Positions 1 to 64,000 of a stretch of DNA of 64,000 bases are shown here, in pieces. The notes under the pieces are model-generated. The model worked only from the letters and a program-made list of their open reading frames with translations. It was not told the DNA's origin and made no database searches. Each line of letters starts with the position of its first letter. Positions within the stretch are counted from its first letter, which is position 1. The translations under genes were made by a program, and so were the position numbers. Source of the stretch: Actinomycetota bacterium (GTDB lineage Bacteria; Actinomycetota; Thermoleophilia; Gaiellales; Gaiellaceae); NCBI GenBank assembly GCA_003134505.1, contig PLBK01000012.1:1-64000 (forward strand), written 5' to 3'.

Positions 1-50
1 CGACCTTCTGCATGGCAAGCAGACGCTCTAGCCAACTGAGCTACATCCGC
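1..50 (-). tRNA. tRNA-Gly (GCC), truncated by window edge (5' part only)
   Basis: Reverse complement reads GCGGATGTAGCTCAGTTGGCTAGAGCGTCTGCTTGCCATGCAGAAGGTCG: acceptor 5' strand, D-arm, and anticodon arm TCTGC-TTGCCAT-GCAGA with anticodon GCC. Confidence 0.93.
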
Positions 51-62
51 CCGGCGACCCGA

Positions 63-467
63 TTATAGCGACGCCCGGTCCAGGGCCTCGTTGACGAGCC
101 GGTCGGCGAGCTCGTTGTGCTCGCGGCGCACCGCCGTGTAGGTGACGCGTCCCACCTGCCGCGCAAGCCGCGCCGCCTCCAGGGAGAGCTCTCGCAGCGC
201 CGCGTTCTTGACCCGGTACTCGCCGCGCATCTGCTTGACGAGGAGCTCCGAGTCGGACACGACCTCGATCTCGTCGAGCCCGAGCTCGACCGCCCGCGCG
301 AGGCCGGCGAGCAGCGCCCGGTATTCCGCCACGTTGTTGGTCGCGACGCCGATCGCCTCGCCCTCGGCGGCCAGCACGGTGCCGTCCTCGGACTCGAGCA
401 CATAGCCGAACGCGGCCGGCCCGGGATTCCCGCGGGCGCCGCCGTCCGTGAAGAGCTTCGTCGTCAC
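63..467 (-). CDS. RNase HI-family protein (reverse-transcriptase-like RNase H fold)
   Basis: TTKLFTDGGARGNPGPAAFGYVL...NNVAEYRALLAGL...DSELLVKQM...REHNELADRLVNEAL, typical RNase H motifs; GTG start at 467 trims the longer ORF in the track. Confidence 0.9.
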   Translation of the reverse strand: MTTKLFTDGGARGNPGPAAFGYVLESEDGTVLAAEGEAIGVATNNVAEYRALLAGLARAVELGLDEIEVVSDSELLVKQMRGEYRVKNAALRELSLEAARLARQVGRVTYTAVRREHNELADRLVNEALDRASL

Positions 468-544
468 CGGCCGAGTCTCCCAGACCGTGTGGACGACCGA
501 GCCCATCGTTCTGCAAGCTCCAGACGCCATTCGACACGAGTGTC

Positions 545-642
545 CGCGCAGCCGTGGCTTCGCTGCGGCGTAGCCCGGGCCGTTCGGACGTCGACCACGT
601 GGGGAAGGGGGCTCACGGGGGAAACCGGCTGTTTCCCCCGTG
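545..642 (-). repeat. Dispersed palindromic repeat family, copy A (hairpin 614-642)
   Basis: CACGGGGGAAAC-cggct-GTTTCCCCCGTG (12-bp arms) directly abutting the stop codon of the minus-strand ALDH gene, followed by a second GC palindrome; shares sequence with copies near 6471, 25770 and 59121. Confidence 0.85.
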
Positions 643-2130
643 CTAGTCGATCTGAGCCCTTTGCAGCCGGCCCGAGTAGTCGACGTAGATCGACTTCCAC
701 TCCGTGAACACGTCGAGCGCCGCCTGGCCCGCCTCGCGGTGGCCGTTGCCCGTGTCCTTGGTGCCACCGAACGGCAGGTGCACCTCGGCGCCGGTCGTGC
801 CCGCGTTGACGTATGTGATGCCGGTCTCGAGGTCGCGCATGGCGCGGAACGCGCGGTTGACGTCGCGCGTGAAGATCGCCGACGAGAGGCCGAAGCGGAT
901 CCCGTTCGCGACACGGATCGCCTCGTCGAAGTCCCGCACGCGGATCAGCGCCGTCGTCGGGCCGAAGATCTCCTCCTGCGCGATCCGCATCTGCGGCTCG
1001 ACGTCGCCGAAGATCGTCGGCCGGTAGAAGAAGCCGCGGTCGAGGCCGTTCCCGGTCGCGACCTCGCCGCCGGTCAGCAGCCGCGCACCCTCGTCCTGGC
1101 CGATCTCCGTGTAGGAGTGGATCTTGTCGAGCGCCTTGCGGTTGATGACGGGGCCGACGTCCGTGTCCGGCTCCCACCCGGGCCCGAGCCGCATCCGCTC
1201 GGCGGCCGCGACCAGGCGCCCGGCGAGCTCGTCGTACACGCGCTCGTGTGCGATCACCCGGCTCGCCGCGGTGCAGCGCTGCCCCGAGGTCCCGAACGCC
1301 GACCAGAGGATGCCCTCGACCGCGAGCTCGAGGTCGGCGTCCTCCATGACGATGATGCCGTTCTTGCCGCCCAGCTCGAGATGGACGTGCTTGAGATGGT
1401 CGGCGGCCGCCTCGAGCACGGCGACGCCGGTCTCGCGCGAGCCGGTCAGCGTCACGACCGGCACGTCGGGGTGCCGCACGATGCGGTCGCCGACGTCGCG
1501 GCCGAAGCCGTGCACCACGTTGACGACCCCGGGCGGCACGCCCGCCTCGGAGAGCAGCTCGACGAAGCGCTCGCCCAGTGCCGGCGTGTCGTTGGCGGGC
1601 TTGAAGACGACCGTGTTGCCGCAGACGAGCGCCGGGACGATCTTCCAGGACGGGATCGCGATCGGGAAGTTCCAGGGCGTGATCACGCCGACGACGCCGA
1701 TCGGCATCCGGACGCTCATGTTGAACTTGTCCGGCAGCTCGGACGGCGTCGTCTGGCCGTGGAGGCGCCTGCCCTCCCCGGCCATGTAGTAGCTCATGTC
1801 GATCGCTTCCTGGACGTCTCCCCCGGCCTCGGCGATCACCTTGCCCATCTCGCGGGTCATCAGCTGGGCGAGCTCCTGCTTGTGCTCGGCGACGAGCGCG
1901 GCGAAGCGGAAGACGATCTCGCCGCGCTTCGGCGCGGGCACGAGCCGCCAGCTCCGGTACGCCTCCTTGGCCGCCTCGACGGCGCGGTCGACGTCCTCGG
2001 GGCCCGACCTCGGGAACGTGCCGATCGCCTCGCCCGTCGCGGGGCTCAGGCTCTCGAAGGTCTCGCCGCCGGCGGCGTCAACCCACTCGCCGCCGATGAA
2101 GTTCTGGAACGTCCGCGCCGCAGTGGCCAC
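643..2130 (-). CDS. Aldehyde dehydrogenase family protein
   Basis: 495 aa; FQNFIGGEWV, ITPWNFPIAIPSWK, VTLTGSRETG, LELGGKNGIIVMEDAD, SGQRCTAASR, EEIFGPTTALI. Confidence 0.96.
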   Translation of the reverse strand: MATAARTFQNFIGGEWVDAAGGETFESLSPATGEAIGTFPRSGPEDVDRAVEAAKEAYRSWRLVPAPKRGEIVFRFAALVAEHKQELAQLMTREMGKVIAEAGGDVQEAIDMSYYMAGEGRRLHGQTTPSELPDKFNMSVRMPIGVVGVITPWNFPIAIPSWKIVPALVCGNTVVFKPANDTPALGERFVELLSEAGVPPGVVNVVHGFGRDVGDRIVRHPDVPVVTLTGSRETGVAVLEAAADHLKHVHLELGGKNGIIVMEDADLELAVEGILWSAFGTSGQRCTAASRVIAHERVYDELAGRLVAAAERMRLGPGWEPDTDVGPVINRKALDKIHSYTEIGQDEGARLLTGGEVATGNGLDRGFFYRPTIFGDVEPQMRIAQEEIFGPTTALIRVRDFDEAIRVANGIRFGLSSAIFTRDVNRAFRAMRDLETGITYVNAGTTGAEVHLPFGGTKDTGNGHREAGQAALDVFTEWKSIYVDYSGRLQRAQID

Positions 2131-2157
2131 GGATTCGAGTCTAGCTCGGGTTTGAAG

Positions 2158-2388
2158 CTAGTTGAGCGCCGCGACCTCGACGGAGGGGAACGTCCCGGTG
2201 ACGCGCGCCCGCCGGCGGTCGCGCGTGACCCGCCGCTCGTCGCGCTCCGCCACCGCGCCGACGTTGCGCCGGTCGGGCCCGCGGCGGCGGTCGACGATCA
2301 CGGTCACGTCCGGATTGCTCCGGTAATGCGCGACCAGCGTGTCGTAGAGCTCGTCGACGAGCTCCGGCGGAACGACGCAGTAGATCAC
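2158..2388 (-). CDS. Hypothetical small protein, Arg-rich C-terminal half
   Basis: 76 aa MIYCVVPPELVDELYDTLVAHYRSNPDVTVIVDRRRGPDRR...; sits in a minus-strand gene run. Confidence 0.6.
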   Translation of the reverse strand: MIYCVVPPELVDELYDTLVAHYRSNPDVTVIVDRRRGPDRRNVGAVAERDERRVTRDRRRARVTGTFPSVEVAALN

Positions 2389-2437
2389 GGTCTGATTCTA
2401 GGGCGCTGAGCGGCGAGCGCTAGCCCCAGGAGGCCGT

Positions 2438-3028
2438 TCAGTTGTCCGGAAGCTTGGGAACGACGACGCCGGCCTCGTTCAGCTCGGCGTTCCAGTCCTT
2501 GAACATCGCGTCGAGATCGTCCGGCTCCAGGCCGCGCTGTGCGAGCCGCACCTGGGCGGAGCCGAGCACGATCCGGTACTGGTACCACGAGATCTCCCAG
2601 CACACGGTGATGACCACCTCGGGGTTCGTTCCGGAGAGCGCGACGATGCTCACCGCGGGCCAGCCCAGGCTGCGCGTCAGCCCCTCGACCGTGCGCCGGT
2701 GCGGGCTGAGGTTGAAGAGCGTGGCCGCCTCGACGATCGCCTGCTCGCCCCGGGAGAGCTGCCGCAGCATGGGCTCGGCCATCGGCTCGACCGGCGGACG
2801 CCGCCCGAGGAGCTTGCCGAGCAGGCCGCGCGTCGGCCGGTCGCCCGGTTGCACGGGGAGACCCGGCCCACCTTCGCTCACCCAGCCGTACGAGAGCGCC
2901 TGCTCCTTGCAGAGCGGGCAGACGTCGACGAACTCGCGGCCGTCCGGAGAGAAGCGGAACGGGCGCTCGCCGACGAGGATCGAGCGACCGCAGATCGCGC
3001 AAGTCACCGCTGCCCGGGCACCCACCAC
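2438..3028 (-). CDS. Hypothetical protein with N-terminal zinc ribbon (CxxC...CxxC)
   Basis: TCAICGRSILVGERPFRFSPDGREFVDVCPLCKEQA; 196 aa. Confidence 0.75.
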   Translation of the reverse strand: MVGARAAVTCAICGRSILVGERPFRFSPDGREFVDVCPLCKEQALSYGWVSEGGPGLPVQPGDRPTRGLLGKLLGRRPPVEPMAEPMLRQLSRGEQAIVEAATLFNLSPHRRTVEGLTRSLGWPAVSIVALSGTNPEVVITVCWEISWYQYRIVLGSAQVRLAQRGLEPDDLDAMFKDWNAELNEAGVVVPKLPDN

Positions 3029-3047
3029 GGCTCGACTCTACCCCTTG

Positions 3048-3123
3048 CAGCCGCAAAAGCCTTGGGCCAATCCGGCCCTGCTCACGCCGCAGCCGCAAGA
3101 GCCTCGGGCCGATCCGGCCCTGC
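3048..3123. repeat. Two-unit imperfect direct repeat, 34-bp units, 42-bp period
   Basis: CAGCCGCAAAAGCCTTGGGCCAATCCGGCCCTGC (3048-3081) and CAGCCGCAAGAGCCTCGGGCCGATCCGGCCCTGC (3090-3123). Confidence 0.85.
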
Positions 3124-3203
3124 GGCTCGCGGCTGTAAACCCGCGCAAACGCGGCCGCATGACGGCCGCTTCCGTCTGCTGCCAGGGGTGCCGCCCCCGT
3201 GAC

Positions 3204-5255
3204 CTACGCCTTGACTGCCTCCTTGGCCTTCTTGGCGTCGTCGATCAGCTTCTGGGCGATGTGGGTCGGGACCTCCTCGTAGCGGAGGAAGTGCATGGCG
3301 TAGTCGCCGCGGCCGCCGGTCAGCGAGGTCAGCGACTGGGAGTAGGTGAGGATCTCGGCCATCGGCACCTCGGCCTTGATCGTCGTCATCCCCGCGGTCG
3401 GCTCCATGCCGTGCAGCCGCCCGCGGCGGGAGTTGAGATCGCCGTTGACGGCACCCACGGCCTCGTCCGGAACCGTCACCTCCAGCTCCATGATCGGCTC
3501 GAGCAGCACCGGATCGGCCTTCTGGTAGGCGTCCTTGAACGCCATCGAGCCGGCGATCTTGAACGCCATCTCGGACGAGTCCACGGTGTGGTACTGACCA
3601 TCGACGAGGCGCACGGTCACCCCTTGCACCGGTGCGCCGGCGAGCTCGCCGTGCAGCATCGCCTCCTGGATCCCCTTGTCAACGGCGGGCCGGAAGCCCT
3701 GCGGGATGACGCCGCCGACGATCTTGTCCTGGAACTCGTAGCCCTCGTGCCCCGGGCGTGGCTCGATGACGATCTCGCAGTCGCCGAACTGGCCGCGGCC
3801 GCCGGTCTGCTTCTTGTAGCGGGCCCGGGAGCGCGCCTCCTTGCGGATCGTCTCCAGGTACGGGACGCGCGGCTGGTGCAGCTCGACCTCGACGCCGAAG
3901 CGCCGCTTGAGCCGCTCGACCGCCACCTCGACGTGCATCTGCGAGAGGCCGGCGAGGAGCTGCTCGCCCGTCTGCTCGTTTCGCCGCAGCTGCAGCGTCG
4001 GATCCTCCTCGGCCAGGCGCCGCAGCGACGCGTTGGCTTTGTCCTCGTCGCCCTTGGCCTTCGCGGACACCGCGAAGCTCATGACCGGCGACGGGAAGGG
4101 GATCGTCGGGAGCTCGACCGGGCGCTCGGAGTCGAGCAGCAGGTCGCCGGTCTGCGTCTCCTTCAGCTTCGCGATCGCGCCGATGTCGCCCGCGACGAAC
4201 TCGGACGTCGTCCCGTGCTCCTTGCCCTGGAGCGTCAGGAGCTGACCGATCCGCTCCTTCGAATGCGTGCGCACGTTCGCGAGCGTCGAATCGGCCTTGA
4301 CGCTCCCGGAGAGCACCCGGAAGACGTTGATCCGCCCGGCGAACGGGTCGGCGATGGTCTTGAACACGAACGCCGCCGCGCCCGCGTCGCCGACGTCGAT
4401 CGAGGAGCCCTTCCGCGCCGGCGAGGGCACGCCCTCGACGAGCAGGTCGAGCAGCGCCGTCGTGCCCAGGTTCTTCGTCGCCACGCCGCAGGCGACCGGG
4501 AAGAGCGTCCCGCGTGTGACCGCGTCCTTGAGCGCCTTCGCGACCTCCTCGACGCCGAGCTCCTCGCCCTCGAGGTAGCGCTCCATCAGCGCCTCGTCCG
4601 TCTCGACGACGGCGTCGAGGAGCTTCTCGCGATGCTCGGCGACCAGCTCCGCGAGGTCGGCGGGGATCTCGGCCGGCCCGGCCTCCTTGCCGCCCTCCGG
4701 GCTCGTGTACGCCTTCATGTGCAGCAGGTCGACGACCCCGTTCAGCTCGTGCTCGGCGCCGATCGGCAGCGCCACGGCCACGCAGGAGCCGGCCAGCTGG
4801 TCGTGGATCTGGTCGAGCGCGCGGAAGAAGTCGGCCCGCTCGCGGTCGAGCATGTTCACGAAGAGCACGCGCGCGAGCCCGCCCTCCTCGGCCCGCCGCC
4901 ATGCGCGGCCGGTGCCCACCTCGACTCCCATCACGGCGCTCACCACGACGAGCGCACCGTCGGCCACGGTCAGCGCCGCGATCGCGTCGCCCTGGAAGCC
5001 GGCGTCCCCGGGCGTGTCGAGGAGATTGATCTTCCGCCCCTGCCAGTCGGCGTGGCAGATCGAGGCGGAGAGCGTCATCTGGCGTTTGTGCTCTTCCTCC
5101 TCCCAGTCGCCGACGGTAGTGCCGGACTCCACGGTGCCGAGCCGGTTGACGCCGCCCGACTGGAACAGCATCGCCTCGACCAGCGACGTCTTTCCCGTTC
5201 CGCGGTGGCCGGCGACAGCGACGTTACGAATCTTTCCCGGCTCGGATACAGCCAT
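3204..5255 (-). CDS. Elongation factor G paralog (EF-G2/FusA2-like translational GTPase)
   Basis: 683 aa; GHRGTGKTSLVEAML P-loop, LLDTPGDAGF, EF-G domains III-V (RGQFGDCEIVIEPRPG, PVQGVTVRLVDGQYHTVDSSEMAFKIAGSMAF); GHRGTGKT rather than GHIDAGKT points to the paralog class. Confidence 0.9.
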   Translation of the reverse strand: MAVSEPGKIRNVAVAGHRGTGKTSLVEAMLFQSGGVNRLGTVESGTTVGDWEEEEHKRQMTLSASICHADWQGRKINLLDTPGDAGFQGDAIAALTVADGALVVVSAVMGVEVGTGRAWRRAEEGGLARVLFVNMLDRERADFFRALDQIHDQLAGSCVAVALPIGAEHELNGVVDLLHMKAYTSPEGGKEAGPAEIPADLAELVAEHREKLLDAVVETDEALMERYLEGEELGVEEVAKALKDAVTRGTLFPVACGVATKNLGTTALLDLLVEGVPSPARKGSSIDVGDAGAAAFVFKTIADPFAGRINVFRVLSGSVKADSTLANVRTHSKERIGQLLTLQGKEHGTTSEFVAGDIGAIAKLKETQTGDLLLDSERPVELPTIPFPSPVMSFAVSAKAKGDEDKANASLRRLAEEDPTLQLRRNEQTGEQLLAGLSQMHVEVAVERLKRRFGVEVELHQPRVPYLETIRKEARSRARYKKQTGGRGQFGDCEIVIEPRPGHEGYEFQDKIVGGVIPQGFRPAVDKGIQEAMLHGELAGAPVQGVTVRLVDGQYHTVDSSEMAFKIAGSMAFKDAYQKADPVLLEPIMELEVTVPDEAVGAVNGDLNSRRGRLHGMEPTAGMTTIKAEVPMAEILTYSQSLTSLTGGRGDYAMHFLRYEEVPTHIAQKLIDDAKKAKEAVKA

Positions 5256-5333
5256 AGAGAGGGGTCACCTCCTGAGAAGGGCGTTTGCGAGCCAAGCTTA
5301 ACGCCGCTCCGGCCCGGGCCGGACGACGGCCGC

Positions 5334-6116
5334 CTACTCGCCGGCGGGAGTGCGCACCTGGACGCCCGCGAGGCGCGAGCGCAGACGCAGGATCGCCTTC
5401 GTGTGCAGCTGGGAGACGCGCGACTCGGTGACGCCGAGCACGTCGCCGATCTCGCGCAGGGTCAGCTCCTCGTAGTAGTAGAGGGTGATCACGATCTTCT
5501 CGCGCTCCGGCAGGGCCGCGATCGACTCCGCCAGCGCCTCCCGCGTCTCCGTCTCGTCGAGTGCTCTCTGCGGCTCCAGGCCCGACGTGTCCTCGATCGT
5601 GTCGATCAGCGCCACCTGGTCGCCGCCCGACGAGGAGATCGTCCAGACCTCGTCGAGCGCGGCGATCGACGACCGCGCGATGTCGGTGAGGCTGTCGTCG
5701 AGCTCGGTCTCGGTGATCCCGATCTTCTCGGCGATCTCGTTGTCGCTGGGCGCGCGGTGGAGCTGCGCCTCGAGCGACGCCATCGCCCGCTCGATCTCGC
5801 GCGCCCGCGCGCGCACCGAGCGCGGCACCCAGTCCATGGCACGCAGCTCGTCGATGATTGCGCCCTTGATGCGCGTGATCGCGTACGTCTCGAACTTGAC
5901 GTCGCGATCGGGGTCGTAGCGCTCGATCGCGCCGATCAGGCCGAGCAGCCCGTAGGAGACGAGATCGTTCTCGTCGACGTGAGCCGGCAGGCCGCTCCCC
6001 AGGCGGCCGGCGACGAACTTGACGAGCGGCGCATAGGTGAGGATGAGCCGGTCGCGGATCGCCTTGTCCTGCGTCTTGCGGAACTCCCGCCACAGGCCTT
6101 TGAGGTCATCTGCCAC
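5334..6116 (-). CDS. RNA polymerase sigma factor, FliA/WhiG family
   Basis: YAPLVKFVAGRLGSGLPAHVDENDLVSYGLLGLIGAIERYDPDRDVKFETYAITRIKGAIIDELRAMDWVPRSVR and REKIVITLYYYEELTLREIGDVLGVTESRVSQLHTKAI; GTG start at 6116. Confidence 0.95.
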   Translation of the reverse strand: MADDLKGLWREFRKTQDKAIRDRLILTYAPLVKFVAGRLGSGLPAHVDENDLVSYGLLGLIGAIERYDPDRDVKFETYAITRIKGAIIDELRAMDWVPRSVRARAREIERAMASLEAQLHRAPSDNEIAEKIGITETELDDSLTDIARSSIAALDEVWTISSSGGDQVALIDTIEDTSGLEPQRALDETETREALAESIAALPEREKIVITLYYYEELTLREIGDVLGVTESRVSQLHTKAILRLRSRLAGVQVRTPAGE

Positions 6117-6148
6117 GCCGGGAGAATACGCAGTGGTCCGGTTGTTCC

Positions 6149-6340
6149 CTAGTGCGCCCGGAAGGCGCGCACGCAGAGGCCGACGAACCAGAGGGCGATC
6201 AGGCCCGCGCAGACCGAGACGACCCACAACGCCGAGTGGCTCCGTGCCGCAGCTCCGGCTTCGTACGCCATGCCGGCGCAGGCCGCCGCGAGGAGGAGGA
6301 AGAGCGCTCCGAGCGTGGGTCGAGGCTGCCGTGCGGCCAC
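6149..6340 (-). CDS. Hypothetical small membrane protein (two predicted TM segments)
   Basis: 63 aa, LGALFLLLAAACAGMAYEAGAAA...ALWVVSVCAGLIALWFVGLCV. Confidence 0.55.
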   Translation of the reverse strand: MAARQPRPTLGALFLLLAAACAGMAYEAGAAARSHSALWVVSVCAGLIALWFVGLCVRAFRAH

Positions 6341-6393
6341 CCTCCGACTCTATCCAGCCCGCAGGACCCGCAAGTACACTGGCCGGGCAACCC

Positions 6394-6465
6394 AGGGGAG
6401 TAGCTCAATGGTAGAGCACCGGTCTCCAAAACCGGGGGTTGCAGGTTCGAGTCCTGTCTCCCCTG
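6394..6465 (+). tRNA. tRNA-Trp (CCA)
   Basis: AGGGGAGTAGCTCAATGGTAGAGCACCGGTCTCCAAAACCGGGGGTTGCAGGTTCGAGTCCTGTCTCCCCTG; full cloverleaf, anticodon CCA. Confidence 0.98.
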
Positions 6466-6470
6466 CTGAG

Positions 6471-6499
6471 CACGGGGGAAACGGCCGGTTTCCCCCGTG
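6471..6499 (+). repeat. Dispersed palindromic repeat family, copy B (hairpin only, partial flank); likely terminator of tRNA-Trp
   Basis: CACGGGGGAAAC-ggccg-GTTTCCCCCGTG directly after the tRNA, followed by GGCCCCCTTCCC as in the other copies. Confidence 0.85.
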
Positions 6500-6760
6500 G
6501 GCCCCCTTCCCTGTAGGCAGGAATCCGAGCTGGAGATGGCCTGCGGCCGAATGAATCGGCCTCCGGCGCCGGCCGCGGGGCACGACAGGCGACCGGTTCT
6601 CGTTGCAAAGCGCGCAACTTCGGCCTACGCCGCGACACGGGGAAGGCCACTGCGGCCTTGGGGAGAGCATGCGGACAGCCAGTACACAAGGCAGATCGGC
6701 GGGCGATAACCCGTTCGGGCTCCCGGACCTTGCCGACTGCCTGCCAGAAGGGAGAAGCCT

Positions 6761-7171
6761 TTGAGACGCTCACTCTTTGCTGCGGCGGTGCTCGTGGCCG
6801 CCGCGCTCGCGGCTTCCGCTGCCAGTGCGGGCGGCGCGCACACGCTGTACGTCTCGCCGTCCGGATCGGGCGCCAACAACGACAAGTCCTGCGCGAGCGC
6901 TGCGTACTCGTCGATCCAGAGCGCCGTCAACGCGTCGAGCGCGGGCGGCACGGTCGTCGTCTGCCCCGGCACCTACGACGAGCAGGTCGCCGTGACCGTG
7001 TCCAACCTCACCGACGGGCCTTCTGGCCCGGTGGTCCCCTTTGCTCCGGTCGTGCCCGTCGGCCCTCGTATGCCCGTGCCCGTCGGCCCTGTCGGCCCAC
7101 GGGAACCGGTCGTGCCCTTCGCGCCGGGCGGCCCGGTCTGGCTCCAGTTCACGGCGACCTCGTTCGCCTAG
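6761..7171 (+). pseudogene. Secreted parallel beta-helix-type N-terminus, apparently truncated and fused to antisense collagen-like sequence
   Basis: Signal peptide plus [54 protein letters not shown] resembles right-handed beta-helix N-termini; the remaining translation [21 protein letters not shown] is the reverse complement of GPT/GTT codons. Confidence 0.6.
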
Positions 7172-7377
7172 CAGACCTGGCCGTGGCCGGTGTCGATCGC
7201 CCGCAGGGCGCCGGCAGGCTGCTGACCCTTCGAGGTCTTCGCGTAGCAGCCGTGGATCACGCCGCTCGAATCCGGGATGCTCGCCTGCACGGCGGTCGCG
7301 ATCCCGAAGACGGCTCCGGCGACGGCAACTGTCACGAACAGCTTGCCGCCGCGTCCCAACCCTCGAACACGCTTCAT
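7013..7377 (-). pseudogene. Collagen-like secreted protein, interrupted by in-frame TAG (7168-7170) and 3'-truncated at the junction
   Basis: MKRVRGLGRGGKLFVTVAVAGAVFGIATAVQASIPDSSGVIHGCYAKTSKGQQPAGALRAIDTGHGQVC[55 protein letters not shown], same frame; good upstream SD. Confidence 0.75.
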
Positions 7378-7403
7378 CTCTCTCCTCCTCTGCTTGATGA
7401 CTG

Positions 7404-8438
7404 TCATGAACCCGGTCGCCACGCCGGGTCGTCCAGGCTGCCGCTGCCGACGGCATTCGCGACGATGCGGGCTCCCGTCCCGTCGGCGTGGACGACCCGG
7501 ACCTGGCTTCCGTTCGCTGTCACGATTGAACGCCCGTCGGGCGACCAGCCGAGCGAGAGATCACCGTTGCCGGCGTAGACCGAGTGTCGGCCGCCGCCGT
7601 CCGGTCGGACGACGACCACGCCGGGTTCCCTGGCACCCAGCTCGGCGAACGAGATCTGCGTGCCCGGTGGCGACCAGGCAGCCGTGAACGCGATTGCCTT
7701 GCTCGTGAACCTGTGCTGGACGTGACCGGTGAGACCGACGGTCTCGATGTCGTCTTCGAAGGGGGCTGAGCCGGCTACGTCCACGAGCAGGCTCCCCGTC
7801 GGCCCCCAGGCGATCGACTGAACCAGCGTGAACCGGGCCGGACTGAAACGCACCCGCACGGCCCCCTTGCCGTTCGCCCCCACCGTCACGAAGTCGTTGC
7901 CGTTGTCGCTCTCCACCACGAGGCGCTTGCCGTCGGACGACCACGTCGCGGACCGACCGTCGATCAGGCGCCGGGGCGAGCCTCCGTCGATGCCGACGAG
8001 GTACACGCCGTACGGCGCTTTGGTCGCGGGCGTGTAGGCGACGGTCTTGCCGTCGGGCGACAAGGTTTCCGGGTGGCCGCCGACGACGTTCGCAGCCAGC
8101 AGCCGGCGCCGCAGAGTCGTGACGTCGACTGCATAGATGCTCTCGCGAGCGCTCGACGCTTTGCCCGTCTGCTGCGCGTAGACGAGCGTCTTTCCGTCCG
8201 GCGTCCACTGAAGGTCGAAGAACCCGCCATTGACCGACGCCAGCAGCTTCGAGTTGCCGGCGGTCGCGAGGCGGTCACTCGGAATCAGGTCGATCGCGGC
8301 CGGCCCGAGCAAGCCCGGCCTCGCGCCCGAGCTCACGACAGCGATCTGCCCGGCTCCCGTCGCACCGGCGCTCGACGCCGCGAACAAACAACCCAGAGCC
8401 ATCGCGCCTACCCCGATCAGGGCGGTCACGCGGTTCAC
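7404..8438 (-). CDS. Secreted TolB/WD40-like beta-propeller protein
   Basis: Repeated WTPDGKTLVY, LSPDGKTVAYT, WSSDGKRLVV, WSPDGRSIVT; signal peptide; GTG start at 8438. Confidence 0.88.
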   Translation of the reverse strand: MNRVTALIGVGAMALGCLFAASSAGATGAGQIAVVSSGARPGLLGPAAIDLIPSDRLATAGNSKLLASVNGGFFDLQWTPDGKTLVYAQQTGKASSARESIYAVDVTTLRRRLLAANVVGGHPETLSPDGKTVAYTPATKAPYGVYLVGIDGGSPRRLIDGRSATWSSDGKRLVVESDNGNDFVTVGANGKGAVRVRFSPARFTLVQSIAWGPTGSLLVDVAGSAPFEDDIETVGLTGHVQHRFTSKAIAFTAAWSPPGTQISFAELGAREPGVVVVRPDGGGRHSVYAGNGDLSLGWSPDGRSIVTANGSQVRVVHADGTGARIVANAVGSGSLDDPAWRPGS

Positions 8439-9250
8439 GTTCCCTGCGCTTTCGTGACCGAGAGGTTGTCGACGCTGAAGTCGTCGTTGTCGCCGCGGAT
8501 GCCGATCGCACCCGGCGCGAGAATCGGCGCACAGCCGGTGCCGTTGTCGGTCGCGCTCGCGAGCGCGACGCCGTTCCGCGAGAGCGAGATGCCGACCGAC
8601 CCATCGGGGTTGTTCCGGATCGTGACGGCGATTCGCTGCCAGACGCCGAACGGGATCGGCTCGTTCTTCACCGTCGCGAGGCTGTAGTAGCTGCCGCCGT
8701 TCGAAGGCCCGCCGGCGCACTTCTTCTTGATCACGACCGTGCTGTCTCGGCGGTTGACGGAGACGGCATAGAGCTCGGTCTCCGACTGGTAGCGGAGCCA
8801 GATGTGCACGCCGTCGATTGCGCGTGCCGGCGTGCGCGTCGTCGTCGTCAGCCCGTGGTTGAGCAGGCGCAGCGAGACCGTGACGTTTCCGAAGTCGTAG
8901 CGGCGCGTGTGGAGCCGGAAGACCGCGGAGTCGTTGCAGTGCTGCGAGTAACGGTCGACGTGGCAGCCGTCCGGGACGCCGGTCCAGCCGGTGCCGCGCT
9001 TGACGAAGAACGAGCCGCTCGTCGCCACCCATTTGCTCGAGCGGACGGCCCGCGGATCGGTCGGGTTGAGGTTCGCGTACTCATTGGTGACGAGGCTGTT
9101 CGCTCCGTTCGCCTTGTTGAAGTTGTCGGCGAACAGCGTCGCGCTCACGGACGAGCTCGCTCGAGAGGCTCCGCCGATCGCCCCCGTGAGTGTGAGCAGA
9201 AGCACGACGAGAGCCGTGTGCCTGACCCTTGGTGATCTCGCTCCGTTCAT
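8435..9250 (-). CDS. Secreted protein with LamG/concanavalin-like fold (probable)
   Basis: Signal peptide MNGARSPRVRHTALVVLLLTLTGAIGGASRA; LFADNFNKANG...WQRIAVTIRNNPDGSVGISLSRNGVALASATDNG...IGIRGDNDDFSVDNLSV; overlaps the start of the downstream gene. Confidence 0.75.
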   Translation of the reverse strand: MNGARSPRVRHTALVVLLLTLTGAIGGASRASSSVSATLFADNFNKANGANSLVTNEYANLNPTDPRAVRSSKWVATSGSFFVKRGTGWTGVPDGCHVDRYSQHCNDSAVFRLHTRRYDFGNVTVSLRLLNHGLTTTTRTPARAIDGVHIWLRYQSETELYAVSVNRRDSTVVIKKKCAGGPSNGGSYYSLATVKNEPIPFGVWQRIAVTIRNNPDGSVGISLSRNGVALASATDNGTGCAPILAPGAIGIRGDNDDFSVDNLSVTKAQGT

Positions 9251-9320
9251 CGAGCTTCTCCTTCCGAGGCGCGCTCGAGCCTGAGTGCTCGAGCGCGCCA
9301 TGTTCGACCTGGGACGCCGG

Positions 9321-9971
9321 CTAACCGTCGGCTCTCGTCAGCGACCCCACCTTGATCGCGTTGACGACGATGAACTGGGCGATGTTGGAGCCGCCACCGC
9401 CGGTCGTGCACTGGAATTGCGCGTCTCCCGGCGCCGCGTAGACGTGGTCGACGGTCAGCGTCATCGTCTGCGGCCCGCCGGCGGTCTGGGAGATGCCCAT
9501 GTCGTTGTCGCCGCCGGCGACGAGGGTGCACAACGGCTCGGGCCCCGTGCCGAAGAACGCCTTCGCGAAGATGACGTATGTCCCCGCTTGCGGGATGTTG
9601 AGATCGTCGATCGTGATCTTCGCGTCGGCGACGATGGTGACCGGGCCGCTCACATAGTGGACGAGCGCATTGCTCGGACCTTCGGGCCCCGCGGGACCCT
9701 GGGCTCCGGACGAGCCCGGAGAGCCCTTGGGGCCGGCCGGGCCTGCAGGCCCCTGCGGGCCGGCCGGCAGCTGGCCGGCCTTGAAGTCGGCCGTGACGAG
9801 AGAGCCGTTCAGCACCTTCGCCGAAGTGACCGCGTTGGCCTTCAGCTGCTTGGTGCCGACGCTGTTGTTCGGCAGGGACGTAGCGGCATAGCCGGTGCCC
9901 GCGAGGGCGACGAACAGCGCGACCATCGAGATGACGGTCGCGGGCGAGAGCCGCAGATGGCGCTTGATCAT
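9321..9971 (-). CDS. Secreted collagen-like repeat protein (SPATVI...GTGYAA family), paralog 1
   Basis: MIKRHLRLSPATVISMVALFVALAGTGYAATSLPNNSVGTKQLKANAVTSAKVLNGSLVTADFKAGQLPAGPQGPAGPAGPKGSPGSSGAQGPAGPEGPS. Confidence 0.88.
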   Translation of the reverse strand: MIKRHLRLSPATVISMVALFVALAGTGYAATSLPNNSVGTKQLKANAVTSAKVLNGSLVTADFKAGQLPAGPQGPAGPAGPKGSPGSSGAQGPAGPEGPSNALVHYVSGPVTIVADAKITIDDLNIPQAGTYVIFAKAFFGTGPEPLCTLVAGGDNDMGISQTAGGPQTMTLTVDHVYAAPGDAQFQCTTGGGGSNIAQFIVVNAIKVGSLTRADG

Positions 9972-10240
9972 GTTGCTCCTTTCGGGTTGACGAGGGTCTC
10001 CGCGACGCGCTCGAAGGAGAGGCCGGCGCGAAGGGCCGCCTCCCGGACCGTGTCGGCGGAGGCGGCCTCGTAGAGGAAGAGACACGTCTCGTCCTCGGGA
10101 ATGAAGATCGCGCGCAGGTATCTGACCGGCGTTCCTTGCCGGGTCAGCTCCTCCGCGGCGATGCGGGCCTTGGCTGCTCGCGCCTCGACGGCTGCGTCCT
10201 CGAGCCGCGAGAGGTAGAACTCGAGCAGGAATTCGGCCAT
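9968..10240 (-). CDS. Small DUF4242/nickel-binding-like protein
   Basis: MAEFLLEFYLSRLEDAAV...VRYLRAIFIPEDETCLFLYEAASADTVREAALRAGL. Confidence 0.7.
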   Translation of the reverse strand: MAEFLLEFYLSRLEDAAVEARAAKARIAAEELTRQGTPVRYLRAIFIPEDETCLFLYEAASADTVREAALRAGLSFERVAETLVNPKGAT

Positions 10241-10309
10241 GCCGAAGACGGTAGGCGCCGCCCCGCTAGAGCGAAATAGCGGAAACCATCAACATCGGAC
10301 GGGCGCGAG

Positions 10310-13091
10310 TCAGGAAGCCAGGCGGCCCGCGAGCTGCGACCGCGAGCGGATCCCCAGCTTCTTGTAGGCGCGCGACAGGTGCACTTCGACCGTGTGCACG
10401 GTGACGAAGAGGGTGGCTGCGATCTCCTTGTTGGAAAGGGCCTTCGGCCGCCAGCACCGCCACGCGCTCCTCCGTCTGCGTCAGGGTTCCCGGCGGCTTC
10501 GGTCGCCGGGCTCCGACCCGCTCGAGCTCCGAGCGCGCCTGCTCCGCCCAGCCGGTCGAGCCGATCTCGTCGAACAGAGCCACCGCCTGCTCGAGCGAGC
10601 GCCCCGCCGCGCCCCACTTCTTCAGCCGCCGCTCGCCCCTGCCGAGCGCGAGCAGGGTCCTGGCCTCGTCGAAGCGCAGGCCGAGCGACCGGTAGGCGGC
10701 CGCCGCCTCGGTGAGCGCCGTCGCGTCGTCGTCGTACGTGTCCGCCGAGAACCGCACCAACCCGTTGCAGCGCTTCGCCGTCGCAAGCCCCCACGGGTGC
10801 TGTTGGTTCTCCGCGAGCGCCCGCAGCCGTTCCGCCACCGCAAGGGCCTCCTCGGACTCGCCGAGCTCGACGAGCGTCTCGACCAGATCGGGCGCGACCG
10901 GAAACACCCCTGGCTCCTCCACACCCTCGCGCTGCGTGTGCTCCCAGACTCTGCGCAGGCTGTCGGCGGCCCGCTCATGCTCGTAGGAGAGCAGGAGCGC
11001 GATCCCCCGTGCTCTGAGCGCTTCGAGGAGATCCCAGCGGCCGCCGGTGTCCTCTGCGAGCGCGATCACCTTCGCCGCCCACTCCTCCGCCTCGTCCGGA
11101 AGACCGCGGCCTGCCGCCAGCAGGGCACGGCAGCGTTCATACATCGGCCAGATCATGCGGTCGGAAGACTCCGCCCACTCGTCGAGCAGGTCCCCGGCCG
11201 CCTTCCAGCCACCGACGCGCAGCTCGAGCTCGCACACGTGGAGGCGCAGCATGGTGTACGAGAAGGCCTCCCCTTGCTCGTCGGCAAGCGACAGCAACCG
11301 GGTCAGGAGCGTCCGCGCTCCATCGACCTCGCCTCGCCAGACGAGCCGCTGGCCGGCGACCCGCTCGGGCGAGCTCTCGATCGAGCCTGCACCCTGCGAC
11401 GCGGACCGGAACTGTTCGCAGAGGTCGTCGATCGGGCGGCCGGCGAGGCTTTGCGGCCAGGAGAGCGCCTTCAGCGCGCGCCGCTCGGCGTGCGGCCCCG
11501 CGCGCCGCGCCGCCGGCAACGCTTCCAGCGCCAATGACTCCGCCTCGGGAATCCGCTCGACGCGGATGGCAGCATCGTTGACCGCCATCTGCCCGAGCAC
11601 GAACGCGTGGAGCTCAGGGGCGGACCGACTCTCGGCGAGCGCGTGCTCGAAGTAGCGCCGGATCTCGTCGTTGTTCGCGACCTTGCCGCCCATCATGTGG
11701 AGGTAGGCGTGCGCGCGGGGCGCGCCCGGAGGCAGTGACGCCAGCTCCCGCGCGAAGAGATCGGTGACACGTTGCTTTTCACCCGTCGCCTCCAGGTGCC
11801 CGGCGAGCGCGAGCACCCGGTCGCTGTGCTCAGCCGACCCGGCCGGCGTCAGGCGCAGAGCGTGCTCGGCCAGCTCGGCCGCGTCCTGCCGGGCACCGCG
11901 CGCCGCCGCTCCCGTGGCCGCGGTCGCGATCGTGGCCGCGAGTGTCTCGTCGGGCTGGTCCGTCCCGAGTGCCAGGTGCTGGGCTCGCAACGCGTCGCTC
12001 GTGACGACGTCCGCCAGCTCGAGATGAAGCTCGCGCTGCTCGAGGGCGCTCGAGCGCTGCTTCGCCGCTGCAGCGAGGAGCGGATGCGAAGCCCGGACCC
12101 GCTCCCCCTCGACGAGCAGCGTTCCGTCCTCCAGGGCCTGCTCGACCGACTCCGGGTCGCTGAGCGCCAGGAGTTGCGGAACGCGGACGTTGGGGCTCAA
12201 CGCGACCGCGAGCAGGAGCCGTCGTACCCGGCGGGGGAGCCGGGCGACGCGCACGCCGATCAGGTCCTGGACCTCGTCCGGAACCGGCAGGTCGTCCTCG
12301 AGCTCCGAGGATCCGCGCGCGGCCAGCGTCCGCCCCAGCTCGAGTGCCAGCAGTGGGTTTCCCTGCGAGAGCTCGAAGAGCCGCCGCAGCAAGCGCCGCG
12401 GCAAGGGGACGCCGAAGCGTTCGTGCAGAAGCCGGCGCGTTGCGCCGATGCTCAACGGCCCGACTTCGACACGCTCGAACCCGATCCGCTGAACGGCCTG
12501 CTCGAGGGCCGGCGCCTGCCCCGGACGCTGGGCCAGGAGGAACCCGACGGACTCCTGCTCGATCCGACGCGCCGCATACGCGAGCGCGTCGGCGGAGCCG
12601 CCGTCCAGCCACTGGATGTCGTCGACGGCGACGAGCAGCGGCCCTTGTGCGGCCAGCGACCGCAGCGTGCTCAGCAGCCCGACGGCGATCGCGCGTGGCT
12701 CGACCGCCGTCCCGGTCGGCTCCGCCCGCAGCAGCGCTACCTCGAGCGCGCGCCTCTGCGGAGCAGGGAGGCCGTCCACCCGCTCGAGGTCGACGTCGTC
12801 CAGCAGATCCGAGAGCCCAGCGAACATGAGCTGAGCCTCGCTCCCGGCCGGTCTGGTCAGCAGAACACGCAATCCCCGCGCTCGCGCGAGATCGAGCGCA
12901 AACTCCCACAGCGTCGTCTTCCCGATGCCGGGCTCTCCCGCCAGCACACAGGCCCACGGAAACCGATCCGGCCGGACGACCTCCCCGAGGAGCGCCATCT
13001 CGGCCTCGCGGCCCACCACCTGTGCAGCAGGTTCTTTCGACCCGACCAAGCCAACTCCCGTCTCGAACCCGCCCGCCCTCGATCTCATCAT
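10310..13091 (-). pseudogene. LuxR-family (LAL-type) AAA ATPase transcriptional regulator with a 1-nt frameshift in the C-terminal HTH
   Basis: GREAEMALLGEV, LAGEPGIGKTTLWEFAL Walker A, LLVAVDDIQWLD Walker B; the uninterrupted ORF (10266..13091) diverges after LTQTEERVAVLAAEG; removing one base near 10438-10440 restores LSNKEIAATLFVTVHTVEVHLSRAYKKLGIRSRSQLAGRLAS-stop. Confidence 0.85.
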
Positions 13092-13125
13092 GACCCAGCG
13101 GATGCGGCCCGGCCGGGAGACCGGA

Positions 13126-13653
13126 TCAGGCAGCCGGTGGATCGTCCCGCCGGGCGCCCGGGAGGAAGGGTCGCCTCGCGTGCGGGGACACGTACAGCCC
13201 GAAGAAGGACGCGATCCGATTGAAGCGGATCAGGTAGACGCACCGTCCGATCGCGATCTGCGCCGCCTCCGACGGCGACCCGTCGAGGTAGAAGAGCCCG
13301 ACGGTGTCCTCGCGCAGGAGGCGGGTGTCGATCTCGGCGGCCGAGACGCCCTGGCGCCTCAGGGTGGAAACGATCCGCGCCTCCGCCCTCGTGACCGGGC
13401 CCGGCGAGTCGGCGAACAGCGCGACCGCTCGGACACCGCTCCAGCGAATGCCGAGCGTCTTCAGCCCCGTCGCCTCGAACCGGGCCGCACCTGTCCGGTC
13501 GGCTGCGAGGGAGCGGTCGTTCCGAACGCACGTCGCCGACCTCGTGAACGCGTCCCCGCCGGCCGGGGAGCGGCTGTAGGTGAGAGCGAAACCCAGCCAG
13601 GCACCCCCGACGATCACGACAACCAGCACGGCCGCGCCGACGTAAACGCGCAT
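13126..13653 (-). CDS. Hypothetical secreted/membrane-anchored protein
   Basis: N-terminal TM MRVYVGAAVLVVVIVGGAWLGFALTYS; 175 aa. Confidence 0.65.
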   Translation of the reverse strand: MRVYVGAAVLVVVIVGGAWLGFALTYSRSPAGGDAFTRSATCVRNDRSLAADRTGAARFEATGLKTLGIRWSGVRAVALFADSPGPVTRAEARIVSTLRRQGVSAAEIDTRLLREDTVGLFYLDGSPSEAAQIAIGRCVYLIRFNRIASFFGLYVSPHARRPFLPGARRDDPPAA

Positions 13654-13670
13654 CCCGCTGGAGCCTACTG

Positions 13671-14126
13671 CTACGGAGACACGGCCAGGGCCGAGCAGGC
13701 CAGCTTGTTCGGGTCGCCGCCGAGCTGCTGCATGATCGCCGTCACGTTCTTGATCCAGTTCGGCGACGGGTTGCCGACCCACTTCGGCTCGATCTTGGCG
13801 ACCGTGTTGAAGCCCTTGGCCACGTACTCCTGGGCGAGCCACTGCGTGACGGCGGCGATGCCGTCTTCCCAGCACGCGAACTGATGCCCGTGCTTCGCGC
13901 CGGGCGGGTGCCCATACCCCCAGGCGTTGTGGCCCTTGAGATCGGCCTGCGGCATGTGCGGATCGGTCGCGAAGCTCGTCTCGGCTGCGGCGATCCCGAC
14001 GGCGAGTCGGCCGTCGATCCCATGGAACCGGCCGAGCACCCAGAAGTAGGAACCGCAGCCCTGCATGGGGGACTTCCTCTGCTCGAGCAGGTCGTCGATC
14101 GCTCCTCGGATCTGTCCATCGGTCAT
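13671..14126 (-). CDS. Lysozyme-like / glucosaminidase-domain protein
   Basis: FWVLGRFHGIDGRLAVGIAAAETSFATDPHMPQADLKGHNAWGYGHPPGAKHGHQFACWEDGIAAVTQWLAQEYV. Confidence 0.75.
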   Translation of the reverse strand: MTDGQIRGAIDDLLEQRKSPMQGCGSYFWVLGRFHGIDGRLAVGIAAAETSFATDPHMPQADLKGHNAWGYGHPPGAKHGHQFACWEDGIAAVTQWLAQEYVAKGFNTVAKIEPKWVGNPSPNWIKNVTAIMQQLGGDPNKLACSALAVSP

Positions 14127-14358
14127 CGTTTCGCCCTCCACGAATCGTGCTGCTCGACGTCCGGCCCCGGGAGAGTGACAGCTGTGACGTGTGCGTTCAA
14201 GCGCCGGCCGCAAACCCACCGTGCCCGTAACCGTCCCAGTAGAGAGCCACCGTGTTCAAGCTGAAGCTGGTCCGCGTCTTGCCGACTCACCGTTTTCATG
14301 GAGCACACCGCGCCGTCGCGAGCTGCGCGACGCGGCGTGCCGTGGCGAGCGGATGGTG

Positions 14359-14404
14359 AAACCCTGATCGCGGATCGGGGTTTGCCCTGAGGGCACGGCA
14401 AACC
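14359..14404 (+). promoter_or_regulatory. Candidate leader with mutually exclusive hairpins upstream of 14438 CDS
   Basis: Hairpin 1: AAACCCTGATC (14359-14369)/GATCGGGGTTT (14373-14383), loop GCG; hairpin 2: GGTTTGCC (14379-14386)/GGCAAACC (14397-14404); they share 14379-14383. Confidence 0.45.
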
Positions 14405-14437
14405 GACCGTGCGACCGTGATCGCGAAAGGAGGTGCC

Positions 14438-14638
14438 ATGAGCGCTCTGTGGATCATTCTCGCGGTGGTGTTCGTGCTCTCCGTGCTGGCGTTTGTCGCG
14501 TACGGGTTGTTCGAGGTGAGCCCGTTCGCGCATCACGTCGACCGGCTGCGCGACCCGCGGACCGGAAGGCGGCGTTGGGAGAGCCCACACCTGGAGACGC
14601 GCGACGAGTACGAGCGGACGCACGACGGCCTGACCTGA
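14438..14638 (+). CDS. Hypothetical small single-TM protein
   Basis: AAAGGAGG SD 5 nt upstream of ATG; MSALWIILAVVFVLSVLAFVAYGLFEVSPFAHHVDRLRDPRTGRRRWESPHLETRDEYERTHDGLT. Confidence 0.7.
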   Translation: MSALWIILAVVFVLSVLAFVAYGLFEVSPFAHHVDRLRDPRTGRRRWESPHLETRDEYERTHDGLT

Positions 14639-14805
14639 GAACTCTGGCGTCCCTGCCAGAGCGCATCCCGCTGAATCGGCCCACCGGCACGGGCTCTGTT
14701 CGCGCGGGCCTCCCTCGATCGAGGGAACTTCGCGACCACCGCGCAGGTTTCCGTTCGCCGCGGCGTCTCTCCGGGTACACGATCGAAATGGAGGAAGGAG
14801 CCGAT

Positions 14806-15054
14806 ATGCGCCTGAGAGACATCGCCCTTGTGAACATCCCCGCCTCTCCCGAGGGAGCGACGCTGCGCGGCACGCAACGGCTGCTGCGGGACCTCGTCGC
14901 GCTCGGCCTGGTGCAGGAGACGCGCCCGTCGGCGGCGGCGCGCCTGCAGGCCAAGCTCGGCCACGACCTCGCCGGCGTCCTCCGTGCGTCGCTGACCGGC
15001 AACCCGGGGCCTGGCCACGCGTCCCACGGCCTGCGGCCCCGCCGCGCCGCCTGA
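14806..15054 (+). CDS. Hypothetical protein
   Basis: GGAAGGAG SD upstream of ATG; MRLRDIALVNIPASPEGATLRGTQRLLRDLVALGLV... Confidence 0.6.
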   Translation: MRLRDIALVNIPASPEGATLRGTQRLLRDLVALGLVQETRPSAAARLQAKLGHDLAGVLRASLTGNPGPGHASHGLRPRRAA

Positions 15055-15058
15055 GCCT

Positions 15059-15664
15059 CTAGCAGCCTCCCGCCGCCCCGAAGGAGCCGGTGCCCGCGGA
15101 CGGATCGTCCACGGTGCCGGGGCGGTCGTAGACCGCGAGGTGGACGACGTACCACTCACCGCGCCACGAGATCAGCGAGAAGATCCCGAACGAGCGCGTC
15201 CGGCCCTGCTCGCGGTAGACGAGTCGCGAGCCGGGCGCATGCCAGTAGCCGACGCGGTTGTAGCAGTAGCCGGGCGTGATCCAGGCCCACTGCCTCGGGA
15301 CGAGGACGCCGACGAGTCTGGCGCTCGAGGCTCCGCGGCCGAGGAGGACATGGGCGGCGTGGATGTCGGCGCGGTAGTTGGCAAGCAGCCGGTAGCGGAA
15401 GTCGGCGGCCGCATTCGGGATCTGCTTCACCTGCTCGTATGCCGGCTCGGGGAAGAACGCAGGCCGGGCCGCGCCGGGCGAGTCCTCGACGATCCCGCGC
15501 CAGAGCGCCGCCATTCGGGCCCGGAAGCGGGGCGTGCTCGAGGACGGCAGCACCGTCGTCTGCGGCAGCCTCCCCGGATCGCCGGCAGGCGCCGAGGCTG
15601 CCAGCGTCGCTGCGGCGACCACGACGAGCAGCGTCAGGGCCCCGATCCGGGCACGACCGGCCAC
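15059..15664 (-). CDS. Hypothetical secreted protein
   Basis: 201 aa with signal peptide MAGRARIGALTLLVVVAAATLAASAPA. Confidence 0.7.
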   Translation of the reverse strand: MAGRARIGALTLLVVVAAATLAASAPAGDPGRLPQTTVLPSSSTPRFRARMAALWRGIVEDSPGAARPAFFPEPAYEQVKQIPNAAADFRYRLLANYRADIHAAHVLLGRGASSARLVGVLVPRQWAWITPGYCYNRVGYWHAPGSRLVYREQGRTRSFGIFSLISWRGEWYVVHLAVYDRPGTVDDPSAGTGSFGAAGGC

Positions 15665-15678
15665 CGGATCAGCCTACG

Positions 15679-16644
15679 TCAGCGGAAGGGCACGACGGCC
15701 GGCTCTCCGCTCGTCCGCCTGTAGACCGCGAAGAAGTCGCGCGTGTCGGGAGCGAGGTACCGCGCCGCGCTCTGCTGGTAGTTGGGGACGAACATGCTCG
15801 GCTGCAGGCCGTGCCGGTGGACGTAGACGTTGAAGGTCGGCCACTGCGGGTTGATGTCCAGCTCGATGGCGCGCACAGCCCCGGCCCGGATCAGGATGTC
15901 CGCGAGGCCGGCGGCGGTCTGAGCCGGCGCCGCGGCGTAGATCAGGTTCCCGCGCCTGTCGACGCCGATGCCCGTCCGCCAGACCGCAGTCGCGCCGCCG
16001 AGTGTCGCCCCCCACTCCCACCCGTTGCCGATGGTCGGGCTCGGCCGGGCGCCCTGGACGATCAGGGGCAGGTTTTGCCGGGCGAACGCGACCTCCGGCC
16101 CGGGCGTCGGCCCGCCGCGCCACGACACGATGTCCACCCCGCCGTCGCGGTACCCGATCAGGGTGCCGAGCCCGCGCCGGAGCCAGACGTACGTGTGCCC
16201 GTCAACGGAGAACCCTCCGTCGGCGCCGTGCCCGTATTTGAACCCACCGTTGAAGGCCGCGACCAGCCGCCACCGCTCGCCGCTCGGGATCTGCGCCGGG
16301 CCTCGCGGCGAGGCGCCCGGCGGCTCGTAGAGGCCTGGATAGAGCGCGAGCCCGGTGCGGGCGTGGTCGATCCAGGCCACGTAGGCGATCGCCAGCGGGT
16401 TGCCCGGATCCGGGTGGAAGGTCGTGACGAGGAGAGGCGGCGCCCCCGCGACGAACGCGCCCAGGGCGTGCCAGACACCGTCATCGGAGCCCGCAGCCGT
16501 GAGCACGGGCGGGATCCGTCGCGGGCGGTAGAGCGGGCCCTGACGGTGCGGAGCCGCGGCGATGACGGACGCGAGGATCAGCGCAGCCAGCACCGGCGCG
16601 CCGAGGAGGAGCGTCAGTCGAGGCAGACGGCGACGAGTCGGCAC
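15679..16644 (-). CDS. Phosphodiester glycosidase (NAGPA-like domain) family protein
   Basis: WRLVAAFNGGFKYGHGADGGFSVDGHTYVWLRRGLGTLIGYRDGGVDIVSW...ADILIRAGAVRAIELDINPQWPTFNVY. Confidence 0.82.
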   Translation of the reverse strand: MPTRRRLPRLTLLLGAPVLAALILASVIAAAPHRQGPLYRPRRIPPVLTAAGSDDGVWHALGAFVAGAPPLLVTTFHPDPGNPLAIAYVAWIDHARTGLALYPGLYEPPGASPRGPAQIPSGERWRLVAAFNGGFKYGHGADGGFSVDGHTYVWLRRGLGTLIGYRDGGVDIVSWRGGPTPGPEVAFARQNLPLIVQGARPSPTIGNGWEWGATLGGATAVWRTGIGVDRRGNLIYAAAPAQTAAGLADILIRAGAVRAIELDINPQWPTFNVYVHRHGLQPSMFVPNYQQSAARYLAPDTRDFFAVYRRTSGEPAVVPFR

Positions 16645-16764
16645 CCCTCAAGTTGAGCGCCGGCAGATGAGACATCCGTGAAGGCGAATCGGTCGACTCC
16701 GAAGAGGTTCGCGGCCGCTGTCGCCGAATAGTGGAGCCTGCTCCGGGCGGCGTTCGTTTCCCTC

Positions 16765-17853
16765 GTGGTCGCGACGGCACTCGCCGCCGCCGGCTCGGCG
16801 CTGCCCGACTCTCACATCGGCGAGAAGCAGGCCGAGGCGCGGCGGGTGCTGGCGCAGATCGATCAGCTCGGCCACTCGCTCGACCTGGCCACGGAGGCGT
16901 ACAACGGCGCCACGTACCGACTCGGCCGGATCCGTGCATCACTCCGCGAGACCCACCTCGAGCTGCGCGTCGCGCGCCACGACTACCGGATCGCGGAGCG
17001 CAACCTCGCGTCGCACCTGCGCGACCTGTACATCTCCGGCCCGGCCGATCCGACGCTCGAAGTGATCCTCGGCGCCCGCTCGTTGGACGACGTCCTGGGC
17101 GCGCTCGATGCGACGAGCCGGATCGAGGAGCAGGACACACAGCTGGTGACCGAGGTCAACCGCTTCAGGGCGGAGGTCACGAGCCGCAACGCCTTGCTCC
17201 AGCGGGCGCGGCAGGCCCAGGAGCACTTCGTCGCCGAGCGCGCGGCCGCGCGGGCCCGGATCGCGCACGGGCTGGCCGAGCAGCGACGCCTGCTCGCGTC
17301 CATCCGCGGCGAGATCGCGCGACTGCAAGCCGCGGAGGCGGCGCGCCAGGCTCAGCTCGCGGCCGAGGCTCGCGCCCGGATGATCCAGCAGCGGCTTCTG
17401 GAGCAGCAGGCTCTGAGCTCGGTCGTCGTCGGCGCCACGGCGGAGAGCCCGAGCGCGAACGGCTTCCCGTCGGCCGTCGTCCTGCCGCCCTCGGCCGTGG
17501 GCGCGCGTGTGGTCCAGCTCGCGGAGCAGGAGCTCGGACACCCCTACGTCTGGGGAGCGGCCGGGCCGTACGCCTTCGACTGCTCGGGCCTCGTGACCTA
17601 CGTCTTCGCCCAGCTCGGAATCTCTCTGCCCCACTTCGCGGCCGCGCAGTGGAACTACGGCGCGTACGTGCCGAGAGACCAGCTCGAGCCCGGCGATCTC
17701 GTCTTCTTCGAGAACCTCGGCCACGTGGGCATCTACGCGGGCGGCGACGAGTACATCCAGGCTCCGCAGCCGGGCGATGTCGTCAAGATCACTCCGCTCT
17801 CCGACCCGTGGTCCGCCGCGAACTACTACGGCGCGAAGCGGATCGTCGGCTGA
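16765..17853 (+). CDS. Coiled-coil NlpC/P60 (C40) peptidoglycan endopeptidase
   Basis: Long coiled coil, then GHPYVWGAAGPYAFDCSGLVTYVFAQLGISLPHFAAAQW...PGDLVFFENLGHVGIYAGGDEYIQAPQPGDVV. Confidence 0.93.
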   Translation: MVATALAAAGSALPDSHIGEKQAEARRVLAQIDQLGHSLDLATEAYNGATYRLGRIRASLRETHLELRVARHDYRIAERNLASHLRDLYISGPADPTLEVILGARSLDDVLGALDATSRIEEQDTQLVTEVNRFRAEVTSRNALLQRARQAQEHFVAERAAARARIAHGLAEQRRLLASIRGEIARLQAAEAARQAQLAAEARARMIQQRLLEQQALSSVVVGATAESPSANGFPSAVVLPPSAVGARVVQLAEQELGHPYVWGAAGPYAFDCSGLVTYVFAQLGISLPHFAAAQWNYGAYVPRDQLEPGDLVFFENLGHVGIYAGGDEYIQAPQPGDVVKITPLSDPWSAANYYGAKRIVG

Positions 17854-17900
17854 GCAGGCTCACGGTGCCCTCATCTCCTAGCTGAGACACTCCGTCCCGC

Positions 17901-19424
17901 TTGGGACCGAGCGTCGGCCACGTCACCACCGCGGGCGGGCACGATGGTCGGCCCCTGCCCGCCCTCGCGCGCCGTCGGCCTCGAGTCGGGTCAGCTTCGG
18001 TTGCCGCTGCCGGGGCGATCGCGGGCTCGGTCGTCCTCGCCGTCCTCCTGAGGATCCCGTTCCTCTCCACCGGGCTCAGCCCCGACGAGGGTGGCTACGC
18101 CTACGTCGCGAGCCAGTGGGCTCGAGGTGCACGGCTGTACGGAACGGACTGGGTCGACCGGCCGCAGGGCCTGCTCGTCGCCTACCGCCTGCTGCTCGAC
18201 GTCGGGCATTCCGCGTGGGCGATCCGGCTCGGCGCGCTCCTGTTCGCGGCGGGCATCACGGTACTGCTCGGCGTCGCCGGCTGGCTGCTCGCGGGGCCGC
18301 GGGCCGGAGCCGTCGCGGCGGTCGTGTACGCCGTCGTCGGGGTCGCGCCGCACCTGCAGGGCTTCACCTTCAACGGGGAGCTTGTGGCTTCGCTCCCGGT
18401 CACCGGGTGCGTCGTCGCCTCGCTCGCCTGGCGCCGGGACGGGCGGGCACGGTGGTTGGTCGCGGCTGGAGCGGCTGCCGGGCTCGGGGTGCTCATGAAG
18501 CAGTCGGCTTTCGACGGGCTCGTCGTCGCGCTCGCGGTCGCGCTGGCTGGTGGTCACGGCGCGCGCCGGCGGCTCGCGAACGCCTCGGTGCTCGCTGCCG
18601 GCGCGGCGATTCCCCTCGGGGCGTCGGCGATCCACGGAGCGCTGACCGGCTGGGGCGACTACTGGTTCGCCGTGGTCGGGTACAAGCTGAGCGCTCCCTC
18701 GGGCGCCAGCGTGGACGTCACGTCTCGCCTCGGCGCGCTCGGCACGAGCTGGCTCGGCGCTCGGCGGGACCTGGGGACGATCGTCCTGGTCGTGCTCGCC
18801 CTCGTCGCCCTCGCCGTCGCACAGCGGAAGCGGATCTGGTTGCCCGCGCTCTGGCTCGGCGCCGCCTTCATCGGCATGAATGCGGCCTCGCTGTACTGGC
18901 CTCACTACTACGTCCAGCTCCTACCACCGCTCGCGCTGCTGGTCGCCGTCGGCGGGGCGAGCCTGCCGGGACGCCTGCTCCCGCTGGGAGTGGTCGCGCT
19001 CGTCGTCGTGCCGGCTTTGCTCGAGCTCCGACACCTCCAGCAGCTGTCGCCGCCCGCCCGGCAGCGCGTGATCCCCTACTACGGCCAGTTCGTGCGCGAC
19101 CAGCGGGTGGCGACGGAGGTCGACAGGCTCACCCGACCCGGACAGGCGATCTACGCGCTCGACTCCGAGGCCGATCTGTACTTCATAGCCGACCGCCCCG
19201 CGCCGTTCCGCTACCTCTGGGGGCATCCCCTGGAGGAGGTGCCGGGTGCCCTCGGGCAACTCCGCTCGCTCCTCTCCGGAGCCCGGCGGCCCCGGCTCGT
19301 CGTCGTGTTCCGATCTGCGCCGCTGGTCGATTCGAGCGGCAAGCTCGCGCGCATCCTGGCCCGCGACTACAGGCCGCTCGAAATCGTGCCGGGGACGAAC
19401 GTCCCGATCCTGCAGCGAACCTGA
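17901..19424 (+). CDS. GT39/ArnT-like membrane glycosyltransferase, paralog 1
   Basis: Multi-TM; RIPFLSTGLSPDEGGYAYVASQWARGARLYGTDWVDRPQGLLVAYRLL. Confidence 0.85.
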   Translation: MGPSVGHVTTAGGHDGRPLPALARRRPRVGSASVAAAGAIAGSVVLAVLLRIPFLSTGLSPDEGGYAYVASQWARGARLYGTDWVDRPQGLLVAYRLLLDVGHSAWAIRLGALLFAAGITVLLGVAGWLLAGPRAGAVAAVVYAVVGVAPHLQGFTFNGELVASLPVTGCVVASLAWRRDGRARWLVAAGAAAGLGVLMKQSAFDGLVVALAVALAGGHGARRRLANASVLAAGAAIPLGASAIHGALTGWGDYWFAVVGYKLSAPSGASVDVTSRLGALGTSWLGARRDLGTIVLVVLALVALAVAQRKRIWLPALWLGAAFIGMNAASLYWPHYYVQLLPPLALLVAVGGASLPGRLLPLGVVALVVVPALLELRHLQQLSPPARQRVIPYYGQFVRDQRVATEVDRLTRPGQAIYALDSEADLYFIADRPAPFRYLWGHPLEEVPGALGQLRSLLSGARRPRLVVVFRSAPLVDSSGKLARILARDYRPLEIVPGTNVPILQRT

Positions 19425-19437
19425 CCCTGCGTGACGC

Positions 19438-19719
19438 TCAGGGCTTGCTGCCGCGGCGCTCGACTTCGAGCAGTCCGCGGCGGAACGCGATCGCGACCGC
19501 GTGCGTCCTCGTCCTCGCCTGCATCTTCATCCGCAGCGCGTGCAGACGGCTCCGCATGGTCTTCGCCGAGATCGACAGCTTCTCGGCCATCTCCGCGTCG
19601 GTGAGGCCGTCCGCCATCAGGGTGAGGAGCTCGAGCTCGCGCTGGGACGGCTTGGGCGGCTCGGCCAGCGCGGCCACGACCTCGTCGTAGCCGGCCTGCT
19701 TCTCGCGATCGGTTGCCAT
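19438..19719 (-). CDS. Small LuxR-type HTH regulator
   Basis: LTLMADGLTDAEMAEKLSISAKTMRSRLHALRMKMQARTRTHAVAIAFRRGLL. Confidence 0.85.
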   Translation of the reverse strand: MATDREKQAGYDEVVAALAEPPKPSQRELELLTLMADGLTDAEMAEKLSISAKTMRSRLHALRMKMQARTRTHAVAIAFRRGLLEVERRGSKP

Positions 19720-19797
19720 CGTCTCCGTTATCGGCCGCAAGCGGCCGCAGCTACAGCGCCAACGGTGGGGGACGTCCGTCGTCCCCGAAAGGGGCAC

Positions 19798-19826
19798 TGG
19801 TCAGAGGCGGCAGACCCGCTTAGAGT
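19798..19826 (+). promoter_or_regulatory. Candidate sigma70-type promoter (TGGTCA-N17-TAGAGT)
   Basis: Same -10 hexamer TAGAGT in a TTAGAGTC context and same 17-nt spacing as the promoter of the tandem paralog at 21105-21133. Confidence 0.4.
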
Positions 19827-19862
19827 CAGACCTCGAGGTTCGGTCGGAAAGGGGAGATCGGG

Positions 19863-21077
19863 GTGGGGATCAAGCGCACGCTGATGCTGGCGATGCTGCT
19901 CGCGACCGGGGCCGTGCTCGCAACGGGCACGGCCTCCGCGGTCGACTCGCAGAACCCGAACGGGCATTTCCTCGGCGCGCTCGAGCCGGGCGCGGCGGGC
20001 GGCGCCGTCGACGCGGCCGGCAGCCCGAACCTCAGCTGGCACGGCGGGCCGGTGATGCACTCGACGAGCGTCTACTCGGTCTACTGGGCCCCGCCCGGGT
20101 ACGGCTACCAGGCCGGCTACAGCGCCACGATCGACAAGTACTTCCAGGACGTGGCCACCGACAGCGGCAAGACGTCGAACGTCTATGCCATCGACAAGCA
20201 GTACACCGACGGGAGCGGCCCGGCGCTGTACGCCTCGACCTTCACGGGCTCGCTGACCGACACGGATCCGTATCCGGCGAGCGGCTGCTCGGACGCGCCC
20301 TTCACGCCGGTCTGTCTCACGGACAGCCAGCTCCAGAGCGAGCTGAAGAGCTTCGTCGCCGCCAAGGGCCTGCCGCGGGGCATGTCGACGATCTACTTCG
20401 TGTTCTTCCCGATCGGCGTCGGGAGCTGCTTCGACTCGACGTCCACGTCGTGCACGTACAGCCAGTACTGCGCCTACCACGGCTGGATCGGGAGCGGCGA
20501 CGCGAGCACGATCATCTACGCAAACATGCCGTACGCCGACCAGCCGAGCGCGGGCTCGAACTGCGACATCGAGTCGTCCCCGAACGGGAACGACGCGGAC
20601 GCGACGATCAACGTCACGAGCCACGAGCACAACGAGGCGATCACCGACCCGCTCGGCAACGCCTGGTACGACTCGGGCGGCTACGAGATCGGCGACAAGT
20701 GCGCCTGGACGTTCGGCCAGCAGCTCGGATCGACGCAGTACGGCTCCTACAACCAGGCGATCTCGAGCGGCAAGTACGAGCTGCAGCAGGAGTGGAGCAA
20801 CCTGCTCTCGAGCTGCGCGCTCACTGCCGTGATCCTGGCGCCGCAGATCACGAGCTTCTCGCCGGGCCACGGCCGCGCCGGGACGCTCATCACCCTGACC
20901 GGGAAGAACCTGCTCGGCGCCACGCAGGCGCAGTTGCGCGGGGTGTCCACGAGCTTCACCGTCGTCTCGACCACAAGGGTCCAGGCACGGGTTCCAGCCG
21001 GTGTCGCGGGCCTGGCCAAGTGGACGGTGACCACGCCCGGCGGGACGGCGACGAGCGCCTACTTCTGCGCTTGCTGA
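19863..21077 (+). CDS. Secreted EXORDIUM/phosphate-induced-protein-1-like protein with C-terminal IPT/TIG domain, paralog 1
   Basis: VTSHEHNEAITDPLGNAWYDSGGYEIGDKCAWTFG resembles plant EXO HELAE..NPLVNAWY..EI.DLC; ITSFSPGHGRAGTLITLTGKNL is IPT/TIG; ends FCAC. Confidence 0.75.
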   Translation: MGIKRTLMLAMLLATGAVLATGTASAVDSQNPNGHFLGALEPGAAGGAVDAAGSPNLSWHGGPVMHSTSVYSVYWAPPGYGYQAGYSATIDKYFQDVATDSGKTSNVYAIDKQYTDGSGPALYASTFTGSLTDTDPYPASGCSDAPFTPVCLTDSQLQSELKSFVAAKGLPRGMSTIYFVFFPIGVGSCFDSTSTSCTYSQYCAYHGWIGSGDASTIIYANMPYADQPSAGSNCDIESSPNGNDADATINVTSHEHNEAITDPLGNAWYDSGGYEIGDKCAWTFGQQLGSTQYGSYNQAISSGKYELQQEWSNLLSSCALTAVILAPQITSFSPGHGRAGTLITLTGKNLLGATQAQLRGVSTSFTVVSTTRVQARVPAGVAGLAKWTVTTPGGTATSAYFCAC

Positions 21078-21104
21078 GCCGGGTGGCCGGGCGGCCACGG
21101 CTTC

Positions 21105-21133
21105 TCGACGCACGTCCCGAAAGCCCTTAGAGT
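21105..21133 (+). promoter_or_regulatory. Candidate sigma70-type promoter (TCGACG-N17-TAGAGT)
   Basis: Matches the arrangement upstream of 19863 CDS. Confidence 0.4.
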
Positions 21134-21178
21134 CCAGGGGCTGTTCTCTCCGCCCTTCTATGAAAGGTGCCCGCAGCC

Positions 21179-22399
21179 ATGAAGCGACTGCTCTTCGCCA
21201 TGCTGCTCGCGATCGCGGCCGTTGCCGCGCTCGCGGGCCAGCTCCAGTCGGCGCACGGATCGAGCACCTCGGTCCCGAGCCATATCGCCGGTGTCGTCCC
21301 GACCGTGGGTCACGTCAGGCCCGATGACAACTGCCCCCCGAGCGGATGCGGCTCCGGGGATCTCCTGTACCACGGCGGCCCGACGATGACCACGAACAAG
21401 ACCTACGCGATCTACTGGGTGCCGGGCGGCTACTCGATCGCGCCGGGGTACGACACGACGATCAACCAGTTCTTCACCGACGTCGCTCACGACAGCGGCA
21501 TGGGAACGAACGTGTACGCCGTCGACACGCAGTACTCGGGCATCCAGTACGCCTCGACCGTCGGCAGCTCCGTCACCGACACGAATGCGTTCCCTGCGAG
21601 CGGCTGTCCGCTCTACAACGGCCTCACGGAGTGCCTGACCGACGCGCAGATCATCGCGGAGATCAACAACGTGATCACCGCTCAGGGCTGGACGCGGAAC
21701 GGAACGAACATGTTCTTCATGTTCACGCCTGAAAACGTCGGGAGCTGCTTCGACGCGGGCGGAGGCTCGTGCGCCTACACGGCGTACTGCGCCTACCACG
21801 GGTACACCCCGAGCGGTGCGATCTACGCCAACCAGCCGTATGCGTTCACACCGAGCTGCGACGTCGGCCAGTACCCGAACGGCATCTCGAACCAGGCCGA
21901 TCCGACGATCAACGTGGTCAGCCACGAGCACAACGAGGCGATCACGGATCCGCAGGTGAACATCAACAGCGCCTGGTACGACGCCGCCGGTTACGAGATC
22001 GGCGACAAGTGCGTCTACACGTTCGGCACGCGCTCCGGTTCGAACGGCTCGGAGTACTCGAACACGATCAACGGGCACCACTACTGGCTTCAGGAGGAGT
22101 ACTCGAACGCCAGCCACTCCTGCGTCCAGACGTACTCCGTCACCGGGGGCGGCGGCAAGCCCATCGTCTCGAGCTTCTCGCCCTCGCGGGGCCGGGCGGG
22201 AACCGCGGTCACGCTGACCGGGCAGAACTTCGGGAACGCGACCCAGGTGCTCCTGCGTTCGACGAGCGCGGTGATCATCAGCAAGACGTCGACGACGATC
22301 AAGACGAAGGTCCCGACCGGCGTCACCGGGCTCGCCAAGTGGACGGTGAAGAATCCGGCCGGATCCGGTACGGACAACTCGTTCTTCTGCGCCTGCTAG
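21179..22399 (+). CDS. Secreted EXORDIUM/phosphate-induced-protein-1-like protein with C-terminal IPT/TIG domain, paralog 2
   Basis: VVSHEHNEAITDPQVNINSAWYDAAGYEIGDKCVYTFG; VSSFSPSRGRAGTAVTLTGQNFGNA; ends FCAC; GAAAGG SD before ATG. Confidence 0.75.
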   Translation: MKRLLFAMLLAIAAVAALAGQLQSAHGSSTSVPSHIAGVVPTVGHVRPDDNCPPSGCGSGDLLYHGGPTMTTNKTYAIYWVPGGYSIAPGYDTTINQFFTDVAHDSGMGTNVYAVDTQYSGIQYASTVGSSVTDTNAFPASGCPLYNGLTECLTDAQIIAEINNVITAQGWTRNGTNMFFMFTPENVGSCFDAGGGSCAYTAYCAYHGYTPSGAIYANQPYAFTPSCDVGQYPNGISNQADPTINVVSHEHNEAITDPQVNINSAWYDAAGYEIGDKCVYTFGTRSGSNGSEYSNTINGHHYWLQEEYSNASHSCVQTYSVTGGGGKPIVSSFSPSRGRAGTAVTLTGQNFGNATQVLLRSTSAVIISKTSTTIKTKVPTGVTGLAKWTVKNPAGSGTDNSFFCAC

Positions 22400-22474
22400 A
22401 CCAGCCACTCCTCGGGGGAGGGCCGCCGACCGCGGCTCTCCCCCGGTCTCTTACTCGCTAGTACGGTTTCCGGC

Positions 22475-22888
22475 GTGAGGCAAGCGAACGTCGAGCTGGT
22501 GCTGCGCGGCTACTGGGCCTTCGTCGCCGGCGACCTGGACACGGTCGCGGAGATGCTCGACCCGGAGATCGAGTGGGTATCGGTCGACCCGGAGAGCGCG
22601 GCCGGCCACGAGAGCGTGCTCGACATCCTCGCGGAGCGCTTCGAGGAGGGCTACCGGGTCGAAATCGAGCGCTGCGTCGGGATCGGCGACGAGGTCGCAG
22701 TCTCCTTCAGGGTTGCCGGGGAGGAGCGAGACGCGTCGGACGACCGGCCTCTGCAGACCCGCCGCTATTTCACGGTCGGCCGCTACTCGGCCGTCGTCAC
22801 CGTCCGCAACGGGCGTGTCGCCCGCGTCCAGGAGTACCCGCACCTGGCCGCCGCGCTCGAGGCGCTCGGGCTCGACGAGGAAGCTTGA
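22475..22888 (+). CDS. SnoaL-like / NTF2-fold protein
   Basis: NVELVLRGYWAFVAGDLDTVAEMLDPEIEWVSVDPESAAGHESVLDIL...RYFTVGRYSAVVTVRNGRVARVQEYP. Confidence 0.8.
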   Translation: MRQANVELVLRGYWAFVAGDLDTVAEMLDPEIEWVSVDPESAAGHESVLDILAERFEEGYRVEIERCVGIGDEVAVSFRVAGEERDASDDRPLQTRRYFTVGRYSAVVTVRNGRVARVQEYPHLAAALEALGLDEEA

Positions 22889-22889
22889 C

Positions 22890-23180
22890 TTGGCCGTCGG
22901 CGAGAGCCCGCGCTGGTGGGCGGTCCGCCGCGCGGGGAGCAGCAAGCCGGCCACGTATCGCTGCCCGTTCTGCGGGCGGCTGCTGCACGCCATGAGCGAG
23001 CACGTCCTGATCGCGCCGGAGGGTGATTCGAGCCGTCGGCGCCACGCTCACGCCGCCTGTGTCGCCCGGGCCCGGGCCGTCGGCACGCTGCTGACCCTCG
23101 ACGACTGGCGCGCTGCCCAGGGCCTGAGCCCGCGGCGGCGGCTCAGGCTGCCCTGGCGGCGCCGACCGGCTACGGAGTGA
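22890..23180 (+). CDS. Hypothetical protein with CPFC zinc-ribbon-like motif
   Basis: YRCPFCGRLLHAMSEHVLIAPEGDSSRRRHAHAACVARAR; TTG start directly after upstream stop. Confidence 0.6.
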   Translation: MAVGESPRWWAVRRAGSSKPATYRCPFCGRLLHAMSEHVLIAPEGDSSRRRHAHAACVARARAVGTLLTLDDWRAAQGLSPRRRLRLPWRRRPATE

Positions 23181-24618
23181 ACGCGTAGAGCTTGTTGTCC
23201 CAGGACGGGACGAGCAGCATGCCGTTGACGACGATCGGCGCCGCGTAGAGCCCGCCGCCGATGGTCGCGCCGCTCGACCACAGCTGGGCGCCGGTCGCGG
23301 CGTTGAACGCCCGTTCCGTGTTGCCGTAGCCGTCCCCGTAGTAGACGACGCCGTTGGCGACCGTCGGCGGCGAGTCGCTCGTGTAGTTCGGCCCGACGGT
23401 CTGCTGCCAGGCGAGCGACAGCTGGCAGTTGCTGCCGGCGTGGAGCGCGATGAGCCCATGGAAGTACGTGCCCGTGTTCGAGTCCGAGTTGTTCGAGATG
23501 TAGAGCATGTTCGTCTTCGGGCTCCAGGCCGGGATGCCGTTGAACTGGTAGTCGTTCACGTCGGCGATCTGGAAGCGCTGCGTGTAGCCCGCGCTCAGGC
23601 TTCCTTCGTTGTAGACGACGAACACGCCCGTCTTGTTCTTCGCCGCCACCTGCTGCGTCGGGCATCCGGACGGCCGGTAGAGGATCGGGGTCGCGCCGAA
23701 GTCGACGTCGCCGCCCGTGAGCCCGGGGTAGTTCGCGCCGAGGACGTTCAGCGACGCGTCGAGCTCGACCACGTCCTCGGAGTAGGAGTAGGACTCGGGG
23801 TTCGTGAGCGCGTTGCCGGTCGCGACGAACACGTGGCCGTTCGCCGGATCGATCGAGGCACCGCCCGGGCCCCAGATCCCGCCGCCGTCCACGCCCGGTG
23901 TCGCCGGATAGAAGCTCTTGACGATCGTGCGCGAAGCGATGCTGATCTCCGAGACACGGCCCTTGTAGGGCGCGAAGTCGCAATGGCTCGCCACGACGAC
24001 GTAGAGATTCCCGGCCCGCTCGTTGATGCCCCCGTAGACGTGGTCGTGTGCCGGCTGGAAGACGTTGCGCACGGGCCAGCCGACCTGCTCCTGGCCCGTC
24101 GCAAGAGCGAGCGCGTGCACGGAGCCGTCCCCGCCTGCCACGTACACGACGGCCACCCCGGGGCGGCTGCGGTCGATGACGCCGGCGCCCCCGATCCCGA
24201 ACACCCCGTCCGGCATGTCGCCGCAGCCCGTCTGGATCGAGCCGAGACTCTTGTGCCACAGCACCTGCCCCGTCGCGGCGTCGAGCGCGTAGAAGTCTCC
24301 GTGCTCCGTGCCCTCGTAGACGACGTTCTTCGTCCCGCGTCCCGGGATGACGACTCCGGCGGCCTCGACCGGCTGCGCGATCATCACGTCGCCGAGGTTC
24401 GCCGTCCAGCGGACGTGGAGCGACGCGGCGTTCGACGTGCCGATCGTCGTCTCGGCTGGGTTGTAGCCGGTGCGCTGGAGGTCGTAGCCGTACGTCGTCC
24501 AACTGATCCCCGCTCCGAGCGGATTGTCGTCCGCGCCCGCTGCCGGCAGGAGGACGAGCGCAACGGACGTCGCAGCGAGCAGCAGCGCGGTGAGAAGGCG
24601 AAGACGGGAACCGGGCAT
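23170..24618 (-). CDS. Secreted PQQ-like (BamB-type) beta-propeller protein
   Basis: Signal peptide; repeats EGTEHGDFYALDAATGQVLWHKS, VVYYGDGYGNTERAFNAATGAQLW, LLVPSWDNKLYAFTP. Confidence 0.85.
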   Translation of the reverse strand: MPGSRLRLLTALLLAATSVALVLLPAAGADDNPLGAGISWTTYGYDLQRTGYNPAETTIGTSNAASLHVRWTANLGDVMIAQPVEAAGVVIPGRGTKNVVYEGTEHGDFYALDAATGQVLWHKSLGSIQTGCGDMPDGVFGIGGAGVIDRSRPGVAVVYVAGGDGSVHALALATGQEQVGWPVRNVFQPAHDHVYGGINERAGNLYVVVASHCDFAPYKGRVSEISIASRTIVKSFYPATPGVDGGGIWGPGGASIDPANGHVFVATGNALTNPESYSYSEDVVELDASLNVLGANYPGLTGGDVDFGATPILYRPSGCPTQQVAAKNKTGVFVVYNEGSLSAGYTQRFQIADVNDYQFNGIPAWSPKTNMLYISNNSDSNTGTYFHGLIALHAGSNCQLSLAWQQTVGPNYTSDSPPTVANGVVYYGDGYGNTERAFNAATGAQLWSSGATIGGGLYAAPIVVNGMLLVPSWDNKLYAFTP

Positions 24619-24721
24619 CGAGTCTCCTCGGGACGGGTGGGCCGAGTGTACGGAGACGATCCGACGACGGTCAATCGCGCGTTCGAGTACCTGACCACGG
24701 CGCGCCGCGGTAGCTATCGTC

Positions 24722-25765
24722 ATGCCCGTGCGCGTGGGAGTGCTGACCGGCGGAGGCGACTGCCCCGGCCTGAACGCGGTCATCCGCGCAGTGGCGCGCC
24801 GGTCGCTCGACCGCGGCCACGACGTCGTCGGCGTCCGCGCAGGGTGGCGGGGGCTGATCGAGGACCAGCTCGAGCCGCTCGGGCCGCGGGAGATCTCGGG
24901 GATCCTCCCCCGTGGCGGCACGATCATCGGGACGAGCCGCACCAACCCGTACAAGGTCGAGGACGGCGTGCGCCGAGTGCTGGCGAACTTCGCGCAGCAT
25001 CTCGACGCCCTGGTCGCCATCGGCGGCGAGGACACGCTGGGCGTCGCCGCGCTGCTCTACGAGGAGGAGCAGTTCCCGGTCGTCGGCGTCCCGAAGACGA
25101 TCGACAACGACCTCTCCGGCACCGACTACACCTTCGGGTTCGACACGGCGGTCTCGATCTGCACGGAGGCGATCGATCGCCTGCACACGACGGCGGAGTC
25201 GCACAACCGCGTGATGGTGGTCGAGGTGATGGGACGCCACACCGGCTGGATCGCGGTCATGAGCGGCATCGCCGGCGGCGCCGACGTGATCCTGATCCCC
25301 GAGCATCCGCTCACCGTCGAGGAGACGTGCGGCGAGATCGAGAAGCGGCACCGGCGCGGCAAGGACTTCTCGATCGTGGTCGTGAGCGAGGGCTACAAGC
25401 TGACCTATGCCTCCGGCGAGCAGCGAGAGGTGACGCAGGAGGCGGCGCTCGACCAGTTCGGCCACGTGCGCCTGGGCGGGATCGGCGAGTCGCTGGCCCG
25501 GGAGATCGAGCACCGCACCGGCTTCGAGACCCGCGTGACCGTGCTCGGGCACGTCCAGCGCGGCGGCACCCCGACCGCCCGCGACCGCGTGCTCGCCACG
25601 CGCTTCGGTCTGGCGGCCGCGGATCTCGCCCAGGAGGGCCGCTTCGGCCGGATGGTGGCGCTGCGCGGCAACGCGATCGTCGACATCCCGCTGGCGGAAG
25701 CGGTGGCCGAGCTCAAGACCGTGCCCGAGGACTGGTACGACGTAGCCAAAGCCTTCTTCGGTTAG
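24722..25765 (+). CDS. pfkA: 6-phosphofructokinase; residues predict PPi-dependent type
   Basis: VGVLTGGGDCPGLNAVIR, AIGGEDTLGVA, GVPKTIDNDLSGTDYTFGFDTA, MGRHTGWIA. Confidence 0.95.
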   Translation: MPVRVGVLTGGGDCPGLNAVIRAVARRSLDRGHDVVGVRAGWRGLIEDQLEPLGPREISGILPRGGTIIGTSRTNPYKVEDGVRRVLANFAQHLDALVAIGGEDTLGVAALLYEEEQFPVVGVPKTIDNDLSGTDYTFGFDTAVSICTEAIDRLHTTAESHNRVMVVEVMGRHTGWIAVMSGIAGGADVILIPEHPLTVEETCGEIEKRHRRGKDFSIVVVSEGYKLTYASGEQREVTQEAALDQFGHVRLGGIGESLAREIEHRTGFETRVTVLGHVQRGGTPTARDRVLATRFGLAAADLAQEGRFGRMVALRGNAIVDIPLAEAVAELKTVPEDWYDVAKAFFG

Positions 25766-25769
25766 TAGT

Positions 25770-25868
25770 ACGGGGGAAACGGCCGGTTTCCCCCGTGAGC
25801 CCCCTTCCCTTTGTGGTCGCGTATCTCGCGCCTCGAGCTACGCCCGGGCCAAGCCCGGGCTTCGCGGC
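25770..25868 (+). repeat. Dispersed palindromic repeat family, copy C (hairpin 25770-25796)
   Basis: ACGGGGGAAAC-ggccg-GTTTCCCCCGT right after pfk stop, then GAGCCCCCTTCCCTTTGTGGTCGCGT and a second palindrome GCCCGGGCcaaGCCCGGGC. Confidence 0.9.
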
Positions 25869-25960
25869 AGCTGGCTTCGCGTGGCGTTCCGCTTGCGTTG
25901 GGGGAGACACCGCCGGACTACTCCGAGCGGCGTCGCAGCGACGGCCGCGAGGAGGCTCTT

Positions 25961-26470
25961 CTAGCGCACTCGCAACGTGTCCAGGACAGCGCGAGCGCGG
26001 TCGGCCAGCCGTGCTGACGCATGCCTGCCGAGCAGGAGGAACGCGTCGAAGCGACGCCCGTGGTCCGCGAACTCGACGCTCCCGCCCGGGCCGTCGAAGC
26101 ACTCGAGAGCCGGCGCGCGATGGACGGGAAGCGTCGTGGCCGTGAAGCGCCGGGGACGGTGCGGAAAGACGCCCGGCGTCGGACGAGCCCACTCGAGCAC
26201 CACGAGTGCAACCGCGGTTTCCGGGAACGAGTAGGGGAACTCGCCGCAGCCGCCGTTGCCGAACGAGATCGGCCCGGAGGCGGCCGCGATCCGCACCACC
26301 GGCTCGGCGTCCACGTGCAGCCCGGGCGGAAGCGCCAGCGGTATGGCGTGCCAGCCCCCGGGAAGTCCGATGGTCACCCCGGCCGAGCCGGCCCGGCCGC
26401 TCGCGAGCGAGGCTCCGCCGGCCACCGGGATCGCGGCCAGGAGCATCGTCGTGAGCGCGAGCAGGCGCAC
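25961..26470 (-). CDS. Hypothetical secreted protein
   Basis: 169 aa, signal peptide MRLLALTTMLLAAIPVAGGASLA. Confidence 0.65.
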   Translation of the reverse strand: MRLLALTTMLLAAIPVAGGASLASGRAGSAGVTIGLPGGWHAIPLALPPGLHVDAEPVVRIAAASGPISFGNGGCGEFPYSFPETAVALVVLEWARPTPGVFPHRPRRFTATTLPVHRAPALECFDGPGGSVEFADHGRRFDAFLLLGRHASARLADRARAVLDTLRVR

Positions 26471-26533
26471 GTGTCCGAAGTACGCTCCCGGAGGCGCCGG
26501 AAGTCCGTCTGTGCGCGCGCTCTGCTAAGCCTC

Positions 26534-28288
26534 TTACGGCAGCGCCAGGAACGGCATGTAGTCGGGCAGGTCGACCGGGAGCGGCGCGGGGACGTCGTCG
26601 GCGGCGCAGGTCGCCGTTCCGAGCACCTTCTGCTCCTGCGCCTCGAGCCAGGCCTGATAGGCGTCGTCCCTGGCCTGGTGGGTGATGGCAGCCGCGATCG
26701 CCGGGCGGGCCGCCGAGAGGGGAACCGCGGCGAACGGGAGTACCGCCTCGAGCGGCTGCACGGCGACGGCCCCACCGGGGGTCTGGACGAGCCCGGCCCG
26801 GCCGGTCGGCAGCGCGAAGACGCGCGCAGGCGCGACGGTCTCGATCGCGATGCCGCGCTTCCGGCCGCCGAGCCAGTCGACGGGCGCCTTCGTCGTCACG
26901 AGCCGCGCCCTCACCCCGGCATACGCGTCGTAGAAGGACGCGATCGCCGCCTCCGACACGGGCGGGACGCGAAGCCCGGACTCGACCGCGTCGCGACGCA
27001 GCTCCGCGGCGAGCGCCGCCCTCGCCAGCCCGCGGTTGGCGTGCCGTCGCGCGAGCGCTGCCAGGTACGCGGTGCGGTTGCCGCCGAAGCTCGCGTCGAT
27101 CACCGCCCGCTCGGCCGCGTCGATCTGGGCGCCCGCGACGGTGGCCGCCGACCGGGTCGCTCCCCAGCCGAGGGCGATCGTCCCGGCAGCCTCGGCATCG
27201 CCGGTCACGGCCGCGAGCTGGGCGCGGGTCGCCATCGCGATCACCCCGGCCGAGCCGAGGGTGCAGAAGACGCCGCCCGGCAGGACGAGCTGGCCCTCGC
27301 TGAGCGACGTGTCGAAGCCCGTCCCGGCCGCGGTCGGCCCGTCGCAGAGGCTCTGGCTCCGCGCCCACAGGTAGACGCAGGCCGCGGCCTGCTTGTCCAC
27401 GTCGAACGGCGACTTCTCGGTGTACGTCGCCCAGCCCCACGACCAGACCGTCGGCAGTCCGAGCTCGCCGGCCACCTGCCGGGCGGCGAGAGCGTCGAGC
27501 TTGACGAAGTCGAACCAGGCCGAGGCGGGCTTCAGGCCGTTCCGCCCGTAGATCCCCGACTCGAACTCGAGCATCAGGCCGAGCCTCGAGGCAGGGATGC
27601 CCATGGCCGTGAACGCGCCGACCGCCTGGCGCATCTGCGTCCGGAGGATCCGGCTGCCCGTGATCGGGCCCGCGGCCGAGACCTCCGGCGGGGCCGGGAA
27701 GAACTCCCGGACGATGTCCGATACCTGCGCCACCGCCCGCCACCAGTCGCCGGCCGTGTCCCCGACGTAGGGCGGTGAGGAGATCAGCAGGTACGGATGG
27801 GCGCCGCGGGCCGCGAGCTGGGTGAGCAGCGCCAGCACGTCGGCGCGGTACTGGGTGTTGCTCGGCGACCACGGCGTCTGCGTGGTTGCGCCGAAGAGCT
27901 CGTTCTCGGCGATCAGCGGCGTCTGGCAGCCGGTCTGCTTGACGGCCGCGTCGAACTCCTTGTTCGCGATGTCGACGATCGTCGCCGGGTCCGAAGGGGC
28001 GTCCGGCGTTCCGACCCGCGTCTGCAGCTTGAGATCGAAGTAGATGGTCGAGGCACCGGCCGCCCGCAGCTGCGCCGGCAGGCCGCCCGTTCCCGGCGGC
28101 GTCGCGAGGACGAGCCCGGGCCGGCCGAAGATCTGCTTCCAGAACGGGACGGTCGCGTCCGTGTAGTCGACCCAGAGCGGCGAGGCCGCAGGCAGCCCGC
28201 ACGGCCAGCTGACGGCGTGCGACGAGCCGCTCGATGCGCCGGCGGCGACGGAGAGCAGGCAGACGACGGCGAGTGCGAGCCGCTTCAC
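26534..28288 (-). CDS. Large secreted protein of unknown function; C-terminal part weakly resembles SurA/PPIase-like regions
   Basis: GTG start at 28288; VKRLALAVVCLLSVAAGASSG signal peptide; 584 aa. Confidence 0.7.
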   Translation of the reverse strand: MKRLALAVVCLLSVAAGASSGSSHAVSWPCGLPAASPLWVDYTDATVPFWKQIFGRPGLVLATPPGTGGLPAQLRAAGASTIYFDLKLQTRVGTPDAPSDPATIVDIANKEFDAAVKQTGCQTPLIAENELFGATTQTPWSPSNTQYRADVLALLTQLAARGAHPYLLISSPPYVGDTAGDWWRAVAQVSDIVREFFPAPPEVSAAGPITGSRILRTQMRQAVGAFTAMGIPASRLGLMLEFESGIYGRNGLKPASAWFDFVKLDALAARQVAGELGLPTVWSWGWATYTEKSPFDVDKQAAACVYLWARSQSLCDGPTAAGTGFDTSLSEGQLVLPGGVFCTLGSAGVIAMATRAQLAAVTGDAEAAGTIALGWGATRSAATVAGAQIDAAERAVIDASFGGNRTAYLAALARRHANRGLARAALAAELRRDAVESGLRVPPVSEAAIASFYDAYAGVRARLVTTKAPVDWLGGRKRGIAIETVAPARVFALPTGRAGLVQTPGGAVAVQPLEAVLPFAAVPLSAARPAIAAAITHQARDDAYQAWLEAQEQKVLGTATCAADDVPAPLPVDLPDYMPFLALP

Positions 28289-28310
28289 CGCTCCTAATGG
28301 TGCCGGTCCG

Positions 28311-29666
28311 CTACGACGGCCCGCGCGGCCGGTAGATCGGCACGCCCTGGACGACCGCCACCCGGCGGTACTCGTGGGCCAGGATCGAGGCCGTCCGGCC
28401 GGACGGGTCGAGCAGCGCCGGGCTCTGGACGACCGCGACGAGCGCCGCCCGCCGGTCGGCGAGCGCGACACGCGCCCGGTCGAGGACGCCCGGGATCGCC
28501 TCGATGTTCCGGCGCCACATGTACGGGATCACCGGGGCGCGATCGGCCAGGTAGTAGACGTCGGCGGCGGCCCAGACGAGGAACACCTTCTGGCCGGGCC
28601 GCGTGTGGGCCTCGACGTAACGGGCGACGGCGCCGTCGCGCACGAGATGGGGATCCTTCGGCCACACCGCCTTCGCCTGCGCGCTTGCGCTCTCGAACCA
28701 GAGCGGTACCGTCACGACGGCCGTCGCGACCGCGACGGCCGCACAGCCCAGCGCCGCGACCGTGAGGCGGCGGGCGACGAGCTTCTCGAGGCCCACCCCG
28801 GCCAGGATCGCGAGCGGGGGCACGAGCTGCAGGTAGTAGTGGAAGTGGAAGTTGCCGCCCCCGAGCACGCCCAGCACGGCCGCGCCGAGCCAGAGCCGGA
28901 CGAGGAGCGGCGAGCCGCGCCAGCCGAGCGCCGCCAGCAGCACCAGCAGCCCGAGCCCTTTCGCCGCACCCGGCAGCGACTGGGCGAGGAGGTCGAGGCG
29001 GTGCGTGAACGAGCCGGTGATGAGCGAGTCGCCCGAGCCGCGATAGCCGACGACGGCGAACCACCAGCTGTGCAGCGAGACGGCCGCGAGCGCGCCTGCG
29101 AGCACCGGCGCGGCCGCCGCCCCGACGACCGCCGCCACCGGCCTCACCGCGCGGCGGCGCTCGGTCCAGGCGAGGTAGGCCACGATGGCGACGGCGGCGT
29201 CGAAGCCGGACTGCTTGATCATCACCGCGCAGCCGGCGAGAACGCCGGTCAGCACGAGCCACCCGAAGGCACGCGAGCGCAGGTAGGCGGTGAAGGCGAG
29301 AAGCGATAGGATCGCCGCCAGGGAGGAGAGCAGCTCTCCGGCCAGCGTGAACGACTCGATAAACGGCGAGGCTCCCACGGTTGCCATCAGCAGACCGCAT
29401 GCATAGGCCGTTAGTGTCCGGCCCAACCGGAAGGCGACGAGCATGGTCGCCAGCACCGCGAGCGCCGCGACGACCGCCGCCGTGGCACGAATGACGTTCG
29501 GAGAGCCGCCGAGATGAAGGACCGCCCGGAACACGAGTACCAGGCCCTGTGGTCGGTCGACCCAGACGTCTCGGTAGAGGGTGTCGCCGCGCTCCCACAG
29601 CCGGGCCGCTTCGGCATACCCGCCCTCGTCCGCCGTCAGCGGCGCGCCCCAGAAGGGCAGGCGCAT
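28311..29666 (-). CDS. GT39/ArnT-like membrane glycosyltransferase, paralog 2 (start uncertain, may lie upstream to about 29730)
   Basis: MRLPFWGAPLTADEGGYAEAARLWERGDTLYRDVWVDRPQGLVLVFRAV; multi-TM. Confidence 0.85.
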   Translation of the reverse strand: MRLPFWGAPLTADEGGYAEAARLWERGDTLYRDVWVDRPQGLVLVFRAVLHLGGSPNVIRATAAVVAALAVLATMLVAFRLGRTLTAYACGLLMATVGASPFIESFTLAGELLSSLAAILSLLAFTAYLRSRAFGWLVLTGVLAGCAVMIKQSGFDAAVAIVAYLAWTERRRAVRPVAAVVGAAAAPVLAGALAAVSLHSWWFAVVGYRGSGDSLITGSFTHRLDLLAQSLPGAAKGLGLLVLLAALGWRGSPLLVRLWLGAAVLGVLGGGNFHFHYYLQLVPPLAILAGVGLEKLVARRLTVAALGCAAVAVATAVVTVPLWFESASAQAKAVWPKDPHLVRDGAVARYVEAHTRPGQKVFLVWAAADVYYLADRAPVIPYMWRRNIEAIPGVLDRARVALADRRAALVAVVQSPALLDPSGRTASILAHEYRRVAVVQGVPIYRPRGPS

Positions 29667-29774
29667 GAGGACCGCGAGGCTCGCCGCCGCCAGCGCATAG
29701 AGAGCTGGGGCCCGCCACGCGCCGACCTGGATCGACGGACGGCGCTGCTCGCCGGCCTCGCCGCTGCGGGCGCG

Positions 29775-30593
29775 ATGGCCGTCGCGATCGTGCTGTTCGG
29801 CCTCTCTCTGCAGACGGATCGCTTCCTCCTCATCCTGCTCATTCCGGCGCTGGTTCTCAGGCGCAGCCGGGTCTACCTCCGCGATTTTGGCGTCTTCGCG
29901 CTGCTGATGCTCATCTACGCGGAGCTCCGCGGCGTCGCGCACCTGATCAGCCCGAACCCGTTCTACACCCCGCAGCTCGACCTGGACAAGTGGCTGTTCG
30001 GTGGAACGCCGCCCACCGTCGTGCTGCAGCAATGGTTCTGGCACGGCACGGTGCAGTGGTACGACCTGCTGCTGATCGACGTCTCCAAGCTCCATGCGAT
30101 CGTCCCGACACTGCTTGCGTTCGCGCTCTGGACCCGCCGGCGCGCCCTGTTCTTCCGCTTCGCGACGACCATGCTGACCCTGTGCCTGGCGGCAGCGATC
30201 ACCTTCGCCATCTTCCCGGCCGCGCCCCCCTGGGCCGCCGGCCACGCGCTCCTCACGCCGACCGTCACGCAGATCGACGACACGACCTGGTCGGCCATTC
30301 CGAGCGGCATCTCGCTCTCGAGCCTGGTCCAGTCCAACCCCTACGCAGCGATCCCGTCGCTCCACGGCGGCTTCGCGTTCCTCGTCTTCCTGTTCGTCGC
30401 CGGCCTCGCCTGGCGGACCCGCTGGCGCTGGCCCGCCTTCGCCGTGGGCCTGTTCTACGTCCTCGTGCTCTCGTTCGCCCGGGTGTACACGGGCGACCAC
30501 TACGTCATCGATCTCGTGTTCGGCTACCTGTACGCGGCGGCTGCCTACATCGGCGTCAACCGCTACTGGCGCCGCCACGAGCTGCCCGAATAG
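29775..30593 (+). CDS. PAP2-superfamily membrane protein (Aur1/inositolphosphotransferase-like)
   Basis: AIPSLHGGFAFLVFLFVAGLAWRTRWRW...SFARVYTGDHYVIDLVFGYLYAAAAYIGVNRYWRR: two PAP2 motifs; start uncertain. Confidence 0.85.
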   Translation: MAVAIVLFGLSLQTDRFLLILLIPALVLRRSRVYLRDFGVFALLMLIYAELRGVAHLISPNPFYTPQLDLDKWLFGGTPPTVVLQQWFWHGTVQWYDLLLIDVSKLHAIVPTLLAFALWTRRRALFFRFATTMLTLCLAAAITFAIFPAAPPWAAGHALLTPTVTQIDDTTWSAIPSGISLSSLVQSNPYAAIPSLHGGFAFLVFLFVAGLAWRTRWRWPAFAVGLFYVLVLSFARVYTGDHYVIDLVFGYLYAAAAYIGVNRYWRRHELPE

Positions 30594-31503
30594 CCCGGGG
30601 TCTCAGCCGCAGCGGCGGCCGGGGGAGAGCTTCTGCCTCGTCGTCTGCGCGAGCGTGGCCGATGAGCCTGTCGCCGAGGCGCCGGAAGCGGACCGCGAGG
30701 ACGAGCCCGCCGTACATCGCCAGCCTCGGCTTGGCTGCACGGCAGCACGGGCACGGGCAGCTGGCCGCCGCGTTCAGATCCGATGAGTGGATCGCGTGCA
30801 CCCAGTGCGGCCCTCCCCACCTGAGGTCGAGCGGGAACGAGTGCACGACGTGCGCCCAGATGCTCCAGGCGATCAACCTGGTCGCGCCGTAGAAGAAGGC
30901 AGCGCGGTACAGGGCGAGCATCGTCGCCTCCGAGATCGTGCGGTTGGCCCATTTGAAGAAGGGGTCGGCGACCAGGACCTCGCGGCGGAAGTACTCGCGC
31001 GTGAGCACCCTCCAGCTGACCATCGCCCAGGCGAGCCAGATCGCGTCCCAGACGAAGCCGAGACCGCTGTAGTAGGCGCCGGCATCGACCTGTCGGCCGA
31101 GCTGTCCGGCGTACGCCCATGCCCCGATCGAGAATAGGTGCGTCGTGAACGGGAAGAAGAGCATCGTCCCGACCGTGTCGCCCGTGTCGGTCAGTGCATG
31201 GGCGAACTGCCCGATCAGAAAGCTGTAGGCGAGGATCGGCTTCCGCCAGATCCCGTAGATGACGAGTGAGAGCAGGACCCCGAAGATCAGCGAGTGGGTG
31301 AAGCCGACTCCCGGCCAACCGCGGTGGAACCTCGCGGGGTCGCTCGCCTTGATGTGCCAGCCGGAGATGCCGATCCCGTACACGAACCACTTCGTGAACA
31401 TGTCCGGCGCGTACGAGCCGAGCAGCAGCGGCATGAAGGCGACCCGCTTCCCGAGGTGCCGCTGGATGACGTACGGCTCGAGGTCGTGCGCCGCCCAGCT
31501 CAT
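30556..31503 (-). CDS. Membrane-bound metal-dependent hydrolase (YbcI/DUF457-like)
   Basis: MSWAAHDLEPYVIQRHLGKRVAFMPLLLGSYAPDMFTK...GVGFTHSLIFGVLLSLV...GQFAHALTDTGDTVGTMLFFPF. Confidence 0.8.
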   Translation of the reverse strand: MSWAAHDLEPYVIQRHLGKRVAFMPLLLGSYAPDMFTKWFVYGIGISGWHIKASDPARFHRGWPGVGFTHSLIFGVLLSLVIYGIWRKPILAYSFLIGQFAHALTDTGDTVGTMLFFPFTTHLFSIGAWAYAGQLGRQVDAGAYYSGLGFVWDAIWLAWAMVSWRVLTREYFRREVLVADPFFKWANRTISEATMLALYRAAFFYGATRLIAWSIWAHVVHSFPLDLRWGGPHWVHAIHSSDLNAAASCPCPCCRAAKPRLAMYGGLVLAVRFRRLGDRLIGHARADDEAEALPRPPLRLRPRAIRAARGGASSG

Positions 31504-31655
31504 TGCCGGAGCCGCTTGACGAGCGCCGGCAGGCCCACGACGAAGAGCACGAGGAACGCCGCCCCCTCGAAGTACGAGTAGATCGCGTTCTGGTTGTAGA
31601 TGCCGATGCCGATGTAGACGACCGCCGCCGCGAGATACAGGAGGAATTGGCGCAC
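31500..31655 (-). CDS. Hypothetical small membrane protein
   Basis: VRQFLLYLAAAVVYIGIGIYNQNAIYSYFEGAAFLVLFVVGLPALVKRLRQ; overlaps start of downstream gene. Confidence 0.6.
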   Translation of the reverse strand: MRQFLLYLAAAVVYIGIGIYNQNAIYSYFEGAAFLVLFVVGLPALVKRLRQ

Positions 31656-31721
31656 CGGAGTCGCGATCCTAACCTCCGATCCCGCGAGGAGACCGGGCTG
31701 CCGCGGCGAAACGATTCTGCA

Positions 31722-32048
31722 ATGAGCGAGCAGAGCCACCTCGACGCCATGCGGGAGGCGATCCGCGGGGACCTCGAACGCGCACGGTCACGCCGGCCCT
31801 CGATCTTCGAGCAGCCCGCTCCGGCGCCGGTGCAGGCCGAGGAGCCCGAGCCCGCTCCGGAGCGCGTGGCCGAGCAGCGGCCACGTCCTCTGCCGGGTCC
31901 GCCTCCCACGATTCCCCCGGCTCCGGCCGCTCCGTCAGCGCCTCAGGAGGATCCCGAGCCGGCTCCTCCGCCCGAGCTGCCCCCGGCCGCAGTCGAGCCG
32001 CCGGCCGAGCCTCGCCGCCTGGCCCGGTACGCGTTCTGGCGCCGCTGA
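31722..32048 (+). CDS. Proline/glutamate-rich hypothetical protein
   Basis: MSEQSHLDAMREAIRGDLERARSRRPSIFEQPAPAPVQAEEPEPAPE... Confidence 0.55.
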   Translation: MSEQSHLDAMREAIRGDLERARSRRPSIFEQPAPAPVQAEEPEPAPERVAEQRPRPLPGPPPTIPPAPAAPSAPQEDPEPAPPPELPPAAVEPPAEPRRLARYAFWRR

Positions 32049-32070
32049 TAGCTGCGACGCGGGGCTCGGC

Positions 32071-33564
32071 CTACTCGACCGTACGGAAGGAACCGAACAC
32101 GGCTCCGACCGTCCGGAGCGCGATCTTGAAGTCGAGCCAGAGCGAGAAGTTCTCGATGTAGAAGTTGTCCCACTCGGCGCGGTCGGCGAGCGAGGTCTTT
32201 CCGCGCAGGCCGTGGACCTGCGCCCAGCCGGTGATGCCCGACTTGACGCGGTGGCGATCGCCGTAGCGGTAGACCGTCTGCTGGAACTCGGACACGTACT
32301 CGGGCCGCTCGGGCCGCGGGCCGACGATGCTCATGTCGCCCCTGGCCACGTTGATCAGCTGCGGCAGCTCGTCGAGCGAAGAACGGCGCAGAAAGGTGCC
32401 GACGCGCGTTCGCCGGTCCTCTCCACCCTCGACGCCACCCGGCCCGAGCGCGTCGGCAGAGACGACGTGGAGGTTCGGGGCCTGCTCGGGGCTCGGCCGC
32501 ATCGACCGGAACTTGAGCATGTCGAAGGAGCGTCCGTCGCGGCCGGTGCGCGTCTGGCGGAAGAAGATCGGCCGACCCAGCGAGACGAGCACGGCCAGCG
32601 CCACGATCGCGAGGACGGGCGACAGGAGGAGAAGCGCCACGCCCGCGACGATCCGGTCGATGGTGTACTTGGCCGTGAACTCCAACGTTCGCGGATCGGC
32701 TCTCCGGGGGGAGACGAGCGCGATCCCGCCAACGTGGTCGATCGAGTAGCGCTCCGGCATCCGCTCGAACAGGCGAGGCACGACGGAGACGTCGATCCCG
32801 AGCTCCTCGCAGCGGCGCATGAGCCGCAGGAGCACCTCGTCGGGCGCCGTCGAGAAGGTGACGACGACCTGCTTGATCCCGAAGCGGGCGATCGCCTCGT
32901 CCAGGTCCCAGCTGGCGCCCACGACCGGGACACCGAGCTCGCTTGACGTGTCGACCATCGGCTCCTTGTCCAGGAACGCGACGGGCTTGAGGCCGAGCTG
33001 GGGCGCGGCCAGCAACCGCTTGGCGACGACGGCGCCGATCCGGCCTGCGCCCACGATCAGCGTCGGACGGCTCGACTCGCCTTCGGCCCGGGCACGCTGC
33101 TGCGACCAGTAGAGGGCGATCCGACCGGCCACGACGTATGCGCACGCGAAGCCGCAGAGCCGGAGGATGCCGAGAGCGACCGGAACCGAGCCGCTGACGA
33201 CGATCTGGGCGGTGACGACGATCGACGCGGCGAGCGCTGTGCCGAGCACGAGCCGCCGGACGTCGTCGAGCAACTGCAGCCGCAGCCGCTGCGTGTAGAG
33301 GCCGCGGGAGGCGTAGGTGAGCATGGCGGCCGCCGTGAAGCAGGCCATCCAGGTGACCGACGGGGTTCTCGAGCCGGCCAGGCGTCCTCCCAGCGCGGTC
33401 GCGCCCGCCGCGAGCAGGAGCATGGAGACGTCGACGCCGGCACACGCGCGTGCCCAGCCTGCGCCGCGTCGCAGCTGCGTCGAGACACGCGGCTGCGCGA
33501 CGACGACGGCGTCGTGGACGGCTTCAGGCCGCGCTGCCGCGGCGGCTGGCTCCACGGGGCTCAT
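32071..33564 (-). CDS. Exopolysaccharide undecaprenyl-phosphate sugar phosphotransferase (WbaP/CpsE family)
   Basis: LIVGAGRIGAVVAKRLL Rossmann region, IFFRQTRTGRDGRSFDMLKFRSM, VGTFLRRSSLDELPQLINVARGDMSIVGPRPERPEYV, VKSGITGWAQVHGLRG. Confidence 0.95.
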   Translation of the reverse strand: MSPVEPAAAAARPEAVHDAVVVAQPRVSTQLRRGAGWARACAGVDVSMLLLAAGATALGGRLAGSRTPSVTWMACFTAAAMLTYASRGLYTQRLRLQLLDDVRRLVLGTALAASIVVTAQIVVSGSVPVALGILRLCGFACAYVVAGRIALYWSQQRARAEGESSRPTLIVGAGRIGAVVAKRLLAAPQLGLKPVAFLDKEPMVDTSSELGVPVVGASWDLDEAIARFGIKQVVVTFSTAPDEVLLRLMRRCEELGIDVSVVPRLFERMPERYSIDHVGGIALVSPRRADPRTLEFTAKYTIDRIVAGVALLLLSPVLAIVALAVLVSLGRPIFFRQTRTGRDGRSFDMLKFRSMRPSPEQAPNLHVVSADALGPGGVEGGEDRRTRVGTFLRRSSLDELPQLINVARGDMSIVGPRPERPEYVSEFQQTVYRYGDRHRVKSGITGWAQVHGLRGKTSLADRAEWDNFYIENFSLWLDFKIALRTVGAVFGSFRTVE

Positions 33565-33593
33565 TCAGTGCGACCGGTCCATTCCGGGTCCTC

Positions 33594-33947
33594 TCACGCC
33601 TTCGAGCGGGCGAACCGCCTGAGCCCTGCGCCGAACGAGAGCAGGAGCACGGCGCCGAAGGTGATCAGGCCGAGATCCATCCCCGTGAACGGAAGCCCAC
33701 CGGGGGTCGGCGGCGGAGGCTGGCCATGCGTGTAGCCGCTGATGTGGTGGCCATGGGTGTACCCCTGCAGCAGCGTGCTGTGGAGCGCCCTCTGCATGTC
33801 CGCCTTCGAGTAGTTGTGCGTGAACCTCCCGTGGGTCACGTAGTCGTTGTAGATCTGCCGGGGCGACGCGGCGATCGCCGCGGACGCACCGATGAGCAGC
33901 GCGGCGCTGGTAGCCAGCAGCACTGCCGTGGTTCGAACGCGCCTCAT
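33594..33947 (-). CDS. Small LPXTG-type (LPFTG) cell-wall-anchored protein
   Basis: Signal peptide, short GYTHGHH/GYTHGQP repeat, PPPPTPGGLPFTGMDLGLITFGAVLLLSFGAGLRRFARSKA sorting signal. Confidence 0.85.
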   Translation of the reverse strand: MRRVRTTAVLLATSAALLIGASAAIAASPRQIYNDYVTHGRFTHNYSKADMQRALHSTLLQGYTHGHHISGYTHGQPPPPTPGGLPFTGMDLGLITFGAVLLLSFGAGLRRFARSKA

Positions 33948-34263
33948 TCGTTCTCCTCCTGTTCGCAGCCGGATCCTTCTCCCCGAAGAACCTCTCTGAT
34001 CTCAGTGTTGGTGTTTTCGGGCAAAGGTCAAGAGGCCGTCTGACTCCGTTCTTGCGCGTTTTCGCTGCAAACCGGCTTCATCGCGATTACAGTCGGCGCC
34101 GCGCGCGGCCGACATTCGGGGTATCGACCGCGAGCACCCCTTCCTGCAGCCCGGGACGCTGCTGCGCGTCCTCCCCACCGTCGCCGTCGTCGGCGTCCTG
34201 TGGGCGCTCGCCTGGAACACGGGCGGCAGCATCGTTGCCGGCGACTGGCTCCCCTACGCGCTG

Positions 34264-35997
34264 GTGATCGCCGCCGTGCTCGCGACGTCGCTCTTCGCCG
34301 GCATCGCCGTCCGGCCGGCTCGCGTGCCGCTCGTCGCGGCGGCGCTCCTGGTCGGCTTCGGCCTCTGGACAGCGGTCTCGATCGCCTGGAGCCCGCTTCC
34401 CTCGCTGGCTCGCGACGACGCCCTGCTCTCACTGCTCTACGCGGGCGCGTTCCTGACGCCGCTGCTCACGCTTCGCACGCAGGCAGACCGGCTGCTCGCC
34501 GCCACGGTCGCCGTCCTGGCGCTGGCGCTGCTGGCAGTCGTGACGGCGATCGAGGTGCACGGCGCGTCGAGCGCCGCGGACGTCTACACGGAGGCGAGGC
34601 TCGACTTTCCGGTCTCCTACTGGAACGGTGCCGCCGCGCTGTTCCTGGTCGGCGTCTGGCCGGCGATCGCGCTGTCGGCCGACCGGCGGCTCGGCCCGGC
34701 GTTGCGAGCCCTCTCGCTCGCCGGTGCGACCGCGATGGTGACCGATTGGCTGATGACGCAGAGCAAGGGCGGCGCGGTGGCGCTGGCCGTCTCGGGCGTC
34801 GTCTTTCTCGTCGTGACGCGCGAGCGGCTGCGTGCGCTCGTGCCCGTGCTCGTCGTCGGAGTGCTCGCGGCAGCGGGGGCCGGGGCGCTGACGGCGCCGT
34901 ACCGCTCGACCCAGCGCGGACTGCTCGGAGCGGTCCATCACGCCGGCACCGTCACGCTCGCGCTCACGGGCATCGCCCTGGCCTGTGGGCTCGTCTACGC
35001 GCTCGCCGACCAGCGGCTCGTGTTGCCGCGGTCGCTGTCGCCCCGGATCGGGAAGGCGCTGGCCGTGGTGCTCGCGTGCGGCGCGCTCGGCGGCGTGGCC
35101 GGCTTCTTCGCCGAGGTCGCCCACCCGATCGGGTTCGTCCAGCAGCACTGGGCGTCCTTCAAGCAGCTGCCGACCCACGACACCGCGTCGAGCCACTTCA
35201 CCTCGTTGGGCTCGAGCCGCTACGACTACTACCGCGTCGCGTTCCGGGAGTTCGAGCAGCATCCGCTGATCGGGATGGGCGGGCACGGCTGGCCGGCTGC
35301 ATATCTCCAGTACGGCAAGACGATCGAGGCACCTGAGCGCTCGCATTCGCTGGAGCTCGACGCGCTCAGCGAGACCGGCATCATCGGCTTCCTGCTCATC
35401 GTCGGCGCAGGCGTCCTCGGGCTGGCTTCGGGCTCGCGCAGCCGGGGTGCGCCGCTCCTGCCGGCAGCGCTGGTCGGTGCAGGCGTTTACCTGGCCACGC
35501 ACACGGCGATCGACTGGGTCTGGTCGATCCCATCGGTCGGCCTCGCGGGGCTCACGCTCGTCGGCATCGGCGCCTCGCGCAGCGCGCGGCCCTCGCTCCA
35601 GCCCCGGACGGCGATCGCCGGCGGGCTCATCGTGGCAGCCGTCGCGGTGCTCGGCTTCGCGCCGCCGTGGCTCTCGGTGCGCTTCACGGACGACGCCTAC
35701 GGCCAGCCGCCGGCAGCGCAGACGACCAGCCTCGACTGGGCGGAGCGGCTCGACCCGCTCTCGGTCGACCCGCTGCTGGCCCAGGCGGCGCTGGCGACGT
35801 CCCCGCACGACATCTCGCCCCTCGAGCGCGCCGTGGCCAAGCAGCCGGGGGACTCGGAGGTCCACTACCTGCTCGGCCTCGCCGACCTGAACGCGCACCG
35901 CAAGGCGGCGGCCCGCCGCCAGCTTCTGATCGCCGAGCGGCTCTCCCCGCGCGACCCGGTGATCCGCGCCGCGGTGCGTCGGGCGGGCCCGGCCTGA
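34264..35997 (+). CDS. O-antigen ligase/Wzy-family membrane protein (true start probably 50-150 nt upstream)
   Basis: Multi-TM; YWNGAAALFLVGVWPAIA, FREFEQHPLIGMGGHGWPAAYLQYGKTIEAPERSHSLELDALSETGIIGFLL; Ala/Arg-rich helical tail. Confidence 0.87.
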   Translation: MIAAVLATSLFAGIAVRPARVPLVAAALLVGFGLWTAVSIAWSPLPSLARDDALLSLLYAGAFLTPLLTLRTQADRLLAATVAVLALALLAVVTAIEVHGASSAADVYTEARLDFPVSYWNGAAALFLVGVWPAIALSADRRLGPALRALSLAGATAMVTDWLMTQSKGGAVALAVSGVVFLVVTRERLRALVPVLVVGVLAAAGAGALTAPYRSTQRGLLGAVHHAGTVTLALTGIALACGLVYALADQRLVLPRSLSPRIGKALAVVLACGALGGVAGFFAEVAHPIGFVQQHWASFKQLPTHDTASSHFTSLGSSRYDYYRVAFREFEQHPLIGMGGHGWPAAYLQYGKTIEAPERSHSLELDALSETGIIGFLLIVGAGVLGLASGSRSRGAPLLPAALVGAGVYLATHTAIDWVWSIPSVGLAGLTLVGIGASRSARPSLQPRTAIAGGLIVAAVAVLGFAPPWLSVRFTDDAYGQPPAAQTTSLDWAERLDPLSVDPLLAQAALATSPHDISPLERAVAKQPGDSEVHYLLGLADLNAHRKAAARRQLLIAERLSPRDPVIRAAVRRAGPA

Positions 35998-36040
35998 CGC
36001 CCCGGGCACGCCGGGCGGCGGGGATAGAATCGAGAGCGCC

Positions 36041-36463
36041 GTGCCGTACCGGAAGGCGATCATTCGGCCGTACCGAATCGAGGACGAGAGCCTCCTCTTC
36101 AGCCTCGCCCGCGAGGCGTTCGGCACGCAGCTCTCCTGGAATGACCGCAGCACACTGCGCAAGCTCGAGACCGACACCGTGTTCGTCGCCGAGCTCGAGG
36201 GCGACCACGCCGGCTACGTCGCGCTCGACCATGACGGCGACACGATGCGGATCGAGCAGCTGCTCGTCAGCCCACGCCACGAGCGCGAGGGCATCGGCGG
36301 CCAGCTCGTCGACTACGCGGAGGGCTTTGCGATCTCCGAAGGCGCGCGCCGGCTGCAGATCGTCGTCGAGCCCGACAACCGCCGCGCGCTCGACTTCTAC
36401 GTGCGACGCAGCTTCACGCGCGCCGGCGACGACGTGCTCGAGCTTTCGCTTCCGCAGTTCTGA
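36041..36463 (+). CDS. GNAT-family N-acetyltransferase
   Basis: IRPYRIEDESLLFSLAREAF...LLVSPRHEREGIGGQLVDYAEGFAISEGARRLQIVVEPDNRRALDFYVRRSF. Confidence 0.9.
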   Translation: MPYRKAIIRPYRIEDESLLFSLAREAFGTQLSWNDRSTLRKLETDTVFVAELEGDHAGYVALDHDGDTMRIEQLLVSPRHEREGIGGQLVDYAEGFAISEGARRLQIVVEPDNRRALDFYVRRSFTRAGDDVLELSLPQF

Positions 36464-36483
36464 GCCCCCGGTAGGCTCAGGCT

Positions 36484-38046
36484 GTGCCCGTGCTCGCCAG
36501 CCAGGTCGAGCGTGACTCCGAGGCCTTCGCCAGGCGGCAGGCCCGGATGGAGGCGCTCGTGGCCGAGCTGCGCGAGCGCACGGCGCAGGTGGCGCGCGGA
36601 GGCGGCGAGAAGGCGCTCGAGCGGCACCGCTCCCGCGGCAAGCTGACGGCGCGCGAGCGGATCGACCGGCTCGTCGACCCTGGCGCGGCGTTCCTCGAGC
36701 TCTCCGCCCTGGCCGCCTGGGACCTGTACGACGGCGACGCGCCCGGGGCCGGCATCGTCACGGGGATCGGCGCCGTCGAGGGCCAGGAGTGCGTGATCGT
36801 CGCCAACGACGCGACGGTCAAGGGCGGCACCTACTTCCCGCTGACGGTGAAGAAGCACCTGCGCGCCCAGGAGATCGCCGAGCAGAACCGCCTGCCGTGC
36901 ATCTACCTCGTCGACTCGGGCGGCGCCTTTCTGCCGCTCCAGGCCGAGGTCTTCCCCGACCGCGATCACTTCGGGCGCATTTTCTACAACCAGGCGCGCA
37001 TGTCGGCGCTCGGGATCCCGCAGATCGCCTCGGTGATGGGGTCGTGCACCGCGGGCGGCGCGTACGTCCCGGCGATGTCGGACGAGACGATCATCGTCAA
37101 GGGCACGGGCACGATCTTCATCGGCGGCCCGCCGCTCGTGAAGGCGGCGACCGGCCAGGAGGTCACGGCCGAGGAGCTCGGCGGTGCCGACGTGCACACG
37201 CGGCAGTCGGGTGTCGCCGATCACTACGCCGCCTCCGACGAGCATGCGCTCGCGCTCTGCCGGGAGATCGTCCGCCATCTCGACCGGCGCCGGCCGGAGC
37301 CCCCATGGGACGCGGCCGAGCCGGAGGAGCCCGCCGCCGATCCGGCCGACCTGTACGGCCTGATCCCGGAGGACTTCCGGCACCAGGTCGACCCGCGGGA
37401 GATCATCGCCCGGCTGGTCGACGGCAGCCGCTTCCACGAGTTCAAGGCGCTCTACGGCGAGACGCTGGTCTGCGGCTTCGCGCGGATCGAGGGCTACCCC
37501 GTGGCGATCCTCGCGAACCACGGCGTCCTCTTCGCCGAGTCGTCGCAGAAGGGCGCGCACTTCATCGAGCTGGCCTGCAAGCGGAGGATCCCGCTCGTCT
37601 TCCTGCAGAACATCACCGGCTTCATGGTCGGCAAGGAGTACGAGGCCGGCGGGATCGCCCGCGACGGGGCCAAGCTGGTCATGGCCGTGGCCTGTGCGGA
37701 GGTGCCGAAGTTCACCGTCGTCACGGGCGGCTCGTTCGGCGCCGGCAACTACGGCATGTGCGGCCGCGCCTACGGGCCACGGCAGCTCTGGATGTGGCCG
37801 AACGCGCGCATCTCGGTGATGGGCGGGGAGCAGGCCGCGACGGTGCTGGCGATCGTGGGCGACGCCGACCCGGACGAGATCCAGGCCAAGTACGAGGCCG
37901 AGGGCAATCCCTACTATTCGACCGCGCGGCTCTGGGACGACGGCATCCTCGACCCGCTCGACACGCGCCGGGTGCTGACCATGGGCATCTCGGCCGCGAT
38001 GAATGCACCGATTCCGGACACCACGTTCGGCGTCTTCAGGATGTGA
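36484..38046 (+). CDS. Acyl-CoA carboxylase carboxyltransferase subunit (methylcrotonyl-CoA carboxylase beta-like)
   Basis: [85 protein letters not shown]. Confidence 0.95.
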
Positions 38047-38127
38047 ATAGTCGGTAAGGGGCGGTTCGATCGCCCTGCGAACGGGGATGTTCAAGGCGTA
38101 CCTCGGAATCCGATCAAAGGAGCTCCA

Positions 38128-38763
38128 ATGCGCCAAATCCCCTTGCGGCCCACGCCGTCGGGAGTCATCGCCGTCATCGCGCTCGTGGTGGCGCTGACGG
38201 GTACCGGTGTCGCCGCGGCCAAGTTCGTGCTGCCGTCGAACAGCGTCGGCACGGCCCAACTCAGGGCCAACGCGGTCACGAACTCGAAGATCGCGTCGAA
38301 CGCTGTGACGTCTGCGAAGGTCAAGAACGGCTCGCTGCTCCGGGCCGACTTCAGAAGCGGCCAGGTTCCGGCGGGGCCGGCCGGCCCGGCCGGAGTGCAG
38401 GGCACCCGAGGCCCGACGGGCCCTGCAGGCACGTCCGGAGGTAGCCCGGTGTGGGCGCTGGTCAGCAGCGGCGGCGGGGTGATCGCCAGCTCGGGTGGTG
38501 TCTCCGTACAGCATCCGAGCACGGGCAACTACTACGTCGTGTTCGGCTCGGCCGTGACCGGCAAGGCCATCTTTGCGACCCAGGCCTACCGCGACACGGA
38601 CGCCGGTGTCCGGGGCGGCATCATCGTGACGAGCTGCGGCGGCGGTACGGAGGGCTCGGCCTGCAGTACGTCCAACACGTCCTCCACCGTCCGCGTCATC
38701 GTCGAGAACAACGGCAACACGGGCAACGCCGACCACGCATTCTACGTGGCCGCCGTCTCCTGA
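38128..38763 (+). CDS. Secreted collagen-like repeat protein, paralog 2
   Basis: RPTPSGVIAVIALVVALTGTGVAAAKFVLPSNSVGTAQLRANAVTNSKIASNAVTSAKVKNGSLLRADFRSGQVPAGPAGPAGVQGTRGPTGPAG. Confidence 0.88.
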   Translation: MRQIPLRPTPSGVIAVIALVVALTGTGVAAAKFVLPSNSVGTAQLRANAVTNSKIASNAVTSAKVKNGSLLRADFRSGQVPAGPAGPAGVQGTRGPTGPAGTSGGSPVWALVSSGGGVIASSGGVSVQHPSTGNYYVVFGSAVTGKAIFATQAYRDTDAGVRGGIIVTSCGGGTEGSACSTSNTSSTVRVIVENNGNTGNADHAFYVAAVS

Positions 38764-38854
38764 CGGTCGCGGGGTGACACGCGGGCCGCGGACGGGTCCC
38801 TCCTGTCCGCGGCCCGTTCGCGTCCGGGCGCCGTCTGGGGCCACCTCTAGGATC

Positions 38855-38885
38855 GGTAGGTGCCAAGACCAAGGGAGGACCTACC
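38855..38885 (+). promoter_or_regulatory. Candidate start-site hairpin with Shine-Dalgarno in loop
   Basis: GGTAGGT (38855-38861) / ACCTACC (38879-38885) with AGGGAGG between and GTG start at 38886. Confidence 0.4.
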
Positions 38886-39512
38886 GTGAGAGCTCTCCGA
38901 GCCATCCGTCCGTCGCCCGCCACGGTGATCGCGTCGATCGCGCTGCTCGTCGCCCTGGCCGGAACGGGGTACGCGGCCACCAGCTTGCCTGCGAACAGCG
39001 TCGGCAACAAGCAACTCCAGGCCAACGCCGTGACCACGTCGAAGGTGAAAGATCATTCGCTGCTCAAGGTCGACTTCGCAGCCAGCCAGCTTCCGCGCGG
39101 TGCCCCCGGCGCTCCAGGCCCGCCCGGCGCATCCGGCGCCGCCGGAGCGAGAGGGCCGACCGGGCCTTCGGGCACGGCCGCCACGAAATGGGCGCTCGTC
39201 GGGCGCGATGGGAACTTCGTCGCCGGCAGCGCGGGCGTCGTCGTCGTCCAGAGCGGATCCGGCCAGTATTACGTCAACTTCGGATCGGCGGTCATTGGCC
39301 ATGCGATCGAGGTGACGACGGTCTTCCGGCCCTCCGATGCCACTGTCCGCGGCAGCGCGATCGCGGGGATCTGCGGCGCCACCGGCGCGACACCGCCGCC
39401 CGACACGATCACCTGCAGCCTGAACAACAACACGAGCACGGTGTACGTGGTCACGCTCAACTCGGGCAACACCTTCGCCGAGAGCCACGGCTTCTACATC
39501 GCCGTCCTCTAG
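38886..39512 (+). CDS. Secreted collagen-like repeat protein, paralog 3
   Basis: IRPSPATVIASIALLVALAGTGYAATSLPANSVGNKQLQANAVTTSKVKDHSLLKVDFAASQLPRGAPGAPGPPGASGAAGARGPTGPSG. Confidence 0.88.
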   Translation: MRALRAIRPSPATVIASIALLVALAGTGYAATSLPANSVGNKQLQANAVTTSKVKDHSLLKVDFAASQLPRGAPGAPGPPGASGAAGARGPTGPSGTAATKWALVGRDGNFVAGSAGVVVVQSGSGQYYVNFGSAVIGHAIEVTTVFRPSDATVRGSAIAGICGATGATPPPDTITCSLNNNTSTVYVVTLNSGNTFAESHGFYIAVL

Positions 39513-39585
39513 CTTCCGGCCGTCCGCCGCGGGGTGTGGGAGGCGCGCACCCCGCGGCGCAGGGCCACCCGTTAGGTTTCCCGGG

Positions 39586-39729
39586 ATGCACACGATCGAG
39601 CTGACGCCCGAGGAGTTGCGTCTCGTCCATGCGGCGCTCGAGTCCTATCTCGACGACTTCGGTCACGACGAGGCCGACGTCCTCCGGCAGATCAAGGCGC
39701 TCCTCGCCAAGCTCCCCGACGAGGACTGA
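39586..39729 (+). CDS. Small acidic hypothetical protein (47 aa), not in the ORF track
   Basis: MHTIELTPEELRLVHAALESYLDDFGHDEADVLRQIKALLAKLPDED; ends 6 nt before the enoyl-CoA hydratase start. Confidence 0.6.
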   Translation: MHTIELTPEELRLVHAALESYLDDFGHDEADVLRQIKALLAKLPDED

Positions 39730-39735
39730 GCGCTG

Positions 39736-40527
39736 GTGACGACGGCGGGCCTGCTCCGCGCCGAGCGCGACGGACACCTCTTGCGCATCACGCTGGCTCG
39801 GCCCGAGCGGCGGAACGCGCTCGACGCGACGCTGATCGCGGCGCTGACCGAGGCGTTCTCAGACGTCGGCGACGCACGCGCCGTCGTGCTGGCAGGTGAG
39901 GGCGACAGCTTCTGCGCGGGCGCCGACGTCGAGTGGATGCGCTCCTCGATCGAGCTCTCCTACGAGGAGAACGTGGCCGACTCGACGCGCCTGCGCCGCA
40001 TGTACGAGGCGGTCGACCGGTGCCCGGCGCCCGTCGTCGCCCCCGTGCAGCGGTACGTCCTCGGCGGCGGCGTCGGGCTCGTGTGCTGCTGCGATGCGGT
40101 GATCGCGGCCGAGGACGTGGTCTTCGCCTTCTCGGAGGTGAAGCTCGGGATCATCCCCGCCGTGATCTCGCCGTTCGCGCTCGCGCGCATCGGCCCTGGC
40201 GCGGCGCGACGGTACTTCGTGACGGGTGAGCGCTTCGACGCGGCGACGGCGCTGCGAATGGGCCTCGTCCACGAGGTCGTCCCCGTTGCCGAGCTCGGAG
40301 CTGCGGTCGACCGGATCGTCGCGGAGATCCTCTCGGCCGGCCCGGAGGCGACGCGTCATGCCAAGAGCCTCGTCCTCGACGCGCCCCTCGACGGGCTGGA
40401 GACGGCCCGCCGGATCGCGGAGCGCCGCGCGAGCGACGAAGGCCAGGAGGGCCTGCACGCCTTCCTCGAAGGTCGTACACCAGGACAACCTGGATTCGCG
40501 TCCTGGTCTCCCGAGGAGACTGCGTAG
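39736..40527 (+). CDS. Enoyl-CoA hydratase/isomerase family protein (methylglutaconyl-CoA hydratase candidate)
   Basis: ITLARPERRNALDATLIAALTEAF...AVVLAGEGDSFCAGADVEWM...CCCDAVIAAEDVVFAFSEVKLGIIPAVISPFALARIG. Confidence 0.93.
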   Translation: MTTAGLLRAERDGHLLRITLARPERRNALDATLIAALTEAFSDVGDARAVVLAGEGDSFCAGADVEWMRSSIELSYEENVADSTRLRRMYEAVDRCPAPVVAPVQRYVLGGGVGLVCCCDAVIAAEDVVFAFSEVKLGIIPAVISPFALARIGPGAARRYFVTGERFDAATALRMGLVHEVVPVAELGAAVDRIVAEILSAGPEATRHAKSLVLDAPLDGLETARRIAERRASDEGQEGLHAFLEGRTPGQPGFASWSPEETA

Positions 40528-40664
40528 CACCTCACGTATCTCCTGAGCGTCCGCAGTACCGGATCGGCTTCCCCTTCGCCGTTACGTGGAAGGCCCCACG
40601 TCGCCTATGCCGCCGCCGCACGACCCTAGTTGCCTGTCGCCGTAGGTAAATGTCGGGCCCGAGC

Positions 40665-41009
40665 TTACTCTTGCCTGACTATGTCGACCGAGATCTCCAC
40701 CGCCGGAATCGTTCCTCTGTTCTCAAGCCAGTGTGTGGTGTTCCTGTCCTCGGGCCAGCCCACTCCCGGCCCATAGTCCGTAGCGACTCCATTTCGATGG
40801 TCAGTGATCGTTCCTTGCAGTATGTAGACGATGCCTGGTCTGTCTTTATGGTCGTGAATCGGGCCGAAGACGCCTCCAGACTCGACGGTCACGATACGCA
40901 TTCGAAGTTGGCGCCCTGCCATGCCCTCGATCTCAGGGCCAAGGTCAACCGTTGCAAGTAACTCCACCGTTACACCTTTCGTCTCAGGTGCCGCCAGTTC
41001 GTTGCTCAT
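40665..41009 (-). CDS. Cupin-domain protein in a lower-GC island
   Basis: RIVTVESGGVFGPIHDHKDRPGIVYILQGTITDHRNGVATDYGPGVGWPEDRNTTHWLENRGTIPAVEISVDIV. Confidence 0.85.
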   Translation of the reverse strand: MSNELAAPETKGVTVELLATVDLGPEIEGMAGRQLRMRIVTVESGGVFGPIHDHKDRPGIVYILQGTITDHRNGVATDYGPGVGWPEDRNTTHWLENRGTIPAVEISVDIVRQE

Positions 41010-41327
41010 CGTGCTCTCCTCTCTGTGCCTCCAGGGCCTAACGTTCGACCTTCAACCCCCCAGGACGAGCTGATCTCCGACACCCGCTCATTACCTCCGT
41101 CGCCGCCAACGCCAACCCGCTGCACGGGTGTGGCGCCGTTCCACTCCTTATCGAGGTTGCCCGGACATAGACGCTGGCCCTTCTCGAACACCATGTAGAG
41201 CATCGCGCGTTGACGCTTCGAGAACAACCCGCCGCTCGCTGTGCATAAAGCACTCGAGCGGCGCAAGCCCGACCGGTCTGCTTGATACCGGACCCGCTCC
41301 GGGGTCTGCGAACAGCATGATTCGCTT

Positions 41328-42941
41328 ATGGCGATCGGAAAGCTCCTGGTGGCGAACCGCGGCGAGATCGCCGTGCGCGTCTTCCGCACCTGCCGCGAGT
41401 TGGGCATCGGCACCGTCGCCGTCGTCGCGCCGGACGACGCCGGTGCGCTGCATGCGCGCTCCGCCGACGAGACCGTCGCGATTTCCGGCTACCTGCACTT
41501 CGAGGAGCACGTCCGCGCAGCGCTCGAGACCGGTGCCGACGCGATCCATCCCGGCTACGGCTTCCTCGCCGAGAGCCCCGAGTTCGCCGGAGCGGTCGAG
41601 GCCGCCGGACTGCTCTTCGTCGGCCCGACTCCCGAGAGCCTGCGCAGGGGCGGCGACAAGCTGGCCGCCAAGGAGATCGCGCGCAGCGTGGGCGTCCCGG
41701 TCGTCGAGGAGGGAGAGCCGGGCGAGATCGGCTTCCCGCTCGTGATCAAGGCTGCGGCCGGCGGCGGAGGTCGCGGCATGAGAGTCGTGCGCGACCCGGC
41801 CGAGCTCGACGAGGCGCTGGCAGCCGCCCGGCGAGAGGCCGAGGCAGCCTTCGGAGACGACCGCGTCTTCTGCGAGCGCTACGTCGACCGGCCCCGCCAC
41901 GTCGAGATCCAGCTCCTCGGCGACGGCGCGGGGAGCGTGGTCTCGCTCGGCGAGCGGGAGTGCTCGATCCAGCGCCGCCATCAGAAGGTGCTCGAGGAGT
42001 CGCCCTCGGTCGCGCTCGACGCCGATCTGCGCAGGCGCATGAGCGAGGCCGCAGTCGCCTTCGGGCAGGCGATCGGCTACCGGAGCGCCGGGACGGCCGA
42101 GTTCATGCTCGACGGGCGCGACTTCTGGTTCCTGGAGCTGAACGGCCGCATCCAGGTCGAGCACCCGGTCACCGAGCTCGTCACCGGCGTGGACCTCGTC
42201 GCCGAGCAGCTGGCGATCGCCGCCGGCGGCCAAGTAACAGCCTGTTACTTGGCGGGAGGGCACGCGGTCGAGGTGCGGCTCTACGCCGAGGATCCCGTCT
42301 CGTTCCTCCCCCAGGCGGGTCGGGTCGAGCGGTTGCGCCTGCCCGACGGCGTTCGGGTCGATGCAGGGGTCGAGGAGGGAGACGAGGTCGGGATCGCTTA
42401 CGACCCGATGATCGCCAAGCTGATCGCCCACGGGGAAACGCGCGACGAGGCGCTAGACACGCTCGCCGCCGCTCTGGCGGAGACGGCCGTCGAGGGCGTG
42501 ACCACGAACCTTCCGTTCCTGCGCTGGCTCGTACGCCATCCCGCCCTGCGGGCGGGCGAGACGACGACGGCGTTCCTGGTCGAGCACCCGCCGCTTTCCC
42601 CGTTGCCGGCGCGAAGCCCCGGTCGCCCCTGGCGCGGCGCTTTCCGGCTCAACCTCCCCTCCCCACCGCCTACGCCGCCTCCGGACATCGAGGCGGCTCA
42701 GCGGCAGCATGGAGCCGTCGGTGTCGAGAGCACGGTGACGGCGCCGATGCCGGGCACCGTGATCCGGGTGCTCGTGGCCGACGGCGATGCCGTCACGGCC
42801 CGCCAGCCGCTGCTCGTGCTCGAGGCGATGAAGATGGAGACGCCGCTCGTCTCGCCCTACGAGGCGGTCGTCCGCCGCGTGCACGTGAGCGAGGGCGACC
42901 GTGTGGCCGGCGGGACTGTGCTGGTCGAGCTCGAGGAGTGA
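41328..42941 (+). CDS. Acyl-CoA carboxylase alpha subunit (biotin carboxylase + biotinyl domain; MCC/PCC-like)
   Basis: KLLVANRGEIAVRVFRTCRELGI, KAAAGGGGRGMRVV, GTAEFMLDGRDFWFLELNGRIQVEHPVTELVTGVDLV, LEAMKMETPLVSPYEAVV. Confidence 0.96.
   Translation: MAIGKLLVANRGEIAVRVFRTCRELGIGTVAVVAPDDAGALHARSADETVAISGYLHFEEHVRAALETGADAIHPGYGFLAESPEFAGAVEAAGLLFVGPTPESLRRGGDKLAAKEIARSVGVPVVEEGEPGEIGFPLVIKAAAGGGGRGMRVVRDPAELDEALAAARREAEAAFGDDRVFCERYVDRPRHVEIQLLGDGAGSVVSLGERECSIQRRHQKVLEESPSVALDADLRRRMSEAAVAFGQAIGYRSAGTAEFMLDGRDFWFLELNGRIQVEHPVTELVTGVDLVAEQLAIAAGGQVTACYLAGGHAVEVRLYAEDPVSFLPQAGRVERLRLPDGVRVDAGVEEGDEVGIAYDPMIAKLIAHGETRDEALDTLAAALAETAVEGVTTNLPFLRWLVRHPALRAGETTTAFLVEHPPLSPLPARSPGRPWRGAFRLNLPSPPPTPPPDIEAAQRQHGAVGVESTVTAPMPGTVIRVLVADGDAVTARQPLLVLEAMKMETPLVSPYEAVVRRVHVSEGDRVAGGTVLVELEE
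42229..42253. repeat. Perfect 11-bp inverted repeat inside the biotin carboxylase coding sequence
   Basis: GCCAAGTAACA-gcc-TGTTACTTGGC. Confidence 0.9.
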
Positions 42942-42962
42942 AGGTCTCTGATGCCGGCTCGG

Positions 42963-44852
42963 TCAGCCGACGTTGAACGTACAGACGGCTGACTGGGCCT
43001 GCGTGTGCTTCGCGTCGCCGGTGTACTGGGCGCGGCCGATCCATGTTCCCGGCGAACCGGGCGTGAAGTTGCCCGAGAAGGCCCCGGCATCGTTTGCGGC
43101 CGCGCTCGAGTCTTGCGAGTCGGACTGGGTCGTCGTTTCCCACGTGATCGAGATACGTGCGCCGGAGACGGGCGGCGAGAGGGTGCCGCTGTAGGGGAGC
43201 GGCCGCTTGGCCTTGCCTTCACGCGGGCAGGAGAGACTGAGAGTCTCGGCTGTCAGCGGGGAAGGGGTCTTCACCGGCGAGGTATGCACGGGGCTGTAGG
43301 CGAGCTTCACTGACGGGACGCAGAGCAGGTCGGCGCCGGTCACGGTCAGAGTGGCGTTGGTGAACTGGTTGAGGATGTGGGCGCTCTTCGTGAACGGTTT
43401 GGCGGCGAGCTGGTAGCAGGCCAGGTGCGCGACGGTGTTGACAAGCGGGAACGTCTTGTGGCCGTGCACCTTCAGCGTCGGGTTGCAGAAGATGAGCGGG
43501 CGGCCGACCTTGACCTTTGGCTCAACGTGCCACTGGTCCGTCAGGGTGACGATCACGTTGACCGGTTTGCTGTGGAGCACCGGATAGCACTTGAAGTGGT
43601 TGAGCGCCGTCGGATCGGGCTGAGCATGTGAGTTCTTCGAGGTCGGGACCGCAAGCCAACTCGGTGATCCGACGGAGATCGTCTGTGTGCCGAACTGGTT
43701 TCTGAGAACGACCTTGTGGTTGACGGTCGGGTGTGCGGTGATCGAGTAGATCGCCAGGTGCAATTGCTTGTGCAGGATCGGCGTCACGGTGTGCCCGTGC
43801 TGCTTCTGGACCGGATTGCAGAAGCGATAGAGGTGGACCACCTTCGCTTTCTCGAACCTGGAGCCGTCGAACTGATCCTGAAGCTGGATGGAAGAAACAG
43901 CCGGATGGACGACGATCGGTTTCTTCGACACGTAGCACTTGAAGTGATCGATCGGCGTTCCGATCCCTGCGATCAGGATGTAGGCCTGGCCACAGGCCGA
44001 AACGCCGGTGTCAGGATCCGAACCGCAGGTCGGATGCGAAGGCAGCGACGGGTCGGTCGCGATCGCGAGCGGGTTCCAGTCGCTCTTGAACGTCGGGAAC
44101 GACTCGTGCACCGAGCAGCTCCAGCTCGACAGATCGGTCGTGGTCAGCGCCAGGTCGGTGCCGCTGGTGCTGAAGGCCGGGTCCCTCGCAATCAGCGACA
44201 CCGTCCCCGCGCACGGGGGGTTGAACGTGCTCCAGGAGCCGGAGGCCGAGGGGTCGCTGAGCATGGTCAGAATGCCGGAAACCGCGATTCCCGGGGCCCC
44301 GCCTTGCACGCAGCTTGTGTCGAAATAGACGCCGGTGCTGCCCGCCGAGGCGCCCGCGTACTCGATGCCGTCCTCGATCAGGTGGATGTTGGTCGGATGG
44401 GCTCCATTGTGGAACACGACGTCGGTGCCGATCACGATTCGGTTACCGGGCGGCCGGCTCGTCGGGCTCGTTCCCATTACCACCGGCGCCCACGTGGCAG
44501 CGCTTCCGGTCGTCGAGGCCGACAGCACGAAACAGGACGGATCGCCGACGATCAGCACCTGGTACGCGGCGAACTGCGACGCAGTGACACCGATCCACGT
44601 GGTTGCCAGGTCGACCTTGAAGCCGAGGCCGAGCGCCTGCGCGGCCTCGAGGCTCGAGCATCCGCCCGTCACGGTAGTGGCGTCGATGAGCGCACGCGGT
44701 CCGGATCCCCCGCACGAGGTGATGGTCGACCGCGCCTGCGGACCGGCTGTAGCCACGCGCCCGGAGAGACCGAGCCCGGCCGCCAGGACAACCCCTATGA
44801 CCGCGATCAGCGACCAGCGTCGGAGATCGCGGAACCCTGCGCCTGCCTGCAT
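42963..44852 (-). CDS. Large secreted protein with repeated DUF7450-like (HFKCY...CNP...HLACY...NQFG...CVPS) modules
   Basis: DHFKCYVSKKPIVVHPAVSSIQLQDQF..FCNPVQKQHGH; HLAIYSITAHPTVNHKVVLRNQFG; NHFKCYPVLHSKPVNVIVTLTDQW..FCNPTLKVHGH; HLACYQLAAKPFTKSAHILNQF..LCVPS. Confidence 0.8.
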   Translation of the reverse strand: MQAGAGFRDLRRWSLIAVIGVVLAAGLGLSGRVATAGPQARSTITSCGGSGPRALIDATTVTGGCSSLEAAQALGLGFKVDLATTWIGVTASQFAAYQVLIVGDPSCFVLSASTTGSAATWAPVVMGTSPTSRPPGNRIVIGTDVVFHNGAHPTNIHLIEDGIEYAGASAGSTGVYFDTSCVQGGAPGIAVSGILTMLSDPSASGSWSTFNPPCAGTVSLIARDPAFSTSGTDLALTTTDLSSWSCSVHESFPTFKSDWNPLAIATDPSLPSHPTCGSDPDTGVSACGQAYILIAGIGTPIDHFKCYVSKKPIVVHPAVSSIQLQDQFDGSRFEKAKVVHLYRFCNPVQKQHGHTVTPILHKQLHLAIYSITAHPTVNHKVVLRNQFGTQTISVGSPSWLAVPTSKNSHAQPDPTALNHFKCYPVLHSKPVNVIVTLTDQWHVEPKVKVGRPLIFCNPTLKVHGHKTFPLVNTVAHLACYQLAAKPFTKSAHILNQFTNATLTVTGADLLCVPSVKLAYSPVHTSPVKTPSPLTAETLSLSCPREGKAKRPLPYSGTLSPPVSGARISITWETTTQSDSQDSSAAANDAGAFSGNFTPGSPGTWIGRAQYTGDAKHTQAQSAVCTFNVG

Positions 44853-44923
44853 TCGGTCTTCCCTCTCGAGCCGAGGTCGAGACGAACGCAGCCACCCTAC
44901 GTGCTAGCGACCAGAGTTACAAA

Positions 44924-45844
44924 TCAGGCGAACGCGCTGCGGAGCGCCGCGGCCGTCTCGGCGAGCGCGTCGTTCGAGCGGTCGATGACGCCCGGCATCC
45001 GGAAGAAGCCGTGGAACATGCCGTCGTAGCGGCTGAGCGTCACGGGCACGCCCGCCTCTTCCAGCCGCCGGGCGTAGGCCTCGCCTTCGTCGCGGAGCGG
45101 ATCGAACCCGGCTGTGAGAACGAGCGCCGGCGCCGCGCCGCTGACGCTCCCGGCTCGAAGCGGCGACGCGTCCGGATGGAAGCGGTCGCCATCCGGGAGG
45201 TAGTGGTCCCAGAACCACTGCATGGAGTAGCGCGTCAGGTAGTAGCCCTCCGCGAACTCGCGGTAGGTCGACGTCTCCAGGTCGGCGTCGGTGACCGGGT
45301 AGACGAGCACCTGGAGTGCGAGCCGGAGGCCCGTGTCGCGCGCGCGCAGCGCGCACACTGCGGCCAGGTTCCCGCCGGCGCTGTCGCCTCCGACCGCGAG
45401 CGCGCCGGGGCGTCCGCCCAGCTCCTCCGCGTGGTCGGCTGTCCAGGTCACGACGGCCCACGCGTCGTCGAGCGCGGCCGGGAACCGGTGCTCGGGCGCG
45501 AGGCGGTAGTCGACCGAGCAGACGGCGCAGCCCGAGAGCCGGGCAAGCCTCGCGCACACCCCGTGGACCGTGTTCAGGTTGCCGAGCACCCAGCCACCGC
45601 CGTGGAAGTACAGGAACACCGGCGCCGGGTCGTCCGCGGGCCGGTAGACGCGCACCGGGATCGGCCCGCCGGGCCCGGGCAGCGTTCGGTCCTCGAACGG
45701 AACATCGTCGACAGGCCCGAACACCGTCGCCGCCGCCGCGTCCCCCGTCGCGCGGTGCTCGTCCACCGACAGCTCACCGAGGCCGGGAACGCCGAGCTCC
45801 TGTAGCTGGTCGAGGAACGCCTGCGCCTGAGGATCGAGCGGCAT
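44924..45844 (-). CDS. Alpha/beta hydrolase (HSL/acetyl-hydrolase family)
   Basis: VFLYFHGGGWVLGNLNTV...AVCSVDYRLAPEHRFPAALDDAW...LAVGGDSAGGNLAA. Confidence 0.95.
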   Translation of the reverse strand: MPLDPQAQAFLDQLQELGVPGLGELSVDEHRATGDAAAATVFGPVDDVPFEDRTLPGPGGPIPVRVYRPADDPAPVFLYFHGGGWVLGNLNTVHGVCARLARLSGCAVCSVDYRLAPEHRFPAALDDAWAVVTWTADHAEELGGRPGALAVGGDSAGGNLAAVCALRARDTGLRLALQVLVYPVTDADLETSTYREFAEGYYLTRYSMQWFWDHYLPDGDRFHPDASPLRAGSVSGAAPALVLTAGFDPLRDEGEAYARRLEEAGVPVTLSRYDGMFHGFFRMPGVIDRSNDALAETAAALRSAFA

Positions 45845-45846
45845 CG

Positions 45847-46158
45847 CTATCCCAGCACGCTCTTCAGCTTTAACGCCGCGCTGACGTCGCCGGTGACCTT
45901 CAGCTTGCCGGTCATGTACGCCGTGAGCGGGTTCTGCGTCCCGTCGAGGATCCGCTCGAAGGTGTCCTCGGACGTGGTGATCGTGCACTCCGCGCCGCCG
46001 TCGCCCTCGCTCACGGCCAGCTTTCCGTCGTCGACCTTCACCGTCCACGTGCCGCCGCCTTCGATCTCGAACACGTAGCTCGCGTTCATGCCGGTCGTCT
46101 CCGCGCCGTTCGCACGGCTCGGCAGCGATTCGAAGAACTCCTTCGCGCCCATGCCCAT
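45847..46158 (-). CDS. SCP2 sterol-binding domain protein
   Basis: YVFEIEGGGTWTVKVDDGKLAVSEGDGGAECTITTSEDTFERILDGTQNPLTAYMTGKLKVTGDVSAALKLKSVL. Confidence 0.9.
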   Translation of the reverse strand: MGMGAKEFFESLPSRANGAETTGMNASYVFEIEGGGTWTVKVDDGKLAVSEGDGGAECTITTSEDTFERILDGTQNPLTAYMTGKLKVTGDVSAALKLKSVLG

Positions 46159-46176
46159 CCGAGTGCCGAGGTTATC

Positions 46177-47364
46177 TCACGAGGGTGCGATCTCGGGCGC
46201 CAGGCGGGCGCGCGTCCGGGTCGGCGGGAGGAGCAGGGTCAGCGCAGCGCCGACAACCGGCGCAGCAGCGCAGACGTAGAGCGCAGTGCGCAGGTCGATC
46301 GAGTCCGCGACGGCGCCGAGGATCACGGCGGCGATCCCGCCGAGGCCGATCGACAGGCCGATCGAGAGGCCGGAGGCCAGGCCGATGCGCCGGGGCAGGT
46401 ACTCCTGGCTCATCACCATCGTCACGCCGAACGTCCCGACGACCGCCGGGCCGATGACACACAGGGCGACGGCACCGGGGATGCCGCCGACGAGCACGAA
46501 GACGACGATCGCGGGTGGAACGACGACGTTGCTCGCCATCAGCACCGGCCGGCGGCCGAAGCGGTCGGCGGCCGGGCCCGCGAGCAGCGTGCCGACGGCG
46601 CCGGTGATCAGCATCAGCGCGAGCAGGTGGGCGCCGTAGCTCCTCGAGTGGCCGAGGACGACGTGCTCCCAGAGCGGCACGAAGGTGATCAGCCCGAACC
46701 AGGCGACGCTCCGGAAGGCCACGATCGCGAGCAGGAGCACCATCGCTCCCGGCCGCTCGGGCCCGGCCAGGGTTCGTCGCTCGGCCTTGCGGTCGTGCGG
46801 GGCCAGCGTGAGCAGGAACGGCACGAGCCGGAGCAGCAGCGCTGCCACGACGAGGCACGGCACCATCAGCAGCAGGCCGCCGGTCAGGCCGAGCCCGATC
46901 ACGATCGGCGTCGCCACGAGGGCACCCAGCGCGTAGCCGACGTTGCCGCCGACGGAGAACAGCGACATACCGCTCGCGCGACGCGCCCCGCTCGCGTAGG
47001 CGGCGAACTTCGATCCCTCCGGGTGGAAGGCGGCCGTGCCGAGGCCGCTCACGACCACGCAGATCACGACCAGGCCGTAGGCGGGAGCCGCGGACGCGAG
47101 CGCGATGCCGATGCCGCCGACCGCCACTCCCGCCGGCAGCAGCCAGATGGCGCCGCGCCGGTCCGACCAGAGCCCGAAGAGCGGCTGCACGACCGAGCTG
47201 GAGATCGACGAGGCGAGCACGAGCACCGCCGCGAGCGTGTAGGAGAGATGAAACCGGTCGCGGAAGAACGGCAAGAGCGCCGGCAGCGCACCGCCCGCGA
47301 AGTCCACCGCCAGGTGACCTGTCGAGAGCGCCGCCATCGCCCGCCGGTCGATCTCCGCCCGCAT
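46177..47364 (-). CDS. MFS transporter (fosmidomycin-resistance Fsr-like)
   Basis: 12-TM pattern; HLAVDFAGGALPALLPFFRDRFHLSYTLAAVLVLASSISSSVVQPLFGLWSDR. Confidence 0.88.
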   Translation of the reverse strand: MRAEIDRRAMAALSTGHLAVDFAGGALPALLPFFRDRFHLSYTLAAVLVLASSISSSVVQPLFGLWSDRRGAIWLLPAGVAVGGIGIALASAAPAYGLVVICVVVSGLGTAAFHPEGSKFAAYASGARRASGMSLFSVGGNVGYALGALVATPIVIGLGLTGGLLLMVPCLVVAALLLRLVPFLLTLAPHDRKAERRTLAGPERPGAMVLLLAIVAFRSVAWFGLITFVPLWEHVVLGHSRSYGAHLLALMLITGAVGTLLAGPAADRFGRRPVLMASNVVVPPAIVVFVLVGGIPGAVALCVIGPAVVGTFGVTMVMSQEYLPRRIGLASGLSIGLSIGLGGIAAVILGAVADSIDLRTALYVCAAAPVVGAALTLLLPPTRTRARLAPEIAPS

Positions 47365-47453
47365 GAGCTGAGCCTAACCGCGCGCCGCGCCGGGGCCGCC
47401 CGCAGAGCGGAGCCCGCTCCCGTGCGGCTGTGTCGGGTACGATCGCCGCCGCG

Positions 47454-48908
47454 ATGGACATCGAGGTCGCCGCAGGGTCGCCCGAGGGCGCAACGATCGT
47501 CGTCGCCGTCGCCGATCCGCCGGAACCGCTCCCCGCCGCAGCCGTCGGACTGGCCGACCTGCTCGCCTCGCACGACGTCAGCTCGGACCGGGGCACCGCC
47601 CGGCTCGTTCGCCTCGGAGACCGCCGCGTCGTCGCCACCGGCCTCGGCCCGCGGGCCGAGCTGGAGCCGGATGCGATCCGCGACGCGGCCGCAGCCGCCC
47701 TGCGCGTCCTCGGCGACACGGTCGGCGGCGATGCCGCTTGGCTCCTCGACGAGTCGCTGCCGCTGCCGGTCGCAGAGCAGATCCGGGCCGCGATCGAGGG
47801 CGCTGTCCTCGGCAGCTACGACCCGGGCGCCTGGAAGACGAGCGGCTCACGGCGACGGCCGATCCCACGCCTGACCGTCGTCGGTTCCTCGGCGAACGCC
47901 CCTGACGCCGAGCGCGCCGCCGTCGTCGCCGCGTGGACGAACCGCTCCCGCGACCTCTCGAACGCCCCCGCGAACGAGCTGACACCCGCCTCGTTCGCCG
48001 ACCGCGCCGCCGAGCTGGCCGACCGCTTCGACACGGTCACGTGCGAGGTGCTCGAGCCCGACGAGATGGAGCGCCGCGGCATGGGCGCGCTGCTCGGTGT
48101 CGGCATGGGCAGCCACAATCCCCCGAGGCTGATCGCCCTGCGCCACGAGCCGCGCGAGGCCGCCCGGCCGGAGCTCGTGCTCGGCCTGGTCGGCAAGGGC
48201 ATCACCTTCGACACCGGCGGCGTCGCGCTCAAGCCGGCGACTTACATGGAGGAGATGCGCGGCGACATGTCCGGCGGAGCCGCCGTCGTCGCGGCCACGG
48301 GCGCCATCGCCGAGCTCGGGCTTCCCGTCAGGACGCTGACCGTCGTCGCCGCAGCCGAGAACGTCATGGGCGGCGGCAGCTTCCGCCCCGGCGACGTGCT
48401 CACCGCCTCGAACGGCAAGACGATCGAGATCACGAACACCGACGCCGAAGGACGCCTCGTCCTGGCCGACGCGCTCGTCTACGCCCGCGATCAGGGCGCC
48501 ACGCACATCGTCGACCTGGCGACGCTGACCGGCGCGATGAGCCGTGCGCTCGGCGACCTCTACGCCGGCGTGTTCGCGAACGACGACGACTGGCGCGCGG
48601 AGGTCGTCGCCGCCGGGGAGGCGAGCGGCGACCACGCCTGGCCCTGGCCGATGCATCCGCGGTACCGCCGTTTCATCGAGTCCGACTTCGCCGACCTCAA
48701 GAATCACTCGATCCGGAGCCAGGGCATCCCCGTCTACGCGGCCGAGTTCCTCCGCGTGTTCGCGGGGGAGGGCCCGTGGGCCCACATCGACATCGCCGGC
48801 CCGGCCTTCCTGACCTGGTCGCGCGGCGACTACCTCTGGCAGCGGGGCGGCACCGGGTACGGCGTGCGGCTCCTCACCGAGCTCGCATCGCGCCTCGCCT
48901 CGCGATGA
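47454..48908 (+). CDS. pepA: Leucyl aminopeptidase (M17)
   Basis: LVGKGITFDTGGVALKPATYMEEMRGDMSGGAAV, NTDAEGRLVLADAL, VDLATLTGAM. Confidence 0.97.
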   Translation: MDIEVAAGSPEGATIVVAVADPPEPLPAAAVGLADLLASHDVSSDRGTARLVRLGDRRVVATGLGPRAELEPDAIRDAAAAALRVLGDTVGGDAAWLLDESLPLPVAEQIRAAIEGAVLGSYDPGAWKTSGSRRRPIPRLTVVGSSANAPDAERAAVVAAWTNRSRDLSNAPANELTPASFADRAAELADRFDTVTCEVLEPDEMERRGMGALLGVGMGSHNPPRLIALRHEPREAARPELVLGLVGKGITFDTGGVALKPATYMEEMRGDMSGGAAVVAATGAIAELGLPVRTLTVVAAAENVMGGGSFRPGDVLTASNGKTIEITNTDAEGRLVLADALVYARDQGATHIVDLATLTGAMSRALGDLYAGVFANDDDWRAEVVAAGEASGDHAWPWPMHPRYRRFIESDFADLKNHSIRSQGIPVYAAEFLRVFAGEGPWAHIDIAGPAFLTWSRGDYLWQRGGTGYGVRLLTELASRLASR

Positions 48909-50038
48909 ACTTCGACCTCTCCGACGAGCACGAGCTGATCCGCAGGACCGTCCGCGAGTTCGCGGTCGAGCGCGTCGCCCCGGTGGCCGAGGAGCTCGAC
49001 CGGGAGCACCGCTTCCCCTACGAGCTCGTCGCCGAGCTGGCCGAGCTCGGGCTGATGGGCCTTCCGATCCCGGAGGAGTACGGCGGCGCCGGCGGGGACA
49101 CGCTCTCGTACGCGATCGCGATCGAGGAGCTGACGCGGATCGACTCGTCGGTCGCGATCACGGTCGCGGCGCACACGTCGCTCGGGACGATGCCGATCTT
49201 CCTGTTCGGCTCCGAGGAGCAGAAGCGCGAGTGGCTCCCCGACCTCGCCTCCGGCCGTAAGCTCGCCGCCTTCGGTCTCACCGAGCCCGGCGCCGGCTCG
49301 GACGCCGGCGCGACGCAGACCCGCGCCGAGCTCGACGGCGGGCGATGGGTCGTCAACGGCGCGAAGATCTTCATCACCAACGCGGGCACCGACATCTCCG
49401 CCTGCGTGACGATCACGGCCCGGACCGGCGACGGCGAGGTCTCGAACATCGTCGTTCCGAACGGAACGGCTGGCTACGTGGTCTCGGCGCCGATGCAGAA
49501 GATGGGCTGGCGCGCCTCGGACACGCGAGAGCTGTCGTTCCAGGACTGCGCCGTGCCCGAGGGCAACCTGCTCGGTGAGCGCGGCCGCGGCTTCCACCAG
49601 TTCCTCGAGATCCTCGACGGCGGCAGGATCTCGGTGGCCGCGATGGGCGTCGGCCTGGCCCAGGGCGCCTACGACCTCGCCCTCGCCTACGCGAAGGAGC
49701 GGCGCCAGTTCGGGCGGCCGATCGCCGACTTCCAGGCGATCCAGTTCAAGCTCGCCGACATGGCCACCGAGATCGGCGCCGGCCGGCAGCTCGTCTACAA
49801 GGCGGCCTGGTTGAAGGACGAGGGACGGCCGTTCGCGCAGGAGGCGGCGATGGCGAAGCTCTACACGGGCGAGCTCTCGCACCGCGTCGTCAACCACGCA
49901 CTGCAGGTCCACGGCGGCTACGGGTTCATGGACGAGTACGCGATCTCGCGCCTGTACCGAGACCAGAAAGTGCTCGAGATCGGCGAGGGCACGAACGAGG
50001 TGCAACGCATGGTGATCGCCAAGCACCTCGGCCTGTAG
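48905..50038 (+). CDS. Acyl-CoA dehydrogenase (short-chain/isovaleryl-type)
   Basis: FGLTEPGAGSDAGATQTRA, YAKERRQFGRPIADFQAIQFKLADMA, QVHGGYGFMDEYAISRLYRDQKVLEIGEGTNEVQRMVIAKHLGL; ATGA overlap with pepA. Confidence 0.96.
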   Translation: MNFDLSDEHELIRRTVREFAVERVAPVAEELDREHRFPYELVAELAELGLMGLPIPEEYGGAGGDTLSYAIAIEELTRIDSSVAITVAAHTSLGTMPIFLFGSEEQKREWLPDLASGRKLAAFGLTEPGAGSDAGATQTRAELDGGRWVVNGAKIFITNAGTDISACVTITARTGDGEVSNIVVPNGTAGYVVSAPMQKMGWRASDTRELSFQDCAVPEGNLLGERGRGFHQFLEILDGGRISVAAMGVGLAQGAYDLALAYAKERRQFGRPIADFQAIQFKLADMATEIGAGRQLVYKAAWLKDEGRPFAQEAAMAKLYTGELSHRVVNHALQVHGGYGFMDEYAISRLYRDQKVLEIGEGTNEVQRMVIAKHLGL

Positions 50039-50057
50039 CTCCTGTTAGCCTCGCCGG

Positions 50058-51419
50058 ATGCTCTTCCGCCAGTTCGTCGACGACGATCTCGGCTGCGCTT
50101 CGTACCTCGTCGGCTGCGAGGACGCGGGCGAGGCGGTCGTGGTCGACCCGGCCTATGCGATCGAGCACTACCTCGACGAGGCCGAGCGCCGCGAGGTCCG
50201 GATCGTCCGGGTGCTCGAGACGCACACGCACGCCGACCACGTCTCGGGGCACGGCAGGCTCGCGCTCGAGCACGGCGTGCCGGTCTCCGTCCACCCGCTG
50301 GCCGAGCCCGACTACCCGTTCGACCCGCTCGCGGACGGCGGGGAGATCCGGGTGGGCAACGTCAGCCTGCGCGTGATCCACACGCCGGGCCACCGCCCGG
50401 AGCACTGCTGCTTCGCCGTGGCCGACCGGACGCGCGCGGACGAGCCCTGGCTGCTCCTGACCGGCGACTCGCTGTTCGTCGGGGACGCGGCCCGTCCCGA
50501 CCTGGCCGTCGAGGCGCGCGAAGGCGCGGGGGGGCTCTTCCGGAGCCTCCGGCGGCTGCTCGAGCTGGCGGACGGCGTCGAGGTCTATCCCGGCCATGTC
50601 GCCGGCTCGCTGTGCGGCAAGGGCATGAGCTCGAAGGCCTCGACGACGATCGGCTTCGAGCGGCGCTTCAACCCGGCGCTCGCACTCGCGACGGTCCAGG
50701 CGTTCGTCGACGAGTCGGCATCGGTGTCGACGCCGAAGCCGCCGAACCTCGAGCGGATCGTGGAGCTCAACCGCGGCCCGTTTCTGGGGGCGGCGCCGCA
50801 CGTGGCGGAGCTCGAAGGATCCGGCGGAGCCGCTGTGCTCGACGTGCGACCGTTCGACCGCTTCGCGGCCGGCCATGTCCCCGGAGCGCTCAGCGTGCCC
50901 GTGTCGGGTCACTCGTTCGCCACGAAGGCCGGCTTCGTGCTGTCGACGGCTCCGGCGCCGGTCATCCACGCGTCGACCCGCTCCGAGGGGGAACGTGCGA
51001 TCAGCGGGTTGCGGTCCGTGGGCTTCCTCGAGCTCGCGGGCGTCCTCGTCGATCCGGTCGCGGAGGCGACGGCCACGCTCGTGCCCGTCGAGCTCGCGGA
51101 GCTCGAGGCGCTGCTCGCCGCGGGGACGGTCGAGCTCGTGGACGTCCGCGAGGCCGACGAGCGTGCCGAGACACCGTTGCCGGAGAGCAGCCATCTCCCC
51201 TACCGGCTCGCCGGCGAAGGGGCAGGCTCGCTCCCGACCGACCGCGCACTCGTCACCGTCTGCGAGAGCGGGCCCCGGGCGGCAATCGCCGCCAGCATCC
51301 TCGCCGCGCACGGGCTCGACGCGAGGCCACTCGTCCACGGCGGCGTGCCGGATCTCCTGGCTCGCGGGACTGTGGAGCGAACGTCACGCATCCGTCACGA
51401 GGACGTGTCCCACGCGTGA
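50058..51419 (+). CDS. MBL-fold hydrolase fused to two rhodanese-like domains (persulfide dioxygenase-like)
   Basis: ETHTHADHVSGHGRLA, TPGHRPEHCCF, LTGDSLFVGDAARPDL; rhodanese AVLDVRPFDRFAAGHVPGA and LVDVREADE...VTVCESGPRAAIAA. Confidence 0.92.
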   Translation: MLFRQFVDDDLGCASYLVGCEDAGEAVVVDPAYAIEHYLDEAERREVRIVRVLETHTHADHVSGHGRLALEHGVPVSVHPLAEPDYPFDPLADGGEIRVGNVSLRVIHTPGHRPEHCCFAVADRTRADEPWLLLTGDSLFVGDAARPDLAVEAREGAGGLFRSLRRLLELADGVEVYPGHVAGSLCGKGMSSKASTTIGFERRFNPALALATVQAFVDESASVSTPKPPNLERIVELNRGPFLGAAPHVAELEGSGGAAVLDVRPFDRFAAGHVPGALSVPVSGHSFATKAGFVLSTAPAPVIHASTRSEGERAISGLRSVGFLELAGVLVDPVAEATATLVPVELAELEALLAAGTVELVDVREADERAETPLPESSHLPYRLAGEGAGSLPTDRALVTVCESGPRAAIAASILAAHGLDARPLVHGGVPDLLARGTVERTSRIRHEDVSHA

Positions 51420-51515
51420 CGATTTCCTCGCTAGCGTTTCGGTAGGGACGCTCGCACCCCCTTGGGGGGAAGGGCCTGGAGGGGCGACGGCGGCTGCTCT
51501 CGACCCGGCGAGACC

Positions 51516-52676
51516 TCAGGTCAACCGCTGCACGTCGTAGCCCCAGCTCCGCATCGTCTCGAGCAGCACGTCGCAGTGCTCCTCGTCGCGCGTGCCGAGC
51601 GTCAGCTCGATCCCGGTCTCCGTCACGCCGATGTCGAGCCCCTCGCGCCGGTGCTCCACGCCGATCACGTTCATCCGCGCCTCGGTGACGAGCGACAGCA
51701 GCTTGAACAGCTCCCCGGGCCGGTCGGGCACTTTCGTCCGCACGACCAGGTACCGCCCGGCCGCCGACAGCCCGTGCCGCGTGACCGACATCAGCAGCGT
51801 CGCGTCGATGTTTCCCCCCGAGAGCAGCGCCAGCACCGGCCCATCACCCTCGACCCGGCCGGCCAGCAGCGCAGCCACCCCGACCGCGCCCGCGCCCTCC
51901 ACCACGAGCTTCGTCCGCTCGAGGAGAAGCACGATCGCCTCCGAGATCTCCTCGTCGGTGACCTCGAGCATCCCTTCCAGCGTGCTCCCGAGGATCTGCT
52001 TCGCGAGCTCTCCCGGCGCCTTGACGGCGATGCCGTCCGCGATCGTCTGCTCCCGCGCCGCGCGCACGCCGATCAGTCGCGCGCCGGGCCGGAGCTCGCG
52101 CAGCGCGATGGAGATGCCCGCCGCCAGCCCGCCGCCGCCGACCGGCACGAGCACCGTCCCGGGGTCGGTGACCTGCTCGGCGATCTCGACGCCGATCGTG
52201 CCCTGGCCGGCGATCACGAGCTCGTCCTCGAACGCGTGCACGAAGGTCGCGCCGCTCGCCTCGACGTGCCGCCGCGCAGCCGCCACCGCCTCCTCGAAGC
52301 TCGCGCCGCCCATCTCGACCGTGGCGCCGTAGCTCCGCGTCGCGTCGACCTTGGCCATGGGCGCGTCCGCAGGAACGAAGATCGTGGCCGCGATCCCCGC
52401 CTCACGCGCCGCCCAGGCGACCGCCTGGCCGTGGTTGCCGGCGCTCGCCGCGACGACGCCGGCGGCACGCTCCGCCTCGCCAAGCGTCGAGATCTTGTTG
52501 AAGGCCCCGCGGATCTTGAACGACCCGGTTCGTTGCAGGTTCTCGGCCTTGAGCACCACCTCGCGACCGGCGAGCCGCGAGAACGTCTCCGAGCGGAACA
52601 CGGGCGTGACCCGCGCCACGCCCTCGAGGCGACCGCGCGCCGCCTCGATCTCAGGAAGCCCTGGAGCCGTTTCCAT
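51516..52676 (-). CDS. ilvA: Threonine ammonia-lyase with C-terminal ACT domain (TdcB-type)
   Basis: LKAENLQRTGSFKIRGAFNKIS, ASAGNHGQAVAWAA, VGGGGLAAGISIAL, LALLSGGNID; ACT region RTKVPDRPGELFKLLSLVTEARMNVIGVEHRR. Confidence 0.96.
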   Translation of the reverse strand: METAPGLPEIEAARGRLEGVARVTPVFRSETFSRLAGREVVLKAENLQRTGSFKIRGAFNKISTLGEAERAAGVVAASAGNHGQAVAWAAREAGIAATIFVPADAPMAKVDATRSYGATVEMGGASFEEAVAAARRHVEASGATFVHAFEDELVIAGQGTIGVEIAEQVTDPGTVLVPVGGGGLAAGISIALRELRPGARLIGVRAAREQTIADGIAVKAPGELAKQILGSTLEGMLEVTDEEISEAIVLLLERTKLVVEGAGAVGVAALLAGRVEGDGPVLALLSGGNIDATLLMSVTRHGLSAAGRYLVVRTKVPDRPGELFKLLSLVTEARMNVIGVEHRREGLDIGVTETGIELTLGTRDEEHCDVLLETMRSWGYDVQRLT

Positions 52677-53637
52677 CGCCGATGTGGAAGACCTTGTCGA
52701 GGATCTCCTCGACCGCCGAGAGCGGGTCGAGCTCCCGTCGCTGCACGGCGTCGAGGACGCGCAGCAGCTCAGGGTCGCCGCTGACCGCCTGCTCGAGGTG
52801 CGCCTTGGCGCGTGACGAGGCGACGGCGAAGACCTCTTGCGACAGGTGCCGGCGGCGGCGCTCCTCGAGCAGCCCTTCGCGCTCGAGGAACTCGCGGTGC
52901 GCGGCAATCTCCTCCCAGAGCTTCTCCAGGCCCTCCCCACGCACGGCCTCGGTCAGCACGATCGGCGGCTTCCAGGCCGAATCGACGTCGAGCGCGAGGA
53001 TCGAGCGCACCTCGCTCAGCATCGTCTTGGCCGCCGGGTGATCCATCTTGTTGACGGCGATCACGTCCGGGATCTCCATGATCCCCGCCTTGAGCGCCTG
53101 GATCGAGTCGCCCGAGCCCGGCATCAGGACGAGCAGCACGGTGTCCGCGACGCCGATCACCTCCACCTCGCTCTGTCCGGTACCCACGGTCTCGACGAAG
53201 ACGACATCCTTCCCGGCCGCGTCCAGCAGGAGAACCGCCTGCAGCGTCGCCTCGGCCAGGCCGCCGAGGTGGCCGCGCGTCCCCATCGACCGAATGAACA
53301 CACCGGGGTCGAGGAAGTGGTCGACGAGCCGGATCCGGTCGCCGAGGAGGGCTCCCTGCGAGAAGGGGCTCGACGGGTCGACCGAGACGACGCCGACCGA
53401 GAGACCGAGACCGCGGACGTGCGGCAGCAGTGCCGCGATCAGGCTCGACTTGCCCACCCCGGGCGGGCCGGTGACGCCGATCGCGTACGCGTGCCCGGTG
53501 TGCGGGTAGAGGTCACGGACGATCTCGGAGGCGAGCTGATCCGAGTTCTCGACCAGCGAGATCGCCCGGGCGAGGCCACGGCGGTCGCCGGCGCGAACGG
53601 CCTGCACGAGCGAGGCACGCGTCCAGGGCTTCGCCAC
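52651..53637 (-). CDS. meaB: Methylmalonyl-CoA mutase-associated GTPase MeaB (ArgK family)
   Basis: IGVTGPPGVGKSSLIAALL, VVSVDPSSPFSQGALLGDRIRL, IRSMGTRGHLGGLAEAT, FVETVGTGQSEVEV, VNKMD. Confidence 0.97.
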   Translation of the reverse strand: MAKPWTRASLVQAVRAGDRRGLARAISLVENSDQLASEIVRDLYPHTGHAYAIGVTGPPGVGKSSLIAALLPHVRGLGLSVGVVSVDPSSPFSQGALLGDRIRLVDHFLDPGVFIRSMGTRGHLGGLAEATLQAVLLLDAAGKDVVFVETVGTGQSEVEVIGVADTVLLVLMPGSGDSIQALKAGIMEIPDVIAVNKMDHPAAKTMLSEVRSILALDVDSAWKPPIVLTEAVRGEGLEKLWEEIAAHREFLEREGLLEERRRRHLSQEVFAVASSRAKAHLEQAVSGDPELLRVLDAVQRRELDPLSAVEEILDKVFHIGDGNGSRAS

Positions 53638-53639
53638 GG

Positions 53640-54899
53640 TCAGCTCGGCGCCGACGCGGCCTGGACGCCCTGCTGCTCGGCGCCCACGGGGCTCCCGAGC
53701 CGACGCGTCAGCGCTCGCCCGACCACGGCTGCGACGCCGGCGAAGGCCGCCGCCCCGCCGAACACCCAGCGAGCGCCCACCGAGTCGGTGATCGGCCCGG
53801 CGAGAGCCATGCCGGCGCCGAGCAGGGCAAAGTTGACGCTCATGATCGTCGTGAACGCACGGCCGCGCAGGTGGTCGGGAGCCCCGCGCTGCACGAGCAG
53901 CGAGTTGCAGACGATCGCGGCCCCGTTCCCGGAGCCGCCGAGCGCCATGCTGACCGCTCCCACCCACACGTCGGGCGACAACGCGGCGGCCAGAGATCCG
54001 AATGCCATCAGCGCCAGCCCGGCGCCGTAGACGACCGAGACGGAGCGGTGCTCGAGCCAGCTGGGCGCGTACAGGCTTCCGATCACCATTCCGACGCCGG
54101 AGCCGGCCCAGAGCAGCCCGAAGCCGAAGCTCCCGGCGTTGAAGGTGACCTTCGCCAGCACGATCTCGGCGACGTTGACGCCGGCGTTCGCGAACATGAC
54201 CAGGTTCCACGAGATGAAGACGGCGAGGAGCGCCTGCGAGCGCAGGACGAGCGTGAACCCGCTCCTGAGCTCGTCGAGGTAGCCCTCGCTTTCCGGTCGC
54301 TCCTCGACCGCCTGCAACCGCCGGGCCGGAATCGTGGTCAGGAGCAACGCCGAGACCGCGAAGCTCGCCGCGTTGATCCCGTAGGAGACGTGCGGCCCGG
54401 CAGTCCCTGCGACGACGCCTCCGAGCAGCGTTCCGACCACCATCGTCAGGTTGGCGGTCGAGCGGAGCAGCGAGTTCGCCGCCGGGAGGTCGGCCTCGTC
54501 CACCAGGTTCGGCAGCCCGGCGTAGGCTGCCGGCCGGAAGAACCCGGTCGCGAAGCCCGCCACGGCCGCCAGGGCGACGATCTGGCCCGGCGTGCCGGCG
54601 AAGATCAGGGCGATGAACACGCCGACGCTGACCAGGTCCGAGGCCACCATCAGCCGCCGCCGCGAGAAGCGATCGACGACGGGGCCGAAGGCGAGGCCGA
54701 TCACGACCGCCGGCAGAAAGTCCGCGACGAGGAGCGCGCTCACCCACTTCGCCGAGTGGGTGCGATCGTAGACGTCAACCGTGAGCGCGATGACCGCGAG
54801 CCAGGTCCCGATACCGGAGGCGGTCGCGGCGAGGAAGAGCGCGCGGAACGCCGCCGCCCTGTCGAGCACCTGCAGCTGGCGGCGAGGCCCGGTCAGCAC
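53640..54899 (-). CDS. MFS transporter (MFS_3/EntS-like)
   Basis: FRALFLAATASGIGTWLAVIALTVDVYDRTHSAKWVSALLVADFLPAVVIGLAFGPVVDRFSRRRLMVASDL. Confidence 0.92.
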   Translation of the reverse strand: MLTGPRRQLQVLDRAAAFRALFLAATASGIGTWLAVIALTVDVYDRTHSAKWVSALLVADFLPAVVIGLAFGPVVDRFSRRRLMVASDLVSVGVFIALIFAGTPGQIVALAAVAGFATGFFRPAAYAGLPNLVDEADLPAANSLLRSTANLTMVVGTLLGGVVAGTAGPHVSYGINAASFAVSALLLTTIPARRLQAVEERPESEGYLDELRSGFTLVLRSQALLAVFISWNLVMFANAGVNVAEIVLAKVTFNAGSFGFGLLWAGSGVGMVIGSLYAPSWLEHRSVSVVYGAGLALMAFGSLAAALSPDVWVGAVSMALGGSGNGAAIVCNSLLVQRGAPDHLRGRAFTTIMSVNFALLGAGMALAGPITDSVGARWVFGGAAAFAGVAAVVGRALTRRLGSPVGAEQQGVQAASAPS

Positions 54900-54917
54900 G
54901 GCGAAACGGTACCCGCG

Positions 54918-56042
54918 CTAGGCGACGGTGGTGGCGACCCGGCCGAGCGCCTCGGAGAGGAAGCGCAGCTCGTCGGGCGTCCCGACGGTGACCCGGATCG
55001 CCTCCGGCGCGCCGAAGCCGTGCGTCGGCCGGACGATCACGCCTTCTCGGAGCAGCCGCTCCTCGAAGGGCCGCGAGTCCTCGCCGAGCTCGACGAGCAC
55101 GAAGTTGGCGACGGCTCCCTCCACGGGCTCGAGCCCGTGCTCGCGCAGCACCCGCTCGAGCTCGGCGCGGCCGGTCGCGTTCAGGTCCCGCCGGCGCCGC
55201 AGCTCGTCCACGTCGGCGAGGCTCGCGAGCGCCGCTTCCTGGGCCGGGGTCGAGACGTCGAACGCGCGGCGCACCTTCGAGATCTCCGTCACGACCGCGG
55301 CGGGCGCGACTGCGTACCCGACTCGCAGCCCCGCCAGGCCGTAGATCTTCGAGAACGTGCGCAGCACGACCACGTTGCGCCCTTGCTTGAAGTGCTCCTG
55401 GACCGCGTCCGCGTAGTCGGGGTCGTCGATGTACTCGAAGTACGCCTGGTCGACCACCGTGACGACGTGCTCCGGGACGTGCTCAAACCACGCGTCCAGC
55501 TCGGCCCGCGTGCTCATCGTCCCGGTAGGGTTGTTCGGAAGGCAGACGTACGCGAGCTTCGTCCGCGGGCCGATCGCCGCCAGCATCGCCTCGAGGTCGT
55601 AGCGGTGATCGCGGAGCGGCACGAGCCGCGGCGTCGCACCGAGCTTGCGAGCGTCGATCACGTAGCTGACGAACGACGGCCAGCCGCAGACGATCTCGTC
55701 GCCGCGATCGAGGAAGACCTGCGACAGGCAGTCGATCAGGCCGTCGGCGCCCGCGCCCGTGATCACCTCCTCGAAGGCGACGTCGTGGCGCTCGGCGAGC
55801 CCAGCGCGAAGCCGGTAGGCGCCGCCGTCCGGATAGCGGTTGAGCTCCTCCGCCGCGCCGTTGATCGCCTCGAGCGCGGCCGGGAACGGGCCGTACGGGC
55901 CCTCGTTGGACGCGAGCTTGACGACGCGCTCGATGCCGAGCTCGCGCTGCACCTCCTCGACGGGCTTTCCCGCCTCGTAGGGCACGATGCCCTCGAGCGC
56001 CGTCGAGAACAGGCTCCTCGGAATCTCGCCGCGACCAGCCAC
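54918..56042 (-). CDS. hisC: Histidinol-phosphate aminotransferase
   Basis: VKLASNEGPYGPFPAALEAI, LNRYPDGGAYRLRAGLAERHDV, CLPNNPTGTMSTRAELDAW, RTFSKIYGLAGLRVGYAVA. Confidence 0.95.
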   Translation of the reverse strand: MAGRGEIPRSLFSTALEGIVPYEAGKPVEEVQRELGIERVVKLASNEGPYGPFPAALEAINGAAEELNRYPDGGAYRLRAGLAERHDVAFEEVITGAGADGLIDCLSQVFLDRGDEIVCGWPSFVSYVIDARKLGATPRLVPLRDHRYDLEAMLAAIGPRTKLAYVCLPNNPTGTMSTRAELDAWFEHVPEHVVTVVDQAYFEYIDDPDYADAVQEHFKQGRNVVVLRTFSKIYGLAGLRVGYAVAPAAVVTEISKVRRAFDVSTPAQEAALASLADVDELRRRRDLNATGRAELERVLREHGLEPVEGAVANFVLVELGEDSRPFEERLLREGVIVRPTHGFGAPEAIRVTVGTPDELRFLSEALGRVATTVA

Positions 56043-56098
56043 GGCCTGACTCTAGCGAGGGCGCGTGCGACCTTTGCCAGCGACTAGGCTTGCCGGGC

Positions 56099-56710
56099 GT
56101 GAGCGAGATCGGCCTCTTCCCGCTCGAGCTTGTTCTGCTCCCGACGGAGCGCGTGCCGCTCCACATCTTCGAGCCTCGCTACAAGGAGCTGATCGGCGAG
56201 TGCCTGCGCAGCGGCCACGAGTTCGGGCTCGTCCTGGAGGACGATCAGGGCCGGCGCGAGATCGGAACGCGCGCGGTCGTCGTCGAGGTCCTGCAGGTGT
56301 TCGACGACGGCCGGATGAACGTCGTCGTCGAGGGCCATGACCGCTTCCGCCTCCGCGAGCTGACGGCGGGGCGGGCGTTCCTGACGGGCGACGTCGAGCC
56401 GGTGGACGACGATGACGACGAGCCCCCGGCCGCCGACGGCGACCGGGCGCTGACGCTGTTCCGACAGCTGGTCGAGGTGGCAGGCGGGGAGATCGACGAG
56501 CCGGACGGAGCATCCGGGTCGCTGTCGTTCGAGATCGCCTCCCGTGTCGACTTCGGCATCGAGCCGAAACAGGAGCTGCTCGAGCAGCGCTCCGAGGCCA
56601 CCCGCCTCCGGCAGCTGTCAGAGCTGCTGGAGGCCGCGATCGAAGCCGTCAAACGGGAGCGCGAGGTGAGAGAGCGCGCCGCGACGAACGGGAAAGTCTC
56701 CCAAGGCTGA
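56099..56710 (+). CDS. LON peptidase substrate-binding domain protein
   Basis: IGLFPLELVLLPTERVPLHIFEPRYKELIGECLRSGHEFGLVLED...VVVEVLQVFDDGRMNVVVEGHDRFRL. Confidence 0.9.
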   Translation: MSEIGLFPLELVLLPTERVPLHIFEPRYKELIGECLRSGHEFGLVLEDDQGRREIGTRAVVVEVLQVFDDGRMNVVVEGHDRFRLRELTAGRAFLTGDVEPVDDDDDEPPAADGDRALTLFRQLVEVAGGEIDEPDGASGSLSFEIASRVDFGIEPKQELLEQRSEATRLRQLSELLEAAIEAVKREREVRERAATNGKVSQG

Positions 56711-56809
56711 TCACCTCGCCGGCCCCTGGGGCCATGGCCGCCCCGGCCGGGAAGCGCCCGCATCCCCACCCAGGGCGGGGAGAACGACCACCCGCCACCC
56801 GCGATCAGC
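56706..56809 (+). ncRNA. Candidate structured RNA element / bidirectional terminator in convergent intergenic region
   Basis: Closing stem GCTGATC (56706-56712)/GATCAGC (56803-56809) enclosing GGCCCCTGGGGCC, GGCCGCCCCGGCC and CCCCACCCAGGGCGGGG sub-hairpins. Confidence 0.4.
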
Positions 56810-56843
56810 GTACCTCCGAAACTGTCATCTGTCTGCGCCGCAG

Positions 56844-56861
56844 GTGTGACAAAAGTGTGAC
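56844..56861. repeat. Short direct repeat GTGTGAC-AAAA-GTGTGAC (11-nt period)
   Basis: Two identical heptamers at 56844-56850 and 56855-56861. Confidence 0.8.
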
Positions 56862-56882
56862 TTTGTGTCCACACCCGGCCGC

Positions 56883-57395
56883 TCAGGGCTCGTCGATCCA
56901 GTAGGCCATCAGGATCGCGTCCACGTACCCGGCGCCGCGGCGATAGTGGGCCCGACGGTAGCCCTCTTTCACGAACCCGAAGCCTTCGTAAAGAGCGATT
57001 GCGGGCGCGTTGTGCGGAAAGACGTGCAGCTCGAGCTTCCGGACGCGCGACTCGCGCGCCCAGGCGACGGCCCGGGCGAGCAGCGCGCGGCCGACGCCCC
57101 GGCGCCGATGGCCGGCCGCCACCATCAGGCCCAGGTCGGCGACGTGGTAGCTCGCCGGGTGCGGGTCGCGCGCCACCGACAGCCGTCCCACGATCTCGCC
57201 TTCTTCCTCGGCCACGAACACCCCCGCGTGGGGGTGCCGCCGGAGCGCCTTCAGATAGCGCCGCTCATCCGCGACTCCGCGCCACGCGTCGTCGGCGATC
57301 AGCCAGCCCTCCGGCTCAGCGCCGATCTTCTGCGCCAGCTCCACGAGCGCCGCGGCGTCCCCGGGCACGGCGTCCCTGATGACGAACGCCGTCAT
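56883..57395 (-). CDS. GNAT-family N-acetyltransferase
   Basis: FVIRDAVPGDAAALVELAQKIGAEPEGWLI...VADLGLMVAAGHRRRGVGRALLARAVAWARESRVRKLELHVFPHNAPAIALYEGFGFVKEG. Confidence 0.92.
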   Translation of the reverse strand: MTAFVIRDAVPGDAAALVELAQKIGAEPEGWLIADDAWRGVADERRYLKALRRHPHAGVFVAEEEGEIVGRLSVARDPHPASYHVADLGLMVAAGHRRRGVGRALLARAVAWARESRVRKLELHVFPHNAPAIALYEGFGFVKEGYRRAHYRRGAGYVDAILMAYWIDEP

Positions 57396-58963
57396 CCGAC
57401 CACCACGCCGTAGCCGCCGCGACGCGGATCGCCCGCCGCGGCGAGGCTCCCGTCGTCGGCCTGCTCGACCGCCGCCGCGCCTCCGAAGAACAGGTTCCGG
57501 CGGCGCCAGCGGACGACGTCGTACCCGGCCGCCTCGAGCTCGTCCACCGAGCCCGCGTCGAGGCCCCCCTCGCAGTGGACGTGCGGCTCGTCGACATGGA
57601 CACGCGGCCGGTCGATCGCCTCCCCGACGGGAAGGCCGTGGCCGACGACGTTGACGACCACCTGCATGATCGCGCCGCGGAGGCGCACCGAGCCGGCGCT
57701 CCCGACCACGAGCCGCGGAGTGCCCTCGCGGAGCACGATCGACGGCGCCATCATGCTCGTCATCCGGTGCCCGGCGGCCCGGACGCGTCCGCCCGGGTTG
57801 AGGTCGTACTCGCCGAGCATGTTGTTCAGAGTGATTCCCGTTCGCGGCACGATCACGCCCGAGCCGGAACCGGTCGAGGCCGAGAGCGAGGCAGCGTTCC
57901 CGTCGGCGTCGATGACCGAGATGTGCGTCGTCCCGCCGGGCGGAGCGGCCGAGACGGCTCCGGCTGCGCCCGCCTCGATGCGCTTCAGCGCAGCCTTGAT
58001 GTTCCCCTCTCCGAACAGCTGCCGTACCAGACCGCCCCGGTGGAGCCGCGTCGTGAAGCGGCCCTGGCGTGCCCGGTCCTGCTCGCGCATCACCTCGACG
58101 AGCGCGGCGAGCGCGGCCGTGGAGCCCGGCGCGCCGGCGCGCCCGTCGGCGGCAAGCCGGTCGAGCAGCTCGAGGCCGTAACCGATCAGCACGCCGCCGG
58201 ACGAGGGAGGCGGGTTCGACTCGAAGACGCATCCCCGGAACCCGGCTCGCACGGGCCTGCGCCAGATCACCCGGTAGCGACGCAGGTCGTCGGCCGTGAC
58301 GGCACCGCCGGTCGCTTCCAGGTGGCCGACGATCGCCGCCGCGAGCTCGCCCGTGTACAGGTCTGCGGGCTGCTCGGCCAGCCGCTCGAGCGTTCCGGCG
58401 AGATCGGGGAGGCGGAGGACGTCGCCCGGGCCGAGGCGGGCGCCGCCGACGCCGTAGACGCGCCTGCCTTCCTCGGTGTGACGCAGGATCAGATCGAGGA
58501 TCGCGTGCAGGTAGGCCTGTGGCCGTGTCAGCTCGATACCCGTCTGCGCCGCCTCGGTCGCCGGCTCGATCAGCGCTCGCCACGGAAGACTCCCGAACCG
58601 GCGGTGCGCCGCGTGGAGGCCGGCGGCGGCGCCCGGAACGGCGCACGAGGCCGACCCGATGTGGAACATCTGCGTCGACTCGCCGCTGAAGTCGACGTCC
58701 ACCGCCTCCATCTCGGCGGGCCGCCGCGCGGGCGCTCCGAGGCCCGGTGTCGAGACGAAGAAATCGAGGAGCCGGGTCGAGCGGTCGCGCGCCCGGTGGA
58801 CGAGCATGAACCCTCCCGCCCCGGGCCCCGTCAAGGGGCTTTCGGCGACCCAGGACATGAACGCGGCCGCGATGCACGCGTCGACGGCGTTTCCGCCCTC
58901 TGACAGGATGCGCGCACCCGCCTCCGCGGTCAGCTGATGGCCTGCTGCAACCGCTCCCCTCAC
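57392..58963 (-). CDS. ggt: Gamma-glutamyltransferase family protein
   Basis: GARILSEGGNAVDACIAAAFM, TGPGAGGFMLVH, ESNPPPSSGGVLIGYGLELL, GTTHISVIDADGNAASLSAS. Confidence 0.95.
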   Translation of the reverse strand: MRGAVAAGHQLTAEAGARILSEGGNAVDACIAAAFMSWVAESPLTGPGAGGFMLVHRARDRSTRLLDFFVSTPGLGAPARRPAEMEAVDVDFSGESTQMFHIGSASCAVPGAAAGLHAAHRRFGSLPWRALIEPATEAAQTGIELTRPQAYLHAILDLILRHTEEGRRVYGVGGARLGPGDVLRLPDLAGTLERLAEQPADLYTGELAAAIVGHLEATGGAVTADDLRRYRVIWRRPVRAGFRGCVFESNPPPSSGGVLIGYGLELLDRLAADGRAGAPGSTAALAALVEVMREQDRARQGRFTTRLHRGGLVRQLFGEGNIKAALKRIEAGAAGAVSAAPPGGTTHISVIDADGNAASLSASTGSGSGVIVPRTGITLNNMLGEYDLNPGGRVRAAGHRMTSMMAPSIVLREGTPRLVVGSAGSVRLRGAIMQVVVNVVGHGLPVGEAIDRPRVHVDEPHVHCEGGLDAGSVDELEAAGYDVVRWRRRNLFFGGAAAVEQADDGSLAAAGDPRRGGYGVVVG

Positions 58964-59042
58964 GGCCGAAGCCTACTGCCGCCCTGACGCGAGGCACTTC
59001 GCGGACAGGTGGACGAAATGAAGACCAGAAGCCACCGGTTCC

Positions 59043-59149
59043 CCCAAGTGCCGCGAAGCCGCGGCTTGGCCGCGGTGTAGCTCAGGTCGCCGAAGACGCG
59101 ACCCCAAAGGGAAGGGAGCCCGCGGGGGAAACCGGCTGTTTCCCCCGCG
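59043..59149 (-). repeat. Dispersed palindromic repeat family, copy D (hairpin 59121-59149)
   Basis: CGCGGGGGAAAC-cggct-GTTTCCCCCGCG abutting ftsZ stop codon; flank GACCCCAAAGGGAAGGGAGCC and GCCGCGAAGCCGCGGCTTGGCCGCGG as in other copies. Confidence 0.9.
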
Positions 59150-60505
59150 CTAGAGCTCGCGCAGGAAGCTCGGCGGCTCGAACGGCTCGCGTTCGGCGGT
59201 CCCGAACGTCGTCGCCGCACGCCGCTGGCCGGCGCCGAAGCCCGTGGCGACGACGGTCACCCACACCTGCCCGTTCAGCCGCTCGTCGATCGTTGCGCCG
59301 AAGATGATGTTCGTGTCGTCGGTCGCGCGCTGACGGACGATCTCCGCGGCCTGGTTGACCTCGAAGAGCGAGAGGTCCTCCCCGCCGGCGATCGAGAGCA
59401 GGATGCCTCTGGCACCCGTCATCTCGCCCTCGATCAGCGGCGAGCGCAGGGCGCGCTCGACGGCCTCGACGGCACGGTCGTCGCCGCTCGAGTAGCCGAT
59501 ACCCATCAGCGCGTTGCCGGCGTCGCTCATGATCGTGCGGACGTCCGCGAAGTCGAGGTTGATCAGCCCCGGCATCGTGATCAGGTCGCAGATCCCCTGG
59601 ACGCCCTGGCGGAGCACGTCGTCGGCGATCCGGAAGGCGTCCAGCATCGACGTCGAGCGATCGAGCACCTCGAGCAGCTTCTCGTTCGGGACGACGATCA
59701 CGGTGTCGCACTCCGAGCGCAGCTCCGCGGTGCCGTCCTCGGCCGAGCGGCGGCGCTGCGTGCCCTCGAACTTGAACGGCGTCGTGACGATCCCGACCGT
59801 CAGCGCCTTGAGCTCGCGCGCGATGTGCGCCACGACCGGCGCCGCACCCGAGCCGGTGCCGCCGCCCTCGCCGGCGGTCACGAACACCATGTCCGCGCCG
59901 CGCAGCGCCTGCTTGATCTCGTCGTAGCTCTCCTCGGCGGCCTTGCGCCCGATCACTGGGTCGGCCCCCGAGCCGAGCCCCTCGGTGAGCTCGCGTCCGA
60001 TGTGGATCTTGACCGGTGCGTCCGAGAACTGGAGCTGCTGGATGTCGGTGTTGACGGCGATGAACTCGACCTGCGAGAGCCCGGCGTCGATCATCCGGTT
60101 GACCGCGTTCAGCCCGGCGCCGCCCACGCCGACGACCTTGATGACCGCGACGTACGTACCGGAGTCGGGCCGTGGCACGGCGTGGAGAATCGGCGGCTCG
60201 GGCGCGACGTCCCAGAGCTCCGGCCGCACCCGCTCGCGCGCCGGCTCCTCCGCAGGAGCGGGGACGGGCGCGCGCGGGATGTCGACGACGACCAACTCGA
60301 CGGGCTCGAGATGACGTGGCGAGCGCGGCTCGGGCTCCACCACGGGCTCGGGAGCGTGCTCGACGGTCTCCTCGGGCACACGTGGCTCGGCGCTCCCTTT
60401 CGGAGCGCCGCCTGCCTCCTGCTCGGCCTGACGCTGAGCAGCTTCCGTCGCCTTGAACAGCTCGGCGAGGGGCCCTTCACGCATGCTGGCGCGCTTGCGC
60501 GCCAT
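59150..60505 (-). CDS. ftsZ: Cell division protein FtsZ with long N-terminal extension
   Basis: [44 protein letters not shown] tubulin signature, [12 protein letters not shown]7 loop, C-terminal [12 protein letters not shown]. Confidence 0.98.
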
Positions 60506-61247
60506 TCATGACCTCCTTTGCCAGCTCACGATAGGCCTGCGCGGCGCTTCCGCCGGGCTCGTACTTGAGGACACTGAGGCCCTTCACCGGCGCCTCCGCG
60601 TACCGAACCGTCTTGCGGATTCGCGTCTTGAACACGAGATCGCCGAAGTTCTCCTGCAGGATCTCCACCGCCTCGCGCGCGTGCAGCGTGCGGCCGTCGA
60701 ACATCGTCGGGAGGATGCCCTGGATCGCGACGTTCGGGTTGAGGTTCTCCCGGATCATGCTGAGCGTGTTCTCGAGCTGGACGAGCCCGCGCAGCGACAG
60801 GTACTCGCACTGGACGGGGACGATGACGCCGTCCGACGCAACGAGCGCGTTGATCGTCAGCAGGCCGAGCGAAGGCGGCGTGTCGATCAGGACGTAGTCG
60901 TACTGAGACTTGAAGGGCGCCAGCGCCCGCTCGAGAGCGCGCTCGCGGCCGATCATGCTCGAAAGCGCCAACTCCGCGCCGGCCAGGTCGATCGAGGACA
61001 CGGCCAGGTCGATCTCGCCCTTGTGGATCACCTGCTCGAGCGGCAGGCGGTGCACGAGGACGTCGTACATCGAGCGCTCGATCGTGTCCGGGTTCAGTCC
61101 CTGGCTCATCGTCAGGTTCCCCTGCGGGTCGAGGTCCACGGTGAGCACGCGCTTGCCTTCCTCCGCGAGCGCGACGGCGAGGTTCAGGGTCGAAGTCGTC
61201 TTCGCCACCCCGCCCTTCTGGTTGGCGAACGCTATGACTGATCCCAT
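60477..61247 (-). CDS. parA: ParA/Soj-family ATPase
   Basis: [46 protein letters not shown] deviant Walker [46 protein letters not shown]. Confidence 0.97.
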
Positions 61248-61330
61248 GGCAGCTTTCTGCGGAACGGTGTCCGGCTCAGGCTGATGTGCTACCTGCAAGA
61301 GGCCCATCGTGCGGCTTCTTTCGAGCCACG

Positions 61331-61564
61331 TTACCAGAGTCCTGCGCGGGCCTCTGTGCCGGTTTCCGCCTCGTGGAGCGCCTCACGGCAGCGCTCGAGC
61401 GCACTTTTCGCGAGGTCGGTGCCCGCGGGCTCGGAGCGCACCCATGCCTCGGCGTCGGCGAGCAGGCCCCGCACCTCGTCGAGCAGCACTCGAGCGGGCG
61501 CGCCGGTCCGTTCGAGCGTCTCGATGCGCTCCAGCCTCGTCATCACCGCGCGTGCCTCGTCCAC
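61331..61564 (-). CDS. Hypothetical small alpha-helical protein
   Basis: 77 aa MDEARAVMTRLERIETLERTGAPARVLLDEVRGLLADAEAWV... Confidence 0.6.
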   Translation of the reverse strand: MDEARAVMTRLERIETLERTGAPARVLLDEVRGLLADAEAWVRSEPAGTDLAKSALERCREALHEAETGTEARAGLW

Positions 61565-61620
61565 CCTGCGACGGTAGCCGGGGAAGACGCGCCGGTTCGT
61601 GACGAATTCGTGCCTGTTCT

Positions 61621-62874
61621 CTAGCTGGCCACGGCGCTGACGGCGAAATAGCTCCGGGGCCTCGGCTTGAGCCCCAGCAGCGAGTCGTCGAGCCGCTCGA
61701 CGAGCTGAACCCGGTCGCCGGCCATCAGCACCTCGAGCAGCGCCCGGCGGATCGTGTCAGCGTCGCTCGTCGTCGCGTGGCCGCCGCTCGTGAGCCCGCG
61801 CAGCCGCGCGAAGAGCTCGCCACGATGGGCTGCGTCCTCGCCGACGAGCACGGAGAGCCGGGCCGCCGCCGCCCAGAGCCCGTCCCCGGCGCCGAGCAGC
61901 GCGGCGAGCGATTCACGCAGTTGCTCAGAGCGATAGGGCTCGGCGGCGAAGAGCGAGAGCTCCCAGCGGTCGAGTGCCTCGCCCAGCCCGTCGTCGCCGT
62001 CGCTGGCAGCCAGCGCCGCGAGCAGCTCGGCGGCGAGCTTGCCGCGGAACTCGTCCAGACGGGTCGGCTCGCCGGGCGGTTCCGTGGCCGCGATCGGCAG
62101 TACCGGCCTCACGCCGTAGGGCCTCCAGTCGAGCCGCTCGAAGAGGACGGGCCCTGCCGCGATCGGCGCCGCCGTGGCGAGGCGGAGCGCGGTGACTGCG
62201 TCGGCGATCTCACCGGGCGCGTCAGGCGGCTCGACCGCCCCGGCCGGGAACTCGCAGGCCAGCTCGATGACGCACGCCCGTTCGGCCTCGCGGCCGAATC
62301 CTGCGGGCAGAAGCCCGTTCGCCTCCGGCCAGCAGGCGGCGATCTCCCCCACCGCGGCCATCCGCACGCGCAGACCGCGACCCAGCTCGATCTCGAGCGG
62401 GCTGGAGATGCCGACCAGCGGCGCGACGGCGCCGTAGGAGTGGCGCTCGCCGAAGATCTGGCGCTCGAGCTTCAGGTAGCCGCGGTTGAAGACCTGATCG
62501 TCCCATTCGAAGCCACCGCACCGCTCGGCCATGCCCGAGAGGAAGGGCAGCAGGATCGTCCGGAACAGTGCCGATTCTCCGGTCGTGTCCGGGACAGCAT
62601 GGGCGTGCGCGAAGATTGCTGCGGCCGGCTCGCGCCCGAGCTCTTCGAGAGCGAACTGCGCGTCGTCGAGGGCTCGGAGCTGGTCTGCTCGAGCCTCGAC
62701 GTATCCGCGCGCCAGCGGGCGGTAGTCGTAGAGCGCCGGCCGGTCGGGAACGGCGTGCTCCTCGAACGCGAACTGGAGCGGCGTCTCGGACTGCGATTCG
62801 CGGTAGAGGCAGGCGAAGGCGCCGAGGCAGTAGCGCTTGAGCGCCTCGTACAACTGCGGGGAGCGAAGGCCCAC
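61621..62874 (-). CDS. Conserved-looking hypothetical protein
   Basis: GTG start at 62874: VGLRSPQLYEALKRYCLGAFACLYRESQSETPLQFAFEEHAVPDRPALYDYRPLARGYVEARADQL...; 417 aa. Confidence 0.65.
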   Translation of the reverse strand: MGLRSPQLYEALKRYCLGAFACLYRESQSETPLQFAFEEHAVPDRPALYDYRPLARGYVEARADQLRALDDAQFALEELGREPAAAIFAHAHAVPDTTGESALFRTILLPFLSGMAERCGGFEWDDQVFNRGYLKLERQIFGERHSYGAVAPLVGISSPLEIELGRGLRVRMAAVGEIAACWPEANGLLPAGFGREAERACVIELACEFPAGAVEPPDAPGEIADAVTALRLATAAPIAAGPVLFERLDWRPYGVRPVLPIAATEPPGEPTRLDEFRGKLAAELLAALAASDGDDGLGEALDRWELSLFAAEPYRSEQLRESLAALLGAGDGLWAAAARLSVLVGEDAAHRGELFARLRGLTSGGHATTSDADTIRRALLEVLMAGDRVQLVERLDDSLLGLKPRPRSYFAVSAVAS

Positions 62875-62882
62875 TGGTTCCC

Positions 62883-63017
62883 TTACGCCTCGCGTGCTTC
62901 CTCTCCTCTCTGGCAAGTCGGACACCAGTAGGCGATGCGGTTGTGGTCACCCTGACCGCGACTCGCGATCGGCACGCCGCAGCGCGGGGAGGGGCGCCCG
63001 GCTCGGCGGTAGACCAT
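62883..63017 (-). pseudogene. Orphan Fpg/Nei (zf-FPG_IleRS) zinc-finger fragment
   Basis: MVYRRAGRPSPRCGVPIASRGQGDHNRIAYWCPTCQRGEEAREA matches the C-terminal finger of Fpg/Nei glycosylases (usual GRPCPRCG) with the first Cys replaced by Ser; no glycosylase core upstream. Confidence 0.7.
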
Positions 63018-63050
63018 CCGTTCTTCGGGCAGGTGGGGGACAATAGGCGC

Positions 63051-63470
63051 GTGCGTCGCGTCCGAGCAGCAGCCGCCGGTGCCGTCGCCGCAGCGGTCTG
63101 GGCGGCTCAGGAGCCGCTCGATCAGTGTGTTTTCGGCCACGACTACTCCGACGTCGCCGTGCTCGGCAAGCTCCTCACCCGCGGCCCTGAATGGCGGCGC
63201 GCCGGACTGGCCTTCCATGTCGCGAACGGCGCCGTCTTCGGCCTCGTCTACGACGCGGCGAGACGACGGCTGGACGTCGACTCGCGCCGGCTGGCGGTCG
63301 GGATGGCGCTCGGCGAGCACCTCGTGCTCTTCCCGCTCGGGGCGCTCGTTGACCGCCACCACCCGGCCCGCGGCGAGCCGGGCCTGGCCTCGCTGCTCTC
63401 GGGCCGCGCGTTTGCCCAGGCCACCTGGCGTCACGCGCTCTTCGGCTGGGTCCTCGGCCGGCTCGCCTGA
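63051..63470 (+). CDS. Hypothetical membrane protein
   Basis: VRRVRAAAAGAVAAAVWAAQEPLDQCVFGHDYSDVAVLGKLLTRGPEWRRAGLAFHVANGAVFGLVYDAARRRLD...; GTG start. Confidence 0.7.
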   Translation: MRRVRAAAAGAVAAAVWAAQEPLDQCVFGHDYSDVAVLGKLLTRGPEWRRAGLAFHVANGAVFGLVYDAARRRLDVDSRRLAVGMALGEHLVLFPLGALVDRHHPARGEPGLASLLSGRAFAQATWRHALFGWVLGRLA

Positions 63471-63529
63471 TCCGGCCATGTCCTAGGACATGGCCAGGGA
63501 GAACGGGTCGCTCGCCCCGGGGCGGGTCA

Positions 63530-64000
63530 TCAGGGTCTGAGGACGGCGCGGCGCGGGCCGGCTACGAAGCCGGCTTCGGCAAGCAGCGGCATCGCCTCGG
63601 ACTCGGCGACGGGCTCACCGTCGAAGCGCTCCACGGACAGCCGGCGCACACCGGTTCTCCGGGCGTGCTGGACGACCGCGGCGAGCGCCGGTCGCAGCCA
63701 CGACTCGTCCGGCTCGCGGAGCGGGACGAGCGAGCGGCCGCTTCGCTCCACGAACAGCACCGCCTCGCCGCCGGAGAGGACGACGAGAGCGCCCGCGACC
63801 CGAGCCGCCCGCGCGCCGGCCCGCTTCGGCCACGAGAGTGCCGCGCCGTACGGCTGGGCCGGGTCGGCGGCCGCGAGGACGAGCGTCTCCGGCTCGTCGC
63901 CGTCTCGCGGACGCAGCTCGCGAACCCTCTCGACCGCGCCGCCGAGCGCGAACTGCGCGCCGCCGAGGCCCTCGACGAAGTACCCGCGCCGGCAGAGGCC
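63530..64000 (-). CDS. lhr: Lhr-type ATP-dependent helicase, C-terminal part (truncated by window edge)
   Basis: AALSWPKRAGARAARVAGALVVLSGGEAVLFVERSGRSLVPLREPDESWLRPALAAVVQHARRTGVRRLSVERFDGEPVAESEAMPLLAEAGFVAGPRRAVLRP resembles Lhr C-termini. Confidence 0.75.
   Translation of the reverse strand, partial: GLCRRGYFVEGLGGAQFALGGAVERVRELRPRDGDEPETLVLAAADPAQPYGAALSWPKRAGARAARVAGALVVLSGGEAVLFVERSGRSLVPLREPDESWLRPALAAVVQHARRTGVRRLSVERFDGEPVAESEAMPLLAEAGFVAGPRRAVLRP

Follow-up and report, generated by a model that had tools for sequence, protein, structure and literature searches.

When small repeats are found at the 3' ends of genes, they are usually taken as terminators or REPs, and their spread is rarely caught. 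A repeat of this kind stands behind four genes of a 64-kb stretch of Gaiellaceae DNA (i.e. the window, the whole of the sequence analysed), raising the questions of what this repeat is and how it came to lie there. Taken as a whole, the observations are very probably best explained by a Gaiellales mobile element that encodes no protein, is well defined at its left end but variable at its right, and duplicates its target on insertion.

Four copies of a composite repeat in the window

The hairpin pattern CGGGGGAAAC-N5-GTTTCCCCCG had exactly four matches in the window (616-640, 6473-6497, 25771-25795 and 59123-59147). Dinucleotide-preserving shuffles of the window produced no matches, even with three mismatches. 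All four of the copies claimed by the first-pass annotation were present. Each copy consists of a 12-bp stem (H1), a tail (RGCYCCCTTCCC) and a second hairpin (H2), in this order (Table 1). The tail GAGCCCCCTTCCC was located 3' of every hairpin, on the same strand as the upstream gene; copies B and D differ from it at one or two positions. Copy B had been described as partial; it is complete and has another type of H2, which recurs at another locus (L045) and in a relative (G017). The second hairpin, noted at first pass as a GC palindrome, is degenerate in copy A. The stem abuts the stop codon of both the ALDH-like and ftsZ-like genes, as was first noted, and starts 3 nt after the stop codon of the pfk-like gene and 4 nt after the end of tRNA-Trp. 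The four copies belong to the family on the basis of sequence only, with no readable duplication in any of them.

Table 1. Positions of the four copies, their component parts and the genes upstream of them in the 64-kb window
Copy	Feature	Position	Strand	Remarks
A	Upstream ALDH-like gene	643-2130	-	Name read from sequence
A	Stop codon TAG	643-645	-	Abuts the stem
A	Whole element	511-645	-	Behind ALDH-like gene; 3' boundary approximate
A	H1 and tail	598-642	-	69.1 bits
A	H1	614-642	-	12-bp stem CACGGGGGAAAC / GTTTCCCCCGTG, 5-nt loop; pattern match and fold
A	Pyrimidine tail	601-613	-	AGCCCCCTTCCC
A	H2	556-575	-	Degenerate
B	Upstream tRNA-Trp	6394-6466	+	
B	Whole element	6468-6600	+	Behind tRNA-Trp; 3' boundary approximate
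B	H1 and tail	6471-6515	+	66.3 bits
B	H2, type C	6545-6561	+	GGCCGA-atgaa-TCGGCC
C	Upstream pfk-like gene	24722-25765	+	Name read from sequence; stop codon 25763-25765
C	Whole element	25766-25900	+	Behind pfk-like gene; 3' boundary approximate
C	H1 and tail	25769-25813	+	66.0 bits
C	H2, type A	25842-25860	+	GCCCGGGC-caa-GCCCGGGC
D	Upstream ftsZ-like gene	59150-60379	-	Name read from sequence
D	Stop codon TAG	59150-59152	-	
D	Whole element	59018-59152	-	Behind ftsZ-like gene; 3' boundary approximate
D	H1 and tail	59105-59149	-	63.4 bits
D	H2, type A	59059-59075	-	CCGCGGC-caa-GCCGCGG

Structure of the element

The element is approximately 120-135 bp in length and protein-less, with no gene of its own. 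The left end is often TAG or another NAG (the leader in front of H1 reads TAG for 29 of the 138 copies and NAG for many others), followed by H1 (CACGGGGGAAAC...GTTTCCCCCGTG), the tail RGCCCCCTTCYYC, a linker, H2 and a variable right end for which there is no consensus. Second halves were of type A (GAGCTACGCCCGGGCAAAGCCCGGGCTYCGCGGC), type B (GGCCGACGCCGGCNAAGCCGGCATCGGC) or type C (GGCCGA-rtgaa-TCGGCC), and both linker and second hairpin were common to different copies. At L042, type B is attached to another first hairpin, indicating that the element is modular. The same architecture was observed in relatives as GGGGGAAAC-3 nt-GTTTCCCCC, the tail GAGCCCCCTTCTTC and an H2 of GGCTCCCGCCGGGC-AAA-GCCCGGCTCCGC. 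At a further set of loci from the relatives and the window's own genome (L063, L114, L115, L117, L119, L145, L149, L156 and L161), H1 and tail lead into GGGGAACCTCCCGGTTCCCC, CCCCTCC and an inverted repeat, GCTCATNGGCC...GGCCNATGAGC, which contains ATG and possibly lies over a start codon.

Pairing within H1 was kept in 96% of stem cells among 101 distinct sequences. Both sides of the stem were changed in 57 cells as compared to 13.1 in shuffles and no more than 12 in slid controls, with these covariation figures being inflated by related sequences and by the fitting of the alignment to the same stem. Pairing of H1 is maintained, either as DNA or as RNA. Whole copies folded as RNA were weakly more stable than shuffles (z of -1.2 to -2.9), so that no single fold is claimed for the whole element, and type A gave a poor consensus fold. 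At gathering thresholds, Rfam matches in the window were to tRNAs only; at five element-bearing loci, there was no match at the elements. The window itself opens on a tRNA gene (1-50, minus strand) that is truncated by the contig start.

Copy number and distribution

A search for the consensus across the genome and its relatives had been proposed in the first-pass annotation. The window's own genome, a 2.8-Mb assembly of 56 contigs with 82% completeness, contained 57 hairpins at three or fewer mismatches as compared to 0 for a reversed control pattern. A covariance model of the hairpin and tail (R1) detected approximately 65 H1 and tail sites in this genome (E < 0.001) and had matches in 74 of 103 family genomes, with 0 to 59 copies per genome. 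Across a class-wide sample of 299 genomes, the element was limited to the family of the window and three genomes of one genus from the same order. Exact pattern matches in named genomes were to MAGs titled Actinobacteria, Actinomycetota, Actinomycetes or Thermoleophilia, including Candidatus Gaiellasilicea maunaloa (Gaiellales). No copies were detected in viral contigs and plasmids at the sensitivity used. One exact match to H1 and tail (L220, QHWT01000143.1) was found in a MAG labelled Acidobacteria, reflecting either mis-binning or transfer.

Target duplications and empty sites

Target duplications were assessed by comparing the sequences on the two sides of each copy, using mismatched pairs as controls. 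In the direct repeats detected, the left member ended at the edge of the element, usually 3 nt in front of H1. Flanking direct repeats with a score of at least 11 were present for 22 of 139 copies as compared to 4 of 498 controls (Fisher p = 5e-12), and for 13 of 130 copies when nine tandem-array rows were removed (p = 9e-7). For eight of the 13 non-tandem copies, the distance from the end of the repeat to H1 was exactly 3 nt (p = 1e-4). The lengths of the non-tandem repeats were 111, 99, 51, 51, 32, 27, 24, 23, 22, 21, 18, 17 and 14 nt, which are minimum estimates because copies decay. Most copies had no detectable duplication and were assigned to the family by their sequence. At L142 (G018:C1:858800-863700), L103 and L027 (8234-8437), a repeat unit together with the element was arrayed in tandem, at approximately 130-160 bp per unit.

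Orthologous loci were compared for presence or absence of the element, as had also been suggested, and empty sites in which the repeat was single were detected in sister species for three loci in three genera. For L109, at the start of a DNA ligase gene in G042, both flanks align to a single stretch of G043, where they share exactly 99 bp; the element is present in G014. For L100 (G054), the flanks overlap by 23 bp in both G055 and G021. The flanks of L122, at the 3' end of an enolase-like gene in G104, overlap by approximately 22 bp in G105, with G107, G113, G116 and others also being without the element. The duplications and empty sites show that in the relatives the element is mobile, small and non-autonomous, and produces target duplications of variable length. 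Mobility in the window's own genome is supported by the repeats of 14-111 nt at several copies. As bounded by the empty sites, L100 has 123 nt of element-only DNA and L109 has 131 nt, and no terminal inverted repeats were seen on inspection of these two elements. Filled and empty sites with very different duplication lengths in related species thus make the movement of a protein-less element reconstructable, and the family supplies many insertion sites for testing a mechanism of long, variable target duplication.

Position relative to genes and a possible role at transcript ends

Genes were called with a simple codon-usage caller in approximately 0.44 Mb around the copies only, so that gene counts are approximate. 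Most copies in the window's own genome were found directly after a stop codon or tRNA gene. A sense stop was located -2 to 5 nt before the stem for 28 of 39 main-type copies as compared to 2.4% of random intergenic positions and strands, which confirms the placement bias for this genome. Convergent gene pairs were enriched at the element (20 of 44 as compared to 65 of 393, p = 3e-5). Fixed polarity at gene 3' ends, as originally claimed, applies to all four window copies and is a strong bias in this genome, but it is not a rule: several copies are antisense between genes, and the bias is weaker in relatives, where a sense stop was present within 10 nt for 11 of 70 class-1 copies as compared to 2.0%. 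This low rate in the relatives weakens the case for a general 3'-end function. Ten of the 139 copies were directly 3' of a tRNA gene, all ten in the sense orientation and eight with gaps of 3-5 nt. At a tRNA-Pro locus, the element occupies the same place in genera g15 and g6 with a different linker and H2, which is the best hint of functional retention. The stop codon at the element was TAG in 18 of 31 cases as compared to 139 of 345 (p = 0.06), a difference that is suggestive only.

A function as a terminator or 3'-end stabiliser is plausible and would fit these positions, including the tRNA 3' ends and the tRNA-Pro locus, with the chances for and against appearing evenly balanced. The hairpin is GC-rich, as in intrinsic (Rho-independent) terminators, and there is no immediate U-tract: the tail is RGCCCCCTTCCC and no U-tract terminator was found around the pfk copy, in agreement with the earlier remark that a U-tract is absent. 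Termination and mobility can coexist, and if termination is true, this would be a jumping sequence that provides genes with ready-made ends.

Alternative explanations for the spread of the element

One alternative is that a DDE transposase of the IS1549/IS1634 type moves the element as a non-autonomous passenger. These insertion sequences reportedly generate long direct repeats of variable length on insertion (8-514 bp), for which there was no mechanistic model as of 2008 (PMC2266710). The repeats of 14-111 nt described here are also long and variable, but IS1549 and IS1634 have both a DDE transposase and inverted repeats whereas the element of approximately 130 bp has neither, and no terminal inverted repeats were visible where empty sites define the limits of the element, which argues against a passenger of this type; it is an unlikely reading. 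The same feature, together with duplications of 14 to 111 nt rather than of a fixed length, separates the element from MITEs, which it resembles in being small, non-autonomous and associated with target duplications.

A similarly small chance attaches to capture of the element at breaks, through either end joining or template switching, in which the structured hairpin would frequently serve as filler DNA. Such capture would account for duplications of variable length, for the absence of inverted repeats and for the few variable bases at the junction (cf. the 3-nt leader), but the shared left boundary of most duplicated copies argues for specificity.

Movement of a REP/REPIN-type element by the Y1 (RAYT) transposases of the same genomes appears improbable. 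The element resembles the REP, BIME and REPIN repeats associated with RAYT (TnpA_REP) in being a short, palindromic, extragenic, multicopy and protein-less sequence, often near gene 3' ends, and Y1 genes are present in the window's own genome and in 75 of the 103 family genomes. It differs in its length (120-135 bp), asymmetry, precise left end and long variable duplications, and is unlinked to the Y1 genes present; REP-type movement is not known to leave long variable duplications. The two Y1 loci of the own genome (L059 and L060; contigs C30 and C19 of G000) have palindromes of their own on either side, GGGGTCAGACCCC and TGCCAGGCACGTGCCTGGCA, and are not flanked by the element. Moreover, genomes without a detected Y1 gene carry the element (e.g. 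G070, 89% complete, with 17 copies; G066, with 20 copies). Y1/RAYT was rejected as the mover since neither the flanking palindromes nor the distribution among genomes fit. A GTAG-tagged REP was also rejected, the tag having been sought by eye in the second hairpin and found to have the wrong polarity. Of the initial description as a mobile REP/MITE-like element, mobility is upheld by the target duplications and the empty sites in three genera, but the element is not a strict MITE and is not tied to a REP/RAYT pair.

There is little probability that the copies are merely a lineage-specific family of intrinsic terminators that arose at their present positions or were spread by gene conversion rather than by transposition. 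The positions behind stop codons and tRNAs, the sense bias in the own genome, the conserved stem and tail and the covariation of the stem would all be expected of such a family. A plain terminator family was rejected because it leaves the target duplications unexplained and, as a complete account, is contradicted by the empty sites; the shared linker and second hairpin, the missing U-tract and the presence of some copies inside gene starts also speak against it. A known comparison is TRIT, which reportedly consists of a near-identical hairpin repeated at gene 3' ends of an actinobacterium and so resembles the Gaiellales element. The latter differs from TRIT in showing mobility with target duplication and in being a composite with a second hairpin. 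TRIT is a repeated terminator motif of Mycobacterium tuberculosis from the RNIE paper, which is cited in PMC3526491.

Insertion of a SINE-like RNA by target-primed reverse transcription, whose outcome would be variable duplications and one ragged end and which would suit a structured, possibly transcribed element, is very improbable and was rejected, as RVT_1 was detected in only 2 of 103 family genomes (i.e. not in 101, the assemblies being incomplete) and not in the own genome.

A model for insertion and its effects on neighbouring genes

Under the favoured explanation of a protein-less mobile element, machinery encoded elsewhere would move the element. The target would be cut with a wide and variable stagger, the left end being joined precisely and the right end loosely. 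Insertions would survive where the duplication or the stop at the edge of the element keeps the neighbouring gene working, i.e. at gene edges and behind stop codons and tRNAs. Sense copies at 3' ends may then be retained as H1 and the pyrimidine tail end or protect transcripts, this being the weakest step. It is a real possibility that insertion proceeds by a new mechanism. A bolder proposal, which we consider possible but would not favour, is that the element represents a new class of small bacterial mobile element: asymmetric, without inverted repeats, inserted through widely staggered, variable cuts by an unrecognised enzyme, and with a left end that is both stop codon and transcript end such that a single jump would complete the 3' end of a gene. 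Small mobile repeats of modular build that contain stem-loops are also known from other bacteria, among them pneumococcal BOX and RUP, whose sequence, architecture and lineage are unrelated to those of the Gaiellales element.

The effects of insertion were apparent at individual loci. At L105, the duplicated 22 nt are the end of sufB (QMEGSVG-stop) and hence the gene remains whole. Similarly, the duplication spans the start region at L109, L054 and L164, so that the downstream gene remains whole. At L031, the gene was shortened by two codons and has a new stop at the edge of the element. As main-type H1 and tail contain no stop in the other two frames (by eye), a clean end comes from the in-frame TAG, which would by inference explain why H1 touches the stop codon. 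The copies at L105 (G084) and L131 (G041), which come from two genera and differ in their linkers, occupy an identical nucleotide position close to the 3' end of sufB, indicative of either a hot spot or an old common insertion.
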